Positions 1-64,000 of a stretch of 64,000 bases of DNA are shown in pieces (positions within the stretch are counted from its first letter, which is position 1; every line of letters starts with the position of its first letter). Below the pieces are notes generated by a model, which was not told the origin of the DNA, did not search any database, and worked only from the letters and a program-made list of their open reading frames with translations. The position numbers were made by a program, and so were the translations under genes. The stretch spans positions 3,221,192 through 3,285,191 of the forward strand of contig NZ_CM001437.1 in NCBI RefSeq assembly GCF_000243275.1. Reading direction: 5' to 3'. Source of the stretch: Myroides odoratus DSM 2801. GTDB taxonomy: Bacteria; Bacteroidota; Bacteroidia; Flavobacteriales; Flavobacteriaceae.

Positions 1-645
1 ATTACAGCTGGTAATGAAACTTCAATTATACAAGAATATGTAGCTTCTCCGTTATTATGGGGAATTCATGTAGCTGCGGATTCACCTTTTCAATCTATTG
101 CCGATTTAGAGCACAAACGAATCGCTATTAGCCGATTAGGGTCAGGCTCTCATTTAATGGCTATTGTACATGCCAAACAGATGAATTGGGATTTAGAGCA
201 GCTAACGTTTGTCATTGTCGATACGTTAGATAAAGCTGTTGTTGCTTTGCAAAATAAAGAAGCTGATTATTTTATGTGGGAGCGCTTTATGACACAGCCT
301 TTGGTCGATCAAAACGTATTCAGACGAATCGGGGAATGTCCAACACCATGGCCTTCTTTTGTTTTGGTTGGTCGTCGTGTGTTTGTTCAACAGAACCGCG
401 CTTTAGTAGATAATTTGTTAGAAGTCATCAATGCTACAACTTCAGAATTTAAATTTATTCCGAGTATTGATCGTACATTAGCAGAACGCTACAATCAAAA
501 AGTAGAGGATATTCAGGATTGGTTGTCTTTAACGCGTTGGTCGCAAAGGCAATTATCCAAAGTAAATTACGATAAGATACAACAGCAATTAGTCGATCTA
601 CAATTGATCGATACACCTAAGCAATACGAAGATATTAAAATGTAA
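1..645 (+). CDS. Substrate-binding protein, 3' part only
   Basis: The reading frame is open from the first base, so the true start lies before the window; about 214 residues are visible. The sequence resembles the second lobe of type 2 periplasmic binding proteins of the NMT1/SsuA-like kind: a segment reading SRLGSGSHLMA (residues about 44-54 of the visible part) looks like the substrate-contacting serine-glycine loop, followed by alternating strand and helix segments and an EADYFMWERF stretch typical of this fold. No signal peptide can be judged because the N-terminus is missing. The ligand is unknown. It is followed after 17 bases by a transglutaminase-like gene and may share its transcript. 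The family assignment is moderate; the function is not determined. Confidence 0.6.
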   Translation: MTAGNETSIIQEYVASPLLWGIHVAADSPFQSIADLEHKRIAISRLGSGSHLMAIVHAKQMNWDLEQLTFVIVDTLDKAVVALQNKEADYFMWERFMTQPLVDQNVFRRIGECPTPWPSFVLVGRRVFVQQNRALVDNLLEVINATTSEFKFIPSIDRTLAERYNQKVEDIQDWLSLTRWSQRQLSKVNYDKIQQQLVDLQLIDTPKQYEDIKM

Positions 646-662
646 TTTTTTCTGATTTACAG

Positions 663-1604
663 ATGGACAATCAAGAAGTACAAATTATTAAAAAGAAGAA
701 GAAATGGTATGAGTACCTGAGAATTCCTTCTCCATGGGACTATATCATAATTTTTATATTGAATGTACTCTTGACGGTTCCTATTTTTATTATTGTGCAT
801 CAAAATATAATCGATCCGGAATGGCCATATCATTTGGATCGTATTTTGCTTTGCATCGTAATATTAGCGGTTTTTCAGTTCATTCTGTATAAACTGAAAT
901 CCATCTTGTTTATCTGTATCTTGGCCTATTTGGGAATCTTTTTCATCGGTACTTCGCATGAAGATTATGATTTGGAATCTATTTTTGATGATTATCGCGT
1001 GATGATTTATGCTATGGCAAGTACGCAAAATCCACAGGATTTAATTATATCTAAACTTCTGCCTTTTCCCAATAAATCCAAAGTGATTAAGGCGATTGAG
1101 TATGATAATCCCAAAGTTCGAAACTTTGCTTTATTAGCTACAACAAAGAACTTCTCTAAAGTACAGGGGTATGGAGAGTACAGGCAAATTATCCAGTGTT
1201 TAGCCATTTTTAAAGAAGTGCGTACACGTTGGAATTATGTCAATGACCCCAAAGGACGAGAATATATTGCAACTGCTTCAGAATCATTGATTCACTTTTC
1301 AGGAGATTGTGATGACTATTCCATCCTCATGGCGGCCTTGATCCGTTCTATTGGAGGAACACCGCGCTTGATTCATACCAAAGAACACATGTATCCAGAG
1401 ATGCTGATTGAAAATAAAGCGCATTTGGAAAAGGTTATCTTCTTGATTAAAGAGGTGCTTTTTGTGGAAGAGAGTAAAGGGAAAGAAGTACATTATCACG
1501 TCGATGAACGCGGGCAAATCTGGTTGAATTTAGATTATACTGCGCGTTATCCGGGTGGACCTTTTATGTCCGAAGAAATTTTAGGACAGCTGACTTTGAA
1601 TTAA
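663..1604 (+). CDS. Membrane-anchored transglutaminase-like protein
   Basis: A 313-residue protein with hydrophobic segments at about residues 26-46 and 58-98, so the N-terminal third is membrane-embedded. The C-terminal part carries the transglutaminase/protease-like core: FSGDCDDYSILMAALIR, with the candidate catalytic cysteine at residue 216, then histidine and aspartate candidates in the YHVDERGQIWLNLDYTARY region. Proteins of this family are cysteine peptidases or amidases in bacteria rather than true cross-linkers; the substrate cannot be read from the sequence. It sits 17 bases after the binding-protein gene and 20 bases before the DUF423 gene, so the three may form one transcript. Confidence 0.75.
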   Translation: MDNQEVQIIKKKKKWYEYLRIPSPWDYIIIFILNVLLTVPIFIIVHQNIIDPEWPYHLDRILLCIVILAVFQFILYKLKSILFICILAYLGIFFIGTSHEDYDLESIFDDYRVMIYAMASTQNPQDLIISKLLPFPNKSKVIKAIEYDNPKVRNFALLATTKNFSKVQGYGEYRQIIQCLAIFKEVRTRWNYVNDPKGREYIATASESLIHFSGDCDDYSILMAALIRSIGGTPRLIHTKEHMYPEMLIENKAHLEKVIFLIKEVLFVEESKGKEVHYHVDERGQIWLNLDYTARYPGGPFMSEEILGQLTLN

Positions 1605-1624
1605 ATGAAAGAAAATTAAATACA

Positions 1625-2008
1625 ATGGATATTACAAATACAACAGCACTCTATGCAGGAAGTATTTTTGGTGCTTTAGCTATTATATTTGGTGCTTTTG
1701 GCGCACATGCGTTAAAAAAACACATGGATACCGAACGATTGGAAAGCTATGAAACAGGAGTGAGATATCAAATGTATCATGCTATTTTACTTTTAGTAAT
1801 CGGTATACTGCCTCAACGTGAATATACCTATTACGCAACGAATCTTATTATCATCGGAGTGATTCTATTTTCCTTTAGTATTTATGGACTTGTATTAAGT
1901 GCAACCTTTGGGAAAAAAATAAAAATACTAGGGCCTATTACGCCTATAGGAGGATTGGCATTAGTCGCAGGATGGATAATGTTGTTTATCGCTTTTTTAT
2001 CTTTGTAG
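1625..2008 (+). CDS. DUF423 family inner-membrane protein
   Basis: A 127-residue protein with four predicted membrane segments and the family hallmark near the N-terminus (GALAIIFGAFGAHALKKHM, residues about 16-34) and a second glycine-rich block near the C-terminus (ITPIGGLALVAGWIMLF). This is the YgdD/DUF423 family, small membrane proteins of unknown biochemical role found across bacteria. Length is normal for the family. It closes the short run of genes that starts at the window edge. Confidence 0.85.
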   Translation: MDITNTTALYAGSIFGALAIIFGAFGAHALKKHMDTERLESYETGVRYQMYHAILLLVIGILPQREYTYYATNLIIIGVILFSFSIYGLVLSATFGKKIKILGPITPIGGLALVAGWIMLFIAFLSL

Positions 2009-2033
2009 TTCTAGTTAAATAAGGTTAATTTTG
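2003..2033 (+). promoter_or_regulatory. Bacteroidota-type promoter for the DUF4369 lipoprotein gene
   Basis: TTG at 2003-2005, a 20-base spacer and TAATTTTG at 2026-2033 match the TTG-N17..23-TANNTTTG promoter form of Bacteroidota. The ATG at 2052 follows 18 bases later. Confidence 0.6.
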
Positions 2034-2051
2034 TGCATTAAATGAAATGCT

Positions 2052-2741
2052 ATGAAAAAACATTTACAATTACTACTGCTTGGAATAGCTGTAGTACTTA
2101 CGGCGTGTAATTCGAATACACAATTCGAAATAGAAGGGACTTTAGCTCATGTTTCTGATGGAGAGGTGATTTACTTAAACAAAGTGGCGGAAACGGATGC
2201 CAATGAATTAATCAAGTTGGATTCTATTGTAGTGCAAAATGAAGGGTTTAAGTTTGTGGGTAAAATAGAACAACCTACTTTGGGTTTTTTAACTTTTCGC
2301 GATCAAAAAGGAAGAATTCCTTTATTTATTGAAAATGGAAAAACGCAAGTTACCATTGATCAAGATAATTTCACTTCGTTTGCATTAAAAGGAACACTAA
2401 ACAATGAAACGCTAAGTGAATTTGAACGAAATTTAAGCCTGTATAAGTACAATATTCTTACCTATCAAGGACAACAGCAACAAGTGTACATGGAAGCCAT
2501 GCAGCAAAAGGATGAGGCTAAAATGCAACAAATCTTACAAGGATTTAAAAAGTTACAAGATGATGAGCAGCTTTTTATTTCGAATTACTTAAGTCAACAT
2601 CAAACGTCTCTAACTGCTCTTTACTATTTGTATTTTACAAGTAAAGAAGATTTATCTCAACTCAAAATGGTATATGATAACCTTTCAGAAACAGATAAAA
2701 AATCAAACTTAGCGCAATTGGTAGCAGAAAAAATAAAGTAA
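2052..2741 (+). CDS. DUF4369 lipoprotein lacking a thioredoxin domain
   Basis: A 229-residue predicted lipoprotein: signal peptide followed by lipobox LTAC with Cys at residue 19. Residues about 24-115 match the DUF4369 beta-rich domain that in Bacteroidota usually precedes a TlpA/AhpC-type thioredoxin domain. Here the protein ends after a helical linker (residues about 120-229) and no CxxC-containing thioredoxin domain follows in any frame; a strong terminator starts 20 bases after the stop. It therefore looks like a naturally short family member or an old truncation. Role unknown; it is expected on the periplasmic side of a membrane. Confidence 0.75.
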   Translation: MKKHLQLLLLGIAVVLTACNSNTQFEIEGTLAHVSDGEVIYLNKVAETDANELIKLDSIVVQNEGFKFVGKIEQPTLGFLTFRDQKGRIPLFIENGKTQVTIDQDNFTSFALKGTLNNETLSEFERNLSLYKYNILTYQGQQQQVYMEAMQQKDEAKMQQILQGFKKLQDDEQLFISNYLSQHQTSLTALYYLYFTSKEDLSQLKMVYDNLSETDKKSNLAQLVAEKIK

Positions 2742-2760
2742 CTATTTTGTTCTAAAAATA

Positions 2761-2802
2761 AAAAAATAAGCCCCACAATTTTTGTTGTGGGGCTTATTTT
2801 TT
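2761..2802. terminator. Bidirectional intrinsic terminator
   Basis: An 18-bp perfect stem (2761-2778 with 2785-2802) has A-tracts and T-tracts on both sides and a GGGGC core. It serves the convergent lipoprotein and permease genes and overlaps the permease stop codon. Confidence 0.9.
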
Positions 2803-4132
2803 ATAGGGCATCTAAGATTATTTTGAGTAAGAATAGGACGGATAAGACATACAGTGTCGGACTCACATCCTTGTGTTGTCGAGTTCCTACTTTAAAAAGG
2901 GTAAAACTCAACATTCCAAATACAATTCCTTCCGCAATACTATAGGTAAAGGGCATAAAAACAATAGTGATAAATGCAGGTAGCGCCTCTGAAAAGTCAG
3001 AGAAATCAATATTGACTACTGAGCTAATCATAAATAGCCCCACAATAACTAAAGCGGGTGCTGTTGCAGCCGCAGGAATAATTAAAAACAAAGGTGCAAG
3101 GAAAATAGACAAAGCAAACATGCAGGCCACACTAACGGCAGTTAATCCTGTTCGTCCGCCTGAGGCAACTCCCGATGCACTTTCTACATAAGAGGTAACC
3201 GAACTTGTTCCTAAAACTGCACCAAAGGTTGTTCCTATAGCATCTGTTAGCAATGCTTTTTTCATTTGTGGAAAATTGCCGTTTTTATCTGCAATTCCCG
3301 TTTTGGAAACAACGCCAATCAACGTTCCAATTGTATCGAATAGGTTGACAAATAAAAAAGTAAAAACCACAATAACCATATCAATCGAGAACACGCTAGA
3401 AGCTGATTCAGGTGAAAATAAGAAGGATATTGCTTTTCCAAAAGTAGGCTCCATTGACGGTGGAGCTGTAATTAAACTTGTTGGAAAATGAACATCACCT
3501 AAGAGTACACCGAATAAAGTCGCCACTACAATTCCAATGAGAATGGAACCATTGACATTTTTGATTAACAAAATCCCTGTGACCAAAAGTCCAGCTAAAG
3601 CAATCCAAACACTGTGCTGACTAAAATCGCCCAAGGTTACTAATGTATTGGGGTTACTAACCACAATACCGGCACTTTTTAGGCCAATTAAGGTAATAAA
3701 AAGCCCGATTCCAACAGGAATGGCTTCTTTTAGCACTTTCGGTATATTGTTGACAATAAGTTCTCGGATATTGAAAATCGTTAGCACAAGAAAGATTAAC
3801 CCCGCTAGAAATACCCCTGTTAGAGCAAATTCCCAGCTATAGCCCATTGTCAGTACTACTGTATAGGCAAAAAAGCTATTCAATCCCATACCTGGAGCTT
3901 GTGCAATAGGCAATTTTGCCATGAATCCCATCAATAGTGTTGCGCATACCGTAGCAAGTGCTGTTGCCATGAATACGGCTTGCTTATCCATTCCTGCATC
4001 CGCAAGAATATTGGGATTAACAACCAAAATATAAGACATCGTTAAGAACGTAATCACCCCAGCCATCATTTCTTTTTTGATGCTGGTATTGTGTTTACTT
4101 AACTGAAAGTAATTTTCTAAAAAGGTTTTCAT
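2801..4132 (-). CDS. NCS2-family purine permease (AzgA/PbuG type)
   Basis: A 443-residue membrane protein with about 12-14 hydrophobic segments. The start MKTFLENYFQLSKHNTSIKKE and the PGMGLNSFFAYTVV block (residues about 79-92) are typical of the AzgA/PbuG branch of the NCS2 family, which imports hypoxanthine, guanine or adenine with protons. The NLFDTIGTLIGV block near residue 265 is the conserved substrate and proton site of this family. Length is normal. It is monocistronic, ends in the shared terminator, and has a TACTTTTG box about 20 bases upstream. Exact base preference cannot be decided. Confidence 0.87.
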   Translation of the reverse strand: MKTFLENYFQLSKHNTSIKKEMMAGVITFLTMSYILVVNPNILADAGMDKQAVFMATALATVCATLLMGFMAKLPIAQAPGMGLNSFFAYTVVLTMGYSWEFALTGVFLAGLIFLVLTIFNIRELIVNNIPKVLKEAIPVGIGLFITLIGLKSAGIVVSNPNTLVTLGDFSQHSVWIALAGLLVTGILLIKNVNGSILIGIVVATLFGVLLGDVHFPTSLITAPPSMEPTFGKAISFLFSPESASSVFSIDMVIVVFTFLFVNLFDTIGTLIGVVSKTGIADKNGNFPQMKKALLTDAIGTTFGAVLGTSSVTSYVESASGVASGGRTGLTAVSVACMFALSIFLAPLFLIIPAAATAPALVIVGLFMISSVVNIDFSDFSEALPAFITIVFMPFTYSIAEGIVFGMLSFTLFKVGTRQHKDVSPTLYVLSVLFLLKIILDAL

Positions 4133-4152
4133 TGTGTTGTTGAATTAGCGAG

Positions 4153-4160
4153 CAAAAGTA
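4153..4160 (-). promoter_or_regulatory. -7 box TACTTTTG for the purine permease
   Basis: Read on the minus strand this is TACTTTTG, an exact TANNTTTG match 20 bases before the permease ATG. No well-placed TTG was seen upstream. Confidence 0.45.
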
Positions 4161-4212
4161 ATGAGTTTGAATGAAAAAGTAACATCAAAAAACAAGAGCA
4201 AGTGCAAGAAGC

Positions 4213-5181
4213 CTAGATGGTGATGACTAATCGAGTTCCAGGATCCATGGGTTTATTCCATACTTGTTCAATTGCCTCTAAGGGATGTACTTCCGTTTGA
4301 ATATGCAATTTTCCTTGTGCTGCTAATAAAAACATCTCCGGTAAAATAACTTTGTTGAATACAATGAGTTCTTCTTTGGTTAAACTGCCAAAACCAGATC
4401 CCATCAATTGAATATCTGTGCTGCGTAGAATTGCAGAAGTTAGTTGAATCTCTTTTCCAGCCATATCCCCAGCTGTTACAATCTTAACCGTTGACGCCAA
4501 ATGATAGATGTCGTTGCCTTTGAAGGCATTTAAAATGGCTTGGAAGGGTTTACCCCATAGGTAATCAATCACCACATCAATAGGAGTCTGTTGGTGAATG
4601 GCTTGTATTTGAGCAGTTAGTTCTTCTTCATTATCAGGTAAAACAAGAGTTTGCGTTGCACCATAGGCTTTTAATTGCTCTAATACCGCCTGATTTCGAC
4701 CGGTAACAATGATTTCTTTCGCCCCGTAATGTTTGGCAATTTGTACCCCAACTTGTCCTGTTACGCCAGTAGCTCCGTTGAACAATACATTTTGACCTTC
4801 TTGTAATCTAGCGCGAATAATTAAAGGCATTGCAGAACCTAAAATAGCATTTGGTAAAGCTGCTGCTTTCGCATCGTCTAAGTTTTGAGGAACAGGGGTA
4901 TAGTTCCCAGAAATAATCGCTTTTTCAGCAATCATACCCGTAATTCCTTGTCCATACACTTTTGTTCCATCTTCTAAGTAACCAACCCCGTCATTGCCTA
5001 CAACTGCAGGTAAATCTACATAGCTCGCGTAGTGTTTGCCACTTACTCGCGCTTTGTCTAAATTCTTTACTGCAGCGGCTGTAACGCGTAGTAGGTGTTG
5101 GCCTTCTTGTTGTACAACTGGCTCTACTATTTCTCCAAATTTAGGTACTTGACCTAGTTCATATAAAATGGCTCCTTTCAT
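4213..5181 (-). CDS. Quinone oxidoreductase-like MDR-family dehydrogenase
   Basis: A 322-residue medium-chain dehydrogenase/reductase. The N-terminal GroES-like domain (residues 1-115) has no catalytic or structural zinc cysteines, and the Rossmann domain carries the NADPH-binding GATGVTGQVG loop at residues 136-145. Together these point to the zinc-independent quinone-oxidoreductase branch. It would act in the cytoplasm on quinones or reactive enones; the substrate is unknown. It stands alone, 80 bases from the permease stop and divergent from uvrA. Confident for family, open for substrate. Confidence 0.8.
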   Translation of the reverse strand: MKGAILYELGQVPKFGEIVEPVVQQEGQHLLRVTAAAVKNLDKARVSGKHYASYVDLPAVVGNDGVGYLEDGTKVYGQGITGMIAEKAIISGNYTPVPQNLDDAKAAALPNAILGSAMPLIIRARLQEGQNVLFNGATGVTGQVGVQIAKHYGAKEIIVTGRNQAVLEQLKAYGATQTLVLPDNEEELTAQIQAIHQQTPIDVVIDYLWGKPFQAILNAFKGNDIYHLASTVKIVTAGDMAGKEIQLTSAILRSTDIQLMGSGFGSLTKEELIVFNKVILPEMFLLAAQGKLHIQTEVHPLEAIEQVWNKPMDPGTRLVITI

Positions 5182-5333
5182 GAGAATCTTCTTTTGCGAG
5201 ATAAAAATACGATTTTTAAAAGTAGGAGAGGGAATTGAGGCAAATTAAAAAGGAAGAAGAATAAAGCTGTTAAATAATGCTAAATCACATCAAAACAATA
5301 GAACAGCAGATTACATAAAATGAGATTAATATG

Positions 5334-5341
5334 TATCTTTG
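5334..5341 (+). promoter_or_regulatory. -7 box TATCTTTG deciding the uvrA start
   Basis: TATCTTTG is an exact TANNTTTG match. It lies inside a longer reading frame that begins at 5320 but upstream of the ATG at 5359. Transcription from here would exclude the 5320 start, so 5359 is chosen. Confidence 0.6.
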
Positions 5342-5358
5342 TTTTTTTGCACAAAATT

Positions 5359-8193
5359 ATGTCTAAAGTAGAAGATTTTATTGAAGTTTTAGGAGCTAGA
5401 GTTCACAATCTAAAAAATATAGATATCCGTATTCCACGAGAGAAACTCGTTGTGATTACAGGATTGTCGGGCTCTGGTAAGTCATCCTTGGCTTTCGATA
5501 CAATATATGCAGAAGGTCAACGTCGGTATATCGAGACGTTTTCCGCCTATGCCAGACAGTTTTTAGGCGGTTTAGAACGACCAGATGTAGATAAAATTGA
5601 TGGATTGTCACCTGTAATTGCCATTGAACAAAAAACCACCAATCGCAGTCCGAGATCAACCGTAGGAACGATTACGGAAATTTATGACTTTTTGCGTTTG
5701 CTTTACGCTAGAGCAGCAGAAGCCTATAGTTATAATACAGGTGAGAAAATGGTGAGCTATACGGATAGTCAAATTCAAGAATTGATTCTCCAAGATTATG
5801 CAGGTAAAAAAATTAATATTCTTGCTCCTGTTGTACGCTCAAGAAAAGGACACTATCGCGAATTGTTTGAGCAAATTGCCAAACAAGGATTTTTGAAAGT
5901 GCGCCTTGATGGAGAAATCAAAGATTTAGAATATGGAATGAAGGCGGATCGTTACAAAACCCATGATATTGAAATTGTAATTGATCGCTTGCCTATTGAT
6001 GATAAGGAACAAACCGCACAACGTTTGGCGGAAAGTATTCAGACTGCCATGTATCACGGCGATGATACCATTGTAATCCTGGATCAAGAAACCCAAGAAG
6101 TGCGTTTTTTTAGTCGTCACTTGATGTGTCCAACGTCAGGGATTTCTTATGCTAAACCGGAACCCAATAATTTTTCATTCAACTCTCCGAAAGGAGCTTG
6201 TGAAGTGTGTAATGGATTGGGAACTGTACATGAAATCAATTACCACAAAGTGATTCCTGATGCAGCTATCTCAATTAAAAAAGGAGGTTTAGCTCCGCTT
6301 GGACCAGAGAAGAGCACTTGGATTTTCAAGCAATTGGAAATTATTGCACAACGCTATAATTTTAAATTGGCAGATGCGATTCAGGATATTCCTAAAGAAG
6401 CCATGGAGGTGATACTCAATGGTGGACAAGATAGCTTTACAGTAGAACACAAAGTAGCCGGTATTTCTAAGAATTATAAAATTGATTTTGAAGGGATTAA
6501 TAATTTCATTAAAAATCAGTTTGAAGAAAGTGAAACAGCATCAATCAAGCGTTGGGCAAAAGAATACATGGATGAAATTGATTGTCCATCGTGTGATGGA
6601 ACGCGCTTGAGAAAAGAAGCATTGTATTTTAGAATTGCAGAAAAAAATATAGGCGAATTAATCCAAATGGATATTGAACATTTGATTGCTTGGTTCGCAG
6701 ATATATCCGATAAACTTTCGGACAAACAAAAAAGTATTGCAGAGGAAATCTTAAAAGAAATCAATACGCGATTGTCGTTCTTGAAAGATGTTGGGTTGAC
6801 TTACTTATCGTTAAATCGTAGTTCAAGAACGCTATCGGGAGGTGAAGCACAGCGTATCCGCTTGGCTACGCAAATTGGGTCACAGCTGGTAGGTGTACTT
6901 TATATCTTAGATGAACCAAGTATTGGTTTGCATCAAAGGGACAATGAACGCTTAATCAAATCGTTGGAGTCTTTGCGTGATATCGGAAACTCTGTCCTTG
7001 TAGTGGAGCATGATAAGGATATGATTGAACGTGCGGATTACGTAATTGACATTGGCCCTTATGCAGGAAAAAGAGGAGGACAAATCATCAGTACAGGTAC
7101 GCCACAGGAATTGTTGAAAGAACACACCCTTACGGCACAGTATTTGAATGGTGAATTAGAGATTACGGTTCCTACAGAACGAAGAAAAGGAAATGGAAAG
7201 TCTATCAAGTTAGAAGGTGCAACTGGAAATAATTTAAAAAATATTACCATTGAGATTCCACTAGGAACCTTAACTTGTGTTACAGGTGTTTCAGGATCAG
7301 GAAAATCAACCTTGATTAATGGAACATTATATCCTATTTTAAATAATCACTTTTTCAATGCAGTGGCTAAGCCTCAACCGTATAAAAAAATTAGCGGTTT
7401 AGAACACATTGACAAAGTAATTGGCATTGATCAAAGTCCGATTGGACGAACACCGCGATCAAATCCAGCGACGTATACTGAAGTGTTTTCTGATATTCGA
7501 AACCTGTTTGCACAAACAACAGAAGCTTCGATACGAGGGTATAAACCAGGTCGATTTAGTTTCAATGTAAGTGGTGGACGTTGTGATACTTGTGAGGGAT
7601 CAGGAGTTCGCACCATAGAAATGGGCTTTTTACCCGATGTATATGTAGAATGTGAAACCTGTCAAGGAAAGCGCTTTAATCGAGAAACATTAGAAATTCG
7701 CTACAAAGGGAAGTCGATTTCAGATGTATTGGAAATGACAGTGGCGGATGCAACGGAGTTTTTTGAAAATATTCCAAAAATTTACCGCAAATTGAAAACA
7801 ATTAATGATGTGGGATTGGGCTATATTACGCTTGGACAACAAAGTACAACCTTGTCTGGAGGAGAAGCACAACGCATCAAATTAGCGACAGAGCTATCTA
7901 AAAAAGATACAGGTAATACATTTTATATCTTAGATGAGCCTACTACAGGCTTGCACTTTGAAGATATTCGCGTCTTGATGGAAGTAATCAATACGTTGGT
8001 GGAAAAAGGAAACACAGTGTTGATTATTGAGCACAACCTAGATGTAATCAAGTTAGCAGATTATATTATTGATATTGGATATGAAGGTGGAGCGAATGGA
8101 GGAGAAGTATTGGCGAAGGGAACACCAGAACAAATAAGTAAAGTAAAGAAGAGCTATACGGCTCACTTTTTAAAAAACGAACTTAAAAAATGA
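5359..8193 (+). CDS. uvrA: Excinuclease ABC subunit A
   Basis: DNA damage recognition ATPase of nucleotide excision repair; it loads UvrB at lesions. With the ATG at 5359 the product is 944 residues, normal for UvrA. Visible are two ATP-binding cassettes, with Walker A motifs GLSGSGKS at about residues 35-42 and GVSGSGKS at about 645-652. Two ABC signatures ([14 protein letters not shown] and [14 protein letters not shown]), the insertion-domain CPSCDGTRL, and the C-terminal zinc module CDTCEG...CETCQG are also present. The first zinc module reads CPTSG...CEVCNG, so one of its four cysteines is Ser. The next gene starts 7 bases after the stop and is likely co-transcribed. The upstream in-frame ATG at 5320 is rejected because it precedes the promoter box. 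Confidence 0.97.
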
Positions 8194-8200
8194 TTGAATT

Positions 8201-8923
8201 ATGAAAGAAATTGTAGGCAATGAAGAGGAGAAAATCCAAGAAAAATTCAAGCAAAAGTCTTGGACAGAAATAAAAACGAATGATTCGTGGGGGATTTTTA
8301 AAATCATGTCTGAGTTTGTTAATGGATATGAGAAAATGGGACGTATCGGTCCATGTATTTCTATCTTTGGTTCAGCTAGAACAAAAAAAGAAGATCCATA
8401 CTATAAATTAGCAGAAGAAATTGCATTCAAAGTTAGTAAAGCTGGCTATGGTGTTATTACTGGGGGAGGACCTGGTATTATGGAAGCTGGTAATAAAGGA
8501 GCACACTTAGGACAAGGTGTTTCAGTGGGATTGAATATTGAATTACCTTTTGAACAACACTTTAACCCTTATATCGACAGCGATAAAAATATTCAGTTTG
8601 ACTATTTCTTCGTGCGTAAAGTTATGTTTGTCAAGTATTCTCAAGGGTTTGTTGTAATGCCTGGAGGGTTCGGAACATTAGATGAATTGTTTGAAGCAAT
8701 TACTTTAATCCAAACGAAGAAAATCGCTAAGTTTCCAATTATTTTAGTGGGAACAGATTTTTGGGGAGGTATGTTAGAGTGGGTTAAAAATGTACTATTG
8801 GCTAAATATTCAACTATTTCTCCGGAAGACATGAATTTGATCCAATTGGTTGATACAGCAGACGAAGTAGTAGAGCGTATTGATGCTTTCTACAAAAAGT
8901 ATACGTTAAAACCAAATTTCTAA
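8201..8923 (+). CDS. LOG-family (TIGR00730) Rossmann-fold protein
   Basis: A 240-residue protein with the two signature motifs of the LOG/YgdH family: GGGPGIMEAGNKGA near residue 88 and PGGFGTLDE near residue 154. Family members hydrolyse nucleoside 5'-monophosphates to base and ribose phosphate (phosphoribohydrolases) and include the cytokinin-activating LOG enzymes; in bacteria they often act in nucleotide salvage. Length is normal. It follows uvrA by 7 bases, forming a two-gene unit that ends at a strong terminator. Substrate not determined. Confidence 0.85.
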   Translation: MKEIVGNEEEKIQEKFKQKSWTEIKTNDSWGIFKIMSEFVNGYEKMGRIGPCISIFGSARTKKEDPYYKLAEEIAFKVSKAGYGVITGGGPGIMEAGNKGAHLGQGVSVGLNIELPFEQHFNPYIDSDKNIQFDYFFVRKVMFVKYSQGFVVMPGGFGTLDELFEAITLIQTKKIAKFPIILVGTDFWGGMLEWVKNVLLAKYSTISPEDMNLIQLVDTADEVVERIDAFYKKYTLKPNF

Positions 8924-8952
8924 AAATAGAAGCAGAAGTATCATAAATAAAA

Positions 8953-8976
8953 AATCCAGCACCTAGGTGCTGGATT
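8953..8976. terminator. Bidirectional terminator between LOG gene and rlmD
   Basis: A 24-bp perfect palindrome centred on CCTAGG, flanked by A-rich and T-rich tracts, lies in the gap between two convergent genes. Confidence 0.88.
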
Positions 8977-8998
8977 TTTTTATGATGTTTGTTGACAA

Positions 8999-10411
8999 TT
9001 ATTTTAATTCCAATTGCACTACATTTTCTACGTGATGCGTCTGTGGAAACATATCTACAGGACGAACTTTTGTTACTTTGTATTTGGCGTCTAATAAAGC
9101 TAAATCTCTTGCTTGAGTCGCTGAATTACAACTTACATACACAATGCGTTTAGGCGCTACTTTTAAAAGCATATCTACCACATCTTTGTGCATTCCATCT
9201 CTTGGTGGATCGGTAATGATTACGTCTGGATGTCCATGGGTAGCAATGAACTCATCATTGAATACATTTTTCATGTCCCCCACAAAGAAATCACAGTTGG
9301 TTATTCCGTTGCGTTCTGCATTGATTTTAGCATCAGCAATTGCTTCCGGTACAGCCTCAACACCCACTACTTTTTTCGCTTTTTTCGAAACGAATTGCGC
9401 AATAGTTCCTGTTCCCGTATATAAATCGAATACGAGTTCATTTCCTGTTAACTCAGCATAATCGCGTGTAATCTTATACAATTCATACGCCTGATCGGAA
9501 TTGGTTTGATAGAACGATTTAGCATTGATACTGAATTTTAAACCTTCCATCTCTTCTAAGATGTAATCACGTCCTTTGTATAAAACAACGTCTTGGTCAT
9601 AGATGGTATCATTAGCCTTGCCATTTACCACATATTGTAATGAAGTAATTTCTGGGAAAGTTACAGCTAAATGATCCATAAGCAATTCTCTTTCTTCTTG
9701 ATTATCATAGAAGAATTGAATCATAACCATGATTTCTCCAATTGAGCTTGTGCGAATCATTAAGGTACGCAATAAGCCTTCTTGTTCTCTTGGATTAAAG
9801 AAAGATAGGTTATTTGCATTGGCAAATGTTCGAATCTCGTTGCGAATTGCATTAGATGGATCTTGTTGTAAATGACATTTTTGAATGTCTAAAATTTTAT
9901 CCCACATTTTAGGGATGTGAAAGCCCAAGGCATTTTCTTTGCCAATCTCGTCTCCACTAGCAATTTCTTCTGGTGTTAACCAACGAGCATTAGAGAAAGA
10001 AAACTCCATTTTATTTCTGTAAAACAGCGTTTTTTCAGAACCCAAAATAGGCTCAAATTCAGGTAGTTCAATTTTACCAATGCGTTTAAGGTTATTTTGA
10101 ACTTCTTGATTTTTGTAAAACAACTGTTGCTCATAAGACATATTTTGCCACTTACAGCCTCCGCAAGCACCGAAATGTTGACACACGGGTTCAATACGGT
10201 TTTTAGAATAGCTGTGAATTTTTATAGCCAACCCTTCATAATACGCTTTGCGTTTTTTAACGGTTTGGATATCAACAACATCTCCTGGAACAACATTGGG
10301 AATAAAAATAACTTTCCCGTCAGGAGCTTTAGCTACCGAAACGCCTTTTGCACCTGCATCAAGGACTTCTACGTTTTCGAATACGATTCTTTCTGTTCTC
10401 TTTCTTTTCAT
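8999..10411 (-). CDS. rlmD: 23S rRNA (uracil-C5)-methyltransferase
   Basis: A 470-residue SAM-dependent enzyme that methylates uracil C5 in 23S rRNA (position 1939 in E. coli RlmD/RumA). An N-terminal TRAM domain (about 1-66) is followed by the iron-sulfur cysteines C77, C83 and C86 (in CQHFGACGGC) and a fourth near residue 174 (DIQKCHL). The C-terminal Rossmann domain has FDLYTGTGTIAQF, TDPPRDG and the nucleophile C428 in VSCNSATQARDL. Bacteroidota often carry several paralogues, so the exact uridine is inferred. A TATTTTTG box (10416-10423, minus) ends only about 5 bases before the ATG, which would give an almost leaderless message. Confidence 0.9.
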   Translation of the reverse strand: MKRKRTERIVFENVEVLDAGAKGVSVAKAPDGKVIFIPNVVPGDVVDIQTVKKRKAYYEGLAIKIHSYSKNRIEPVCQHFGACGGCKWQNMSYEQQLFYKNQEVQNNLKRIGKIELPEFEPILGSEKTLFYRNKMEFSFSNARWLTPEEIASGDEIGKENALGFHIPKMWDKILDIQKCHLQQDPSNAIRNEIRTFANANNLSFFNPREQEGLLRTLMIRTSSIGEIMVMIQFFYDNQEERELLMDHLAVTFPEITSLQYVVNGKANDTIYDQDVVLYKGRDYILEEMEGLKFSINAKSFYQTNSDQAYELYKITRDYAELTGNELVFDLYTGTGTIAQFVSKKAKKVVGVEAVPEAIADAKINAERNGITNCDFFVGDMKNVFNDEFIATHGHPDVIITDPPRDGMHKDVVDMLLKVAPKRIVYVSCNSATQARDLALLDAKYKVTKVRPVDMFPQTHHVENVVQLELK

Positions 10412-10832
10412 GCCACAAAAATAGCTTTAATTTCTTTTCACCGCATTTTTTTAGTTTTTTCTAATGGAAGTTTTATTTTGGTTTAAATTATTGAATTACA
10501 GTTTATTGTGATTTTTTTTGAAAGCGGGGATGTAATTTATACTAATTCTATTTAAGCAAGAGGAATCTATAGTAATTAATAGTAAAGACAAAAGGAAATA
10601 TGTCCTAGTTCTATTTCTTTTTTTTGGTTAATTTGGTAAAGGTTATAGTAAAAAATGACGCTTGACTGATTAGGGAGAATCAGTTGTAAAGGAGTAGGTA
10701 CACATGAAGTCAACGGATTGTAAAAAAATTGTGTGTTTTAACAAAAATATAATAACAATTACCCGAATAAATCGCAATTATGGATTGATTTAATCTAGGG
10801 TATTCCTTAAATTTACTAAAAAGAAAGTAATT
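10412..10832. other. 421-bp spacer between rlmD and pfkA
   Basis: The spacer is A+T-rich and non-coding. It contains the minus-strand TATTTTTG box near rlmD. There is also an isolated hairpin with arms 10663-10671 and 10678-10686 (nine pairs including one G-T, loop AGGGAG). The pfkA promoter is at its right end. No small ORF or known RNA family was recognised. Confidence 0.5.
10785..10815 (+). promoter_or_regulatory. Promoter of the pfkA-gap operon
   Basis: TTG at 10785-10787, a 20-base spacer and TAAATTTA at 10808-10815 (seven of eight consensus positions). The ATG at 10833 follows by 17 bases. Confidence 0.5.
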
Positions 10833-11819
10833 ATGAGTAACCTTATAAGAAAGATAGGGGTTTTAACTTCTGGGGGTGATGCTCCTGGAATGAACGCAGC
10901 AATCAGAGCGATTGTTCGTACATGTTCTTACCACGATGTAATGTGTGTAGGGGTATTTAGAGGATTTCAAGGATTAGTAGAAGGAGATTTTGAAGTGTTA
11001 GGTCCACGTGATGTCAACTATATCATTAACAAAGGAGGAACCATTTTAAAAACAGCACGCAGTGCTGCATTTAGAACAGAGGAAGGAAGAAAGGCAGCCT
11101 ATGAAAATCTGAAAAACGCTCAAATCGATGCCTTGATTGTTATTGGTGGTGATGGTAGTTTTACTGGTGCAATGCTATTGAGTAAAGAATTTGATATTCC
11201 AGTGATGGGAATTCCAGGTACTATTGATAATGATATCAATGGTACAAGCCATACAATTGGTTTCGATACAGCCTTGAATACAGTAGTTGATGCTGTAGAT
11301 AAAATCAGAGATACCGCAAGTTCACATAAGAGACTCTTTTTCGTTGAGGTTATGGGACGTGATGCCGGACATATCGCGTTGAATGCTGGAATCGGAGCAG
11401 GAGCAGAGGAAATTATCATTCCAGAAGAAAACTTAGGCTTGGAACGTTTATTAGAATCGTTGAAGAAAAGCAAATTATCTGGGAAATCATCGAGTATCGT
11501 TATCGTTGCGGAAGGTGAAAAACTAGGGAAAAATGTTTTTGAACTAGGAGAATATGTGGAAGAACACCTACCGGAATATGAGGTTCGTGTATCCGTTTTA
11601 GGGCATATGCAAAGAGGTGGAGCTCCTTCGTGTTTTGATCGTGTTTTAGCGAGTCGATTGAGTGTAAAGGCAGTTGAAACGCTATTAGAAGGAGGTAAGA
11701 ATTTCATGGTGGGATTAATTAATGATCAAGTTGCATTAACTCCGTTAGAAAATATCGTAAAAGGGCATACAGCAGTAGATGCAGAACTATTACGAGTATC
11801 AGATATAATTACAATTTAA
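10833..11819 (+). CDS. pfkA: ATP-dependent 6-phosphofructokinase
   Basis: Phosphorylates fructose 6-phosphate to fructose 1,6-bisphosphate, the committed step of glycolysis. The 328 residues match the bacterial PfkA length. Landmarks are [13 protein letters not shown] (residues about 14-26), the nucleotide loop GGDGSFTGA (about 106), the catalytic PGTIDNDI block (about 128-135), and [10 protein letters not shown] for sugar-phosphate binding. The GGDGS glycine is characteristic of ATP-dependent rather than PPi-dependent enzymes. It opens an operon with gap (26-base gap), a sugar kinase gene and mgsA. Confidence 0.96.
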
Positions 11820-11845
11820 GTATAGAATTAAATAAAAAAGCAAAT

Positions 11846-12847
11846 ATGAAAACAAGAGTAGGGATCAATGGTTTTGGACGTATCGGACGTTTAATGCTAA
11901 GAGAAGCGGTAAAGAGAAACGACATCGAGATCGTTGCAGTTAATGATTTAATGGCTGTTGAACAACTAGCTTATTTAATCAAATACGATTCTGTACATGG
12001 TCGTTTTGATGGAACGGTGGAAGTTGTGGATGGGCATTTAATTGTCAACGGAAAAGAAATCCGCGTTACAGCTGAACGCAATCCATTGTTGCTGAAATGG
12101 GATGAGGTAAAAGTAGATGTTGTAGCAGATTGTACAGGAGTATTTAAAGATTTAGCAGGTGCACAACAGCATATTGATGCAGGTGCAAAAAAAGTGCTAA
12201 TTTCTTCTCCATCGCCAGATGCTCCAATGTATGTGATGGGAGTAAATGAAAAACAATTAAAACCAACAGATACAATTGTTTCGAATGCTTCTTGTACAAC
12301 AAACTGTTTGGCGCCTTTAGCTAAAGTATTGAATGATTCATTTGGTATTGTAGAAGGGTTGATGACAACGATTCACGCAGCAACAGCAACACAATACACT
12401 GTAGATGGACCTTCTAAAAAAGATTTTAGAGGAGGACGTTCTGCTTTAGTAAATATTATTCCAGCTTCTACAGGAGCAGCAAAAGCAGTAGGGAAAGTAA
12501 TTCCTGAGTTAAAAGGGAAAATTACAGGAATGTCGATGCGTGTACCAACAGCTGACGTTTCAGTAGTGGATTTAACTGTAAAGCTAGCGAAATCAACAAC
12601 CTATGAAAATGTAATGGCGGTGTTGAAGCAAGCAAGTGAAAATGAATTAAAAGGAATTATGGCATTTGTTGAAGATGATGTAGTTTCTCAAGATTTCGTT
12701 TCAGATCCACATACGTGTATTGTAGATGCTAAAGCAGGTATTGCTTTGAATGAAACTTTTTATAAATTCGTTGCTTGGTACGATAATGAATATGGTTATG
12801 CTGCTAAAATGGTAGATATGGCTGTATTGTTAACTACAGTAAAGTAA
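11846..12847 (+). CDS. gap: Type I glyceraldehyde-3-phosphate dehydrogenase
   Basis: NAD-dependent oxidation and phosphorylation of glyceraldehyde 3-phosphate. The 333-residue protein has the N-terminal Rossmann motif [10 protein letters not shown], the catalytic block [12 protein letters not shown] with Cys150, the phosphate-binding TIHAATATQ segment with the general-base His, and the C-terminal WYDNEYGYA signature. An Asp at the end of the second strand (VAVNDL) suits NAD. It is cotranscribed after pfkA and 13 bases before the kinase gene. Confidence 0.96.
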
Positions 12848-12860
12848 TACAACAAAGCAA

Positions 12861-13706
12861 ATGAAAATAATCGTCGATAGCGGTTCTACAAAAGCAGATT
12901 GGATCTTTTTTGATCAAGATAATAAAGTGATAACTTCGGTGACAAGCCTTGGGCTTAATCCCGAAGTTATTACATTAGAGGAGTTCCATACTCGAGTAAA
13001 TACGGTTCCTGATATTGCCAAAAACAAGGATAAAGTAACGGAATTGTACTTCTATGGTTCGGGTTGTGGCTCGAATCGAAGTAAAACAACCGTTCGCGAT
13101 TTTTTTACCTCGTATTTTATCAACTGTCAATCAATTAACGTGCATGAGGATACTTATGCAGCCGTTTATGCAACTGTTGGAAAGAGTGAAAAAGGTATTG
13201 TTTGCATCAATGGAACGGGCTCTAATGTCTCGTATTACGATGGAGTAGTTATTCATCAAAAAGTGCAATCGTTAGGCTATATGGCTATGGATGATTGCAG
13301 TGGGAGTGCTTTAGGACGATTGATGATTAAAGCGTTATTCTTAAACTATATGCCCGTTGAATTAGCGAAGAAATTTACACAGAAATACGATTTAGATGCA
13401 GATGTGGTGAAGTATAACTTCTATAAAAAGGAAAATCCAAATGCGTATTTAGCTTCTTTTCTACCTTTTTTAATTGAACACAAGAATCATCCTTTTTTTC
13501 AAACAATGATTGAAGAACAGGTGGTTTTTTTTGTAGAACATTATATTAAAAGTCACCCAGAATCAAGTAGTGTACCGGTGCATTTTGTAGGATCAGTTGC
13601 TTATTTTTTACAAGATGAGTTTAAAGCAGTTTTACATAAGCATGGAATTACAATTGGAAAAATCATTCAAAAACCACTGGATGGATTAATCGATTATCAC
13701 AAATAA
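12861..13706 (+). CDS. BadF/BadG-type ATPase, probable N-acetylglucosamine kinase
   Basis: A 281-residue member of the ASKHA (actin-like) kinase fold in the BadF/BadG/BcrA/BcrD family. The phosphate-1 loop VDSGSTKADW sits at residues about 4-13 and the second glycine motif INGTGSNVSYY near residue 118. In Bacteroidota such single-domain proteins are usually annotated as GlcNAc kinases, by similarity to eukaryotic NAGK. Its place between gap and mgsA fits a role feeding amino-sugar carbon into glycolysis. The exact sugar is inferred. Confidence 0.75.
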   Translation: MKIIVDSGSTKADWIFFDQDNKVITSVTSLGLNPEVITLEEFHTRVNTVPDIAKNKDKVTELYFYGSGCGSNRSKTTVRDFFTSYFINCQSINVHEDTYAAVYATVGKSEKGIVCINGTGSNVSYYDGVVIHQKVQSLGYMAMDDCSGSALGRLMIKALFLNYMPVELAKKFTQKYDLDADVVKYNFYKKENPNAYLASFLPFLIEHKNHPFFQTMIEEQVVFFVEHYIKSHPESSSVPVHFVGSVAYFLQDEFKAVLHKHGITIGKIIQKPLDGLIDYHK

Positions 13707-13712
13707 AAAAAT

Positions 13713-14078
13713 ATGGAAATAGCAATAATTGCCCATGATGGTAAAAAAGATGAAATGCTAGCGTTTATTCAGAAAAACCGCGCCATTTTATCAAGAGAAG
13801 GCATTGAGTTAATTGCCACTGGAACAACAGGTGGAATTGCACAAAAAGAAGGGTTTGAAGTATTGCGTATGCTATCTGGACCATTAGGTGGAGATGCTCA
13901 AATTGCAGCTCGTGTGGCAGAAGGAAAAACTAATATGGTTTTGTTCTTTAAAGATCCACTAGGGAAACATGCACATGAACCTGACATCAATATGTTGCTT
14001 CGCGTTTGTGACGTACACAACGTTCCTTTAGCAACGAATGAGGCTAGTGCTCAGTTGCTCTTGCATGCGATAGAATAG
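13713..14078 (+). CDS. mgsA: Methylglyoxal synthase
   Basis: Converts dihydroxyacetone phosphate to methylglyoxal and phosphate, a bypass that releases phosphate when triose phosphates build up. The 121-residue protein covers the whole catalytic core. It has the N-terminal HDGKKDEM, the phosphate loop TGTTGG, the SGPLGGDAQIA block with catalytic Asp61, and HEPDINMLLR and VPLATNEASA near the end. It is shorter than the E. coli enzyme (about 150) because the E. coli N- and C-terminal extensions are absent. It lies 6 bases after the kinase gene as the last gene of the glycolytic operon. Confidence 0.93.
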   Translation: MEIAIIAHDGKKDEMLAFIQKNRAILSREGIELIATGTTGGIAQKEGFEVLRMLSGPLGGDAQIAARVAEGKTNMVLFFKDPLGKHAHEPDINMLLRVCDVHNVPLATNEASAQLLLHAIE

Positions 14079-14122
14079 TTAACGGTTTAAAAGGCTAGTT
14101 TTCGTATTAAGACGATTTATAC

Positions 14123-14152
14123 CGTTCACTGTAAACCGGTCAACTGTAAACC
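14123..14152 (+). repeat. Tandem 15-bp duplication
   Basis: Two adjacent imperfect units share ACTGTAAACC (14128-14137 and 14143-14152), followed or preceded by CGG. They lie just before the mgsA terminator. Function unknown. Confidence 0.5.
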
Positions 14153-14185
14153 AAAAGAGGGTGTCCAATCAGGACACCCTCTTTT
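14153..14185. terminator. Bidirectional terminator between mgsA and ridA
   Basis: A perfect 14-bp stem (14153-14166 with 14172-14185), a 5-base loop and flanking A and T tracts lie between convergent genes. Confidence 0.92.
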
Positions 14186-14186
14186 G

Positions 14187-14570
14187 TTATTTTGTAGCAA
14201 TCATTGAAATTTCAACGTTTACGTTACGTGGTAATTTTACGACTTGAATGCATTCTCTTGCTGGTGCAGTTTCTGCTTGAAAAAAGCTGCCATATATTTC
14301 ATTCACTTTAGCAAAATCATTCATATCAGTTAAGAAAATCGTTGCTTTAACTACGTTTTCAAACGTCATGTCTGCTGCTGTTAGAATAGCTTTTAAATTC
14401 GCCATTACTTGTTTCGCCTCATCTTCAATACCAGTTGTAACTAATGTTTCAGTGGCTTGGTTAAATGGAATTTGACCAGAGATGAAAAGTAAATCACCTA
14501 CTAAGACAGAATGATTATAAGGACCAATAGGTTTAGGTGCTTGATCAGAATTTATGATTGTTTTTTTCAT
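14187..14570 (-). CDS. ridA: RidA-family enamine/imine deaminase
   Basis: A 127-residue protein of the YjgF/YER057c/UK114 family. RidA enzymes hydrolyse reactive 2-aminoacrylate and related enamines made by PLP enzymes. Diagnostic segments are APKPIGPYNHSVLVGDLLFISGQIP at the N-terminus and the C-terminal PARECIQVVKLPRN, which supplies the conserved active-site arginine. It starts 12 bases after the lptD stop and is probably translated from the same message. Confidence 0.9.
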   Translation of the reverse strand: MKKTIINSDQAPKPIGPYNHSVLVGDLLFISGQIPFNQATETLVTTGIEDEAKQVMANLKAILTAADMTFENVVKATIFLTDMNDFAKVNEIYGSFFQAETAPARECIQVVKLPRNVNVEISMIATK

Positions 14571-14582
14571 GCTTATATTGAA

Positions 14583-17276
14583 TTAAAAATAGCGTTTATC
14601 CGGTGCTTTTCGTTTTTCCCACTTGATATCACTTAACATCGATGATTTAATTCCGATGAAGAAGCCCCAACTTGTATACGTTCCAATCGGAACCCAAGTG
14701 AAGTCCATACGCCAGCTCAATAAATCTCGTTCAAAGCGGAATTGAGTAAAGGTAACTCCTTTTTGTACAAAGTCATAACCCGAAGAAAACCCGACTTTCC
14801 AGCGCGGAGTAAGTTCTATATTTCCAGACATCATCACCGAGTTATTGGAAATCTCATTTTGACGGGCTGAGTTATTGTAGGTTAGGGAATAGGCAAAGGT
14901 TAAGTCCCACGGAATCTTAGCGTTGTAAAACCCTTCAAAAGGACGGTCTTCTTTTTTGTTGTCAAACATACTTTGACGATTATCTCCTAGATTTCCTGCT
15001 TGACCAAATAAATCATCACCACGTCCACCGTTGTCAATTGAGTTTTGGTTTGGTTTTTCTCTGTTGCCGAATAAAGGATCATTACTGTTCAATGACCAGT
15101 TCACCGTTACGTTTGCACTTGTTAGGCGGAATAAACTTCCTCCGTTGTTGATGTTGAAAACATCAATACGTTGATTGTTATTATTTAAGGCATAAGGGTC
15201 TAAAGTTGCCCCTACGTTAATCTGCATTTTATTATCAAAAAGAGTCGTTCCTGTTGAAACACGCATAGGAGCCCATTTAAGGGAATCTGCAGACATATTG
15301 TAACTAGTGGAAAGGTTTAAGCTGTTTAATAGCATTAGCTTTCTGAATCCATCTTTTTCTTCGTCGTCGCGTATCTTAGCTTCAAAGGTATTACTCAACG
15401 ACATATTCAACATATTGGAGTTCATTCTACCTGGAGCTCCAAATAACCCTCCTTGGAATCGCGTATACTCCTGCATTGTCGTTCCTGTTGCATCTATGCT
15501 ATAGGTATCGTAATATTGGTCAAAACTAGGAGTATAAGAATATCCTACGCTTGGACGCATGACGTGACGAATAGCTTGAATTTTACTGTCCTTACTAAAG
15601 TTAAATGTACCGTAAATAGTTGTTCCAATATTGGAGCTAAAATTATAAGTACTAAAGCGATCAAACCCATTAACACGAATGTCTTCTACGCGGTTTGTCT
15701 CAGGATTGTATTGTTTCTTTATGGTATTGAAAACCCAAGTCTCATTGTAGGTACCTCCTGCAGAAACAGAGAAGTATTTGAAAAGCTTAAAGTTTGTTGT
15801 AATCGGAATAGTGTGTTGAAAACCAGAATTCAAACTGTCAAACATTGGTTGTTTGAAGAAGTTATCTTCGTGTATATCCACTCGGTTTTCTCCTCTTAAG
15901 TTATAAGAAAGGTTTAAGTTTTTGATTAACCCTTTTTTCGATCCATTTTTTGGTGCAAAGGGGAACATACGATCTACACTGGCTTGAAGTGTCGGTAAGG
16001 ACATATTCACTCGACCTGTATTGGTTGATTGTGAATGCGTGGCAGAAAGCGACATATTAACTTGTGGTGTACTTTCAAAAGTTTTAGAATAACTGATGGA
16101 AGAGTTCATCGTATTGTTTAACGAGGCACCCACGTTATAAGAGTTATTGGACTGTCTAAAATATTGACCACTACCCATGTTAACCGAAGCAGAGAAACGC
16201 GAACCAGGGTTTGATTTAGCATCTTGTGCGTGGTTCCACTGTACGTTGTAGATGGTGCTTTTTTGGTAATCAGGAAGTCCTCGTTCACTGAATATGTTAT
16301 TTTCATAACGAACTAATACACGTCCGTTGTATTTATAGCGCTTGGCATAGTTGCTACTCGATCGCAAGGCCCAGCTACCATTGGTGTAATAATCCCCTTG
16401 CATCGTTAAATCTGCTCGGTCACTTAAAGCAAAGTAATATCCTCCATTTTGTAAATAGTATCCTTGTTGGTTCGTTTCTCCCACACTTGGAATAATAAAA
16501 CCTGATTCTGCTTTTTCCGACATAGGGAAGAAGGCAAAAGGCAATCCCAATGGAGTAGGTACATCGGCAATAACCATATTCGTAGGTCCAACAACAACCT
16601 TTTTATTTGGAACTAATTTAACTCTTTTCGTTTTGAAGTAATATTCAGGATCATCTAAATCTTTTGCTGTAGTGAAAATTACATCCTCCATGAAATACAC
16701 CGAGTCATTTTCTTTCTTCGTCATTCCAGATTTGATGTTGAACTCACCTTGAGAAGTTCTAGACTGCCATACTAAAGCACGTTGTGACTTCGTGTTGTAC
16801 ACAATAGAGTCTGGCTCAACTATTTGTCCCCCTTGTTTAAAAACAGGAGCTTGACTTAAATTACCTAAACTATCTTTGATACGACCTGCGTAAATCTGAT
16901 TCTGTTCGTAATTGAATACAATAATCCCTGCAGTTAATTCAAAATCTTGGTATTTTATTTCCGCTTGGTTGTATAACGTAATCTGCTTTTTCTTTTGGTC
17001 TAGTTTATTGTAATCTTTTGCTTTGCGATAGACAATATCTTCTAAATACCCCTTGGCAGGTGGTTTAATACTATCCGTCGTATTCTTAATGGAAGGTAAA
17101 GAATCTTGGGTTGGGACAATAGTGTCCGTGTCTAAACCTGGTAATAGTTTAGAGTCTTTGTTGTTGACTTTCAGTGAAGTAGTTGTTTTGTTGAACTCTT
17201 GAGCTTTAACTCTAGGGAATGAAAATACCCCTAAAACGAACAAAACTATGACGATATTGAAAATATTAGTACGCAA
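14583..17276 (-). CDS. lptD: LPS-assembly outer membrane protein LptD
   Basis: An 897-residue outer membrane protein of the Bacteroidota LptD type, which inserts lipopolysaccharide into the outer leaflet. The N-terminus is a signal peptide (residues 1-25, ending VKAQ). Next comes an OstA/LptA-like beta-jellyroll region (about 85-240, with LYNQAEIKYQDFELTAGIIVF). The rest is a long barrel rich in aromatic-polar alternation. The start codon is TTG at 17276: no ATG lies upstream in frame and a downstream start would lose the signal peptide. A TAAGTTTG box (17330-17337, minus) lies 53 bases upstream. The adjacent ridA is downstream and an amidase gene is divergent. Confidence 0.85.
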   Translation of the reverse strand: MRTNIFNIVIVLFVLGVFSFPRVKAQEFNKTTTSLKVNNKDSKLLPGLDTDTIVPTQDSLPSIKNTTDSIKPPAKGYLEDIVYRKAKDYNKLDQKKKQITLYNQAEIKYQDFELTAGIIVFNYEQNQIYAGRIKDSLGNLSQAPVFKQGGQIVEPDSIVYNTKSQRALVWQSRTSQGEFNIKSGMTKKENDSVYFMEDVIFTTAKDLDDPEYYFKTKRVKLVPNKKVVVGPTNMVIADVPTPLGLPFAFFPMSEKAESGFIIPSVGETNQQGYYLQNGGYYFALSDRADLTMQGDYYTNGSWALRSSSNYAKRYKYNGRVLVRYENNIFSERGLPDYQKSTIYNVQWNHAQDAKSNPGSRFSASVNMGSGQYFRQSNNSYNVGASLNNTMNSSISYSKTFESTPQVNMSLSATHSQSTNTGRVNMSLPTLQASVDRMFPFAPKNGSKKGLIKNLNLSYNLRGENRVDIHEDNFFKQPMFDSLNSGFQHTIPITTNFKLFKYFSVSAGGTYNETWVFNTIKKQYNPETNRVEDIRVNGFDRFSTYNFSSNIGTTIYGTFNFSKDSKIQAIRHVMRPSVGYSYTPSFDQYYDTYSIDATGTTMQEYTRFQGGLFGAPGRMNSNMLNMSLSNTFEAKIRDDEEKDGFRKLMLLNSLNLSTSYNMSADSLKWAPMRVSTGTTLFDNKMQINVGATLDPYALNNNNQRIDVFNINNGGSLFRLTSANVTVNWSLNSNDPLFGNREKPNQNSIDNGGRGDDLFGQAGNLGDNRQSMFDNKKEDRPFEGFYNAKIPWDLTFAYSLTYNNSARQNEISNNSVMMSGNIELTPRWKVGFSSGYDFVQKGVTFTQFRFERDLLSWRMDFTWVPIGTYTSWGFFIGIKSSMLSDIKWEKRKAPDKRYF

Positions 17277-17329
17277 ATCTATGAATATGTGCTATTTTTG
17301 TAAAATCAAACCCGTTGTTTTTAACGTGT

Positions 17330-17337
17330 CAAACTTA
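17330..17337 (-). promoter_or_regulatory. -7 box TAAGTTTG for lptD
   Basis: An exact TANNTTTG match on the minus strand, 53 bases before the TTG start of lptD. A plus-strand TATTTTTG at 17293-17300 could serve the divergent amidase gene. Confidence 0.4.
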
Positions 17338-17399
17338 CATATATTTTTTCTGAAAAATGTAATTTAATTTATATTAAACGAATTCTAAACGACTTTTTT

Positions 17400-18530
17400 A
17401 TGAACAATAGAGTTGCTAAATTGCTGATAGTTTTTTCTTTCCTATGTATTACAGTTACTACATTGGGGCAAAATAAAAAATTTAAAGTAGTATTAGATCC
17501 AGGCCATGGAGGAAAAGATTCAGGGACCAATCATTTAAGTAATGTCGAGAAAGACATTGTGTTAGCCGTTGCTTTAGAAACAGGTAAGATTCTAGAAAAG
17601 AATAAAGATATTGAGGTGATTTACACCCGTGATAAAGATGTTTTCGTTGAGGTAAAACAGCGTTCTGTTATCGCTAATGATAAAGGAGGAAATGTTTTTG
17701 TGTCGATTCACTGTAATGGAGTAGATGGAAATGCAGCCTACGGAACAGAAACCTATGTAATGGGTTTAAGTAAGAATAAATCCAACTTAGATGTGGCCAA
17801 AAAGGAGAACTCCGTAATTATGATGGAGGACGACTATAAAACGAAATATGCAGGTTTTGATCCTAAAGCTCCGGAGTCTATTATTGGATTGACGTTGATT
17901 CAGGAAGATTATGTACATCAAAGTATTGATTTAGCAAGTAGAGTGCAGGATGGATTTACGTATGATTTAAAACGAAAAAATAGAGGAGTTAAACAAGGAC
18001 CTTTCTGGGTTTTACATGGAGCATTCATGCCTAGTATCTTAATTGAGTTAGGTTTTGTGTCGAATAAAGATGAAGGGGCTTACTTAACGTCTAAAAAAGG
18101 GCAGAAAGAATTAGCAGAATCTATTGCTAAAGGGATTATTGAGTATAAAAATGCATACTATGGAGGAGATGCTACAGTAAGTATCAGTCCATCATCAGAA
18201 ACTACAACAACAGCAAAGGCAACAACGACGAAGACAGAAAAGAGCAAAGAAAGTACAGTAGAAAAAGCAACAACAAAAGGAGTGATTTTTAAAGTACAGA
18301 TTGCAGCTAGTTCACGTGTTTTAGAATTGAAAGCAAAGAATTTCAATGGTCTTAGCAATGTGACGATGGAAAAAGGAGGAAAGGTGAACAAGTATTTTTA
18401 CGGTCAAACATCGGATTATAACGAAGCTAAAAAGCGATTAGAAGAAGCTAAGGCAAAAGGACATAGCTCTTCTTTTATTGTTGCTTATAAAGACGGTAAG
18501 AGCATTTCTGTGGAAGAGGCATTGAAATAA
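17400..18530 (+). CDS. N-acetylmuramoyl-L-alanine amidase (Amidase_3)
   Basis: A secreted zinc amidase that cuts peptide stems from peptidoglycan glycan strands, often in cell separation. It has a signal peptide (residues 1-23). The catalytic domain covers about 27-255, with VVLDPGHGGKDSG (zinc His36), the VFVSIHCNG zinc histidine near residue 103 and IELGFVSN with the catalytic Glu near 217. A Thr/Lys-rich linker (about 260-295) leads to a C-terminal SPOR-like module (about 296-376, FKVQIAASS...) expected to bind denuded septal glycans. The total of 376 residues is normal for the group. It is divergent from lptD and upstream of mlaD. Confidence 0.88.
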   Translation: MNNRVAKLLIVFSFLCITVTTLGQNKKFKVVLDPGHGGKDSGTNHLSNVEKDIVLAVALETGKILEKNKDIEVIYTRDKDVFVEVKQRSVIANDKGGNVFVSIHCNGVDGNAAYGTETYVMGLSKNKSNLDVAKKENSVIMMEDDYKTKYAGFDPKAPESIIGLTLIQEDYVHQSIDLASRVQDGFTYDLKRKNRGVKQGPFWVLHGAFMPSILIELGFVSNKDEGAYLTSKKGQKELAESIAKGIIEYKNAYYGGDATVSISPSSETTTTAKATTTKTEKSKESTVEKATTKGVIFKVQIAASSRVLELKAKNFNGLSNVTMEKGGKVNKYFYGQTSDYNEAKKRLEEAKAKGHSSSFIVAYKDGKSISVEEALK

Positions 18531-18556
18531 ACACTACTTTTTAAAAAATAAAAGTT

Positions 18557-18564
18557 TAATTTTG
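18557..18564 (+). promoter_or_regulatory. -7 box TAATTTTG before the mlaD-like gene
   Basis: An exact TANNTTTG match, 26 bases before the TTG start at 18591. No good TTG element at the usual distance. Confidence 0.45.
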
Positions 18565-18590
18565 CGTGTTATATATAAAAATATAGAGTT

Positions 18591-19520
18591 TTGAAAATAT
18601 CTAGAGAAATTAAAACAGCTGTTTTAGTATTAGGAGCAATTGCTTTATTTATTTGGGGATATTCTTTTTTAGATGGAAGAAACCTTTTTGATAATAGTAC
18701 TAAATATTATGTTGAATACGATAATGTTGAAGGACTTACAACGTCTTCTAGTGTAACAATTAACGGTTTAGTCGTAGGAAAGGTATCTCGCATTAATATC
18801 AACGCACAAACAGGTAAGCTGGTGGTTGAATTAATGATGACGCATCCTATTGATATTGCAAAATCAAGTGTGGCAACAATTTATTCTCCTGGATTATTAG
18901 GAGGAAAAGGAATTTCCATCGATCCAAAATTTGGCGATACAGATTATGCTGAATCTGGACAATACTTAAAAGGAGATGTTCAATTTGATATTACAGAGAA
19001 ATTAGTTGGCGAATTAGAACCTTTAAAAGTAAAACTTGATGAAGTATTAGCAAATGCAAATTCCATGTTAGTAGCCATTAATGGTGTATTGGATGAGCAA
19101 ATGCAAGCGGATTTAAAAACGAGCGTTACAGAGTTAAAAGGAACGTTAGCTGGAGCTAATAAACTAATGAACGGAATTGAACCTCAATTAAAAGGAACCA
19201 TGACAAACTTAAATGTCATGAGTAAAAACTTTGTAGGGCTTTCTCAAGAGCTAAGTGAATTGGATATTAACGGAACTTTTGCTAACTTACAGAGTGCTTC
19301 TGCTAATATTGATAAAATTTTAGCGGATATTGAAAATGGAAATGGTTCGGTAGGTAAGCTATTAAAAGATGAAGAACTCTATAAAAATCTAACAGGGGCT
19401 TCAAAAGAATTAGAGCAATTAATGCGCGATTTAAAAGAAAATCCAAAACGTTATGTTCACTTCTCTTTATTTGGTAAAAAGGCGACACCTTACCAAGAAA
19501 AGGAAGAAAAAAAGGAATAA
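18591..19520 (+). CDS. MlaD-like MCE-domain protein
   Basis: A 309-residue protein with one N-terminal membrane helix (residues about 8-26) and a single MCE domain (about 38-115, YYVEYDNVEGLTTSSSVTINGL...). The C-terminal half is helical and probably coiled-coil, with LKGTLAGANKLM-type repeats. MCE proteins form hexameric tunnels that carry phospholipids between the membranes. The start is TTG, chosen because the membrane helix begins at once. No mlaE or mlaF partner lies in the window. The neighbouring amidase and lptD place it in an envelope-maintenance block. Confidence 0.85.
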   Translation: MKISREIKTAVLVLGAIALFIWGYSFLDGRNLFDNSTKYYVEYDNVEGLTTSSSVTINGLVVGKVSRININAQTGKLVVELMMTHPIDIAKSSVATIYSPGLLGGKGISIDPKFGDTDYAESGQYLKGDVQFDITEKLVGELEPLKVKLDEVLANANSMLVAINGVLDEQMQADLKTSVTELKGTLAGANKLMNGIEPQLKGTMTNLNVMSKNFVGLSQELSELDINGTFANLQSASANIDKILADIENGNGSVGKLLKDEELYKNLTGASKELEQLMRDLKENPKRYVHFSLFGKKATPYQEKEEKKE

Positions 19521-19584
19521 CAGAAATTTAGAACCAATCTAACCAAAAAAACTAACAACTTTACAGAAACAATTTATTACAACT

Positions 19585-20910
19585 ATGCAGTATTTAGGCC
19601 AAGCATTATTTTTAATATTACTTATCGCGGGATTTGGCTTCTTTATTCGAAATGTAAAGAAATTAATTCGCAACATTAAGTTAGGTCGAAAGATTGACCG
19701 TACCGATAGACCTAAAGATAGATGGCGCAACATGATTCGCGTTGCTTTAGGGCAATCGAAAATGGTTAAACGCCCTATTCCTGCTATTTTACACATCTTT
19801 GTGTATGTAGGATTCATAATCATCAACATTGAAATGTTAGAAATTATTGTTGATGGATTATTTGGTACACATCGTGCATTCAGCTTTTTAGGCGTTGTCT
19901 ATGATGTATTAATCGCTTGCTTTGAAGTACTGGCATTCCTTGTTATTTTTGGAGTTGCTGTTTTCTGGATTAGAAGAAATATTCTAAAATTAAAGCGTTT
20001 AAATCAACCTGAATTAGAAGGATGGGCAAAACGCGATGCAAATAACATTATCTACATTGAAACCATCTTAATGGTGTTCTTCTTGGTAATGAATGCAGCA
20101 GATCATTACTTACAATTAAATAACTACTCGCATTATACTGCTGTAGGATCTTTCCCTATTTCAAGTTTAATTTCACCTGTATTTAACGGAATGGATTTTG
20201 CAACAGTAGCTTTTATTGAGCGTTTTTGCTGGTGGGCACATATTATTGGGGTGATGTTCTTTATGAACTACTTATATTACTCTAAACATTTACACATTTT
20301 CTTAGCTTTCCCTAATACGTACTATGCAAACTTAGAACCACAAGGGGAGTTTGACAACTTAGAATCTGTAAAGAAAGAAGTAGCTTTAATGATGGATCCC
20401 AATGCAGATCCTTTTGCAGCACCTGCTGAACCAGTAGGGGAACCAGAAAAATTTGGTGCTCAAGATGTGATGGATTTGAACTGGGTACAATTGATGAATG
20501 CTTATTCTTGTACTGAGTGTGGTAGATGTACTTCTTCGTGTCCACAAAATACAACTGGAAAGAAACTTTCTCCTCGTAAGATCATGATGTCAACACGTGA
20601 TCGTATTGAAGACGTAAGCAAGATATTAGATGCAAACAACGGAAAGTTTGTAGATGACGGTAAAACACTATTAAACGATTATATTACGCCAGAAGAGTTA
20701 TGGGCGTGTAATACGTGTAATGCATGTGTGGAAGAATGTCCAATCGATATTAGTCCTTTGTCAATTATTATGGATATGAGAAGATTCTTAGTAATGGAAC
20801 AAAGTGCTGCACCAATTGAATTAAACAATATGATGCAGAATATTGAAAACAACGGAGCACCATGGCAGTATAACCAAATGGATCGCTTAAACTGGAAGGA
20901 CGAAAACTAA
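19585..20910 (+). CDS. Membrane iron-sulfur oxidoreductase (HdrC/EtfD N-half-like)
   Basis: A 441-residue protein with about five membrane segments in the first 240 residues and a cytoplasmic tail with two 4Fe-4S ligand sets: CTECGRCTSSCP at about residues 309-320 and CNTCNACVEECP at about 375-386. The layout matches the membrane and ferredoxin half of the HdrD/EtfD-like quinone reductases. The following gene supplies the CCG-domain half. The pair could pass electrons from acyl-CoA dehydrogenase/ETF or another dehydrogenase to menaquinone. The partner is inferred; no ETF gene is in the window. Confidence 0.8.
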   Translation: MQYLGQALFLILLIAGFGFFIRNVKKLIRNIKLGRKIDRTDRPKDRWRNMIRVALGQSKMVKRPIPAILHIFVYVGFIIINIEMLEIIVDGLFGTHRAFSFLGVVYDVLIACFEVLAFLVIFGVAVFWIRRNILKLKRLNQPELEGWAKRDANNIIYIETILMVFFLVMNAADHYLQLNNYSHYTAVGSFPISSLISPVFNGMDFATVAFIERFCWWAHIIGVMFFMNYLYYSKHLHIFLAFPNTYYANLEPQGEFDNLESVKKEVALMMDPNADPFAAPAEPVGEPEKFGAQDVMDLNWVQLMNAYSCTECGRCTSSCPQNTTGKKLSPRKIMMSTRDRIEDVSKILDANNGKFVDDGKTLLNDYITPEELWACNTCNACVEECPIDISPLSIIMDMRRFLVMEQSAAPIELNNMMQNIENNGAPWQYNQMDRLNWKDEN

Positions 20911-20967
20911 TTAACTAACAAGATAAATTGACAACAGCTGTTGATTTTAAATAGACACCAATAAATT

Positions 20968-21759
20968 ATGTCAGAAAATTTAGTAGTGCCTACAATGGCC
21001 GAAATGATGGCAAAAGGAGAACAACCGGATGTTTTATTTTGGGTAGGTTGTTCAGGTAGTTTTGACGATAGAGCAAAAAAGATAACAAAAGCATTTGTAA
21101 AACTGTTGAATAAAGCCAATGTATCATTCGCTGTATTAGGTACAGAAGAAGGATGTACAGGCGATCCTGCAAAACGCGCAGGAAATGAATTCGCCTTTCA
21201 AATGCAAGCCATGATGAATATTCAAGTATTAGACGGCTATGAGGTAAAGAAAATTGTAACAGCTTGTCCTCACTGTTTTAATACATTGAAAAATGAATAT
21301 CCTGATTTAGGAGGGAAATACGAGGTGGTACACCATACACAGTTTTTAAAATCTCTTTTAGATGACGGAAAATTGACAATTGAAGGCGGAAGCTTCAAAG
21401 GAAAGCGCATTACGTTTCACGATCCTTGTTATTTAGGGCGTGCGAATAGCGTTTTTGAAGCACCTCGTCAGTTGATCGAGAAGTTAGATGCAGAACTTGT
21501 TGAAATGAAACGTTCAAGATTGAATGGGTTTTGTTGTGGTGCTGGTGGAGCACAATTGTTCAAAGAGCCAGAACACGGAAACAAGGAAGTACACGTAGAA
21601 AGAACAGAGGAAGCACTGAATACTAAGGCAGAGATTATTGCTGCAGGATGTCCATTCTGTAACACCATGCTTACGGATGGTGTGAAGTTCAAGGAAAAAG
21701 AAGGTGAAGTTAAAGTACTTGACGTTGCCGAATTAATTGCAAATGCGGAAGATTTATAA
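20968..21759 (+). CDS. CCG-domain (Fe-S)-binding protein (HdrB/LldE-like)
   Basis: A 263-residue cytoplasmic protein with two cysteine-rich CCG-type modules. The first includes GCTGD (about residue 68) and ACPHCFNTLKNEYP (about 95). The second includes DPCYLGR (about 152), the diagnostic FCCGAGGAQLF (about 189) and GCPFCNTML (about 228). CCG modules bind unusual iron-sulfur clusters in heterodisulfide reductase HdrB, lactate-utilisation LldE and EtfD. Lying 57 bases after the membrane iron-sulfur gene, it is expected to form a complex with it. Confidence 0.83.
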   Translation: MSENLVVPTMAEMMAKGEQPDVLFWVGCSGSFDDRAKKITKAFVKLLNKANVSFAVLGTEEGCTGDPAKRAGNEFAFQMQAMMNIQVLDGYEVKKIVTACPHCFNTLKNEYPDLGGKYEVVHHTQFLKSLLDDGKLTIEGGSFKGKRITFHDPCYLGRANSVFEAPRQLIEKLDAELVEMKRSRLNGFCCGAGGAQLFKEPEHGNKEVHVERTEEALNTKAEIIAAGCPFCNTMLTDGVKFKEKEGEVKVLDVAELIANAEDL

Positions 21760-21761
21760 TT

Positions 21762-22247
21762 ATGTTTAAACCATTTGAAGAAATGCCTGATCATTCAAGA
21801 GTTTGGATTTATCAGTCAAATAGAAAGTTTACCGATGAAGAAGTACAAGATATAGATGCTGTACTTAGTCAATTTACGGAAGAATGGGTAGCTCACGCTA
21901 CGCCACTTACTGCTTCATACGAGATTAAATACAATCGCTTTATTATCTTAGCTGTAGACCAAGATATTCACCCTGCATCAGGTTGCTCTATTGATGCATC
22001 TGTACGCGTAATTCAAGATATCGAACAAAAATACAACGTAGATTTGTTGGATAAAATGAATGTTACCTATAAAACGGGGGAATTCATTGCGTTTAAAACC
22101 GTGATGGAATTTAAGCAAATGGTGAAAACAAAAGCTGTTTCTGCCAATACAATTGTTTTCAATAATCTAGTGAATGATTTAGGAGAATATCGCGAATATT
22201 GGGAAGTACCTGCAGAAGAAAGTTGGCATAGCCGCTTTTTCAGATAA
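21762..22247 (+). CDS. Conserved Bacteroidota protein of unknown function
   Basis: A 161-residue soluble protein starting 2 bases after the stop of the CCG gene, so surely co-expressed. I recall orthologues that carry the label 'ABC transporter ATPase', but the sequence shows no Walker A or ABC signature, so that label is unsupported here. Conserved-looking features are MPDHSRVWIYQSNRKFTDEE at the start and SGCSIDASVRVIQDIE around residues 72-87. Tight coupling suggests a role in assembly or function of the iron-sulfur oxidoreductase, but this is inference. Confidence 0.7.
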   Translation: MFKPFEEMPDHSRVWIYQSNRKFTDEEVQDIDAVLSQFTEEWVAHATPLTASYEIKYNRFIILAVDQDIHPASGCSIDASVRVIQDIEQKYNVDLLDKMNVTYKTGEFIAFKTVMEFKQMVKTKAVSANTIVFNNLVNDLGEYREYWEVPAEESWHSRFFR

Positions 22248-22280
22248 AAGGCACCCGATATAGTATAAAATAAGAAAAAG

Positions 22281-22303
22281 AAATCGTCAATTTTTGGCGA
22301 TTT
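22281..22303 (+). terminator. Intrinsic terminator of the iron-sulfur operon
   Basis: Stem 22281-22288 with 22296-22303 (eight pairs, one G-T), 7-base loop, followed by a run of T. Confidence 0.8.
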
Positions 22304-22624
22304 TTTTTATGGATATCCCTCAAAGTATAAAAATTAACACTGTTTACGATTTTGGATGAAAAAGATTGACAATGCCTATAGGTAGATAAATTGCATTGAA
22401 TTTTTTAAGTAATTAGATTATTTATTAGATATCTTTATTATTTCTCCTTTTTTACGCTTTTTAATTGATGATTTTTTATAAAATTGATAAAATTGCAAGG
22501 TTATCTTAAAATAAAGTTCGTAAATATTCTTTTTTAAGTAAAGTAGATTTGCTAAGTTTGCAAGTATAGAGATTTATACTATTTGACTTCAATATCTCTG
22601 TTTTAAAAAAAGCTAAGAAAATAT
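22304..22624. other. A+T-rich spacer upstream of the GH3/serine-hydrolase gene
   Basis: The spacer is non-coding. The only recognisable element is TAAGTTTG at 22553-22560, an exact -7 box about 65 bases before the ATG at 22625. No TTG element is placed well. Nothing else recognised. Confidence 0.5.
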
Positions 22625-25519
22625 ATGAGAAAAGTATTGTTAACACTGCTATTATTGCCCTTTTTGTCTTATGGGCAACCTAAAACTAATTCACAACCTA
22701 CTGAACTTCAGCAACGCCAATGGGTAGATAGTGTTTACAATTCCATGTCATTAGAACAAAGAATTGGGCAACTGTTTATGGTTGCCGCGTATTCCAATAA
22801 AAATGAAAAGCACGTACAAGAATTAGAAGCATTAGTTAATACGAATTACGTTGGTGGTTTAATCTTTTTTCAAGGCGGACCACAGCGACAAGCTGCTATT
22901 GCTAATCGTTTACAAAAACAAAGCAAATTACCTATGTTAGTGGGGATAGATGGGGAGTGGGGACTGCGTATGCGTCTAGATTCTACCTATCGATTTCCGT
23001 ATAATATGACCTTAGGGGCTGTACAAGATTTAGATTTGATTGAGCAGGTAGGTCAAGCGATGGCGAAGCAATCAAAACGCTTAGGGATACACTTTAACTT
23101 TGGTCCTGTTGTCGACGTAAATATTGATCCGCTTAACCCTATTATTGGGGTAAGAGCGTATGGCGAAACAAGAGAGATTGTAACGGATAGAGCGCTTGCT
23201 TTTATGCGTGGATACCAAAATGAAGGACTATTCGCTACAGCAAAACATTTTCCTGGTCACGGGGATACCTCAAGTGACTCGCATTATAAATTGCCTTTGA
23301 TTGATTTGGATAAAGAGCGCTTGCACCGCGTGGAGCTATATCCGTATAAAAAATTAATTAAAAACGATTTGTCTAGTGTGATGGTCGCGCATTTGAATTT
23401 GCCTGCTTATGAACCTGATAATGCAATTCCTAGTTCTCTTTCTTATAATGTGGTAACTCGATTATTGCGTGAGGAATTAGGGTTTGAAGGACTTATTTTT
23501 ACAGATGCCTTAAATATGAAAGGCGTTTCTTCTTATTTGACTCCAGGTGAAGTGGATTTAGCTGCTTTTATGGCTGGAAATGACTTGTTGTTGTTTTCAG
23601 AAGATGTAGCAAAAGCAGTGGTGAAATTAAAAGAAGCTTATGCAATTGGAACCATTACAGAAAGCCGTTTGGCCTATTCTGTAAAAAAGATATTGGAATA
23701 TAAATATCGCGTAGGGTTGAATAAACCTTTACTTATCAATACGAATCAGTTAGTTGAAGATTTGAATGCGGCTGAATACGACGATTTAAATACAAAATTA
23801 TACCAAGAGGCAATTACAGTAGTAAAAAACAACAATAGAGTACTGCCCGTTCACAAATTAGAGCGAGAGAAAATTGCTTATGTTCGATTAGGGGATGATG
23901 ACAGCGCACCTTTCTTAGATATGATGCGTAACTTTGCTCCTGTGGATGTGGTAGAAAGCTCAGACATCACTCGTCTTAGTGCATATTCATTGGTTGTTGT
24001 AGGGTATCACAAAGTAGATAACCCATGGAGAAACCACAACTTCTCTGAGGAGGAAAAAGCACTTATTGGTACTATTGCAAAAAACAATAGAACAATCTTA
24101 GTTTCTTTTGCAAAACCATATGCGTTATCGGGAATTGAAGCTGAAATCAAAGATTTAGAAGCCCTTGTTGTAGGGTATCAAAATAATACGTTTGCTGAAG
24201 AAGCAGCTGCCCAGGTACTCTTTGGATCTATTGGTGCTAAGGGGGAATTGCCTGTGACCATTACAAGTAAATACGATGTAGGTACAGGAATCAAAACAAA
24301 ACCGATACACCGCTTGGGGTTTTCTACTCCTCATAATGAAGGACTAGACCCAAACGTATTAATGAAAATTGATAGTATTGCTAATCATGCTATTGCTAAT
24401 CAATGGATGCCTGGTGCACAAATACTCGTGGCGCGTCATGGAAAAGTGGTGTACAACAAGTCGTTCGGTTACCATACGTATAAAACGGATTTTCCCGTTA
24501 AAAATACAGATTTATATGATTTAGCTTCATTGACGAAGATTTTAGCTACTTTACCAATGGTAGTAAAGGCGTATAATGATCAAAAAATCAATATGCAATC
24601 AAAATTAGGTGACTTGGTGCCTGTATTTAAGAAGACGGATAAAAAGGATATCACGTTAAAGGATTTATTGACCCATCAATCGGGGTTGCCTGCTTGGTTG
24701 CCTTTTTATAAAAGTACATTAGACAGTACCAAACACCCAGATATGACGTTGTATCGTTTACAATATTCTCCTGAATTCCCAACACAAGTAAGTGAGAATC
24801 TATTCTTGCGAAAAGGATATACTCAGGTGATGTTAGAAGAAATTGCACAAACGAAGCTAGCAAAGAAAATAGAGTATAAATACAGTGATTTAGGGTTTAT
24901 TTCATTAAAAGAATACATTGAATCAGCCTATCACCAACCATTAGAACAATTGGTTCAAGATAAGTTTTATACGCGTATAGGAGCGAATCGCTTGACTTAT
25001 TTACCATTGAGAAAATTTGATATCAATGAGATTCCCCCAACAGAAGAGGATAATTATTATCGCTATACTACGGTACAAGGCTATGTACACGATATGGGGG
25101 CTGCAATGCAAGGTGGAGTGGCAGGTCATGCTGGACTTTTCGGAACAGCGTTAGATGTAGCAAAAATGATGCAGCTGTATTTGAATGAAGGTGAATATGG
25201 AGAAGAGCGTTTTTTCTCTAAAGCGACATTTGAAGCATTTAATGCTTGTGTATATTGTGCAAAAGGAAATAGAAGAGGCATTGGATTTGATAAACCCCAA
25301 CAACAAGGAAAACCAGGACCTACTTGTGGTTGTGCATCCTTAACAAGCTTTGGACATACTGGATTTACAGGAACAATGACTTGGGCTGATCCTGAAAATG
25401 ATTTAGTTTATGTTTTCCTTTCTAATCGTACTTATCCTGATTCTAACGTCAATCGCTTGTCAAAAGAGAACGTTCGAGAAAATATACAACAGGTTATTTA
25501 TGAGTCTATTATACATTAA
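22625..25519 (+). CDS. GH3 beta-N-acetylglucosaminidase fused to a serine hydrolase
   Basis: A 964-residue secreted protein (signal peptide 1-17, ending SYGQ). Residues about 35-365 are a NagZ-like GH3 domain: AKHFPGHGDTSSDSH (about 206-220) is the acid/base loop and TDALNMKG holds the nucleophile Asp294. A GH3 C-terminal alpha/beta domain runs to about residue 560. Residues about 580-960 form a class C beta-lactamase/DD-peptidase-like domain with SLTK (Ser635, Lys638), YSD near 753 and a C-terminal HTGFTG triad element. NagZ activity removes GlcNAc from muropeptides, and the second domain may act on peptide stems or esters. The next gene is bshA, on its own promoter. Confidence 0.9.
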   Translation: MRKVLLTLLLLPFLSYGQPKTNSQPTELQQRQWVDSVYNSMSLEQRIGQLFMVAAYSNKNEKHVQELEALVNTNYVGGLIFFQGGPQRQAAIANRLQKQSKLPMLVGIDGEWGLRMRLDSTYRFPYNMTLGAVQDLDLIEQVGQAMAKQSKRLGIHFNFGPVVDVNIDPLNPIIGVRAYGETREIVTDRALAFMRGYQNEGLFATAKHFPGHGDTSSDSHYKLPLIDLDKERLHRVELYPYKKLIKNDLSSVMVAHLNLPAYEPDNAIPSSLSYNVVTRLLREELGFEGLIFTDALNMKGVSSYLTPGEVDLAAFMAGNDLLLFSEDVAKAVVKLKEAYAIGTITESRLAYSVKKILEYKYRVGLNKPLLINTNQLVEDLNAAEYDDLNTKLYQEAITVVKNNNRVLPVHKLEREKIAYVRLGDDDSAPFLDMMRNFAPVDVVESSDITRLSAYSLVVVGYHKVDNPWRNHNFSEEEKALIGTIAKNNRTILVSFAKPYALSGIEAEIKDLEALVVGYQNNTFAEEAAAQVLFGSIGAKGELPVTITSKYDVGTGIKTKPIHRLGFSTPHNEGLDPNVLMKIDSIANHAIANQWMPGAQILVARHGKVVYNKSFGYHTYKTDFPVKNTDLYDLASLTKILATLPMVVKAYNDQKINMQSKLGDLVPVFKKTDKKDITLKDLLTHQSGLPAWLPFYKSTLDSTKHPDMTLYRLQYSPEFPTQVSENLFLRKGYTQVMLEEIAQTKLAKKIEYKYSDLGFISLKEYIESAYHQPLEQLVQDKFYTRIGANRLTYLPLRKFDINEIPPTEEDNYYRYTTVQGYVHDMGAAMQGGVAGHAGLFGTALDVAKMMQLYLNEGEYGEERFFSKATFEAFNACVYCAKGNRRGIGFDKPQQQGKPGPTCGCASLTSFGHTGFTGTMTWADPENDLVYVFLSNRTYPDSNVNRLSKENVRENIQQVIYESIIH

Positions 25520-25579
25520 TTGAATACGAAGTTTGTGTTAAATTAACGGAGTTGCTTAAATCTGAGGACAAAGTTTATA

Positions 25580-25608
25580 TTGAGTATAAATAATTCGAAG
25601 TATCTTTA
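25580..25608 (+). promoter_or_regulatory. Promoter of bshA
   Basis: TTG at 25580-25582, an 18-base spacer and TATCTTTA at 25601-25608 (seven of eight), 19 bases before the ATG. Confidence 0.5.
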
Positions 25609-25627
25609 AGCACCAAATAATTCATAT

Positions 25628-26764
25628 ATGAAAATCGCAATCGTATGCTACCCAACTTTCGGTGGAAGTGGGGTTGTAGCTACAGAGCTAGGTTTGGAAC
25701 TAGCAAAAAGAGATCACGAAGTACATTTTATTACCTATAGTCAACCCGTTCGTTTAGCTTTATTAAATCCTAAGATTTACTATCACGAAGTGAATGTACC
25801 CGAATACCCTCTATTTCACTATCAGCCATACGAATTGGCTTTGTCTAGTAAATTAGTAGATATTGTGAAACTATTCAATATTGATGTTTTACACGTACAT
25901 TACGCTATCCCACATGCGTATGCAGGGTATATGGCGAAGCAAATGCTTAAAGAGGAGGGAATCGACTTACCGATGATTACTACGTTACACGGAACTGATA
26001 TTACTTTAGTTGGAAATCACCCCAATTACAAAAGTGCAGTAACGTTTAGTATCAATAAATCCGACTTTGTTACTTCGGTTTCAGAATCTTTGAAACAATC
26101 TACGTATGAACTGTTTCAAAGTAAAAAAGAGATTTGTGTCATTCCTAACTTCATAGAAGTAAAAGAGGTTGATTGCTCAGAAACGCCTTGTAAGCGTAGT
26201 GCAATGGCAGAAAAAGGGGAGTTCATCATCACGCATATCAGTAATTTCAGAAAGGTAAAACGCATCGGCGATGTGGTGAAAATCTTTTATGGAATTCAAC
26301 AAGTAGTCCCTGCAAAATTGATGTTGGTAGGGGATGGGCCTGAAAAGGAAAAAGCAGAACGCTTAGCGATGGAATTGGGTATTTACGACAAGATTATTTT
26401 CTTTGGAAATAGTAATGAAGTAAATCAAATTCTAGGGTATTCTGATTTGTTTTTACTGCCATCCGAAACGGAAAGTTTTGGATTAGCTGCTTTAGAGGCT
26501 ATGGCTGTTGGAGTTCCTGTAATTTCTAGTAATACAGGAGGTTTACCAGAAGTAAATGAACACGGAGTATCCGGTTATTTGAGCAATGTAAAGGATGTCG
26601 ATGATATGGTTAAAAATGCTTTAGCCATTTTAAAAGATGAAGATACCTTATGTCGTTTCAAAGAAGGTGCTCGTCAAACAGCAAAACGCTTCCAAATCAG
26701 TGAAATTCTTCCGATGTACGAAGAACTGTATGATCAAGCAGTAGCGCTAAAAGAAAAAATATAA
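25628..26764 (+). CDS. bshA: N-acetyl-alpha-D-glucosaminyl L-malate synthase
   Basis: First enzyme of bacillithiol synthesis, joining UDP-GlcNAc and L-malate. A 378-residue GT4 glycosyltransferase with two Rossmann-like domains. The BshA-typical start has YPTFGGSGVVATELG (residues about 8-22), then THLHGTDIT-like TLHGTDITLVG (about 119-129) and the nucleotide-sugar block PSETESFGLAALEAMAVGVP (about 280-299) with the EX7E glutamates. Length is normal. The bshB and bshC partners are not in the window. Ends at a clear terminator. Confidence 0.93.
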   Translation: MKIAIVCYPTFGGSGVVATELGLELAKRDHEVHFITYSQPVRLALLNPKIYYHEVNVPEYPLFHYQPYELALSSKLVDIVKLFNIDVLHVHYAIPHAYAGYMAKQMLKEEGIDLPMITTLHGTDITLVGNHPNYKSAVTFSINKSDFVTSVSESLKQSTYELFQSKKEICVIPNFIEVKEVDCSETPCKRSAMAEKGEFIITHISNFRKVKRIGDVVKIFYGIQQVVPAKLMLVGDGPEKEKAERLAMELGIYDKIIFFGNSNEVNQILGYSDLFLLPSETESFGLAALEAMAVGVPVISSNTGGLPEVNEHGVSGYLSNVKDVDDMVKNALAILKDEDTLCRFKEGARQTAKRFQISEILPMYEELYDQAVALKEKI

Positions 26765-26780
26765 TTTAAATAGCTAGATA

Positions 26781-26808
26781 AAACTCGCTTCTGCAAAGAA
26801 GCGAGTTT
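26781..26808 (+). terminator. Intrinsic terminator after bshA
   Basis: A 12-bp perfect stem (26781-26792 with 26797-26808), GCAA tetraloop and nine T. Confidence 0.93.
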
Positions 26809-26867
26809 TTTTTTCTTATCTTGTTATTACTTAACTAAAAGGGAACCAAAAATAAAGGTACAATCCG

Positions 26868-27740
26868 ATGAAAGAAACAAAGACTATAGAGACTTGGAGT
26901 CGATCAAAAATAATCGGAGAAGAGACTTGGGATATTACCTTGTTTAAACATACAGAGAGAGGGCGTAATGATTTAGTATTACCACATAAGCACGATTTTT
27001 ATCTTGTCTTTTTTGTGGAACAGGGAACTGGAATTCACGAAATTGATTTTACGCGTTTAGAAGTACAGCCCTTTCAGATTCACTTTCTCCGCCCACAGCA
27101 GGTACATTATTGGAAATTGTCGGATGATACGGTGGGGTATCAGTTGATGTTCTCAACAAATACGCTTCATTTGTTGGATCGCCTTAGTGTCTTGCCTTTT
27201 TTTCAACTCGATGTTCCGCCAGTATTAAACTTGACTGCTGATGCCTATGAAGCAATACAACAAGAATTAAAGAAACTACATCAAGTATTGACGGAGGAAG
27301 ATGCTATTGGACAGGAAATAAGTATTCTACAATTCTTTTTGTTATTGAAAACGATTCAACGTCAGTATCTTCATACTTATAAAGCCTTAGAAGCACAAGT
27401 AAAAGACAATAAAGTACAAGAGTTTAAGGTTTTATTAGAAACGCATTTTAAGACACAGAATCAGGTGGCTTTTTATGCAGAAAAATTACATATCACACCC
27501 AACTACCTAAATATACGGGTAAAGAAGATATTGGGGGTTTCTGCCAGTCATAGTATTCAACAACGCGTGATTCTAGAAGCTGAGCGTTTACTGATTACGA
27601 CGGATTTATCGATTAAGGAAATCGCCTATGATTTAGGGTTTCACGATACGGGGTATTTCAATCATTACTTCAAAAAATGGAAACATAAAACCCCCGGTCA
27701 ATTTCGAGAGAGTTATAATATTTACAATAAAGCATTGTAA
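26868..27740 (+). CDS. AraC-family transcriptional regulator
   Basis: A 290-residue regulator. The N-terminal half is a cupin-like sensor (LPHKHDFYLVFFVEQGTGIHEID, residues about 40-62). Residues about 190-288 hold two helix-turn-helix motifs of the AraC/XylS type, with LSIKEIAYDLGFHDTGYFNHYFKKW as the second. The ligand is unknown. It precedes the ankyrin and amidohydrolase genes, separated by 68 bases containing a -7 box, and is a likely regulator of them. Confidence 0.88.
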   Translation: MKETKTIETWSRSKIIGEETWDITLFKHTERGRNDLVLPHKHDFYLVFFVEQGTGIHEIDFTRLEVQPFQIHFLRPQQVHYWKLSDDTVGYQLMFSTNTLHLLDRLSVLPFFQLDVPPVLNLTADAYEAIQQELKKLHQVLTEEDAIGQEISILQFFLLLKTIQRQYLHTYKALEAQVKDNKVQEFKVLLETHFKTQNQVAFYAEKLHITPNYLNIRVKKILGVSASHSIQQRVILEAERLLITTDLSIKEIAYDLGFHDTGYFNHYFKKWKHKTPGQFRESYNIYNKAL

Positions 27741-27770
27741 AAATACAACGGCTATTTTATAGGGTAACTC

Positions 27771-27778
27771 TATCTTTG
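27771..27778 (+). promoter_or_regulatory. -7 box TATCTTTG before the ankyrin gene
   Basis: An exact TANNTTTG match, 30 bases before the ATG at 27809. No good TTG at normal spacing, as may be expected for an activator-dependent promoter. Confidence 0.5.
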
Positions 27779-27808
27779 TATTGTTACTAATTTAAATCTA
27801 TATAGCTT

Positions 27809-28525
27809 ATGACGAGGAATATAATGCGTTCTTTGTTGCTGATTTGTACCGCTGGATTATCAACGAATTTGATGGCTAGCTGTTCTGATTCAAATACAAA
27901 TGAAATAACGTATACCATGAATACTACAATAGAAAAAGAATTGTTTCAAGCCGTTGCTGCCAATAACCTAACGAAAGTAAAAGAAATTTTAGCAGCAAAT
28001 AGTGTAAACCTTGAAGCTCAAAATAGCAAAGGAGAAACACCGTTGATGGTAGCTACCTATAAAAAATACAATCCTATAGCCTTGTATCTTATGGATCAAG
28101 GAGCAAATGTCAATACCCAAGATACTAATTTAAATAGCCCTTTTCTCTATGCAGGAGCAGAAGGAAACTTAGAATTAGTTCAAAAATCGTTAGCTCATGG
28201 CGCTGATTTCACAATATTTAATCGCTACAACGGAACAGCTTTAATTCCTGCTGCAGAGAAAGGACATTTGGAAGTGGTGAAGTTATTAGTGAATACGCCA
28301 AATTTTCCTATTGATCACGTGAATCGCTTAGGCTGGACTGCACTAATGGAAGCCATTGTATTGAGTAATGGCGGAGCAGTACATGTGGATATTGTCAAGG
28401 CGTTGATTGAGGGTGGAGTGGATGTAAATATTCCGGATCACGATGGGAAAACACCGTTGCATCATGCAAAAGCAAGAAAATATACGGCAATGGTTCAATT
28501 ATTAGAAGCAGCGGGAGCTCATTAA
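27809..28525 (+). CDS. Ankyrin-repeat lipoprotein
   Basis: A 238-residue protein with a signal sequence and a lipobox-like MASC (Cys at residue 26), so probably a lipoprotein; a start at the in-frame ATG at 27824 is also possible. Residues about 45-238 contain five to six ankyrin repeats (for example NSKGETPLMVATYKKYN and DHDGKTPLHHAKARKY). Periplasmic ankyrin proteins often accompany an enzyme they may protect or hold, as catalase and its ankyrin partner do in some species. Here the neighbour is an amidohydrolase 10 bases downstream. The partner role is inference. Confidence 0.8.
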   Translation: MTRNIMRSLLLICTAGLSTNLMASCSDSNTNEITYTMNTTIEKELFQAVAANNLTKVKEILAANSVNLEAQNSKGETPLMVATYKKYNPIALYLMDQGANVNTQDTNLNSPFLYAGAEGNLELVQKSLAHGADFTIFNRYNGTALIPAAEKGHLEVVKLLVNTPNFPIDHVNRLGWTALMEAIVLSNGGAVHVDIVKALIEGGVDVNIPDHDGKTPLHHAKARKYTAMVQLLEAAGAH

Positions 28526-28535
28526 TAGATAAAAG

Positions 28536-29873
28536 ATGAATAGAAAAGAATTTCTTCACTTAACGACAGCTGGAGCTGGAGGATTATTTTTGGCCGGAAC
28601 AGCTTGGGCAGAAGAGAAAGATAAGCAGGTAAAACCGCTGACAGCAGCAACGCCGGCCTTTGTGTTGATTAATGCCCGCTTAGAGGAAGGTTTTATTTAC
28701 AATGACCACGGACAAGTAAAAGCAACACAAACAGGATTATATGATCTACATATTCAAGAAGGTAAAATTACATCGATTGAAACTGCACAAGGCAAAGCGT
28801 ATACGCTTCCTGTTTTTGATGCCGCTGGCAAACTGATATTGCCTGGTTTGAGAGACATGCACATCCACATTGACAAGACGTTTTATGGCGAACCTTGGCA
28901 TGCAGAGCCACTGCGCGGTAAAACAGTAAAAGATATGATTGATTTAGAGCGTTGTATTTTACCAGAATTATTGATTCACTCAACAGAAAAAGCAGAAAAA
29001 GCAATTGAGTTGATGAACAGTAAAGGGACGTACTTTGCCCGTTGCCAGACGAATATTGAACCAACTAGCGGATTGAAGAGTTTAGAAAATCTACAAAAAG
29101 CTTTAGCGAATAAAAAAGAGGATATTCAAGCTGAAATTGTCGCTTTTCCACAGCATGGAATTCTATATTCAGATTCAGAAGGGTTGCTTCGCGAAGCAGC
29201 GCAAATGGGAGTAGATTATATCGGTGGGTTGGACCCGACTTCCGTAGATGGAGATATGAAGAAATCACTTGATGTTATGTTTCAAATTGCTTTGGATCAC
29301 AATATAGGAGTTGATATTCATTTGCATGAAGGACGTGCTACGGGTTTACCCGCTATTGAATATATGATTGCTACAGTAAAGGAGAATAAGGCGCTCCAAG
29401 GAAAGACATTTATTAGTCATGGATTTGCTTTAGGACAACTAGATGCAAAGGAAACAGAAGCGATAAGTATACAACTAGCAGAAGTTGGAATCGGAGTTAT
29501 TTCAACGGTTCCCATTGGTAAATTGAATATGCCTATTCCTACTTTTTACAAGCATCATGTTCCCTTAATGACTGGAACAGATAGTATTATTGATCATTGG
29601 TCTCCTTTTGGATCTTGTGATATGTTAGAAAAAGCCAAGTTAACGGCAGAATTATATGGATGGCGAGATGAATTGTCGCTGTCAAGAGCGTTGCGTATTG
29701 CAACCAAAGACCAGCTTTTGCCTTTGAATGAAGAAGGGAAGCAAGTATGGCCTTTAGTAGGTGATGAAGCAAGCTTTATTTTGGTTGAAGCATCTTGTTC
29801 GGCAGAGGCAGTAGCGCGTACTCCTCAAAGAACAGCTGTTTTTACAAAAGGAAAACTAGTGTATCAAATCTAA
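28536..29873 (+). CDS. Exported amidohydrolase (cytosine-deaminase-like)
   Basis: A 445-residue metal-dependent hydrolase. The N-terminus MNRKEFLHLTTAGAGGLFLAG looks like a Tat-type or related export signal, although the twin arginine is reduced to Arg-Lys. The amidohydrolase core has GLRDMHIHIDKTF (residues about 104-116, first metal site), HLHEG near 263, SHGFALG near 295 and TGTDSI near 346. The order and spacing resemble cytosine deaminase/N-isopropylammelide hydrolases. Substrate unknown. It is translated 10 bases after the ankyrin gene and is probably controlled by the upstream AraC regulator. Confidence 0.82.
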   Translation: MNRKEFLHLTTAGAGGLFLAGTAWAEEKDKQVKPLTAATPAFVLINARLEEGFIYNDHGQVKATQTGLYDLHIQEGKITSIETAQGKAYTLPVFDAAGKLILPGLRDMHIHIDKTFYGEPWHAEPLRGKTVKDMIDLERCILPELLIHSTEKAEKAIELMNSKGTYFARCQTNIEPTSGLKSLENLQKALANKKEDIQAEIVAFPQHGILYSDSEGLLREAAQMGVDYIGGLDPTSVDGDMKKSLDVMFQIALDHNIGVDIHLHEGRATGLPAIEYMIATVKENKALQGKTFISHGFALGQLDAKETEAISIQLAEVGIGVISTVPIGKLNMPIPTFYKHHVPLMTGTDSIIDHWSPFGSCDMLEKAKLTAELYGWRDELSLSRALRIATKDQLLPLNEEGKQVWPLVGDEASFILVEASCSAEAVARTPQRTAVFTKGKLVYQI

Positions 29874-29910
29874 AACAAGCGTTTTAGCTCGATAGGAACA
29901 ACAAACAACA

Positions 29911-29941
29911 AAAAAGAGCGATGGATACCATTGCTCTTTTT
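29911..29941. terminator. Bidirectional terminator
   Basis: A 14-pair stem (29911-29924 with 29928-29941, one G-T) and ATA loop, with A and T tracts on the two sides, between the convergent amidohydrolase and DUF2853 genes. Confidence 0.87.
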
Positions 29942-29953
29942 TTATTATTTTTC

Positions 29954-30298
29954 TTATTTTAAATACACGGATTCTTTTTTAAAGTGAACCGTTAATAGAT
30001 AATATAATACTGCTCTATATTTGTGTTTATTAGATGCACCGTATTGATCAACTACTTTTTTCAATCCTTCATCTAATTTAGCATCGTCTTTTAATCCTAA
30101 TTTTTTAATTAGAAAATTAGTGCGAACAGTAGCCATTTCTTTCTCTGATGAACTTGCTACAGTAGAAGAATCTTGATTGTAAATCGAAGGTCCACAACCG
30201 ATCGTCACTTTTTCTAATAATTCCATGTTAGGTTTTACACCGCATTTGTCTTTTAAGTCTGCCGCGTATTTTTCAATTAGTTCAGCTCTTTTACTCAT
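29954..30298 (-). CDS. DUF2853 family protein
   Basis: A 114-residue, fully helical, lysine-rich soluble protein matching the DUF2853 family: the start SKRAELIEKYAADLKDKCG and the KLGLKDDAKLDEGLKKVVDQYG block are typical. Length is normal for the family. No biochemical role is known. It lies 61 bases downstream of menD on the same strand. Confidence 0.8.
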   Translation of the reverse strand: MSKRAELIEKYAADLKDKCGVKPNMELLEKVTIGCGPSIYNQDSSTVASSSEKEMATVRTNFLIKKLGLKDDAKLDEGLKKVVDQYGASNKHKYRAVLYYLLTVHFKKESVYLK

Positions 30299-30359
30299 AA
30301 TTTTATTTTTTTTTGTTCCCTACAAGTTACTAAAAATAAAAGAGATAGTGTAAAAAAAA

Positions 30360-32012
30360 TTACATATTGCGATAATATTTTTTAAATACTTCATCATTGA
30401 GGAAGGTAGGGGTATTTACCTCGAGAATAGCAGGTCGATCTGACGTATTGAAAAAGGCTTGTGCTTGTGTTGATAAAGCTTCAGTTGTATCCGCTTGAAA
30501 ATAAGCCCAATCATACATGGCTGCTAGATGTTGAGCGGTATGTTGATGCGTAGTTTCAAAATACGTATTAAAGACTTCATTTTCTTGATGTCCTGGAAGC
30601 GTTCTAAAAATTCCACCTCCTCCGTTGTTGATTAGGACGATTTTAAAGTCTTTGGGAACGTAAGCATTCCACAAGGCATTGCTGTCGTAAAAGAAGCTAA
30701 TATCTCCTGTTAAGAGTACTGTTGATTTTCCAGATCCGATAGCAGCACCAATGGCAGTGGAAGTACAACCGTCTATACCACTCGTTCCTCTATTGCAAAA
30801 TACCTCTATACTCGAATCGACTGGCAATAGTTGTACATAGCGTATAACTGCACTGTTACTCACTTGTATTTGACTGTTTTTAGGCAATTGACTCACAATG
30901 GAATCAAGAGCGGTAAAATCAGAGAAAATAGCATCGTGTAGGTGTTGCTTATGTTGAGTGTTACGCGTTACCATAATAGCATTGGCCCAGTTACTATAAG
31001 TGGAGGAAATAGGCTGTGTATTGGCTGTCAACTGAGTCAGAAAAGATTGGGCATCTGTATAGATGCGGTCCGTCAGGCAATCATAGGTATCGTAATGACG
31101 TAGCGTGTCCACATGCCAATGTTGCTTAGGAGCATATTGGCGTAAGAATTGCTTGATTTTTTTGCTAACCACCATGCCACCAAATGTCAATAAAATATCG
31201 GGTTGTAAGTTTTGTAAGGCTTCATCATCCATCGGAATAACCAAACGATCAATGGCGTTGATTACACTAGGTGCTTGAATATTGCTAATGGTCTCTGCTA
31301 AAAATAGGGTAGATCCATCTGCAGTTAGTTTTGCAATGACATCGTCCGTTACTGTATGAGGAGCAAGACTACCCACTAGAATCAGTTTTTTAGTCGCTTT
31401 GTTCCATTGCTTTGCATAGTAATCGTAATCAACAGCAGGTAAAGCAGGAAACTGAGGCTCCTCAACGATAGGATTTACGCTTCGTTGCTCCGTCGTTTGG
31501 TACAGGGGTTCCTCAAAGGGAGCATTGATATGCACGGGCCCTTGTGCAGTAATCGCTGTATTAATCGCGGTATTGATCAGCTGATCGTTGGTTGAATTAG
31601 CGTCCTCTGTTAAATTAGCGCTATATAATATATGGTTCTGATACACATTTTGTTGGCGTATCGTTTGTCCATCTCCAATATCAATTTTATGTAGGGGCCT
31701 ATCTGCAGATAAAACAATCAAGGGAATTTGACTGTAAAAGGCTTCAGCCACTGCGGGATAATAGTTTAATAAAGCAGAACCAGAGGTACACACTAGAATT
31801 GTAGGTATATGCGTTTGTTGTGCAAGTCCCATACCGAAAAAGGCTGCACAGCGTTCATCTGCAATACTATAACAAGTAAAAAAAGGATCGTTAGTAAACC
31901 CAATAGTCAAGGGGGCATTACGAGATCCTGGCGATATAACAACGTTTGTTAGTTTTTTTGCTTTACAAAGTTCAATAATGCTTTGCGCAAGCGGTATAGT
32001 AGGGTAAACCAT
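30360..32012 (-). CDS. menD: SEPHCHC synthase, menaquinone pathway
   Basis: 2-succinyl-5-enolpyruvyl-6-hydroxy-3-cyclohexene-1-carboxylate synthase; it joins isochorismate and 2-oxoglutarate using thiamine diphosphate. The 550 residues match family length. Seen are the N-terminal VISPGSRNAPLTIGF (about 25-39), the CTSGSALLNYYPAVAEAF block (about 75-92) and the ThDP-binding GDISFFYDSNAL followed by INNGGGGIF (about 440-470). Menaquinone is the expected quinone in this organism and would serve the mqo and iron-sulfur oxidoreductase genes elsewhere in the window. Other men genes are not visible here. Confidence 0.93.
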   Translation of the reverse strand: MVYPTIPLAQSIIELCKAKKLTNVVISPGSRNAPLTIGFTNDPFFTCYSIADERCAAFFGMGLAQQTHIPTILVCTSGSALLNYYPAVAEAFYSQIPLIVLSADRPLHKIDIGDGQTIRQQNVYQNHILYSANLTEDANSTNDQLINTAINTAITAQGPVHINAPFEEPLYQTTEQRSVNPIVEEPQFPALPAVDYDYYAKQWNKATKKLILVGSLAPHTVTDDVIAKLTADGSTLFLAETISNIQAPSVINAIDRLVIPMDDEALQNLQPDILLTFGGMVVSKKIKQFLRQYAPKQHWHVDTLRHYDTYDCLTDRIYTDAQSFLTQLTANTQPISSTYSNWANAIMVTRNTQHKQHLHDAIFSDFTALDSIVSQLPKNSQIQVSNSAVIRYVQLLPVDSSIEVFCNRGTSGIDGCTSTAIGAAIGSGKSTVLLTGDISFFYDSNALWNAYVPKDFKIVLINNGGGGIFRTLPGHQENEVFNTYFETTHQHTAQHLAAMYDWAYFQADTTEALSTQAQAFFNTSDRPAILEVNTPTFLNDEVFKKYYRNM

Positions 32013-32069
32013 AGTAATTTCAAAAAGATAAAATTACGAATAAAATTACTATGGCCTCCTTATTCTAGC

Positions 32070-32660
32070 TTATTTCTTTTTAATCCATTCCTTGATTTCA
32101 GCATCATTAGGCAGGATTCTCGGATTGATTACTTGTACTACATGACCTTTTTCATCTAGTAAGTACTTTTGAAAATTCCATTCCACTGTACTGTCAGCAA
32201 ATCCATTTTGTTTTTTCTCTGTTAAGAATTGATAGATGGGTGCCATATCTTCTCCTTTTACTGATATTTTTTCCATCATAGGAAAAGTCACACCAAAATT
32301 CGCTTTACAAAAGGTTGCAATTTCGGCATTAGATCCAGGCTCTTGGTTGCCAAAGTTATTCGCTGGAAATCCAATAATGACAAAATTGTCTCCTCCAAAT
32401 TCTTCATATAAGCTTTGCAATTGCTCATACTGAGGGGTTAAGCCGCATTCAGAAGCTGTGTTGACAATCATTATTTTTTTTCCTTTTAATGAGGCAAAGT
32501 CAAAATCATTTCCATACAAATCTTTTACCTTGAATTGGTAAATCGTTTGCTGGTTTTTTGCAGTTTCTTTCATGGTTGATGTTTGTTTTAGGTATTCGTT
32601 AGCTTTTACAATTGATGGGCTAAGTGCAAGGAATGCAAAAGCCAAAACATATTTTTTCAT
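32070..32660 (-). CDS. Exported glutathione-peroxidase-family thiol peroxidase
   Basis: A 196-residue protein with a signal peptide (about 1-20) and a glutathione-peroxidase fold. The peroxidatic motif is NTASECGLTPQYEQL with Cys (not selenocysteine) near residue 73, followed by GFPANNFGNQEPG and the EWNFQKYLL block. This is a complete catalytic set. Most bacterial members use thioredoxin rather than glutathione, which suits a bacillithiol-producing organism. The signal peptide places it in the periplasm. It lies 57 bases upstream of menD on the same strand. Confidence 0.88.
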   Translation of the reverse strand: MKKYVLAFAFLALSPSIVKANEYLKQTSTMKETAKNQQTIYQFKVKDLYGNDFDFASLKGKKIMIVNTASECGLTPQYEQLQSLYEEFGGDNFVIIGFPANNFGNQEPGSNAEIATFCKANFGVTFPMMEKISVKGEDMAPIYQFLTEKKQNGFADSTVEWNFQKYLLDEKGHVVQVINPRILPNDAEIKEWIKKK

Positions 32661-33068
32661 TCTATTTAGTTGCTGAGAGATTTACTCGATGGCAAATCTG
32701 ATTTACGATGTATTAAAATTACAAATAGATTTTGTAAATACTAAGTTTTTAACGTTTTAAAATGGGAAGTGCTTGTAGCCCTTCTGTTTTTGGTGTTTTT
32801 ATTTGTTTGATGAATGTATAAAACTTTACTTTTAAAAGTAACATGTTTTTTTCTTTGTTGAAATAAAAAAAGGGAGTAACCAAAGAAAAGAATTGAATTG
32901 AGTTTGTTCAAAAAATTAAAGGAATTCTAAGAAAAGGAGATAATTATTGCTTTATTCAAAATGAGGGAAGTCTATCGTGTTAATTCGCTATTAAACTGCA
33001 GAAAACCCCGCAATCTCAAGGCATCCTTTGACGTTAGTAGTATTGAATCAAGGTGAAAGGATTTTAAG
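32661..33068. other. Divergent spacer between peroxidase and PorE-like genes
   Basis: 408 bp, non-coding and A+T-rich. It contains a perfect 16-bp palindrome at 32826-32841 (TTACTTTTAAAAGTAA) that could be an operator. No exact TANNTTTG box was found on the plus strand near the ATG at 33069. Confidence 0.45.
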
Positions 33069-34988
33069 ATGAGAAAAGCAATCGTGTTTTTGTTTTTGAT
33101 TTTAGCTGTAACAGCACAAGGAAAGCGAAAACCCAGTTTAAAAAAAGCAGATAAGTATTTTGCTCGAACGACTTATGTTCAAGCGAAGGATGAGTATACG
33201 CGTCTATTGAGAGGACGCCATACACCAAACTACATCTATCAACAGTTAGCGTTGTGCTATGACGAGTTAGGACTTTCTGTTCAAGCCGCACAATATTATG
33301 CGAAAGCATTGGAACAAGACCCTGCTTTGAATGTTGAGTTTTATTATCGTTTGGCCTATAATTTGGCACAAAATGGACGATATGAAGCAGCAGAAGTAGC
33401 GATGCGAAAGTTTGCAAAAGGAGCTCCTGAGGATGCCCGCACCCATTATTTTTTACAACATGCAAAGGAATACCCTACAGCTGGGGCGAATCCTTCTACT
33501 TATTTTGTTGAAGAATCAGGCATTAATGATTCGTTTTATGCCGATCACAGTGTCTCTTGGTCTACAACAGATACCCTTTTATTTGTGTCTAATCGAACGA
33601 AATACAAACAAAAGTGGGTTCGTCGATTATTTGAGGTACGAGAAAAAGGAACTTCTTTACCCAATACGGGTATTTATCAAGCGATGATTAAATCAAAAGA
33701 TGAACCTGTCTATGAACATAGTTTAGTACGCGGGCGTATCAATCGTCGTTTTATGGATGGACAAGCAGTTATGCATCCATCAAATAAGTTGATTTATTTT
33801 ACTTCGGAAAGTTACCGTCACCGCAAGTTTAGAAAAAACAAAACAGTGAAACAACGCCAGGGGATGATGAGTTTATTTTGGGCAGAGCGAAAAGGGAAGA
33901 AATGGAGAAAGATTAAGGTATTGCCTTTTGTACAAGAAGGTTTTACCTATGTTAATCCATTTATTACTCCCAAAGGAGATTACCTTTATTTTGCTTCTAA
34001 TCAACCGGGTAGTATTGGCGGATTAGATCTTTGGAGAGTGTCCATTGAAGAAGATGGAAAGACTTTTGGAGAACCAGAACACCTTGGTGATCGAATCAAT
34101 ACAGGATATAACGAGGACTATCCTTTTATTAGCGGAGATAATACCCTTTATTTTACGTCAGATCGTTGGGGCGGATATGGCGGATTGGATATTTACGCCT
34201 TAGATTTAAATGACTCACAAGCGAAACCTCAAAATCTAGGAGAGGGAATCAATACCCCGAAGGATGATTTTAATTGGGTATACAATAGTCAGCGCGAATA
34301 TGGTTTCCTTTCAACGAATCGCATTGGTAGGCAAGATATTTATCGCGTAAAGCCAATTTGTGGTACTCAAGTAAGTGGTGTCGTTCAAGATGGAGAAACA
34401 AAAGACGTTTTAGCAGGAGTTCAGCTGACTTTTGTCGATATTTCTCGTCAAGTTCTAGCGGAAGTGCAAACGGATGCTCAAGGGCGATTTACTGTTGAGG
34501 TACCTTGTGATAAAGCGTATGTGATAAAAGTAGAAAAAGAGGAATACTTTTATAAAGAAGAGGAGGGAAAGAGTAAAAAAGAAGAGACAGATTTGAAACC
34601 AATTCTGTTGAGAAAGCAAGTACAACCTCAAATTCAAGATAATAAAATTGTGTTGAATGACATTCCTTTTGGGTTTGATCAGGCGACAATTACAGCAGTA
34701 GGTGCGCATGAGTTGGATCGTTTAGTAGCCTTTATGCAAGAGCATCAAACGATGCGTATTCTCATTGTTGCGCATACGGATCAAGTGGGGAAAGAGAAGT
34801 ACAACAAAAAGCTATCACAGGCCAGAGCTGATGCAACAGCCCAGTATTTATATGACAAAGGCATTGATGCCCAACGAGTAGAAACAAAGGGCATGGGCAG
34901 TAGTGAGCCAAAAGTGCCATGTAAAACTTGTACAGACGAAGAAAATCAACAAAATAGACGTTCGGAGTTTATTATTCTCCAGCGATAA
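33069..34988 (+). CDS. PorE-like protein: TPR, beta-propeller, CRD and OmpA domains
   Basis: A 639-residue protein with a signal peptide (about 1-18). Domains in order are TPR-type helices (about 25-125), a WD40/PD40-like beta-propeller (about 140-440, repeated motifs such as GGLDLWRV and GGLDIYAL), a carboxypeptidase-regulatory-like domain (about 445-510) and an OmpA peptidoglycan-binding domain (about 530-636, with HTDQVGKEKYNKKLSQARA). This order is that of PorE, the Por secretion (type IX) component linking the machine to peptidoglycan. Paralogues near porP/sprF genes are common in Flavobacteriia; none is adjacent here, so assignment to the secretion machine is tentative. Confidence 0.82.
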   Translation: MRKAIVFLFLILAVTAQGKRKPSLKKADKYFARTTYVQAKDEYTRLLRGRHTPNYIYQQLALCYDELGLSVQAAQYYAKALEQDPALNVEFYYRLAYNLAQNGRYEAAEVAMRKFAKGAPEDARTHYFLQHAKEYPTAGANPSTYFVEESGINDSFYADHSVSWSTTDTLLFVSNRTKYKQKWVRRLFEVREKGTSLPNTGIYQAMIKSKDEPVYEHSLVRGRINRRFMDGQAVMHPSNKLIYFTSESYRHRKFRKNKTVKQRQGMMSLFWAERKGKKWRKIKVLPFVQEGFTYVNPFITPKGDYLYFASNQPGSIGGLDLWRVSIEEDGKTFGEPEHLGDRINTGYNEDYPFISGDNTLYFTSDRWGGYGGLDIYALDLNDSQAKPQNLGEGINTPKDDFNWVYNSQREYGFLSTNRIGRQDIYRVKPICGTQVSGVVQDGETKDVLAGVQLTFVDISRQVLAEVQTDAQGRFTVEVPCDKAYVIKVEKEEYFYKEEEGKSKKEETDLKPILLRKQVQPQIQDNKIVLNDIPFGFDQATITAVGAHELDRLVAFMQEHQTMRILIVAHTDQVGKEKYNKKLSQARADATAQYLYDKGIDAQRVETKGMGSSEPKVPCKTCTDEENQQNRRSEFIILQR

Positions 34989-35030
34989 AAAATAGAAACG
35001 GAATAGCGCAAGCTATTCCGTTTCTATTTT
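34989..35030. terminator. Bidirectional terminator
   Basis: A 19-bp perfect stem (34989-35007 with 35012-35030) with GCAA loop. It overlaps the stop of the convergent serine hydrolase. Confidence 0.95.
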
Positions 35031-36350
35031 ATTCAACACAAAGTTTGCTTTTAACTGTTGCACAACCACTTGTTTATTGGTTGGATTGAAACTGTAGGTA
35101 ACGGTTCCCTCTGGTGATCGAAAGGTGTTTTCTCCCACCGCATCTAGTAGCGCATAGCGATTACAACCCGATGGCTTTAAGAATAATTTATTTTTTTCGA
35201 TGACAAATTCAATCGTCAGATCCAATTGAGGTTGACGGTATGTTCCTACATAAGGTTGTAATTGTTCATCTGTAACAGGAATCGTTTCAAACTGGGGTAA
35301 CGTGTATTTTTTATTATAGAGAATGGCCAGCAAGGCATCAAATAATTGATAATGAGAAAAAGCAGCCCCATTAATAGCATAGACAAAGGTTAACTTTTCT
35401 GCTTCATTGTAGTAAAGCAAAGAAAAAGACCCGAAAGTACCGCCAGTGTGCCCAATAAAATTCTTCTTTTTATAGAGGTAATACATCATACCTCTTCCGT
35501 ATTTTTCCTTATAAGGAACTGGTTTCATGTTCGCTAAACTATTTTTAGAAATTAATTTATGGCTAAACAAGGCTTGATTGAATCGCGCTAAATCGTCAAT
35601 AGAAGCAATTAGATCATTGACCCCATTGGTGTTTTCAAAATTCATTTCTTTCATGGTTTCCCACTGATCGAAGAGTTGGTAGGATTGTACCTCGTAAGGT
35701 ACAATATCGCTGGACGTATAGGTGTTTTTTAAATGAATCTTTTGAATGATGTGTTTTTTTACTGCTTCATCATAGCTGAGGTTGCGTTTCTGTTCTACAA
35801 TACGCGCAAGTAGATAGTATCCTGTATTGGAAAAGAAAAAATTCTTCTTTTTTGCTCCATAATGAGGTGTTCCTTGCTGAATAATATTGTCCGTGATGTC
35901 CTCTTGGGTTTGTACTTCTTTCAACCAATAGAAATCGTCATCTTTACAAGTATAATCATCCAATCCACTCGTGTGGCTGAGTAAATCACTGATTTTAAGC
36001 GTAAATAAATTAGGGATATTGAGTGCTGGAAAGTAGGAAGCAATGCGATCATCTAAGTTGATTTTTCCCTCATCAACCAACTGATAGATTAAAACCGCAG
36101 TAAACATCTTCGTAATGGAGCCAATGCGGTATAGATGCGGGGTTTGTTTATCCTCTCCAACTAACTCATGACCAAAATCTCGGGTGTAAATAACCTTATT
36201 GTTTTTATAAATTGCTACTGAACCAATGCCCCTTTGATGAGCAGTAATACGCTGGATGTATTCATCTGCTTTGGTGGTATTGAATTTTTGCGCCCACATA
36301 AAAGGAGCGACAAGTAAAAGGATAAAGGTCAGCGACAACTTGTTTTTCAT
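35013..36350 (-). CDS. Class C beta-lactamase-related serine hydrolase
   Basis: A 445-residue exported protein (signal peptide about 1-20). The penicillin-binding-protein-like fold shows the SxxK motif as SITK (about residue 78-81), the SxN/YxN-type motif in FFSNTGYYLL (about 170) and HTGGTFGS as the third element (about 295). A C-terminal lipocalin-like or DUF3471-like region (about 350-445) follows. Family members are esterases, D-aminopeptidases or DD-peptidases; the substrate is unknown. It is monocistronic. Confidence 0.83.
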   Translation of the reverse strand: MKNKLSLTFILLLVAPFMWAQKFNTTKADEYIQRITAHQRGIGSVAIYKNNKVIYTRDFGHELVGEDKQTPHLYRIGSITKMFTAVLIYQLVDEGKINLDDRIASYFPALNIPNLFTLKISDLLSHTSGLDDYTCKDDDFYWLKEVQTQEDITDNIIQQGTPHYGAKKKNFFFSNTGYYLLARIVEQKRNLSYDEAVKKHIIQKIHLKNTYTSSDIVPYEVQSYQLFDQWETMKEMNFENTNGVNDLIASIDDLARFNQALFSHKLISKNSLANMKPVPYKEKYGRGMMYYLYKKKNFIGHTGGTFGSFSLLYYNEAEKLTFVYAINGAAFSHYQLFDALLAILYNKKYTLPQFETIPVTDEQLQPYVGTYRQPQLDLTIEFVIEKNKLFLKPSGCNRYALLDAVGENTFRSPEGTVTYSFNPTNKQVVVQQLKANFVLNKIETE

Positions 36351-36444
36351 GGGATCAGATACTTGCGGATGATTTCAAATATATTGAATTAATTGTAGAC
36401 CACCGCATGACAGAACCTAAGAATAGGAAGGAGATAAATAAAAA

Positions 36445-36470
36445 AAGCAGCCCAAGTATTGAGGCTGCTT
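36445..36470 (-). terminator. Intrinsic terminator of the beta-barrel gene
   Basis: Stem AAGCAGCC (36445-36452) with GGCTGCTT (36463-36470), 10-base loop, T-tract on the minus strand. Confidence 0.83.
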
Positions 36471-36494
36471 AAAAAGTACAAAGTAATGCGTAAT

Positions 36495-37100
36495 TTATCT
36501 AAATGTATAAGCAACGCTCAGTGACATCCAATTGTTTTTCCATTTCGCATCAGAATCTTCCATGTTGTTGATATTCGTCATACCCAGATTGTATCTGAGG
36601 TTAAGATCGAGATTGTCAGTTAATTTGTATCCACCACCCGCAAAAAGACTGACGTCGAAAAACTTGATGCCCTCAGGCATAAGCATCATACCTGGTTCGT
36701 CCTCATTATACGGGTTTTTGCCAAAAAATGTCATCCCTAGATTTGCTCCAAGAAAAGTTTTGAACTTTTGTTTAAATGTATAATGTACACTAATTGGTTC
36801 GATAAGTGCCGTGTGTAAAACAACATTGGTCTTGTATTCTTTTATTCTAGCACCAAGATTGGCATAACCCAATCCAAATCGAATAGCCCAGTGATCATTA
36901 AAATCATACGAATTGTATAACCCAATGTAGAGTCCTGCTTTTTCACTAGCATCTAATCCATTAATATTGGAAAGTGTACCTCCAACTTCAATTCCGAAAT
37001 CACAATCGTAGCAATACAAATCATTGCCATAAAATTGCGCATTTGCTGTATAGCAAGAAAAGAGTAAGAAAAGAAAGGTTAGGTGTAATTTTAATTTCAT
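36495..37100 (-). CDS. Outer-membrane beta-barrel protein
   Basis: A 201-residue protein with a signal peptide (about 1-21, ending ANAQ) and alternating amphipathic strands ending in an aromatic-rich C-terminus (MSLSVAYTFR), as in small porin-like barrels. An odd YCYDCDFG segment right after the signal supplies two cysteines that could form a disulfide. No ligand is known. Its ATG lies inside the end of the upstream gene (80-bp overlap), so translation is probably coupled. Confidence 0.75.
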   Translation of the reverse strand: MKLKLHLTFLFLLFSCYTANAQFYGNDLYCYDCDFGIEVGGTLSNINGLDASEKAGLYIGLYNSYDFNDHWAIRFGLGYANLGARIKEYKTNVVLHTALIEPISVHYTFKQKFKTFLGANLGMTFFGKNPYNEDEPGMMLMPEGIKFFDVSLFAGGGYKLTDNLDLNLRYNLGMTNINNMEDSDAKWKNNWMSLSVAYTFR

Positions 37101-37746
37101 ATTGGTTTGTTAAGCAAGTTTTATACGTCTCAAGTAACACATGGAGTCGATTGGATTTTTTTTCTGATTTTTGAGCTTCTGCAAAAAGTTCCATGATGTT
37201 TTCACATTCAGGAAATAATAGTTCTTTAGCCCCACTTATTTTAGATTCAAAAGATTCATCCAAATAAGGATCTGTATTCACGAGTATATCAGAATTGTGC
37301 TTGCTTAAGTAAAAACCTTGTGATAAAGGGTCGAAAATAATCAATATGTACTCTTCCCCTTTTTTCTTTTTTACATCATACATTAGCCCTGCAGCAGAAA
37401 CAATAATGTTTTCGTTAACATCTGTTATCATAGACCAAACATCTACATTTTGTCTTTTGCGGATTTCACCATTTTTTTTAAAATGAGAGACTTTTCCGCG
37501 CTTAAAGGAAATTTTTTTTTGACCGTCATTGATGTAAATATCCATGTAGGCTAAGGTACTAGCATCGAGGCTCTGTTTTTGACCATCAATTCTAACTTTT
37601 AGTTTTTTCGCATTTACTTTTAAGGGCATCTCAATTTCGAGATGAACAGCTCTATTGTCGTTTTTATAATAAACAATGCCTTTGTATGGTTTTGCTGAAA
37701 TCAATAAAGGAAATAGAAGTAGGAAGGTGAGTAAGAAATTCTTCAT
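37021..37746 (-). CDS. Exported protein of unknown function overlapping the barrel gene
   Basis: A 241-residue protein with a clear signal peptide (about 1-18, ending ISAKP). The rest is strand-rich with many lysines (KPYKGIVYYKNDNRAVHLEIEMP...). I recognise no family. The last 27 or so residues are read from DNA that also encodes the start and signal peptide of the barrel gene in another frame; their hydrophobic sequence (LSFLTLFLLYSK) looks like a shadow of that signal peptide rather than conserved protein. A lost original stop codon is possible. A very good promoter lies upstream. The two genes form an operon. Confidence 0.65.
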   Translation of the reverse strand: MKNFLLTFLLLFPLLISAKPYKGIVYYKNDNRAVHLEIEMPLKVNAKKLKVRIDGQKQSLDASTLAYMDIYINDGQKKISFKRGKVSHFKKNGEIRKRQNVDVWSMITDVNENIIVSAAGLMYDVKKKKGEEYILIIFDPLSQGFYLSKHNSDILVNTDPYLDESFESKISGAKELLFPECENIMELFAEAQKSEKKSNRLHVLLETYKTCLTNQYEIKITPNLSFLTLFLLYSKCAILWQ

Positions 37747-37762
37747 TGTTAAAAAATTTGGG

Positions 37763-37792
37763 CAAACATAAACATTTTATTAACATATTCAA
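37763..37792 (-). promoter_or_regulatory. Promoter of the 37021-37746 gene pair
   Basis: On the minus strand TTG (37790-37792), a 19-base spacer and TATGTTTG (37763-37770); the ATG at 37746 follows by 16 bases. All consensus positions match. Confidence 0.7.
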
Positions 37793-38225
37793 ATTGATGT
37801 TTTAGATTAATGTCTTATGTTTTCTAAAAAAGGATAGTTTGTCGTATTAATTTAGGATGAGATGATGAAAATATACTATAATGAGTATACCAGTTAGCTT
37901 TAGAAATGATAACATTGATTTATTTTTCTTCTATCGAAAAGGGAAAATGAAGTATGCTAGAAAAAGAAAAACAATCTTTTCTGTTAAAATCACTGTTCCG
38001 TATGATTTTGATTTTTGATAGGAACGTAGCCTATTGTTTTTTTTACTTCTGCAGTACCTCATTTTGAAGGTGTTTTTGTGTACTTTTTTAAAAAAAGTAC
38101 AGTTGTTTTTAGCATAATGTTAATCGTATTGTTTTGTTAATAAAATTGTTGTGATTCTTTTTTTGTGTTTTAATTGATTTGTTTTGATGTTAATTTCATA
38201 CTGTTAGTAATTAAAATTTAATAGT
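37793..38225. other. Long A+T-rich spacer before a lipoprotein gene
   Basis: About 430 bp without a plausible gene. It holds a near-perfect palindrome at 38080-38100 (GTAC, T-run, A-run, GTAC). A weak inverted repeat (38198-38203 with 38223-38228) includes the next ATG. No exact promoter box seen on the plus strand. Confidence 0.45.
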
Positions 38226-39101
38226 ATGAAAAAAGTTTTTATTTTAGGTTTTGCCTTATTATTGTTTTCTTGTGCACAAGAAGATACGGAGTCTTTGAAC
38301 TCTGCTGAGTCAAAAGAGGTGAGTACGGTTGATCCACTTATTGGGTATAAATCCCCTTACAATGACAAAGGAAGTACTCGTTTACAAAAGGACATGATTG
38401 AATATCTTTTTAATAACGAAACAAATTTGACGTTTAAAATTAAGCCCTTTTTTGGTCTTGCTTTTTTTGATTTTGAGCATGATAATGATGGCACAGGAGA
38501 ATTTACTTATCGCGGGTTTCAAAGCATGGCAGATCCAACTGGTCTATCTTATGCTCCTCACTTGATTGCCAATGGTAAGCAATATGGAAATTTTATACCG
38601 AGTCATTATTTGAATCCTATTACGCTGGTAAACACTACTAAATCTATAATCTCTGTTGCTCCTTTTCATATTCCAGTTCCTACATCGATGTTTTATCTTG
38701 AATCTGAGGTTTTTGATTTTTCACAAGGCAACCCAGATGGAGTAGCAACAACTCGTGGCGAATTAACTGATTTATCTATGTTTGGAAAGTTATACTACGC
38801 TGAGGTAGAAGTTTATAAAAATGGGGTTTTGATTTTCGAGACGTATTTGAAAGCTGATTTTCCTCTTGTAAATAGTAGTTCTATTTACAGTAATACAGGT
38901 AATTGGCGTACGTTGTATAACGATAGTTTCTTTGGTGAAAAGATGGTGTATAATATCCGTACAGGAGAAATTTGTATTCCCAATACGGAGGAAAGTATGT
39001 ATACAAGTACAGAAATATTTGATTATGGTGCTAAAACTTATAAAGTAGGGATAGCCAGTACGACTAGTAAAGTAGAAGTTTACTTAAAAAAGGTAAAGTA
39101 G
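38226..39101 (+). CDS. Lipoprotein of unknown function
   Basis: A 291-residue predicted lipoprotein: signal sequence with lipobox LFSC (Cys at residue 16). The mature part is rich in aromatic residues and strands, with no cysteine pair or motif that I recognise. It stands alone between a long A+T-rich spacer and a tRNA-associated island remnant, and ends about 100 bases before a bidirectional terminator. Flavobacterial genomes carry many such single surface lipoproteins. No function is proposed. Confidence 0.7.
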   Translation: MKKVFILGFALLLFSCAQEDTESLNSAESKEVSTVDPLIGYKSPYNDKGSTRLQKDMIEYLFNNETNLTFKIKPFFGLAFFDFEHDNDGTGEFTYRGFQSMADPTGLSYAPHLIANGKQYGNFIPSHYLNPITLVNTTKSIISVAPFHIPVPTSMFYLESEVFDFSQGNPDGVATTRGELTDLSMFGKLYYAEVEVYKNGVLIFETYLKADFPLVNSSSIYSNTGNWRTLYNDSFFGEKMVYNIRTGEICIPNTEESMYTSTEIFDYGAKTYKVGIASTTSKVEVYLKKVK

Positions 39102-39202
39102 TTGTAATTTTATAGCTACTTCATTGATTGTATACTCCATCTGTTTGTACTTTGATTAAAGTAATAGGTCTTTTAAAAAACGATACAAATTATACTAAAT
39201 GA

Positions 39203-39241
39203 AAAAACGTAATCACTTAGCTATAAGTTGATTGCGTTTTT
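39203..39241. terminator. Terminator beside the left island repeat
   Basis: A long A/T-flanked stem (39203-39219 with 39224-39241, one bulge). It can stop the lipoprotein transcript on the plus strand. On the minus strand it follows the AAGTGGAGAAG repeat by 3 bases, exactly where a tRNA-Ala terminator would have been before insertion. Confidence 0.8.
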
Positions 39242-39244
39242 GTT

Positions 39245-39255
39245 AAGTGGAGAAG
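39245..39255. repeat. Candidate left attachment repeat
   Basis: AAGTGGAGAAG, identical to 41588-41598, where it forms the 3' end of tRNA-Ala plus three flanking bases. With a one-base gap the match continues through AT. Confidence 0.6.
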
Positions 39256-39263
39256 GATAAAAA

Positions 39264-39301
39264 ATTGAACTGTACTATAAAAATATACAATACAGTTCAA
39301 T
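39264..39301 (-). terminator. Terminator of the recombinase gene
   Basis: An 11-bp perfect stem (39264-39274 with 39291-39301) followed on the minus strand by six T. It lies 12 bases past the distal in-frame stop of the recombinase. Confidence 0.75.
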
Positions 39302-39313
39302 ATATGAAGTTTA

Positions 39314-40531
39314 CTAGCCTAGTTTCTCAGCTAGCTTAGTAATATGTTCACTCACTTTACTTTGTACAATCTTACCCTAATGTTCCTGAGTCATTGAAAT
39401 CTTAGAATGCCCTAAAAGTTCAGAAACTATTTCCATAGGAACATCATTAAATAACAAGATAGTTGTAGCAAAGGTCTTTCTTGCAATGTGATGAGTTAAA
39501 ACCTTGTTTATTCCTACAATGAAGGCTATTTCTTTCAGATAAGAATTAAACTTTTGATTGCTAATCTTAGGAAGTAATTTATTGTTTCTCTGAGGATAGG
39601 TTAAACTGATTTTTTCTAACAAGTGAAGTGCTTTAGGAAGAAGGGGAATAGATAATTCCTTAGAGGTTTTCTGACGAGTCATTTTAATCCACTTATTTCC
39701 ATCAAAATTAGTAATGATGTGTTTCTGTTCTAATAGACTCATTTCATTAAAGGCTAAGCCTGTATAACAGCACAAAATGAATAAATCTCTTATTTTCTCT
39801 AATCTGTTCTGATAAAAATCATAATTCTCTAGTTTACTTAATTCCTCAGAGGTAAGATAAACTATTTCCTTTTTTATTCTCTGAGGTTTGTATAACATAA
39901 AAGGATCTTTATCTAAATAATCTTGTGCAATAGCTACTCTGATTACTCTTCTAAATCTTTGTGTAGTTTTGAGATAGGTATTAGGAAAAAACTTGCGTTC
40001 TGTTTTCAAGTAAAATTCTAAGTCAGTAATAAAACTAAATTTTAAATCTTTCAATAGTATATCTTTCCTCTTGAATTTAAACCATATAAAAGCCTTGACA
40101 TGATTGAGTGTTTGTCTGTACTTCTTTAAGGTATTCTCAGAAATTTCAATTCCTACTAATTTTTCCATTTTACTGTTGTGGTAATGAAAAGCTTCTAGGA
40201 GTGATTTGTCTTTATTTTGTGTTTCTCCCAAATACTGTTTGTATATAGCCTCAACATTAAATTTATTTTGTTGCAATTGTAGAAATAAAAAAGCCTGATT
40301 CATTTTGTTCTGAATCAGGCTTAGCTGTGTATTGATAAAATTATTCTTCTCATTGGGAGGATGTGCTTTTTGTTTGGTATTTTGCCAGTGTTCTGGTTTT
40401 ATAAATAGTCCTGTAGAAAACTCTTTTCTAGCTTTTAAATAGGTGATCCTACAGGTAATAGGAGCTAAGCCTTGTTTATTGGTTCTACTTCTAGAAATAA
40501 TAAACAGTAGATTTAATTTATGTAGTTCCAT
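39314..40531 (-). pseudogene. Tyrosine recombinase with amber codon at the catalytic Tyr
   Basis: Site-specific integrase with an N-terminal arm-binding region, SAM-like core-binding domain (about 95-200) and catalytic domain (about 215-384). Conserved elements are TGLAFNEMSLL (box I; the usual Arg is absent, as in some Bacteroidota integrases), HHIARKTFATT (H-x-x-R, about 345) and ELLGHSKISMTQEH (about 371-384). The next codon, 39377-39379, is TAG where the family has Tyr. After it the frame continues for 20 codons (GKIVQSKVSEH...) to a second TAG at 39314-39316, which is the normal family ending. The 384-residue product therefore lacks only the nucleophile and tail and cannot cut DNA unless the amber is suppressed. 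Confidence 0.85.
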
Positions 40532-40555
40532 AGTTTGTTGGGTTTAGGGGATAAA

Positions 40556-40579
40556 AAAAACTACCTTCAGGTAGTTTTT
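40556..40579 (-). terminator. Intrinsic terminator of the thioredoxin-like gene
   Basis: Stem AAAAACTACC with its complement around a TTCA loop, followed by eight T on the minus strand, 5 bases after the stop. Confidence 0.88.
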
Positions 40580-40584
40580 AGATG

Positions 40585-41193
40585 TTAATGTTCTTTTATA
40601 TAGTTATCTAGCCCTTGAAATAGAATATTTTCCATTTGTGTTGGACCAAAAAAATGTGTGTTTGTCCCATTTTCATAGATTAAATTGATAGGTAAACCAA
40701 GTGTATCCATTTTAATATTTCGTTCTTCAAGAAAGCTGCCAAGCATCCTATGATTGAAAGGATCTATTAATTTTTCATCCCCCATAAGTTGATAGGTTTT
40801 ATCTATGTTTAGTTTTTTCATTTTGTCCAAGACTACCTTACTTTGAGCTATTGTTACTTTGTCAAAGTTTACAAAAATGAGATTAATATTGCGGCTAGCT
40901 GCATATTGTTTTAGTGTTGGAATTTCCTTTAAACAAGATTCACACCAGCTTGCCCAAAAATTGACCATTGTTTTGGTAGTGGTAGCTTGTGTTATAATAT
41001 CATATTGAGCAATAGAAATACGGTCTATTATTTTAGTTGCAAGTGCCTCTTCAACTTTTTCTTCGGAAATAAGTGAAGATTCAGCAGTCCCACCTGCTAC
41101 TGTTACATTATTAGAAAACCAATAGTATATGATTCCCCCAGCCACAGCTATAGTAAAAATGATTCCTGCTAAGAAGTAAAGTGCTTTTTTCAT
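40585..41193 (-). CDS. Membrane-anchored TlpA-like thioredoxin
   Basis: A 202-residue protein with an N-terminal membrane helix (residues about 5-25) and a thioredoxin-fold domain (about 65-195) whose active site is WASWCESC, near residue 78. It would face the periplasm and reduce or oxidise protein disulfides. The cis-Pro region (LGLPINLIYENG, about 165) is present, so it looks functional. It sits inside the tRNA-Ala island with its own terminator, so it may have been carried in with the recombinase. Substrate unknown. Confidence 0.82.
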   Translation of the reverse strand: MKKALYFLAGIIFTIAVAGGIIYYWFSNNVTVAGGTAESSLISEEKVEEALATKIIDRISIAQYDIITQATTTKTMVNFWASWCESCLKEIPTLKQYAASRNINLIFVNFDKVTIAQSKVVLDKMKKLNIDKTYQLMGDEKLIDPFNHRMLGSFLEERNIKMDTLGLPINLIYENGTNTHFFGPTQMENILFQGLDNYIKEH

Positions 41194-41590
41194 AATTTAT
41201 TATTTAATGGTTATACTATAAGTAGTTTGTTTTTTGTATTTGTTACAGGATAGAGTTTTTATTGATATAGTATTAGTGACGATAAGAAATGATTAAGGTT
41301 TTTAGTGTTATTTTATCTTAATAGATTAAGGGGGTATTTATTTATGTCCTACAGAATGATGGTAGGTAATATTTTATTTGTGTACTGGATGATAAAATGC
41401 TGTTTGTACTTAAGAAGAACTTATTTAGAGATAAATAGTTGCAACCTCCACTCAAAACATGCAACCTATTTTGTAACCTTTTAAACCATAAAGAATAAGA
41501 GTGTAAATTATGTTTATAAAGGTAATGTGTTATATATCAGAGTGTTATGAATAAAAAAAGCTACCAATTAGGTAGCTTTTTACATAAAAG
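41194..41590. other. Spacer of the island, with short repeats
   Basis: Non-coding and A+T-rich. Three related heptamers occur close together: GCAACCT at 41441-41447 and 41461-41467 and GTAACCT at 41473-41479. They are possible arm-type sites for the recombinase. A tRNA terminator occupies the right end. No ORF seen. Confidence 0.45.
41555..41581 (-). terminator. Intrinsic terminator of tRNA-Ala
   Basis: An 11-bp perfect stem (41555-41565 with 41571-41581), loop of five, T-tract on the minus strand, 9 bases after the tRNA 3' end. Confidence 0.88.
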
Positions 41591-41598
41591 TGGAGAAG
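41588..41598. repeat. Candidate right attachment repeat in tRNA-Ala
   Basis: AAGTGGAGAAG, covering the last eight tRNA bases and three flanking bases; identical to 39245-39255. Confidence 0.6.
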
Positions 41599-41664
41599 AT
41601 GGGGCTCGAACCCACGACCTCTTGACTGCCAGTCAAGCACTCTAGCCAACTGAGCTACATCCCC
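41591..41664 (-). tRNA. tRNA-Ala (anticodon GGC)
   Basis: The 74-base cloverleaf reads 5' GGGGATG, D-arm GCTC...GAGT, anticodon stem CTTGA/TCAAG with loop CTGGCAG, a five-base variable region, T-arm with TTCGAGC loop, and 3' CTTCTCC plus discriminator A. G3 faces U70, the wobble pair recognised by alanyl-tRNA synthetase, which confirms the alanine call. Position 6 and 67 form a U-U mismatch. CCA is not encoded. It lies 13 bases after the stop of the FMN-reductase gene and may share its transcript. Its 3' end is the likely insertion target of the adjacent island. Confidence 0.92.
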
Positions 41665-41677
41665 AACCTTGTGCTTT

Positions 41678-42220
41678 TTATCGAGTTTTACTCTCGATTA
41701 AAAGTTGCGCTAACATACTCATTTTTTTCTGATATACATCAGCAATTTCATTATTAATGTATAAATCCATATTGCTAATTGGAATACTATAAGGTAAAGA
41801 CCAGGCTCTTAATGCTTTGGCAACATTATCTAAGGCCTGAATTCCCTGCATGGCTTGATTCCCTGCGGACCAACACGTAAAACCAATAATCTTATTGGTT
41901 AAATACGCCGGTGTATCGCGAGAAGTGAGTTCCAACCAATCTAGCGCGTTTTTCATTACTCCCGTCATACCTCCGTGATATAAAGGAGTTAACCAAATCA
42001 TGACATCCGCAGCGCGAAAGGCATCAATAAATCGGGTAACATCTTGAGGAGGGGTTTCCATGTGTTTTGCTTGGAATATAGGGATCTGATAATCAGATAA
42101 GTGTACTTGTTCTACCTCTAGGTTAGCCTTTATGAATTCGTCAGCATAGAATTGGGCAATACGTCGTGACGTTCTAAAAGATTCTTCATCCAAAGAACCA
42201 TTAAAAATTAAAGCTTTCAT
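41678..42220 (-). CDS. NADPH-dependent FMN reductase-family protein
   Basis: A 180-residue flavodoxin-fold oxidoreductase. The FMN phosphate loop is FNGSLDEESFR near the N-terminus (residues about 5-15), and the LTPLYHGGMTGVMKNALDWLE block (about 76-96) is the standard FMN_red signature. Such enzymes reduce FMN, quinones, chromate or azo compounds; the natural substrate is not determined. It sits upstream of tRNA-Ala on the same strand with only 13 bases between. Confidence 0.87.
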   Translation of the reverse strand: MKALIFNGSLDEESFRTSRRIAQFYADEFIKANLEVEQVHLSDYQIPIFQAKHMETPPQDVTRFIDAFRAADVMIWLTPLYHGGMTGVMKNALDWLELTSRDTPAYLTNKIIGFTCWSAGNQAMQGIQALDNVAKALRAWSLPYSIPISNMDLYINNEIADVYQKKMSMLAQLLIESKTR

Positions 42221-42305
42221 AAAACTATTTCGTGTTTTTTTACGGCTTACAATTTACGATAAATATTTGTCACCTTGTCTTTTTAAAATGCGAAAATGCG
42301 TCTGC

Positions 42306-43103
42306 TTATTCCGAGATCAAGTGCTTCGGAATAAAACCAAACATCAGGAGTAGGGCATTATCTTGGTATAAATTAAGGGTTTGTTCGGCTACATCAAAAG
42401 AGAATGTTTCCCCTTCTAGCAGCTGAATAAAATCTTTTTCTACCGTCTTGCGATTGGTAGACATACACGTTCTCTTTTTGACCTCTAAATCGAAAAACTG
42501 GATTTTATTTAAGGCATTGCTGATGGCAATCTTACCTGTAAAATAGCTACAACCCGTATAACCAGAAACCGTATTGCTGTGAAAGTCAAAAGTCAAATAA
42601 GGATGATACACGCGATCGCTGTTTCCCTTGAGTTGAATTAATTTCCACGCATGCTTTTCAATGTAATTGAGTAAAGGATTTTGAGGCTGAACAGAAAAGG
42701 TAAATGTCTGTTTGTTTTCATTTACAATCGTTAGTTTTGCTTGATCCGTTTCTACTCGAAGTCGTTGATTACTTAAGGCGTGTAAAAAAGCCTTTTCAAA
42801 TTCATTGACATTTTTTGTACAACTATTATCATTGGTTATGATTGCATCTGTTGTAATTTGGGTATAGTTTCTTCTTTCCTTAATCTGTTTGATTGGTAAG
42901 GTATAATTATTACATCCTGCAAATCCCTTAATCTCGTATTTAACGGTATTGATTTGCAAAGTGGTTTGCCGCTGAATGGGTAATATATTGGTTGCTTGTG
43001 TTAAAATCCAAGTGGTATTGAGGATAGAATCCTGTGGAATTTGAGCTTGTACCTGAGGGACAAAGACAAGCAAGACCAATAAGGTTAAGTAGATTTTATT
43101 CAT
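42306..43103 (-). CDS. META-domain exported protein
   Basis: A 265-residue protein with a signal peptide (1-20, ending VQAQ) and two META/HslJ-like domains in tandem. The first covers about 26-130 (NTTWILTQATN..., FAGCNNYTLP), the second about 145-262 (KHAWKLIQLKG..., SGYTGCSYFTG). Each unit has the family GCxxY-type turn. HslJ-like proteins are surface or periplasmic and linked to stress or antibiotic resistance without a known activity. No lipobox is present. It is monocistronic or co-expressed with the downstream reductase (85-base gap). Confidence 0.82.
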   Translation of the reverse strand: MNKIYLTLLVLLVFVPQVQAQIPQDSILNTTWILTQATNILPIQRQTTLQINTVKYEIKGFAGCNNYTLPIKQIKERRNYTQITTDAIITNDNSCTKNVNEFEKAFLHALSNQRLRVETDQAKLTIVNENKQTFTFSVQPQNPLLNYIEKHAWKLIQLKGNSDRVYHPYLTFDFHSNTVSGYTGCSYFTGKIAISNALNKIQFFDLEVKKRTCMSTNRKTVEKDFIQLLEGETFSFDVAEQTLNLYQDNALLLMFGFIPKHLISE

Positions 43104-43263
43104 AGCAGCGGTGTGTTTTTAGGTTCTTAAAGATAGTGAATTAACTGTTTCGATAGGAGATAAAATAATACTTAACAGCAATCTAACATTTTAGCCGAAA
43201 GGAAAGCGAGAACGAAGCCTTCGAGAAGTCTTGGATTTTATCTTTTAATTTATTGATGATAAA

Positions 43264-43295
43264 TTGGGTGAGAAGCATAATTAATTGTAATTTTA
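43264..43295 (+). promoter_or_regulatory. Promoter of pyrR-pyrB
   Basis: TTG at 43264-43266, a 21-base spacer and TAATTTTA at 43288-43295 (seven of eight); the ATG at 43321 follows by 25 bases. The leader is too short for a PyrR-type anti-terminator structure. Confidence 0.5.
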
Positions 43296-43320
43296 CTCCC
43301 CAAACACAACTCTTTTTTAT

Positions 43321-43869
43321 ATGAATCCAAAAGTATTACTTACTTCAAAAGAGATTGATATTATTCTTCATCGTTTGGCCTGTCAGTTGGTGGAAAATCA
43401 CTTGGATTTTTCTGATACATTACTGATTGGTATTCAACCCCGTGGTAAATATTTGGCAAAGCGAATCAAAGCCATTTTGGAAACAGAATACAATATTGCA
43501 GATGTTCCTTTAGGATATTTGGATATCACGTTTTTCCGCGATGATTTTAGGAGAAATCAAAAGCCACTTGAAGCAAATCGAACTGAAATTGACTTTCTTG
43601 TTGAAGATAAGAAAGTAGTTTTTATTGATGATGTTTTATATACAGGACGTAGCATTCGCGCAGCTTTGACTGCTATTCAATCGTTTGGACGACCTGCAGA
43701 AATTGAATTATTGGTGCTAATAGACAGAAGATTTAGTCGTCATTTGCCTATTCAACCAGATTATAGAGGAAGACAGGTAGATGCCTTTGACCAAGAAGCG
43801 GTACGCGTACATTGGTCTGAAGATGGTACGAGCGATTGCATCTATTTGGAAGAATTTGACAATAATTAA
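43321..43869 (+). CDS. pyrR: PyrR: pyrimidine regulator / uracil phosphoribosyltransferase
   Basis: A 182-residue PRTase-fold protein. The PRPP-binding loop VVFIDDVLYTGRSIRAAL (residues about 99-116) and the GIQPRGKYLAKRI block (about 39-51) match PyrR. In Firmicutes PyrR binds pyr mRNA to control attenuation and has UPRTase activity. Here the leader seems too short for such attenuation, so a mainly enzymatic or different regulatory role is possible. It precedes pyrB by 21 bases, as in classical pyr operons. Confidence 0.9.
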   Translation: MNPKVLLTSKEIDIILHRLACQLVENHLDFSDTLLIGIQPRGKYLAKRIKAILETEYNIADVPLGYLDITFFRDDFRRNQKPLEANRTEIDFLVEDKKVVFIDDVLYTGRSIRAALTAIQSFGRPAEIELLVLIDRRFSRHLPIQPDYRGRQVDAFDQEAVRVHWSEDGTSDCIYLEEFDNN

Positions 43870-43890
43870 ACGGAAAATCTAGTTGAAGTA

Positions 43891-44817
43891 ATGAAAGAAT
43901 TAAGTGTAAATCACCTATTAGGAATAAAATATATTAATAAAGCGGATATTGATTTGATTTTTGAAACAGCAGATCATTTTAAAGAAGTAATCAATAGACC
44001 CATCAAAAAAGTACCTTCACTACGAGATATTACTATTGCCAATATCTTTTTTGAAAACAGTACACGAACAAAATTGTCTTTTGAGTTGGCTCAAAAGCGA
44101 TTATCAGCTGATGTTATCAGTTTTTCTTCTGCCCAATCTTCCGTTAAAAAAGGAGAAACATTAATTGATACTGTAAATAATATTTTAGCAATGAAAGTGG
44201 ACATGGTAGTTATGCGTCATAGCAATCCAGGAGCCGCTTATTTTTTGTCTAAAAATGTGAAAGCGAGTATTGTAAATGCTGGTGATGGAGCACACGAACA
44301 CCCAACGCAAGCACTTTTGGATAGCTATTCTATTCGCGAAAGATTAGGCGATGTAGCGGGTAAAAAAGTGGTGATTGTTGGGGATATTTTACATTCACGT
44401 GTGGCTTTATCCAATATTTTTGCTTTGCAAATGCAAGGAGCTGAAGTACGCGTTTGTGGACCTAAAACATTAATTCCAAAATATATTGAGAGTCTAGGGG
44501 TAAAAGTAGAACCTAATTTGAGAAAAGCGCTAGAGTGGTGTGATGTAGCGAATATGCTACGCGTGCAAAATGAGCGTTTGGATTTTAGCTATTTCCCTAA
44601 TACAAGAGAATATGCTCAACAATATGGTTTGACGAAAGAAATCTTAGATTCTTTAGATAAAGAAATTGTAGTAATGCACCCAGGACCGATCAATAGAGGG
44701 GTTGAGATTACATCTGATGTTGCTGATTCTCAACAATCTGTTATTTTGGATCAAGTAGAAAATGGAGTAGCCATCCGCATGGCGGTGATTTATCTTTTGG
44801 CATCCAAAATTAAATAG
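43891..44817 (+). CDS. pyrB: Aspartate carbamoyltransferase catalytic subunit
   Basis: Joins carbamoyl phosphate and aspartate in pyrimidine synthesis. The 308 residues match family length. Seen are the carbamoyl-phosphate loop FENSTRTKLSFELA (about 53-66), the SSVKKGETL loop (about 80-89), HPTQALLDSYSI (about 134-145) and MHPGPINRGVEI (about 262-273) with the aspartate-binding arginine. No pyrI regulatory gene follows, so the enzyme is probably unregulated by the PyrI type. Cotranscribed with pyrR. Confidence 0.96.
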   Translation: MKELSVNHLLGIKYINKADIDLIFETADHFKEVINRPIKKVPSLRDITIANIFFENSTRTKLSFELAQKRLSADVISFSSAQSSVKKGETLIDTVNNILAMKVDMVVMRHSNPGAAYFLSKNVKASIVNAGDGAHEHPTQALLDSYSIRERLGDVAGKKVVIVGDILHSRVALSNIFALQMQGAEVRVCGPKTLIPKYIESLGVKVEPNLRKALEWCDVANMLRVQNERLDFSYFPNTREYAQQYGLTKEILDSLDKEIVVMHPGPINRGVEITSDVADSQQSVILDQVENGVAIRMAVIYLLASKIK

Positions 44818-44847
44818 CTACTTTAGTACTATAAAACAAAAAGAAAA

Positions 44848-45189
44848 ATGAAAGTTACGGAGAAAGGACACACCAAAGTAATCCAGATTGGAAGCGATAC
44901 GATAACGGGATTAGTGCAGAAGATAACAGACCAATACAAGGCTTTGTTTCAAACGTTTAATCTCGTGCTTGATTTGTCAGGTTCACAAGAAACAATCACG
45001 GAAGAAACGCTAGAGGCCATGGAAGAATTAGCAATTGAACACATGGAAAACGCAAATAAATCGTTCGTCATTGTGCTCTCAGAAGTTAATTTTAATGACT
45101 TTGATGGAGATCTAATTGTCGTGCCTACCAAACAGGAAGCTTTCGATTTGATTGAAATGGACGAAATTCAACGTGATTTAGAATTATAG
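44848..45189 (+). CDS. Small STAS-like protein of unknown function
   Basis: A 113-residue protein with alternating strands and helices (VIQIGSDTITGLVQ..., FNLVLDLSG, FVIVLSEVNFNDFDGDLIVVPTKQEAFDLIEMDEIQRDL) that resembles a STAS/anti-sigma-antagonist-like fold, with a conserved-looking C-terminal VPTKQEAFD...M motif. I recall a similar small ORF before rnz in other Bacteroidota. It lies 30 bases after pyrB, ends at a terminator, and precedes rnz. The fold call is an inference from the strand pattern. Confidence 0.65.
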   Translation: MKVTEKGHTKVIQIGSDTITGLVQKITDQYKALFQTFNLVLDLSGSQETITEETLEAMEELAIEHMENANKSFVIVLSEVNFNDFDGDLIVVPTKQEAFDLIEMDEIQRDLEL

Positions 45190-45195
45190 AAATAG

Positions 45196-45222
45196 AAAAG
45201 GCTTAAGGTAATTAAGCCTTTT
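45196..45222 (+). terminator. Terminator of the pyr operon
   Basis: An 11-bp perfect stem (45196-45206 with 45212-45222), five-base loop, then T-rich sequence. Confidence 0.88.
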
Positions 45223-45283
45223 TCTTTTGTATGCTCTGGGCTTTTTTGTAACTTACAAGCACGAATTATAAAATCTTGACCCA

Positions 45284-46198
45284 TTGAAACTTACTATATT
45301 AGGTTGTTATGCAGCTACACCAAGAACAATGACTAATCCAACTTCTCAAGTTTTGGAGCTAAATGGACATATGTTTTTGATTGATGCTGGAGAAGGTACT
45401 CAAATCCAATTAAGAAAGAAAAAACTTAAGTTTCAACGAATTAACCATATTTTCATTTCACATTTACACGGAGATCATCTGTATGGTTTAATTGGTTTGA
45501 TTTCAACCTATTCTCTTTTAAATAGACAGAGTGATTTACATGTCTATGGACCGAAAGGAATTAAAGAAATTATTTTATTGCAATTGCGATTGAGTAATTC
45601 TTTTACTGGCTATAATTTGTACTTCCATGAATTAGAAAGCAAAGAAAGTGAAGTTGTCTTTGAGGATGATCGCGTGATTGTACGTACCATTCCTTTAGAT
45701 CACCGCGTGTATACCAATGGTTATTTGTTTGAATCTAAACCAGGGGATCGAAAGTTGAGAATTGGTGCGATTGAAGATTTAGGAATTGATCACTGCTATT
45801 ATCGAAAGATAAAACAAGGAGGAGATATAACGTTAGAGGATGGAACACTAGTACGTAATGAGGATATTACCTATGATCCAGAACCTACGGAAAGCTATGC
45901 TTTTTGCTCCGATACGTACTATTCGGAAGCGATTGTACCGATTATCAAAGAGGTGGATGTTTTATACCATGAAAGTACTTTTTTAGAATCAGAGATCCAT
46001 TATACGGAACGTACCAAACACTGTACAGCGAAACAAGCAGCGATGATTGCGAAATTAGCAGGTGCTAAAACATTGGTATTAGGGCATTATTCAACCCGAT
46101 ACGATGATATTAGCCTTTTTAAGAAAGAAGCGGCAGAAGTTTTTGAGGGAACGATAGAAAATGCCGATGATGGTGTTATCTTTGATTTTACTAAATAA
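45284..46198 (+). CDS. rnz: Ribonuclease Z
   Basis: Endonuclease that trims tRNA 3' trailers. The 304-residue metallo-beta-lactamase-fold protein has SHLHGDHLYGLIG (residues about 58-70), PLDHRVYTNGYLFE (about 145) and the late HYSTRYDD block (about 265). The start is TTG at 45284: translation gives the standard MKLTILGCYAATP beginning and no ATG lies near in frame. Since the tRNA gene in this window lacks an encoded CCA, RNase Z is the expected processing route. It heads a run of rnz, pdxH, a membrane gene and an Smr gene. Confidence 0.93.
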   Translation: MKLTILGCYAATPRTMTNPTSQVLELNGHMFLIDAGEGTQIQLRKKKLKFQRINHIFISHLHGDHLYGLIGLISTYSLLNRQSDLHVYGPKGIKEIILLQLRLSNSFTGYNLYFHELESKESEVVFEDDRVIVRTIPLDHRVYTNGYLFESKPGDRKLRIGAIEDLGIDHCYYRKIKQGGDITLEDGTLVRNEDITYDPEPTESYAFCSDTYYSEAIVPIIKEVDVLYHESTFLESEIHYTERTKHCTAKQAAMIAKLAGAKTLVLGHYSTRYDDISLFKKEAAEVFEGTIENADDGVIFDFTK

Positions 46199-46207
46199 AC
46201 CAATACA

Positions 46208-46855
46208 ATGAACGATTTAAGTAACTATAGAAAATCATACGAAAAACAAGTACTGGTGGAAGCGGAAGTCGATCCTAATCCCATGATGCAATTTCGCCAA
46301 TGGTTTTGCGAAGTAGAAGATTTTGGAGGGGTGGAAGAAGTGAATGCCATGACTGTTTCATCTATTGGCTTGGATGGGTTTCCTAAAGCAAGAGTGGTGC
46401 TGTTGAAATCATATGATGAAAATGGCTTTGTATTTTTTACCAATTATCAGTCAGAAAAAGGAAAAGCAATTACAGCGAACCCCCATATATGTCTATCTTT
46501 TTTTTGGCCTTCGATGGAACGTCAAGTGATTATCAAAGGAATAGCAAAAAAAGTTAGCGACAATCAATCGGATAATTATTTTGATAGTCGTCCTTTGGGA
46601 AGTCGTTTGGGCGCTATTGTTTCCAACCAAAGTGAGGTTATTGAATCTTATGAAGGTTTGGTACAAACATTAAAAGAATTAGAACAAACTGCAACAGAAG
46701 ATACCGTTCATCGCCCAAAACATTGGGGCGGTTTTTGTGTAGAGCCTGTAAGTATTGAATTCTGGCAAGGAAGACCGAATCGCCTACATGATCGTATTCG
46801 CTATACCTTAACAGCGGATCAATTGGATTGGAAAATTGAACGTTTAGCGCCTTAA
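46208..46855 (+). CDS. pdxH: Pyridoxamine 5'-phosphate oxidase
   Basis: FMN enzyme that oxidises pyridoxine or pyridoxamine 5'-phosphate to PLP. The 215 residues match PdxH. Seen are the N-terminal YRKSYEKQVLVEAEVDPNPM, the FMN-binding RVVLLKSYDENGFVFFTNYQSEKG (about 62-85), and the C-terminal EFWQGRPNRLHDRIRY (about 180-195) with substrate-binding Arg and His. It starts 9 bases after rnz. Confidence 0.95.
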   Translation: MNDLSNYRKSYEKQVLVEAEVDPNPMMQFRQWFCEVEDFGGVEEVNAMTVSSIGLDGFPKARVVLLKSYDENGFVFFTNYQSEKGKAITANPHICLSFFWPSMERQVIIKGIAKKVSDNQSDNYFDSRPLGSRLGAIVSNQSEVIESYEGLVQTLKELEQTATEDTVHRPKHWGGFCVEPVSIEFWQGRPNRLHDRIRYTLTADQLDWKIERLAP

Positions 46856-46868
46856 AAATAGAATAGAA

Positions 46869-47150
46869 ATGAAAATACAGCAAATAATACTTCCTCTTGT
46901 TGTGGTTGGTTTTATGATTTGGGCTTTAATGGAACAAGCATCGAATCAGCCTCGATTATGGGTACAAGTCATTGGAGTCGCTTTATTCTTTTTAGCCATG
47001 GCTCGTCTCATGCAAAAGACACCGAGTAATGCACCGAAAAAATCATTAATCGTCCGTTCTGATGCTCCTACTGAAGCAGAGGAAGCAACGGAGGACTATT
47101 CGATAACTGTAGTAGATAAAAAAAGTAATAGGAAGCACGATGTTAAGTAA
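46869..47150 (+). CDS. Small two-helix membrane protein, unknown function
   Basis: A 93-residue protein with two hydrophobic segments (about 5-22 and 31-48) and an acidic, then basic cytoplasmic tail (APTEAEEATEDYSITVVDKKSNRKHDVK). No family recognised. Its end overlaps the start of the Smr gene by 11 bases, so the two are translationally coupled, and it starts 13 bases after pdxH. Possibly a small anchor or accessory protein; function not proposed. Confidence 0.7.
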   Translation: MKIQQIILPLVVVGFMIWALMEQASNQPRLWVQVIGVALFFLAMARLMQKTPSNAPKKSLIVRSDAPTEAEEATEDYSITVVDKKSNRKHDVK

Positions 47151-47700
47151 AGGAGATTACGTACAAGTATTAGACGAAAATGAAGAGGGGATTATAACCC
47201 AAATTCAAGGAGATCAGGTAACTATAGAAACAAAGGATGGATTTGTATTGAATTACAAACCCTCAGAGTTGTTGAAGATAGGAAAAGATCAAGAAGTAGA
47301 TTTTAAATCTGCGAGTTCTAAAGGTTCTATTCAAGAAGCTTTGCAAAGTAAAGTTGAACCTAAAAAAAGATCGTTTGTCAAAGAAAAGAAATCGCGTAAA
47401 GATGAGTTCGTCTTAGAGGTTGATTTGCATATTGAAAAATTGACCAAGGACTATAGACGCATGGAAAAACACGATATGCTGACGTTGCAATTGGATGCTG
47501 CTAGAGGGCAACTTGAGTTTGCCATTCGCAATCGAATTCCGCGTATTGTATTCATACATGGAGTAGGCGAGGGAGTACTGAAAGCAGAATTAGAATTTTT
47601 ATTTAGCCGATATGCTGAGGTTGTTGCAGAAGACGCAAATTACCAGAAATATGGTGTGGGAGCTACACAAATTTACATCAAACAAAATCCAAATCGATAA
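47140..47700 (+). CDS. Smr-domain protein with N-terminal SH3-like region
   Basis: A 186-residue protein. Residues about 1-60 form a small beta-barrel (KGDYVQVLDENEEGIITQIQGDQVTIETKDG) of the DUF2027 kind. A lysine-rich linker follows, and the C-terminal 85 residues are an Smr domain with the family motifs LEVDLHIEKL (about 107-116) and IHGVGEGVL (about 146-154). Smr domains are nucleases or RNA-binding modules; single-Smr proteins can act in ribosome rescue or DNA repair. The target is not determined. Last gene of the rnz run. Confidence 0.85.
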   Translation: MLSKGDYVQVLDENEEGIITQIQGDQVTIETKDGFVLNYKPSELLKIGKDQEVDFKSASSKGSIQEALQSKVEPKKRSFVKEKKSRKDEFVLEVDLHIEKLTKDYRRMEKHDMLTLQLDAARGQLEFAIRNRIPRIVFIHGVGEGVLKAELEFLFSRYAEVVAEDANYQKYGVGATQIYIKQNPNR

Positions 47701-47707
47701 ATAGATA

Positions 47708-47745
47708 AAAAGAAAAAGTCCATGTTAGCATGGACTTTTTCTTTT
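47708..47745. terminator. Bidirectional terminator
   Basis: A 17-bp perfect stem (47708-47724 with 47729-47745), TTAG loop, between convergent genes. Confidence 0.93.
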
Positions 47746-48400
47746 ATAGGGTATGAGGGTAATTGATATCGTGTAAATCTTCTTGGAGCTGTTGCCAATC
47801 ATCAAATTCACTTTGAAGGGCAAGAACCCTAGCTTTCGTCAATGGTGCACCTTGATAAAGGGCTACAATGGTTTCTCGCATAAGCGGTGTCATCGCTTCT
47901 TCCTCTCCGTCAAAATGGTAGTCAATAGCCCATTGAATATAGGTTTGGGGATTTCCATCTAAAATGTATAACTGGTCCTCAGAACCATCTTCTTCATATT
48001 CAATTTCTCCTGTTTGCCAAATATGCTCATCATTTGTCCAAAGGCAGTAGGTTGTCCCAATAGACGCTACGGGCTCTCCATAGATAAAACCAGTATATAC
48101 TTCGGGTAATTGATGGGTTAACGCACCTTTGTCGGGTAATTGACTTTCATAGTCGTATAATTCATGTGCAAACCCATTGATAACTGCTCCAGACTCCTTA
48201 AAAAGAATAAGTATTTCATCACCTTCTCCATCTCGCATCTGGAAAAATTCTTCTTCAGTATCCCAGTGGGCGTTATAGGAATAATAACGGTATTCCCAAG
48301 TTGGACTAAAAATAGCATCTAAAATAGCGAGTGATTTACAGCGTTTTTGTAGTTCTTCGGGTGTAGGGAGATTTTTGCTATGGGTTGTACTGAGTATCAT
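47744..48400 (-). CDS. Acidic soluble protein of unknown function
   Basis: A 218-residue protein without signal or membrane segments and with many Asp and Glu residues. Notable stretches are SPTWEYRYYSYNAHWDTEEEFFQMRDGEGDE-like aromatic-acidic blocks (about 33-63) and YGEPVASIGTTYCLWTNDEHIW (about 107-128). The composition and small size recall cytoplasmic immunity or SMI1/KNR4-like proteins, but no motif allows assignment and no toxin gene is adjacent. It is transcribed after the 124-residue gene (13-base gap). Confidence 0.65.
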   Translation of the reverse strand: MILSTTHSKNLPTPEELQKRCKSLAILDAIFSPTWEYRYYSYNAHWDTEEEFFQMRDGEGDEILILFKESGAVINGFAHELYDYESQLPDKGALTHQLPEVYTGFIYGEPVASIGTTYCLWTNDEHIWQTGEIEYEEDGSEDQLYILDGNPQTYIQWAIDYHFDGEEEAMTPLMRETIVALYQGAPLTKARVLALQSEFDDWQQLQEDLHDINYPHTL

Positions 48401-48413
48401 AGGTAAAACGGAA

Positions 48414-48788
48414 TTAGTTGGTTTGTACTAAAATATCGACTTCTTGGTTGTTATAAGGATTGGTTGTTGTTATGGTAAACTGATGCGGCAATTCCTCTTG
48501 TTTCAATATTGCATAGAGAAAAGCAAAGTTTACCTTCGGAGGAGTGACTAAAAGAACAAGCCGGTACGCAATACATGTATAGTCGTCGTTAATGTCCGTT
48601 TTTCCTTCTAGGATGGTCATTCCTGCTTCCTCTAGTGCCGTTGAAAGCCTATGTACAAGCATTTCCCATACTTCCTCTAAGTAATCAAAACTATTGTGAA
48701 TGTCTACGATTGCATAAGGAAACTGTATAGCAAGAGCCATTTTTTTGGGATAGGGAATCGCAACATCTTGTTGTATGAGAATAGGCAT
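48414..48788 (-). CDS. Small soluble protein of unknown function
   Basis: A 124-residue protein without signal peptide, with alternating strands and one helix (FDYLEEVWEMLVHRLSTALEEAGM, residues about 34-57). No family recognised. It is the first gene of a two-gene unit with the acidic protein downstream. No promoter box of the usual form was seen directly upstream, and the pair is bounded on both sides by terminators, so it is an independent unit. Confidence 0.6.
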   Translation of the reverse strand: MPILIQQDVAIPYPKKMALAIQFPYAIVDIHNSFDYLEEVWEMLVHRLSTALEEAGMTILEGKTDINDDYTCIAYRLVLLVTPPKVNFAFLYAILKQEELPHQFTITTTNPYNNQEVDILVQTN

Positions 48789-48852
48789 GGTAAACGTTTA
48801 GTCTTTTAAAGATAGCTAAAAGGAAACACTTTCAGCAGAAAGCAAAAAAAAA

Positions 48853-48868
48853 TCCCCAATATTGGGGA
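48853..48868 (-). terminator. Terminator of the 48892-49905 lipoprotein gene
   Basis: A perfect palindrome TCCCCAATATTGGGGA followed on the minus strand by ten T. Confidence 0.87.
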
Positions 48869-48891
48869 CTTTATAGCGATTGTTGCCGTGC

Positions 48892-49905
48892 TTACTCTTG
48901 GATGAAACTTCCAAAAGGAAGGATTGCTTTTCCAAAAGTTAAGTTGTTGTACTGTGCTTTAGCAAATACCACATTGCGCAACGTAATTTCATGTAATAAT
49001 TTAGCGGGTGCTCCTTCTGCAGGATTGGTCCATCTTGTGTTAATCACAATTTCCCCTGTTGTAGCCGTCCAGTTTTCAACCAAGCGATTGTTATTTGCTG
49101 GTGTATTACCTGGAATATCTCCGTCGTTTTCACAAACTTCTGTCAAGTTAATCCCAGCACGAGCATATTGTCTATAAGCTAGAGGTCGCTCAGCAGATAA
49201 AGGAATTACTTTTTCACTTGTATCTTGAGGGAAGTCTTCTGCATTCAATTCAACTAACATCGCTTCTTTATCAGCAAGAGTAATCCATTGCGTTTGACAA
49301 GGATTAATTGTTTTCAATGTATTGTCGTTGTTCAAAAATTTAAATCCTAAGGTATTAGAATTGTAATTGTTGGTTCCAAATGGCATACGATCGTATTTGA
49401 TATTCGTATCTCCATCGATGAAATTGACATTTAAAAGGGTGAAATTATACTGATACGTTAAGTTCACACTGTGATCGTCAGTGAGTACATTGCTATCATT
49501 ATTCTTGATCGAAACCATGCGCTGTGTACGCAACGTTGCTCCTGGTGAGGCCAGAATTTCTTCTAACACAGAGGGCGTACTAGGCGCTGGAAAAGAACAA
49601 ATGGACGCTGTTTCCACTTTGCTGTTGTATTTTCTATACGCTAAACTAGTATTGGTTCCGTCTATTTCAACATCTACAGTTTGAATACTTTCATCACGCA
49701 TGATGTTGTCCATATCCGCAACTAAGATAAAAGCTTCTGTATTTTTTAGTTTGTAAAACACTTTCGCTCCATCACCGATGCTAGAACAGCGATTCACAGT
49801 GGTTACAGTAGAAAAGTCAATATCATTATAGGTAAGCTTGCCATCGTTGCAAGAACTTAATCCAAATAAGCCTAGAGCAGCTACCAGGGTATACACCTTC
49901 TTCAT
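48892..49905 (-). CDS. Lipoprotein of unknown function
   Basis: A 337-residue predicted lipoprotein with lipobox LSSC (Cys at residue 19). The mature part has four or more cysteines (NRCSSIG, ASICSFP, NPCQTQW, EVCENDG) likely paired in disulfides, and strand-rich sequence. No family recognised. It has its own promoter and terminator and is divergent from the sugar transporter gene. Confidence 0.75.
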   Translation of the reverse strand: MKKVYTLVAALGLFGLSSCNDGKLTYNDIDFSTVTTVNRCSSIGDGAKVFYKLKNTEAFILVADMDNIMRDESIQTVDVEIDGTNTSLAYRKYNSKVETASICSFPAPSTPSVLEEILASPGATLRTQRMVSIKNNDSNVLTDDHSVNLTYQYNFTLLNVNFIDGDTNIKYDRMPFGTNNYNSNTLGFKFLNNDNTLKTINPCQTQWITLADKEAMLVELNAEDFPQDTSEKVIPLSAERPLAYRQYARAGINLTEVCENDGDIPGNTPANNNRLVENWTATTGEIVINTRWTNPAEGAPAKLLHEITLRNVVFAKAQYNNLTFGKAILPFGSFIQE

Positions 49906-49932
49906 AAAATAAATATATCGTTATCGAGAATA

Positions 49933-49940
49933 CAAAAATA
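49933..49940 (-). promoter_or_regulatory. -7 box TATTTTTG of the lipoprotein gene
   Basis: An exact TANNTTTG match on the minus strand, 27 bases before the ATG at 49905. Confidence 0.5.
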
Positions 49941-49990
49941 CTTTTTTTATCTTAAGTAGGTACTATGAAGAGCAGATATAGGTTATTTAA

Positions 49991-50015
49991 TTATCTTTGA
50001 TAACGTTAAAGATAA
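49991..50015 (+). promoter_or_regulatory. Promoter box inside an inverted repeat, sugar transporter gene
   Basis: TATCTTTG at 49992-49999 is an exact -7 box. It is embedded in a perfect 8-bp inverted repeat, TTATCTTT (49991-49998) and AAAGATAA (50008-50015), 23 bases before the ATG. A repressor bound here would cover the promoter. Confidence 0.55.
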
Positions 50016-50037
50016 CTTAAAATGTAAGCTATTCGCT

Positions 50038-51792
50038 ATGAATTCATTGACTACCAAAACCAATTACCCTGCTTTATACACCTTAGTAACTGTTTTTTTC
50101 TTCTGGGGATTTTTCGCCGCGGGGAATAGTATTTTCATTCCGTTTTGTAAGGCCTTTTTTGATTTAGATCAGTTTCAGTCTCAATTAATTGATTTTTCTT
50201 TTTATACCGCCTATTACTTTGGAGCACTATTGCTTTTTTTAGTCAGTGCGTGGAAGAAGAAAGACGTGGTGAATAATTGGGGGTATAAGCGCTCAATTGT
50301 GTATGGGTTGTTGTTTTCGACAGGAGGTGCAATAGCTATGATTTGGGTCGTTCAAATCAGCGTATATGCAGCGTTGCTGGTGGGGTTGTTTATTGTAGCC
50401 TTGGGGTTCTCCCTACAGCAGATTGCAGCCAATCCATTTGCGATTTCACTTGGTGATCCCAAGACAGGAACAAGTCGAGTGAGCCTTGGTGGCGGAATTA
50501 ATTCACTCGGGACCACCATAGGTCCTTTGTTAATGGCTTATGCCTTATATGGGAGTACTAAAACGCTAACGGATGACCAAATTCAACATTTAAGCTTGGA
50601 TAGTATGACCTTGCTATACGGGGCCGTTGGAGGGTTATTTCTCTTGGCTGCTTTATTGTTCTTCTTTTCGAAAAAAATACCAGATAGCAAGAGTAGTGCT
50701 GAGATAAAACCCGCTAAAAAAGCGATGGTGTTGTTGGTGAGTATGACTGTCTTATTAGTTGCTGTTTTTATTCCAGTGTTTAATACATATAAAAGTGAAG
50801 CTTATTTACGTGTATCGGCGTTGCAAAAGCAACAAGAAACGGTAATTAGTTCATTGAAAGTAGAGCAAAACGAAGAAGTAAGGATGGCGAATGAAGTAAA
50901 GTTGACGAATCTAAAGCAAGAAATCAAAGAAACCTTAACGCCAATCGAAAATAAGCGTATTTACCTTTTAGGGGGAGCTTTGCTGATTATCGTTGGAAGT
51001 ATAGCCTTTGCTTATTTTACAAGTCAAAGAAACAAAGAAGGATGGGGAGCAATGCAATATCCTCAATTGCTTTTGGGGATGTTAGCAATCTTCGCTTATG
51101 TAGGAGTTGAGGTTGGAATTGGAAGTAATTTAGGCGAATTGCTCAAATTGGAAGAGTTCGGATCGCTACAGGCGGTTGAAATTGCGCCTTATGTCTCGAT
51201 GTATTGGGGAAGCTTGATGATTGGACGCTGGGCAGGTGCGGTAAGTGTTTTTCAATTGAGTAAAAGAAATGAGCTTATCGCTTTGATAGCGGTGCCTTTT
51301 TTAGCGTATTTCGTTATTTTATTCGCTAATTATTTCGCGGGGAATGAAATTGAACATTTGTATTACTATAGTTTATGTGTAGCGATTCAAATTGTTTTTT
51401 CTTTTTGGAGTAAAAATAAATCAGCGCGTACGATGATTTTATTTAGCTTGTTTGGTTTATTGGCTATGATTGTAGGACTTTTCTCTAGTGGAATGCTAGC
51501 AATTTATGCCTTCTTAGCTGGTGGATTGGCTTGCAGCGTACTTTGGCCTGCTATTTTTAATATCGCTATTATGGGATTAGGGAAATATACAGCACAAGGT
51601 TCGTCGTTTTTGATTATGATGATTCTAGGTGGTGGAATATTGCCTCCAATTCAAGGGAAATTAGCTGATATCATTGGTATTCATGAATCTTATATCGTAA
51701 ATGCAGTGTGTTTTGGTTACTTGGTGCTCTTCGGTATCTTGGCGAAAAAAGTACTGCAGAAACAAGGGATTGCGATTGATGAGATTGATTAA
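50038..51792 (+). CDS. Sugar MFS transporter (FHS/GluP-like) with a coiled insert
   Basis: A major-facilitator protein of the fucose/glucose-galactose:H+ symporter group. The start YPALYTLVTVFFFWGFFAAGNS and the IPFCKAFFDLDQFQSQLIDFSFYTAYYFGAL region are typical. Usual members have about 410-440 residues; this has 584. The extra length includes a charged, probably coiled segment at residues about 250-305 (ALQKQQETVISSLKVEQNEE...) flanked by additional hydrophobic helices. The gene is monocistronic with an operator-like promoter, as expected for a sugar-induced transporter. Substrate not determined. Confidence 0.83.
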   Translation: MNSLTTKTNYPALYTLVTVFFFWGFFAAGNSIFIPFCKAFFDLDQFQSQLIDFSFYTAYYFGALLLFLVSAWKKKDVVNNWGYKRSIVYGLLFSTGGAIAMIWVVQISVYAALLVGLFIVALGFSLQQIAANPFAISLGDPKTGTSRVSLGGGINSLGTTIGPLLMAYALYGSTKTLTDDQIQHLSLDSMTLLYGAVGGLFLLAALLFFFSKKIPDSKSSAEIKPAKKAMVLLVSMTVLLVAVFIPVFNTYKSEAYLRVSALQKQQETVISSLKVEQNEEVRMANEVKLTNLKQEIKETLTPIENKRIYLLGGALLIIVGSIAFAYFTSQRNKEGWGAMQYPQLLLGMLAIFAYVGVEVGIGSNLGELLKLEEFGSLQAVEIAPYVSMYWGSLMIGRWAGAVSVFQLSKRNELIALIAVPFLAYFVILFANYFAGNEIEHLYYYSLCVAIQIVFSFWSKNKSARTMILFSLFGLLAMIVGLFSSGMLAIYAFLAGGLACSVLWPAIFNIAIMGLGKYTAQGSSFLIMMILGGGILPPIQGKLADIIGIHESYIVNAVCFGYLVLFGILAKKVLQKQGIAIDEID

Positions 51793-51867
51793 GAGTTAAG
51801 AGTTAAGAGTTAAGGGTTAAGAGTTATGGGTTAAGAGTTATGGGTTAAGAGTTATGGGTTAAGAGGG
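51791..51867 (+). repeat. Heptamer array (AAGAGTT/ATGGGTT)
   Basis: About eleven consecutive 7-bp units: AAGAGTT three times, AAGGGTT, then AAGAGTT alternating with ATGGGTT, ending in AAGAGGG. It begins at the very end of the transporter gene. Confidence 0.85.
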
Positions 51868-51954
51868 TGAGGCGATGAGAGGGTGAGGCGGTGAGGTGAT
51901 GAAATCGGAACGCAGTGAAATTCGAAACGCAGTGAAAATCGGAACGAAGTGTAG

Positions 51955-52036
51955 ATTCATCGAACACCAAAACAAAATAGCAACTCGGTGAGATATATTC
52001 ATCAAACACCAAAGCCAATATAAAATAGGTGAGATA
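51955..52036. repeat. Two tandem ~40-bp units
   Basis: Both units start ATTCATCRAACACCAAA and end GGTGAGATA; the middle differs. Positions 51955-51995 and 51997-52036. Confidence 0.7.
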
Positions 52037-52088
52037 GAAGGTGAGGCGATGAGATGTAAAATCTCGTAGTGGCAAATGGCAATTTGCC
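52037..52088 (+). repeat. Dispersed inverted repeat, copy A (52-nt core)
   Basis: Contains GAAGGTGAGGCG, a small GAGAT/ATCTC hairpin, GTAGTGG, and TGGCAAAT/ATTTGCCA arms. It matches the reverse complement of 58064-58115 at 47 of 52 positions. Confidence 0.85.
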
Positions 52089-52146
52089 AAGTAACTCGAT
52101 AATTTGTTTGATTAAGAGTGGGTCAAAAGAACCAAATCTAGTATAC

Positions 52147-52180
52147 ACCCATACCTCATAACCCATACCTCATAACCCAT
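52147..52180 (-). repeat. Complementary heptamers (ATGGGTT/ATGAGGT)
   Basis: On the minus strand ATGGGTT and ATGAGGT alternate (two full 14-bp periods plus a partial one). It runs into the 3' end of the dinB-like gene. Confidence 0.7.
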
Positions 52181-52745
52181 ATTCTTTTAGATTATTGAGA
52201 ATATTTTGCATTTGCACCAAGTGTCTAAGGTTGTGAAAAACGACAACTTTCAAGGTATCTCCTAGTTTTAATTTGATCCATTTACTTATGGAAATAGATG
52301 TTTTGGTTTGGTTTAGATTGATGTTTTTGGCTTGTTCTAAAAGAGCAATAAGACTGTCTTGTTGTTGAATGAAAACGGTTAAAACCTCACGATCTACATG
52401 ACTTGTACTGGGGTTCATGGATTTAAATGTCTTCATTTTGTTGAGTTTTGCTTTTGGCAACATGCTTTTAGCGAAATAATTACCTAAATATCCACTCTTG
52501 AATACAGGAGAAGGAGTGGTGTATTTGGTGGTGCTTATTCTAATTGTGATTTCAGGGATATAAAAATAACCATATCGGTTGAGGTGTTCCATACATTCCA
52601 AAACACTCCAACTCGCAGGTTGAGGTCTAGTGTAAAGTAGAAAATCTGGAAGCTCTTGAAAAGCAATAGCTTCTTGTTTGATTTGTTGCGTTAGTTCCAG
52701 TAAGTTTGAGAGTAGCTTAGTCGTTTCCATTTTATTTTTTGACAA
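52170..52745 (-). CDS. DinB-like four-helix protein
   Basis: A 191-residue helical protein of the DinB/YfiT superfamily: SWSVLECMEHLNRYG (residues about 47-61) and a late histidine-containing helix (FHNLRHLVQMQNILNN, about 170-185) provide the usual metal-binding histidines. DinB-like proteins are often thiol transferases, some using bacillithiol, which fits the presence of bshA in this genome; this link is inference. It lies 37 bases downstream of the Crp-type gene on the same strand. The last residues overlap the heptamer repeat. Confidence 0.8.
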   Translation of the reverse strand: MSKNKMETTKLLSNLLELTQQIKQEAIAFQELPDFLLYTRPQPASWSVLECMEHLNRYGYFYIPEITIRISTTKYTTPSPVFKSGYLGNYFAKSMLPKAKLNKMKTFKSMNPSTSHVDREVLTVFIQQQDSLIALLEQAKNINLNQTKTSISISKWIKLKLGDTLKVVVFHNLRHLVQMQNILNNLKEYGL

Positions 52746-52782
52746 AATTGACCTTAATTTTCAAGATAAAAATTGATTCAAG

Positions 52783-53319
52783 TCAAGATTTCTTTAATCG
52801 AGATAAGGTTTCTGGTGACATGCCTAAGTAAGACGCAATATACTTGTTTGGAATTTCTTGAAACAAACGCGGACTTCGTTGTAAAACACGTATATAGCGT
52901 TCCGCAGGCGATTTGATAAGCAAGTCTTTCTCGCGTTCCAATTGTTGTAAAATTAAACCTTCTAAAAGCATATCCCAAAGGATTTGATGGGCTGGATTAC
53001 TGCGAATAAATTGAAGATAATGTTCTTTTTTAATGACTTTTATTGTTGTTTTTTTTAAGGCTTGGATATGAAATTCGGTCGGTTTATTGGTGATAAAACT
53101 ATCCAATGCGGTGATAAAATTATGTCGATAACCAAATCGAATAATGTGTTCTTGATCCTGCAGGTAGATGGAAATTTTCACACTCCCTGTTTCGATATAG
53201 TAAATATTGGTATCGATAGTATGCGCAAGTGTGAGGTATTCCATTCGTTTTAAGGTGATGGTTTTGTCCCAGTGATTCGCTTGTTCTAAGCTGTTGTATA
53301 AAGTAGAAATGGTGTCCAT
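52783..53319 (-). CDS. Crp/Fnr-family transcriptional regulator
   Basis: A 178-residue protein with an N-terminal cyclic-nucleotide-binding-like barrel (about 25-115, YYIETGSVKISIYLQDQEHIIRFGYRHNF) and a short C-terminal helix-turn-helix (IPNKYIASYLGMSPETLSRL, about 157-176). It has no cysteine cluster, so it is not an oxygen-sensing Fnr. This short Bacteroidota form usually controls a neighbouring gene, here most likely the dinB-like gene downstream. Effector unknown. Confidence 0.85.
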   Translation of the reverse strand: MDTISTLYNSLEQANHWDKTITLKRMEYLTLAHTIDTNIYYIETGSVKISIYLQDQEHIIRFGYRHNFITALDSFITNKPTEFHIQALKKTTIKVIKKEHYLQFIRSNPAHQILWDMLLEGLILQQLEREKDLLIKSPAERYIRVLQRSPRLFQEIPNKYIASYLGMSPETLSRLKKS

Positions 53320-53408
53320 AGAGAAAGGGTTTACAGCAGGAAAAGATATGGTTAAAAGAACTAAATGTAAAAAGATATGTTGGAGGGAACAATAATATGG
53401 AAGTGATT

Positions 53409-53442
53409 TTGACCATTATCTTTTTTGTTTTTATTACATTTG
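53409..53442 (+). promoter_or_regulatory. Promoter of the cysteine desulfurase gene
   Basis: TTG at 53409-53411, 23-base spacer, TACATTTG at 53435-53442; the ATG follows after a leader of roughly 75 bases. Confidence 0.5.
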
Positions 53443-53521
53443 TATTCGAATAAAATAAATGACTTAGAAAGACGTTATTTCGTGTAAATGAAGTGACGTA
53501 TCTCATTCAACTAATTAAATA

Positions 53522-54646
53522 ATGAAACAAATATATCTGGATAATGCCGCAACTACTTCTGTCCGCCCAGAAGTAATTGAAGAGATGGTGAAAGTATTGA
53601 GAAATGATTTTGGTAACCCTTCATCGACATACTCAATCGGACGGCATGCGAAAGCATTAATTGAAGGGGCAAGAAAAACAATTGCCAAACAATTTAATGT
53701 AAGTTCTTCAGAGATCATTTTTACTTCTTGTGGAACAGAGGCAAATAACTGGATTTTGCTTTCTGCTGTACGCGATTTAGGAGTGAAACGAATTATTACA
53801 ACACAATTGGAACACCATGCTGTTTTAAATACAGTAAAGCACTTAGCACAGGTGTATGGAATTGAGGTTGTATTTCTAACCATTAACCCTAACAGTGAAA
53901 TTGACTATGCTCAATTGGAGAATCTCTTGAAAGAAGACACCAAAACATTAGTGAGTTTGATGCATGTAAACAATGAGGTGGGGACAGAATTAGACTTAGA
54001 AAAAGTAGCGCATTTATGTGTAGAACACGGGGCTCTTTTTCACTGTGATACGGTACAATCTGTTGGAAAGAAAAGATTAGATTTAAACGCGTTGCCGATT
54101 GATTTTATCGTAGCAAGTGCACATAAATTTCACGGACCTAAAGGCATTGGGTTTGCTTTTATCCGCAAGAAAAACGTATTAAAGCCTGCCATCCACGGTG
54201 GAGAACAAGAAAAGGGATTACGCGCGGGAACTGAAGGTGTACACCAAGTGGTAGGAATGGCAAAGGCACTAGAAATGGCTTATGATTTACTTGAAGAGGA
54301 AAGTGCTTACATTGCGGATATTAAATCGTATTGCCAACAGCGTTTAGTAGAAGTATATCCTCAAGTGAAATTCAACGGAAATAGCACGGGTTTTTACAAT
54401 ATCCTTAATGTGTTGTTGCCGATGACGCAAGAAAAAGCTGCGATGATGTTATTCCAATTGGATATGAAAGGAATTGCAGTATCAAGAGGAAGTGCTTGTC
54501 AATCGGGAAGCCAAAAGCCTTCACACGTTTTAGCACAGTTCTTAAACGAAGAAGACTTGAAGAAACCGAGCCTAAGATTGTCATTTAGTCATGAAAATAC
54601 AAAAGAAGAGATCGATCGATTGATTGAACTTCTTCAAGAAATTTAA
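53522..54646 (+). CDS. Cysteine desulfurase (NifS/IscS-like)
   Basis: PLP enzyme that takes sulfur from cysteine for iron-sulfur clusters and thio-modified tRNA. The 374 residues suit the NifS/IscS (class I) group: YLDNAATTSVRPEV at the start, the LEHHAVLNT block (about 100-108), the Schiff-base lysine in SAHKFHGPKGIGF (about residue 202) and the mobile loop cysteine in SRGSACQSGS (about residue 325). No iscU or suf genes adjoin, so the pathway partner is not visible. It has its own promoter and terminator. Confidence 0.92.
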   Translation: MKQIYLDNAATTSVRPEVIEEMVKVLRNDFGNPSSTYSIGRHAKALIEGARKTIAKQFNVSSSEIIFTSCGTEANNWILLSAVRDLGVKRIITTQLEHHAVLNTVKHLAQVYGIEVVFLTINPNSEIDYAQLENLLKEDTKTLVSLMHVNNEVGTELDLEKVAHLCVEHGALFHCDTVQSVGKKRLDLNALPIDFIVASAHKFHGPKGIGFAFIRKKNVLKPAIHGGEQEKGLRAGTEGVHQVVGMAKALEMAYDLLEEESAYIADIKSYCQQRLVEVYPQVKFNGNSTGFYNILNVLLPMTQEKAAMMLFQLDMKGIAVSRGSACQSGSQKPSHVLAQFLNEEDLKKPSLRLSFSHENTKEEIDRLIELLQEI

Positions 54647-54653
54647 GAAAAAG

Positions 54654-54679
54654 AATCTACTAAGTTGAATTAGTAGATT
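54654..54679 (+). terminator. Terminator after cysteine desulfurase
   Basis: A 10-bp perfect stem (54654-54663 with 54670-54679), six-base loop, run of T. Confidence 0.85.
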
Positions 54680-54745
54680 TTTTTGTTTTCCAATTGTTCA
54701 AAAAATAAATAAAAAAGAGGTAAAAAAATGTTAATGTAAAAAGCT

Positions 54746-54776
54746 TTGTTTTACAATAACATTCGCATTAAATTTG
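54746..54776 (+). promoter_or_regulatory. Promoter of purM-ruvX
   Basis: TTG at 54746-54748, 20-base spacer, TAAATTTG at 54769-54776; all consensus positions match and the ATG follows by 19 bases. Confidence 0.68.
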
Positions 54777-54795
54777 CACAAACAACACACTATTT

Positions 54796-55968
54796 ATGAG
54801 TTCAAGTAATAGATACGCGCTTCGCGGAGTTTCTGCTGAGAAAGAAGATGTTCACAATGCAATAAAGAACATAGATAAAGGATTGTTTCCTAAAGCATTC
54901 TGTAAAATTATTCCCGACCACTTAACTGGGGATGAAGATTATTGTTTGATTATGCATGCCGATGGAGCAGGAACAAAATCATCATTAGCTTATATGTACT
55001 GGAAAGAAACAGGAGATATTTCTGTTTGGAAAGGGATTGCTCAAGATGCCTTAATCATGAATATTGATGATTTATTATGTGTAGGTGCAACAGATAATAT
55101 CTTGTTGTCAAGCACAATTGGACGTAATAAAAACTTAGTTCCAGGTGAAGTAATTTCTGCTATCATCAACGGAACAGAAGAGCTAATCGAAGAGCTAAAA
55201 TCATTCGGCGTAACGATTCACTCTACTGGAGGAGAAACAGCAGATGTGGGAGATTTAGTTCGCACGATTATTGTGGATTCTACAGTTACAGCAAGAATGA
55301 AACGCAGCGATGTGATTGACAACGCTAATATTCAAGCAGGAGATGTTATTGTTGGATTAGAGTCTTTTGGTCAAGCAACGTATGAGAAAGGATACAATGG
55401 GGGAATGGGGAGTAACGGACTTACTTCTGCTCGTCATGATGTATTTGATCATTCCTTAGCAGCTAAATATCCAGAAAGTTATGATTCATCTGTTCCAGAG
55501 GAATTAGTGTATGCTGGAAAAGTACAACTGACAGACGCAGTAGCAAATTCGCCTATTGATGCAGGAAAATTAGTGTTATCTCCAACGAGAACCTATGCGC
55601 CAATCATCAAAGCGATTTTAGATCAATATAACGCAGACGATGTACACGGTATGATTCACTGTAGTGGTGGAGCGCAAACCAAAATCTTGCACTTTATCGA
55701 TCAGTTACATATTATCAAAGATAATTTATTTGAAGTACCACCTTTGTTTCAATTGATACAAGAACAATCAAAGACAGATTGGAAAGAAATGTATCAAGTA
55801 TTCAATTGCGGACATCGCATGGAATTATACGTAAACCCTGCTGTTGCAGAAGATATTATAGCAATTGCTGAATCATTCAACGTAAGAGCACAAATTGTGG
55901 GTAGAGTAGAGGCTTCGGCTGATAAAAAATTAACGATTCAATCAACATACGGGACATTTAATTACTAG
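54796..55968 (+). CDS. purM: Phosphoribosylformylglycinamidine cyclo-ligase, Bacteroidota type
   Basis: AIR synthase-fold protein of 390 residues, the long Bacteroidota form of PurM. It closes the imidazole ring in purine synthesis using ATP. Seen are the N-terminal YALRGVSAEKEDVHNAIKN, the glycine-rich MHADGAGTKSSLAYMYW (about 54-70), NIDDLLCVGAT (about 92-102) and STGGETADVGDLVRT (about 141-155). E. coli PurM has about 345 residues, and this form differs in its C-terminal half, so the gene symbol is inferred from family placement. ruvX follows after 1 base. Confidence 0.82.
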   Translation: MSSSNRYALRGVSAEKEDVHNAIKNIDKGLFPKAFCKIIPDHLTGDEDYCLIMHADGAGTKSSLAYMYWKETGDISVWKGIAQDALIMNIDDLLCVGATDNILLSSTIGRNKNLVPGEVISAIINGTEELIEELKSFGVTIHSTGGETADVGDLVRTIIVDSTVTARMKRSDVIDNANIQAGDVIVGLESFGQATYEKGYNGGMGSNGLTSARHDVFDHSLAAKYPESYDSSVPEELVYAGKVQLTDAVANSPIDAGKLVLSPTRTYAPIIKAILDQYNADDVHGMIHCSGGAQTKILHFIDQLHIIKDNLFEVPPLFQLIQEQSKTDWKEMYQVFNCGHRMELYVNPAVAEDIIAIAESFNVRAQIVGRVEASADKKLTIQSTYGTFNY

Positions 55969-55969
55969 A

Positions 55970-56386
55970 ATGGGACGTTTATTAGCTATTGATTTTGGTC
56001 AGAAAAGAACGGGTATCGCAGTAACCGATGAATTGCAAATTATTGCATCGGGTTTAACGACTGTCGATACAAAAGAGCTTATGTCTTTTTTAAAAGACTA
56101 CTTTCAAAAAGAAAAGGTGGAAAAAGTGGTTATAGGTGAACCCAAGCGCTTGAATAATGAGCCTTCGGAAGTTACGCCTATTTTAAATGCATTTATCGAT
56201 ACATTTAAAAAAACATTTCCAACAATGCCAGTGGAACGAATAGATGAGCGTTTTACCTCTAAAATGGCCTTCCAAACCATGATTGATAGTGGGTTGAAGA
56301 AAAAACAAAGACAAAATAAAGCATTGATTGATGAGATTGCCGCTACCATAATCTTACAAGATTATATGGGACGGAATACATTTTAA
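55970..56386 (+). CDS. ruvX: RuvX/YqgF: Holliday junction resolvase-like, rRNA maturation
   Basis: A 138-residue RNase H-fold protein. The N-terminal IDFGQKRTGIAVTD (residues about 7-20) holds the first acidic residue; EPKRLNNEPSEVTP (about 62) and IDERFTSKMA (about 96) and the late DEIAATIILQDY hold the others. YqgF proteins mature the 16S rRNA 5' end in E. coli and are also called putative Holliday junction resolvases. Translationally coupled to purM. Confidence 0.92.
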   Translation: MGRLLAIDFGQKRTGIAVTDELQIIASGLTTVDTKELMSFLKDYFQKEKVEKVVIGEPKRLNNEPSEVTPILNAFIDTFKKTFPTMPVERIDERFTSKMAFQTMIDSGLKKKQRQNKALIDEIAATIILQDYMGRNTF

Positions 56387-56442
56387 TCCATTCTTTTTTA
56401 AAATTTTAGCAGAAAAAAACTGTTTTTCCTGTAGATAAAAAT

Positions 56443-56450
56443 TAATTTTG
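56443..56450 (+). promoter_or_regulatory. -7 box TAATTTTG of mqo
   Basis: Exact TANNTTTG match, 23 bases before the ATG at 56474. Confidence 0.5.
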
Positions 56451-56473
56451 CACATAAATAAATATTCGATATA

Positions 56474-57970
56474 ATGTCAAGTATACAAAAATCTGAGGTT
56501 GATGTTGTTTTGGTAGGAGCCGGAATCATGAGTGCTACTCTTGGAATCTTACTAAAAGAATTAAATCCGAACCTAAAAATTGAAATCTTAGAACGTTTAG
56601 ATCGCGCTGCAGCTGAGAGTTCAGACGCAATGAATAATGCGGGTACAGGACACTCTGCATTTTGTGAATTAAACTATACACCAGAAAAAGCTGATGGTAG
56701 CGTTGATGCAACAAAGGCAATTAGCATTGTTGAGCAATTTGAAGTATCAAGGCAGTTTTGGTCATACTTGGTAAAAAAGAATGTATTAAAAGATCCTCGT
56801 AAGTTTATTAATTCTGTGCCACATATGAGTTTCGTATGGGGAAAAGACAACGTAAGCTTTTTAGAGAAAAGATATAATGAACTTCAAAAATACCCATTGT
56901 TTCACGGGATGGAGTTCTCAAAAGAGGTTGATCAAATTAAAACGTGGGCTCCTTTGTTAATGGAAGAAAGAAAGCTGGACGATGTATATGCAGCAACGTA
57001 TATGCCAATCGGAACAGATGTGAACTTTGGAGAATTAACAAGAGAGATTTTTGATCACTTGACAACAGAAGATGGCGTAAATGTTCACTTCAATAATCAA
57101 GTAACCGATATCAAGCGAAAAGGCGACAAATGGAGCGTTTCTGCAAAAGATGAAAAAACAGGAGAACAACGAAAAGTAAAAGCGAAATTTGTTTTCGTAG
57201 GTGCTGGTGGTGGTGCAATCTTGTTATTACAAAAAGCAGATATTCCTGAAAGTAAAGGCTACGGTGGTTTCCCAGTAGGAGGAGAATGGTTGGTGTGTAA
57301 TAACCCAAAGATTGTTCAAAAACACATGGCTAAAGTATACGGAAAAGCATCTGTAGGAGCACCTCCGATGTCAGTACCTCACTTAGATACGCGTTTTATC
57401 GATGGAAAACACTCACTATTGTTTGGTCCTTATGCAGGTTTCTCAACAAAATTCTTGAAAAGAGGGTCGAACTTAGATTTATTTAAATCGTTAGAATTAA
57501 ATAATATCGGTCCAATGTTGGGTGCTGGAATGCGTAACTTAGATTTGACGAAATATTTGATCGGGCAAGTTTTACAATCAGATAAATCAAGATATGAATC
57601 GTTGAGAGAATACTTCCCAGATGCACAAGACGAGGATTGGAAAGTGGAACATGCAGGTCAACGTGTACAAGTAATCAAAAGAGATAAAGACGGAAAGGGA
57701 ATTTTACAATTCGGAACAGAAGTTGTGAATTCAGCAGACGGTTCAATCGCCGCTTTATTAGGAGCTTCACCAGGAGCTTCAACAGCAACAGCAATTATGT
57801 TGAAATTATTAGCTAATTGCTTCCCTACAGAATTTAATTCACCAGAATGGACGAATAAATTCAAAGAGATGATTCCTTCTTATGGACTTAAATTAAATGA
57901 ACACCCTGAAATGGTTGCAGAAATTAGAGAGAATTGTTCGAAAGTTTTGAGAATCTTCCCTAACAACTAA
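56474..57970 (+). CDS. mqo: Malate:quinone oxidoreductase
   Basis: FAD enzyme at the inner membrane surface that oxidises malate and reduces quinone, replacing or complementing NAD malate dehydrogenase in the TCA cycle. The 498-residue protein has the FAD-binding VVLVGAGIMSATLG (residues about 10-23), the NAGTGHSAFCELNYTPE block (about 55-71), FVFVGAGGGAILLLQ (about 241-255) and ALLGASPGASTA near 440. All are typical of Mqo. Electrons would enter the menaquinone pool served by menD. It is monocistronic. Confidence 0.96.
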   Translation: MSSIQKSEVDVVLVGAGIMSATLGILLKELNPNLKIEILERLDRAAAESSDAMNNAGTGHSAFCELNYTPEKADGSVDATKAISIVEQFEVSRQFWSYLVKKNVLKDPRKFINSVPHMSFVWGKDNVSFLEKRYNELQKYPLFHGMEFSKEVDQIKTWAPLLMEERKLDDVYAATYMPIGTDVNFGELTREIFDHLTTEDGVNVHFNNQVTDIKRKGDKWSVSAKDEKTGEQRKVKAKFVFVGAGGGAILLLQKADIPESKGYGGFPVGGEWLVCNNPKIVQKHMAKVYGKASVGAPPMSVPHLDTRFIDGKHSLLFGPYAGFSTKFLKRGSNLDLFKSLELNNIGPMLGAGMRNLDLTKYLIGQVLQSDKSRYESLREYFPDAQDEDWKVEHAGQRVQVIKRDKDGKGILQFGTEVVNSADGSIAALLGASPGASTATAIMLKLLANCFPTEFNSPEWTNKFKEMIPSYGLKLNEHPEMVAEIRENCSKVLRIFPNN

Positions 57971-57992
57971 TAAACCATCAAAATCGATATAT

Positions 57993-58021
57993 AAAGCACC
58001 TTTACTCGTTAAAGGTGCTTT
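57993..58021 (+). terminator. Terminator after mqo
   Basis: A 12-bp perfect stem (57993-58004 with 58010-58021), CTCGT loop, then T run. Confidence 0.92.
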
Positions 58022-58260
58022 TTTTTTGGGAGGTAAAAAGAGAATGATACAATGCGCCATAAAGGCAAATGGTAATTTACCACTACGAGATTTTACATCT
58101 CAACGCCTCACCTTCTCAACCCATAACCCATAACCCATAACTCAACCTACTAACCCATAACCTAACACCCTCACACCAATCTCACCACCTCACCAATCTC
58201 ACCCTCTCACCTTAAGTCATCACTTTTATTTATCGTTTTTAAAAACACCATAGATTTAAT
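58022..58260. repeat. Repeat-bearing spacer between mqo and catalase
   Basis: Non-coding. It holds copy B of the dispersed repeat (58064-58115), then ACCCATA-type heptamers (58118-58160) and a CTCACC-rich pyrimidine tract (58165-58212). This is the mirror-image order of the 51791-52088 mosaic. Confidence 0.8.
58064..58115 (-). repeat. Dispersed inverted repeat, copy B (52-nt core)
   Basis: The reverse complement matches 52037-52088 at 47 of 52 positions. The five differences are concentrated in the terminal AAAT/ATTT hairpin loop region. Confidence 0.85.
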
Positions 58261-58317
58261 TTATTTAATTATAACCTAATGGTATAGTAAATAGGTTTAC
58301 AAAGGTTTGATAATTAG

Positions 58318-58325
58318 TATATTTG
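58318..58325 (+). promoter_or_regulatory. -7 box TATATTTG deciding the catalase start
   Basis: An exact TANNTTTG match, 32 bases before the ATG at 58358. The frame is also open from an ATG at 58307, but that codon lies upstream of this box, so 58358 is chosen. Confidence 0.55.
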
Positions 58326-58357
58326 AAATACAAATTAACGAAATAAAGTACAAGACT

Positions 58358-59836
58358 ATGGAAAACAAAAAACTGACAACCGCTTCGGGAAGACCTTATG
58401 TAGAACATGAAAATTCGATGACAGCAGGAGAAAGAGGACCTGTATTGTTGCAAGATTATATTTTGCATGAGAAAATGGCTCATTTCAACAGAGAGAGAAT
58501 TCCAGAGCGCGTAGTACATGCGAAAGGTTCTGGAGCCTATGGAACATTTACTGTAACGAATGACATTACTCCATACACAAAAGCAAAATTATTTAGTGAA
58601 GTAGGGAAACAAACAAAAGTGTTTTTGCGTTTCTCAACTGTAGGAGGTGAGAAAGGATCTGCAGATTCAGAACGCGATCCACGTGGATTTGCCTTGCGAT
58701 TTTATACAGAAGATGGGAATTGGGATTTAGTAGGAAATAATACCCCCGTATTCTTTATTAAAGATGCGAAGAAGTTTAGCGACTTTATTCACACGCAAAA
58801 ACGCCATCCACAAACCAACTTGAAATCAGCAACGATGGTGTGGGATTTCTGGTCATTAAACCCAGAAAGTTTACACCAAGTATTAATCTTGATGTCGGAT
58901 CGTGGTACACCTTTCGGTTATAGACACATGAATGGATATGGAAGCCATACCTTCTCTATGATTAATGCGGAGAATGAACGTGTGTATGTAAAATTCCACT
59001 TCAAAACAGCACAGGGGATTAAGAACTTAACCGGACCAGAAGCTGATCAAATGCGTACAACTGATATGGATTACGCACAACGTGACTTATTCGAACACAT
59101 TGAAAAAGGAGATTTTCCAAAATGGAATCTGAAAATTCAAGTCATGACAGAAGCAGAAAGTCGCGTAGCAAAAGTAAATCCATTTGACGTAACGAAAGTT
59201 TGGCCACATAAAGATTATCCTTTAATTGATGTTGGAGTACTTGAGTTGAATGAAAACCCGCAGAATTACTTCCAAGATGTTGAACAAGCTGCTTTTGCAC
59301 CTACTCATATCGTGGATGGAATTGGTTTCTCTCCTGACCGTATGTTACAAGGACGTATTTTATCTTACCCTGATGCCCAACGTTACCGCTTAGGTGCAAA
59401 TTATGAGCAAATTCCAGTAAACCGCTGCCCTTTTGCGACAAATAACTACCAAAGAGATGGTGCAATGCGCATCGATGGAAATGGAGGAAGTGAACCAAAC
59501 TATTACCCAAATAGTTTTGATTCTATCGTTGTCGATCAAAGTTATAAAGAACCTGCATTGGATTTAGGAGAACACGTAGTAGCAGATCATTATGATCGAA
59601 ATGGAGTAGGAGAGGACGATCACTTTACACAACCAGGTAACTTATATCGCATCATGACAGAGGAAGCAAAAACCAATACAGTACATAATATTGTAGGAGC
59701 AATGAATGGAATCGATGGACCAAAACGCGAAGAAATTATCTTCCGTCAATTGTGCCACTGGTTTAGAGCCGATGCTGATTTAGGTATGCGAATTGCCAAA
59801 GGATTACAAGTAGACGTAAGTAAGTTTATGCAATAA
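58358..59836 (+). CDS. Monofunctional heme catalase
   Basis: Decomposes hydrogen peroxide. With the ATG at 58358 it has 492 residues, matching small-subunit clade 3 catalases. Seen are the start TTASGRPYVEHENSMTAGERGP, the distal-heme His in ERVVHAKGSGAYG (about 51), the distal Asn in VGNNTPVFF (about 125) and the proximal heme Tyr in RILSYPDAQRYRLG (about 335). No signal peptide, so cytoplasmic. A Crp/Fnr gene lies immediately downstream on the opposite strand. Confidence 0.95.
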   Translation: MENKKLTTASGRPYVEHENSMTAGERGPVLLQDYILHEKMAHFNRERIPERVVHAKGSGAYGTFTVTNDITPYTKAKLFSEVGKQTKVFLRFSTVGGEKGSADSERDPRGFALRFYTEDGNWDLVGNNTPVFFIKDAKKFSDFIHTQKRHPQTNLKSATMVWDFWSLNPESLHQVLILMSDRGTPFGYRHMNGYGSHTFSMINAENERVYVKFHFKTAQGIKNLTGPEADQMRTTDMDYAQRDLFEHIEKGDFPKWNLKIQVMTEAESRVAKVNPFDVTKVWPHKDYPLIDVGVLELNENPQNYFQDVEQAAFAPTHIVDGIGFSPDRMLQGRILSYPDAQRYRLGANYEQIPVNRCPFATNNYQRDGAMRIDGNGGSEPNYYPNSFDSIVVDQSYKEPALDLGEHVVADHYDRNGVGEDDHFTQPGNLYRIMTEEAKTNTVHNIVGAMNGIDGPKREEIIFRQLCHWFRADADLGMRIAKGLQVDVSKFMQ

Positions 59837-59860
59837 TGCACGAATTATCACGATAATCAA

Positions 59861-59888
59861 AAAAAAGCCTCACACGTGAGGCTTTTTT
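59861..59888. terminator. Bidirectional terminator between catalase and Crp/Fnr gene
   Basis: A 12-bp perfect stem (59861-59872 with 59877-59888), CACG loop, A and T tracts on both sides. Confidence 0.92.
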
Positions 59889-59909
59889 TGTATCATATGA
59901 TAGAGCGGT

Positions 59910-60482
59910 TTATTCTTCTCCTTGTATTTTTTTCAATGCGCGATTCAGTGTTCGCGTGGTAATCCCTAAATAAGAAGCCATATCCTCTTTGGAAATTGCC
60001 ACCTGATTCTTCTCCTGTAGGTGCAATAGTTTTTCCAAAGCATGTTCAACGGTGTACAATTGTTGAAAAGAAGCCCTTTCACTCGTGTGGTATACACGTA
60101 AAGCTTCGACAGATAATAATACATTGTTAAACGTAATATCCGTTTTCAGCAAGTGATCAAAAATAGACAACGGAATTACATACGCTTCTACATAAGAAAT
60201 CGCTTCAACGGAGCACAAACAAGGCATTTTGCCCAGATATTCAATTTCCCCCATGATTTCCCCACGACTCAAAAACTCCGGAATATACTCCTTCCCATTC
60301 TCTTCTGTAATATAACATTTCGTTATTCCCTCGCGGATCACAATAATCTTGGTGATCTGTTCTCCTTGGGTGAGTATTGTATCTTTAGGACTGTATTGTA
60401 TTAATTGTATTTTATCTGCTATAATGTCTTTGTGTGCAATCGATTCAATATAGGATAAAAAATCAAGATTTATTCTTAACAT
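59910..60482 (-). CDS. Crp/Fnr-family transcriptional regulator
   Basis: A 190-residue regulator with an N-terminal cyclic-nucleotide-binding-like barrel (about 20-110, SPKDTILTQGEQITKIIVIREGITKCYI) and a C-terminal helix-turn-helix (VAISKEDMASYLGITTRTLNRALKKI, about 160-186). No Fnr-type cysteine cluster. The motif AGGACA-AA-TGTCCT lies 16-29 bases upstream of the ATG and is a candidate autoregulatory site. Convergent with the catalase gene; a regulatory link to catalase is possible but unproven. Confidence 0.87.
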   Translation of the reverse strand: MLRINLDFLSYIESIAHKDIIADKIQLIQYSPKDTILTQGEQITKIIVIREGITKCYITEENGKEYIPEFLSRGEIMGEIEYLGKMPCLCSVEAISYVEAYVIPLSIFDHLLKTDITFNNVLLSVEALRVYHTSERASFQQLYTVEHALEKLLHLQEKNQVAISKEDMASYLGITTRTLNRALKKIQGEE

Positions 60483-60497
60483 ATTTTTATCATTAGG

Positions 60498-60511
60498 AGG
60501 ACAAATGTCCT
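60498..60511. promoter_or_regulatory. Operator-like palindrome upstream of the Crp/Fnr gene
   Basis: Perfect 6-bp arms AGGACA and TGTCCT around AA. Size and two-fold symmetry suit a Crp/Fnr dimer; the binding protein is inferred. Confidence 0.5.
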
Positions 60512-60640
60512 ATAATAGATTCAAATTAATATGGACTTTTGTTTTGTTCAAATGTAAAGAATTTAATCTTAGCGATGTGTTGTGTTAAGATAGATTTAAA
60601 CATATAGAACGCAAAACAAGCTAGCAAAAATACAAGTTAT

Positions 60641-60690
60641 TTAAAAACAGAAGAAGTGTGTGTAAGTGATAAAAAATCTTCTGTTTTTAA
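60641..60690. repeat. Perfect 14-bp inverted repeat
   Basis: Arms 60641-60654 and 60677-60690 around a 22-base loop; each arm has a five-base A or T run and AGAAGA or its complement. No gene assignment. Confidence 0.75.
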
Positions 60691-60707
60691 CGTATAAAAT
60701 ATTCGTG

Positions 60708-60739
60708 TTGATGTGTACCTTGGTATACTCATAACTTTG
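60708..60739 (+). promoter_or_regulatory. Promoter of the candidate small RNA
   Basis: TTG at 60708-60710, 21-base spacer, TAACTTTG at 60732-60739. All consensus positions match, yet no protein gene follows before a terminator. Confidence 0.6.
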
Positions 60740-60743
60740 TGTT

Positions 60744-60827
60744 GATTTTCAAATCCTAATTTGAAAAGTAAAAAGTGTGGTTAGATTATAAAAAGAAGTC
60801 CTTTTTTTGAAGGACTTCTTTTTTTTT
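60744..60827 (+). ncRNA. Candidate small RNA of about 84 nt
   Basis: The predicted start lies about 5 bases after the promoter box. The first hairpin is a perfect 9-bp stem (60746-60754 with 60759-60767) and CCTA loop. A roughly 23-base unpaired purine-rich linker follows (60768-60790). Then comes a strong intrinsic terminator (60791-60803 with 60810-60822) and a T run to 60827. There is no start codon with a useful frame in between. The layout is that of a trans-acting small RNA. It matches no family I know; expression is untested. Confidence 0.45.
60791..60822 (+). terminator. Terminator of the candidate small RNA
   Basis: A 13-bp perfect stem with AAGTCC core, six-base T/G loop, and a T run on the plus strand. 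Confidence 0.85.
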
Positions 60828-61017
60828 GCTTTTTGTGAAGTTTGTTGCAAGAGGTTTTTTTGCTTTTTTGCGAGAGGCTTTTTTGCGAACCGTCTTTTAA
60901 TCGATAAACCTACAACTTCACAAAAAACGAAAAAGCACTTCACAACCTAACTCTCCTCTCGAAACTGGTCTAGTTCTTTTTTAAAAACCGGATGCCCTCT
61001 AGCAGTCTTATCCATAC

Positions 61018-61025
61018 TATTTTTG
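61018..61025 (+). promoter_or_regulatory. -7 box TATTTTTG of bioB
   Basis: Exact TANNTTTG match, 28 bases before the ATG at 61054. No good TTG upstream and no clear BirA-type operator seen. Confidence 0.5.
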
Positions 61026-61053
61026 GCGCTTAACTAATAAAGCAAATAAGAAG

Positions 61054-62037
61054 ATGAAAGAAAGTAAAGCACCAATCCGAAATAATTGGACGGCTGAAGA
61101 AATACAAGAAATCTATGATTTACCGATTATGGAGTTGGTGTATCAAGCCGCAACTGTACACAGGCAATATCACAATCCACTTGAAGTTCAGGTTAGTACT
61201 TTGCTTTCCATAAAAACAGGAGGGTGTCCAGAAGATTGTTCCTATTGTGGGCAAGCGGCTCGTTATCATACCGATATTAAAGTACAGCGATTATTGCCTT
61301 TAGAAACTGTTTTAACCCATGCTAAAAAAGCCAAAGCCAATGGATCCTCTCGTTTTTGTATGGCTGCAGCATGGCGTGAGGTTCGCGATAACCGAGACTT
61401 TGATAAAGTCATTGACATGGTAAAAGGAGTGAATGCTTTAGATATGGAGGTTTGTTGTACGCTGGGCATGTTGACAGACAATCAGGCAAAGCGTTTACAA
61501 GAAGCGGGGTTATATGCCTATAATCACAACATAGATACGTCTGAAAATCATTATAAGGATATAATCTCTACTCGAACGTTTGATCAACGTTTAAATACGA
61601 TTAACTCCGTGCGTAAAGCGGGAATTACCGTATGTTCTGGTGGTATTATTGGTCTTGGAGAAACAAATGAAGATCGTATTTCAATGCTATTAACTTTAGC
61701 AACGATGGACAAACATCCAGAATCTGTTCCGATTAATGCATTAGCTCGTGTAAAAGGAACCCCTATGGAAGATATGCCGAAAACAGATATTTGGGAGATG
61801 GTGCGCATGATTGCTACCACGCGTATTGTTATACCCACCACGATGGTTCGCTTAAGTGCGGGGCGTTTAGAAATGAATGAAGCAGAACAAGGTTGGTGTT
61901 TTTTAGCTGGTGCAAACTCTATTTTTGCGGGAGAAGAAGAAACTTTACTCGTTACACCGAATCCATCGTTGAGGGAAGACCAACAATTATTTCAAAAATT
62001 AGGACTTAAGCCGAAGGTTTTAGCAGAAAAAAAGTAG
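61054..62037 (+). CDS. bioB: Biotin synthase
   Basis: Radical-SAM enzyme that inserts sulfur into dethiobiotin. The 327-residue protein has the radical-SAM cysteines in CPEDCSYCGQ (C59, C63, C66). It also has the auxiliary [2Fe-2S] site ligands in SRFCMAAAWR (about 100) and EVCCTLGML (about 132), and the ETNEDRISMLLTLA and RLSAGRLEM blocks (about 205 and 267). It is monocistronic with a strong terminator; no other bio genes lie in the window. Confidence 0.96.
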   Translation: MKESKAPIRNNWTAEEIQEIYDLPIMELVYQAATVHRQYHNPLEVQVSTLLSIKTGGCPEDCSYCGQAARYHTDIKVQRLLPLETVLTHAKKAKANGSSRFCMAAAWREVRDNRDFDKVIDMVKGVNALDMEVCCTLGMLTDNQAKRLQEAGLYAYNHNIDTSENHYKDIISTRTFDQRLNTINSVRKAGITVCSGGIIGLGETNEDRISMLLTLATMDKHPESVPINALARVKGTPMEDMPKTDIWEMVRMIATTRIVIPTTMVRLSAGRLEMNEAEQGWCFLAGANSIFAGEEETLLVTPNPSLREDQQLFQKLGLKPKVLAEKK

Positions 62038-62064
62038 TAGAAAAAGTATAAGTACATAATTATA

Positions 62065-62104
62065 AAAAAAGTTCCTATTTTTTTAAAAAAATAGGAACTT
62101 TTTT
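62065..62104 (+). terminator. Terminator after bioB
   Basis: A 40-bp perfect palindrome (arms 62065-62084 and 62085-62104) with GTTCCTA core and long A/T runs. Confidence 0.9.
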
Positions 62105-62648
62105 GTTTCCCATGGAATTGGTAGTTTTTAGTAAAATATTCTAAACATTATTTAGATTGATTTAAAGGAATTAAGGTAAGATTAGGCTAAGGTTATGAAA
62201 TATTTATCTTGAGACAGTGTAAAAAATAAACGGACTAAAAAAGATACAGTATGTTAATATAATGATAATATTTGGCTTTTTCTTAGATAATCAATAGGTA
62301 AATATTTGATTTTAAGTCTGCTGAGATTTTGAGAAATTGCTCCACTCTAAATATCGGCAAAGTATTGTAAATACTGATGATATTTGTCATTTTTGCCCCT
62401 CCATTTATCCGATACTTTTGTGACTAGTTAATAAGTAATAAAGACGTCTTTTTAAAATTTAATTTATTGTTTTAACTATTATTCTTAAACATACATGCTT
62501 AATTAGGTTAAAATGTGAGTATGCATGTAAATATTAATAAAAAAATCTTTTTTTAGATTTTTTTTAGTAAATTAGATACGATGTAAAAAAGTAGTTTAAA
62601 ACAAAAAATTAAAAGTAACTGTTGTTTAACCCCTTAATAGACTATGTT
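62105..62648. other. Long A+T-rich spacer, possible structured leader
   Basis: About 540 bp with no credible gene. A promoter-like pair occurs at 62393-62395 (TTG) and 62413-62420 (TACTTTTG) with a 17-base spacer. Downstream are TACATGC/GCATGTA arms (62492-62498 with 62523-62529) and a weak A/T hairpin with T run (62541-62562). It could be the 230-base leader of the lipoprotein gene or a separate short RNA. Confidence 0.4.
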
Positions 62649-63095
62649 ATGAAAAAAGTTTTAAAATGGACAATGGCTGTCATGATTGCAGCTAGTCTTG
62701 GATCGCTATTAATTAGTTGTAGCAAAGAAGATGGTAGCAATGAAATCGAAACAAAGTCGATTAAATTGGTGAAGGAGGATAATTTGGAAAAGAATTGGAT
62801 TGCCGCTCATTTTGTTTTTGATGAGTCGTGTAAAGGAGCAAAAAAGTTGGCGTATCAACTTTCATCTGTACACATTACACTCAAAGACAATAAGTTTACA
62901 GCTGTGGATAAGTACAGCTTGGGTGAAGATCAAGGTTCTTGGGTATTAGAAGGTAATTTAATTAAAATGTCTAGTACAAGTTTGGGTGAAAATTTTCAAT
63001 TTAGAATCAAAGAATTGAAAAATAACGAATTGATTGTTGAGGTGCTAAACCATGACGATTTAAAAGAAATTGAATTGGTCTCTTTTGACAAATAA
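62649..63095 (+). CDS. Small lipocalin-like lipoprotein
   Basis: A 148-residue predicted lipoprotein from the ATG at 62649: signal helix and lipobox LISC (Cys near residue 24). An in-frame TTG start at 62622 would add nine residues ahead of a normal signal sequence and is not used. The mature part has about eight strands with TLKDNKFTAVDKYSLGEDQGSWVLEGNLIKMSS-like lipocalin-type spacing, similar to small lipocalin-like proteins of Bacteroidota. The ligand is unknown. Confidence 0.72.
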   Translation: MKKVLKWTMAVMIAASLGSLLISCSKEDGSNEIETKSIKLVKEDNLEKNWIAAHFVFDESCKGAKKLAYQLSSVHITLKDNKFTAVDKYSLGEDQGSWVLEGNLIKMSSTSLGENFQFRIKELKNNELIVEVLNHDDLKEIELVSFDK

Positions 63096-63159
63096 AATTG
63101 TAAAAAAGTGTTGTGAGGATATCGAATGCTTTTGTATGTTTACATAAAGAAATAATGCT

Positions 63160-63807
63160 ATGGATACAAACTATTTTATCGTTCGCAACAGTGAAAAACA
63201 AGGGCCTTATGCAAAGAGTGAATTAGTCAATATTGGTATTACTGCTCAAACATTAGTATGGTATGAAGGCTTAGCCAATTGGACAGAAGCACGCTATATA
63301 GAAGATTTGCAAGATATCTTTCAGTATAAACCGATGCACGTACAAGGAGAGAATGCTGCCCAAGTATATGAAGAAAGAATAGGTAATGTTGTTTATCATG
63401 CAGATAAAATGCGCGTTACGCTCCTTACACCTCAAGGTGAAATTTATTATGAGTATGCTAATTTTGGTGATCGATTTGTTGCTTTGATATTGGATCGATT
63501 GATTTGTTTAGTTGCTAGTATCATTCCCCTAGTGGGCCCTTGGTTGTATTATGCTATTCTGCATTCAAGTGAAGGACAAGCAACAGTGGGACAACGAGCA
63601 ATGAATATCCGATGCTTGAGCATGGAAGGGAATTCAATAGATTTCGGACAAGCAACAGGGCGTTTCTTTATGTCGATTGTTTCGAGTATGATATTCTGTA
63701 TTGGTTATCTCTTGTTCTTTGGAAATGACAAAAAGCAAACCTTGCATGATAGCGTTGCTAAAACAATAGTTGTAAAGGAGATAGGAAGAAAAAAATACAA
63801 TTTCTAA
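63160..63807 (+). CDS. RDD-family membrane protein with GYF_2 domain
   Basis: A 215-residue protein. Residues about 1-52 form a GYF_2/DUF4339 domain (YFIVRNSEKQGPYAKSELVN...LVWYEGLANWTEARY). Residues about 95-205 form an RDD membrane domain: NFGDRFVALILDRLICLVASI with the family Arg and Asp, then GQRAMNIRCLSMEGN and a final membrane helix. RDD proteins are small transporters or membrane accessories of largely unknown function. It follows the lipoprotein gene by 64 bases and ends at a strong terminator. Confidence 0.87.
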   Translation: MDTNYFIVRNSEKQGPYAKSELVNIGITAQTLVWYEGLANWTEARYIEDLQDIFQYKPMHVQGENAAQVYEERIGNVVYHADKMRVTLLTPQGEIYYEYANFGDRFVALILDRLICLVASIIPLVGPWLYYAILHSSEGQATVGQRAMNIRCLSMEGNSIDFGQATGRFFMSIVSSMIFCIGYLLFFGNDKKQTLHDSVAKTIVVKEIGRKKYNF

Positions 63808-63821
63808 AAAAGAATAAAAAC

Positions 63822-63848
63822 AAAAGCTAGCGAGATCCGCTAGCTTTT
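63822..63848 (+). terminator. Terminator after the RDD gene
   Basis: An 11-bp perfect stem (63822-63832 with 63838-63848), AGATC loop, T run. Confidence 0.92.
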
Positions 63849-63894
63849 TTTATGCCTTTTGTGTACTTTGGTAAGGAATGTCAAGATACAGTAG

Positions 63895-63974
63895 TACATT
63901 TGTACGATTCAACGTATAATTATTCCTGTTGAGTTATTTATCTCAACGATTCGGTAAAAAGTCACTTACTTTTG
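63895..63974 (+). promoter_or_regulatory. Promoter boxes and leader hairpin of the next gene
   Basis: Two exact -7 boxes, TACATTTG (63895-63902) and TACTTTTG (63967-63974), surround a GTTGAG/CTCAAC hairpin (63928-63933 with 63942-63947). Either could serve the ATG at 63984. Confidence 0.45.
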
Positions 63975-63983
63975 ATAACAAAT

Positions 63984-64000
63984 ATGGAAAGAAAGGTAGA
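63984..64000 (+). CDS. Possible start of a gene cut by the window end
   Basis: An ATG followed by four or five open codons (MERKV) after two promoter-like boxes. Too short to identify. Confidence 0.3.

Follow-up and report, generated by a model that had tools for sequence, protein, structure and literature searches.

What does a strong intrinsic terminator serve in a gap that has no protein gene on its strand? The question is raised by the intergenic region between crp1 and bioB in the 4.3 Mb single-contig genome of Myroides odoratus DSM 2801, studied here within one stretch of 64,000 nucleotides (the window). The genes that border the site are as follows.

crp1, 59910–60482, minus strand: gene of a Crp/Fnr-family regulator of 190 aa, with the Pfam domains cNMP_binding and HTH_Crp_2
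bioB, 61054–62037, plus strand: starts 225 bases past the end of the terminator T run at 60828; 95% identity to the bioB of Myroides sp. 1354

An earlier sequence-only reading of the window had proposed that the gap encodes an undescribed regulatory RNA of 80–90 nt with its own promoter, and remarked that the terminator has no protein gene to serve on the plus strand; the orientation of crp1 and the distance to bioB that it cited are confirmed. The comparison of related genomes points to a larger unit. The reading that we prefer, and consider fairly probable, is that a Crp/Fnr-type regulator drives a divergent, non-coding, trans-acting small RNA, which represses envelope genes by base pairing; the genome has no Hfq or RRM_1 match.

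The locus was compared within the genus by DNA and by protein searches. Besides the window's own genome (G000), the DNA search over 398 genomes gave strong matches in G267 (94%), G359 (91%), G058 (86%), and G258 (85%, partial query), and six further matches that were short and weak. The Crp/Fnr protein (E ≤ 1e-40) matched 16 of the 398 genomes, 14 of them, including G000, at 68% identity or more; the remaining two, G263 and G235 (49–51% identity to crp1), are without the small-RNA layout and were excluded from the 14 loci. G336 was found through crp1 and is not among the strong DNA matches. A second draw of 120 genomes around G122 gave no further locus. For discussion purposes the loci are divided into a close group of six genomes (G000, G267, G359, G058, G258, and G336) and a distant group of eight. 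The loci of Myroides sp. 1354 and M. pelagicus match those of G359 and G330 over the part compared. When the DNA matches are aligned, conservation spans the stretch between the crp1 start and the terminator; between the terminator and bioB, most of the sequence is not conserved.

A bioB leader or riboswitch was ruled out because a TATTTTTG box precedes bioB, because the stretch between the terminator and bioB is variable and contains a repeat element, and because bioB is not the next gene in several relatives (the next gene is a different one in G122, G157, G330, and G041). The box, at 61018–61025, is kept in G000, G359, G058, and G258 and suggests that bioB has its own promoter. The repeat is an AT-rich element of ~110 bases (60825–60936) directly 3' of the terminator; it has 14 further matches in G000 (E 1.8e-7 or better, 82–95% identity), several of them clustered, and is absent from the corresponding place in G258. 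The proposed RNA most likely goes with the Crp/Fnr-family gene rather than with bioB.

The 3' part of the conserved region, all on the plus strand, comprises the following features.

H1 hairpin, 60713–60728, plus strand: GUGUAC-CUUG-GUAUAC, arms complementary in the five close genomes that have H1
H2 hairpin, 60746–60767, plus strand: UUUUCAAAU-CCUA-AUUUGAAAA, 9/9 pairs in five close genomes and 8/9 in G336
linker, 60775–60788, plus strand: GUGUGGUUAGAUUA, identical in five close genomes, GUGUGAUUAGAAGU in G336
terminator hairpin T with U-tract, 60790–60828, plus strand: 9/9 pairs in all six close genomes

The 9-bp hairpin with its CCTA loop (H2) and the strong terminator, a hairpin at 60790–60823 followed by the T run, were both described correctly by the sequence-only reading. 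The segment 60730–60830 folds with z = −5.0, with none of 200 shuffles as good, and the conservation of hairpins that the reading had asked for in relatives is found, in that H2 and T stay paired across the six close genomes; the T stem is altered yet paired in G258 and in G336, where it reads GAGAACC/GGTTCTC. H1, whose double changes are left out of account because its arms were picked by eye, is GUGUAC-UUCG-GUACAC in G359, CGUGUA-loop-UACACG in G058, and a 10-bp hairpin in G258, and is absent from G336. The linker at 60768–60790, which had been put forward as a sequence for target searches, is conserved in the close genomes. Target support belongs to another seed, in the loop at 60655–60676.

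The promoter of that reading exists as a string, with TTG at 60708–60710, 21 bases, and TAACTTTG at 60732–60739, but does not rise above chance: TTG-N21-TAnnTTTG occurs once in the window versus 2.2 times expected in shuffles, and TAnnTTTG 94 times versus 91.4. A stand-alone RNA of ~84 nt that runs from this string (60708–60739) to T, independent of any upstream promoter, would be in keeping with the presence of the string, with the box being kept as TAACTTTG or TAGCTTTG in G000, G267, G359, and G058, and with the second hairpin-terminator units present in several distant genomes. It is nevertheless unlikely, because the string is at chance frequency and its box is broken or deleted in two of the five close relatives: TAACTTTG is changed to TAGCGATG in G258, and G336 has lost most of the promoter stretch and H1 with it, although H2, the linker, and T remain. 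Moreover, the spacer of this promoter folds into a hairpin (H1), which stays paired despite sequence change in the five genomes having it. The string was therefore rejected as the main start. The unit as first described looks incomplete, since the region 5' of it, at 60499–60688, holds further conserved sequence and a promoter with better support, and it is probably the 3' part, or tail, of a longer plus-strand RNA. A conserved plus-strand RNA, well supported by comparison, is what remains of the original proposal; the start, the size of 80–90 nt, and the bioB context are replaced.

The upstream region contains a palindrome and two divergent promoter boxes.

palindrome GGACAAATGTCC, 60499–60510, not assigned to a strand: predicted operator, with sequence and distance unchanged in all 14 loci
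−7 box of the RNA promoter, GACTTTTG (GAnnTTTG), 60534–60541, plus strand: G, A, and TTTG present in 14 of 14 loci, the two middle bases variable
−7 box of the crp1 promoter, TACATTTG, 60549–60556, minus strand: TAnnTTTG at an offset of 37 or 38 in 14 of 14 loci

The distance from GGACAAATGTCC to the crp1 start codon is 16 bases in every locus, and on the plus strand the palindrome is followed by exactly 23 bases and GAnnTTTG in all 14, G000 included. Column counts over these loci show the palindrome and the G, A, and TTTG of the box to be invariant, with the intervening bases drifting, and the operator-to-box spacing is unchanged in a 15th genome, that of Myroides marinus. The box of the RNA promoter is GAnnTTTG rather than TAnnTTTG, and in the window the −33 TTG is absent. 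The pattern GGACANNTGTCC has a single place in G000, the palindrome, and its control pattern has none; second places in G218 and G122 fall within frames of 311 and 431 codons.

The class II position of CRP/FNR-type activators is −41.5. In Flavobacterium psychrophilum, the sigma-A box TAnnTTTG occupies −12 to −5, according to the accessible part of PMC9723704, and because this box position was adopted, the start of the RNA is placed at 60546 and the palindrome centre at −41.5 of it, which is the class II position. Judged from promoter spacing alone, 60546 is the most likely start. The crp1 start is predicted at 60544, so that the promoters of the RNA and of crp1 would overlap back to back and the operator would fall within the crp1 leader. 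The adjacent regulator is predicted to bind GGACAAATGTCC, given the position of the palindrome beside the gene and a similar palindrome beside a paralog. Related Crp/Fnr genes, including the G000 paralog (C1:866235–866798), have such a palindrome, GACAA[A/T]TGTC, just upstream and a possible divergent start codon within about 100 bases of it.

The predicted RNA and its 5' features are as follows.

predicted small RNA, full length to T, 60546–60828, plus strand: delimited by promoter spacing and the conserved terminator, with a predicted +1
5' stem-loop domain, 60546–60611, plus strand: apical loop GAUGUGUU, from the consensus fold and strand z-scores
H0 hairpin, 60643–60688, plus strand: stem AAAAACAGAAGA/TCTTCTGTTTTT with U-tract, at a conserved position
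H0 loop, 60655–60676, plus strand: carries the seed GUGUAAGUGAUA at 60660–60671, complementary to the leaders of a TonB-dependent receptor gene and yidC

The RNA would be about 143 nt long if it ended at H0 (60643–60688) or about 283 nt if it ended at T. It probably continues through H1 and H2 to T in the window's group, whereas the seed hairpin is its probable 3' end in the distant group. The 5' domain of the six close genomes has z-scores of −2.8 to −4.6 on the plus strand versus −0.1 to −2.0 on the minus strand; it is more negative on the minus strand in five of the eight distant genomes. The MFE of RNA1 is lower on the plus than on the minus strand in all 14, and its z-scores do not separate the strands. 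Of the 74 pairs in the consensus fold for the close group, 12 are changed on both sides, and the RNAalifold covariation term is unfavourable (+1.79). The alignment for the first consensus fold had been trimmed at the predicted +1. With upstream sequence added, the consensus helix reaches into the promoter, and single-genome folds differ from one another in how the bases around +1 are paired; a fold that begins exactly at +1 was therefore dropped as evidence for the start.

The H0 loop in G000 is AGUGUGUGUAAGUGAUAAAAAA, with the conserved core GUAAGUG. At the H0 place, the eight distant genomes have a hairpin with a terminator-like stem of the CGGGAG type (TGGGAG in G041) and a loop that contains UAAGUG and is ten bases long in seven of the eight folds. 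AAGUGAUAA precedes this hairpin and is invariant in nine aligned units; 4 of 14 pairs change on both sides, and the G-U pairs fit the plus strand. G157 has this unit twice in tandem, the second copy (L136:2361–2422) again with AAGUGAUAA and GUAAGUG. The covariance model of the seed hairpin scores its nine building units at 73.9–87.9 bits, by construction, and nothing else in the 398 genomes above 43.2 bits. A multicopy family was rejected, the model having matched only crp1-linked units at high score. Under stricter filters, the distant-group model did not detect the window's own H0, so that the two H0 hairpins are equated on the strength of their position, promoter, and loop motif.

These hairpins bear on the idea that the conserved region consists of regulatory sequence and terminators around crp1 and convergent neighbours and yields no functional RNA product. 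The crp1 promoter and operator do explain some of the conservation, a convergent gene can use the second terminator that some distant genomes have, and strand z-scores are ambiguous for much of the region. Far past the crp1 promoter, however, there are conserved paired hairpins, with G-U pairs consistent with the plus strand and a loop of fixed sequence, and we regard an explanation that dispenses with the RNA as decidedly improbable.

The preferred reading takes the RNA to be non-coding, and no peptide is common to the 14 genomes. Short stretches are shared within groups (VCVSDKK or MCVSDKK in five close genomes and a 16-residue stretch in G122, G296, and G157, with one residue different in G296), and past such stretches the frames of near relatives diverge, as between G192 and G218. 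By sequence, the element has its own promoter and an intrinsic terminator, as a base-pairing small RNA would. A covariance search with Rfam 15 found only a tRNA above the gathering threshold in the window; between 60480 and 61060 the best match reached 32.2 bits, on the minus strand, versus the 55 needed, and no family was assigned. Among the papers listed by a literature search, none dealt with a Myroides small RNA. A role as a protein-binding decoy with repeated GUGUUG motifs was considered and is conceivable for the 3' part.

Complementarity to the H0 seed leads to the predicted targets. Apart from the RNA gene, the seed complement TATCACTTACAC has one place each in G000, G359, G058, and G258 and two in G267; its reversed control has two in G000 and one in G258 and is missing from G267, G359, and G058. 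In all five genomes, one place lies 8–19 bases before the ATG of the same receptor gene, and the second place in G267 falls inside a frame. The receptor gene lies downstream of glucose-6-phosphate isomerase. Its product, a TonB-dependent receptor of 954 aa, contains a carboxypeptidase-regulatory-like domain and has a SusC/RagA score below the curated cut-off; the gene has one match per genome at E ≤ 1e-120 in all 14. Its leader keeps CACTTAC in 13 of 14 genomes (CACATAC in G041), and TTATCACTTACACTT stands before its ATG in 13 of 14. The target site is nearly invariant; the complementarity is therefore conserved, yet there is no compensatory change between the two RNAs.

In 13 of 14 genomes, at least 988 of 1000 shuffles give a weaker duplex than the actual loop and receptor leader; G041 breaks the pairing (−4.8, 383 of 1000 shuffles as good). 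Confined to stretches predicted to be unpaired, the test is passed by 10 of 14 genomes (at most 13 of 500 shuffles as good) and failed by G359, G267, G058, and G041, the last of which fails both; in G192 and G218, the best duplex under this test runs through the linker and not the loop. At −20.6, the receptor duplex is stronger than any formed with the 64 ORF starts taken from the window (mean −7.4, best −18.1), which are the first ATGs of ORFs of at least 100 aa and not all genes. The duplex with yidC, a gene identified by NCBIfam, is −17.6 and would rank below one of these starts (−18.1). A scan of four genomes with the shorter pattern TATCACTTAC-N0-20-ATG gave the following: (i) two places in G000, both true starts, those of the receptor gene and yidC (control, one); (ii) five in G258, with the receptor gene and yidC at true starts (control, one); (iii) ten in G122, only the receptor gene at a true start (control, six); and (iv) six in G330, only the receptor gene at a true start (control, one). 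The only true-start matches are thus the receptor gene, in four of four, and yidC, in two of four. The yidC leader of G000 and G258 carries TTTATCACTTAC upstream of the start codon, which matches the small RNA seed.

Conserved complementarity could equally be a shared DNA motif, and the motif in the receptor leader is close to the promoter; the 12-mer might then serve another regulator as its DNA operator, at the RNA gene as well as at the receptor and yidC leaders, with no RNA pairing at all. In the RNA gene, however, the motif is the loop of a hairpin, the stem of which differs between the two groups yet stays paired, and in the leaders it adjoins the start codon in the orientation needed for pairing. 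An operator of this kind seems to us a poor bet.

At the level of sequence, operator, box, spacing, hairpins, and complementarity are conserved, and the genomes have no frame in common; transcription, its start site, its activation, and the direction of target control are what we infer from them. In the circuit proposed under the preferred reading, the regulator would bind GGACAAATGTCC at −41.5 and activate synthesis of the RNA from 60546 in class II fashion, and its binding at about +35 to +46 of the predicted crp1 start would limit its own expression. The RNA would fold into hairpins, and the loop (GUAAGUG core; GUGUAAGUGAUA here) would pair with UAUCACUUACAC, which closely precedes the start codon of the TonB-dependent receptor gene, with the duplex predicted at −22 to −3 in the closest genomes, and in G000 and G258 also with the yidC leader. 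Pairing over the translation start region suggests repression, and at both leaders it would most likely block translation. A stronger form is possible, and we offer it only tentatively: the sole perfect operator would control only the regulator and the divergent RNA, and since the only perfect operator belongs to these two, the RNA would execute the whole regulon, its loop silencing the TonB receptor and YidC without Hfq, RRM, or Shine-Dalgarno pairing. In the distant group this loop is apparently that of the RNA's own terminator.

Neither Hfq (PF17209) nor RRM_1 (PF00076) has a match in G000 at E ≤ 0.001, with control matches for both in other genomes. In enterobacteria, the small RNA gene lies back to back with the activator gene in the OxyR-OxyS, SgrR-SgrS, and GcvA-GcvB pairs, an arrangement that the Myroides locus resembles; those pairs belong to other regulator families and use Hfq, whereas the Myroides locus has a Crp/Fnr-family protein and no Hfq match. 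Helicobacter pylori is, to our knowledge, without Hfq. Its RepG, as described in the accessible part of PMC8295292, has its seed in the loop of the terminator hairpin, a target in a 5' UTR, and an intergenic gene beside a regulator gene. By description, the predicted Myroides RNA shares the loop seed, the 5' UTR target, and the gene position and differs from RepG, in which a C/U-rich loop faces a G-repeat in the target.

Within the Bacteroidota, the portion of PMC11697453 drawn on here describes FopS of Bacteroides thetaiotaomicron as 14 RNAs of about 65–70 nt that carry their seed in a single-stranded 5' part, have an RRM partner, and repress an outer-membrane receptor mRNA at its 5' region. 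The FopS and GibS RNAs, taken together with RbpB, resemble the predicted Myroides RNA as base-pairing RNAs of Bacteroidota, and FopS also in having the 5' region of an outer-membrane receptor mRNA as target. As far as that description goes, the Myroides RNA, with one locus per genome, a hairpin-loop seed, and no RRM_1 match, does not belong to this multicopy group with its 5' single-strand seed and RRM partner. Rfp18 of F. psychrophilum, as described in the part of PMC9723704 at hand, has several stem-loops with a predicted pairing region in a stem-loop, is widely conserved in Flavobacterium, and is linked to metalloproteases; by description, the predicted Myroides RNA is like it in being a flavobacterial small RNA with several stem-loops and a pairing region in one of them, and the wide conservation and the metalloprotease link set Rfp18 apart.

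The predicted small RNA is a new one that belongs to a familiar kind, and the circuit proposed for it is unusually complete. We know of few Bacteroidota small RNAs for which both regulator and target are known. At this locus, the genome of which lacks a match to Hfq or RRM_1, both take the form of exact sequence predictions, and the circuit suggests how such bacteria may tune outer-membrane uptake after transcription.
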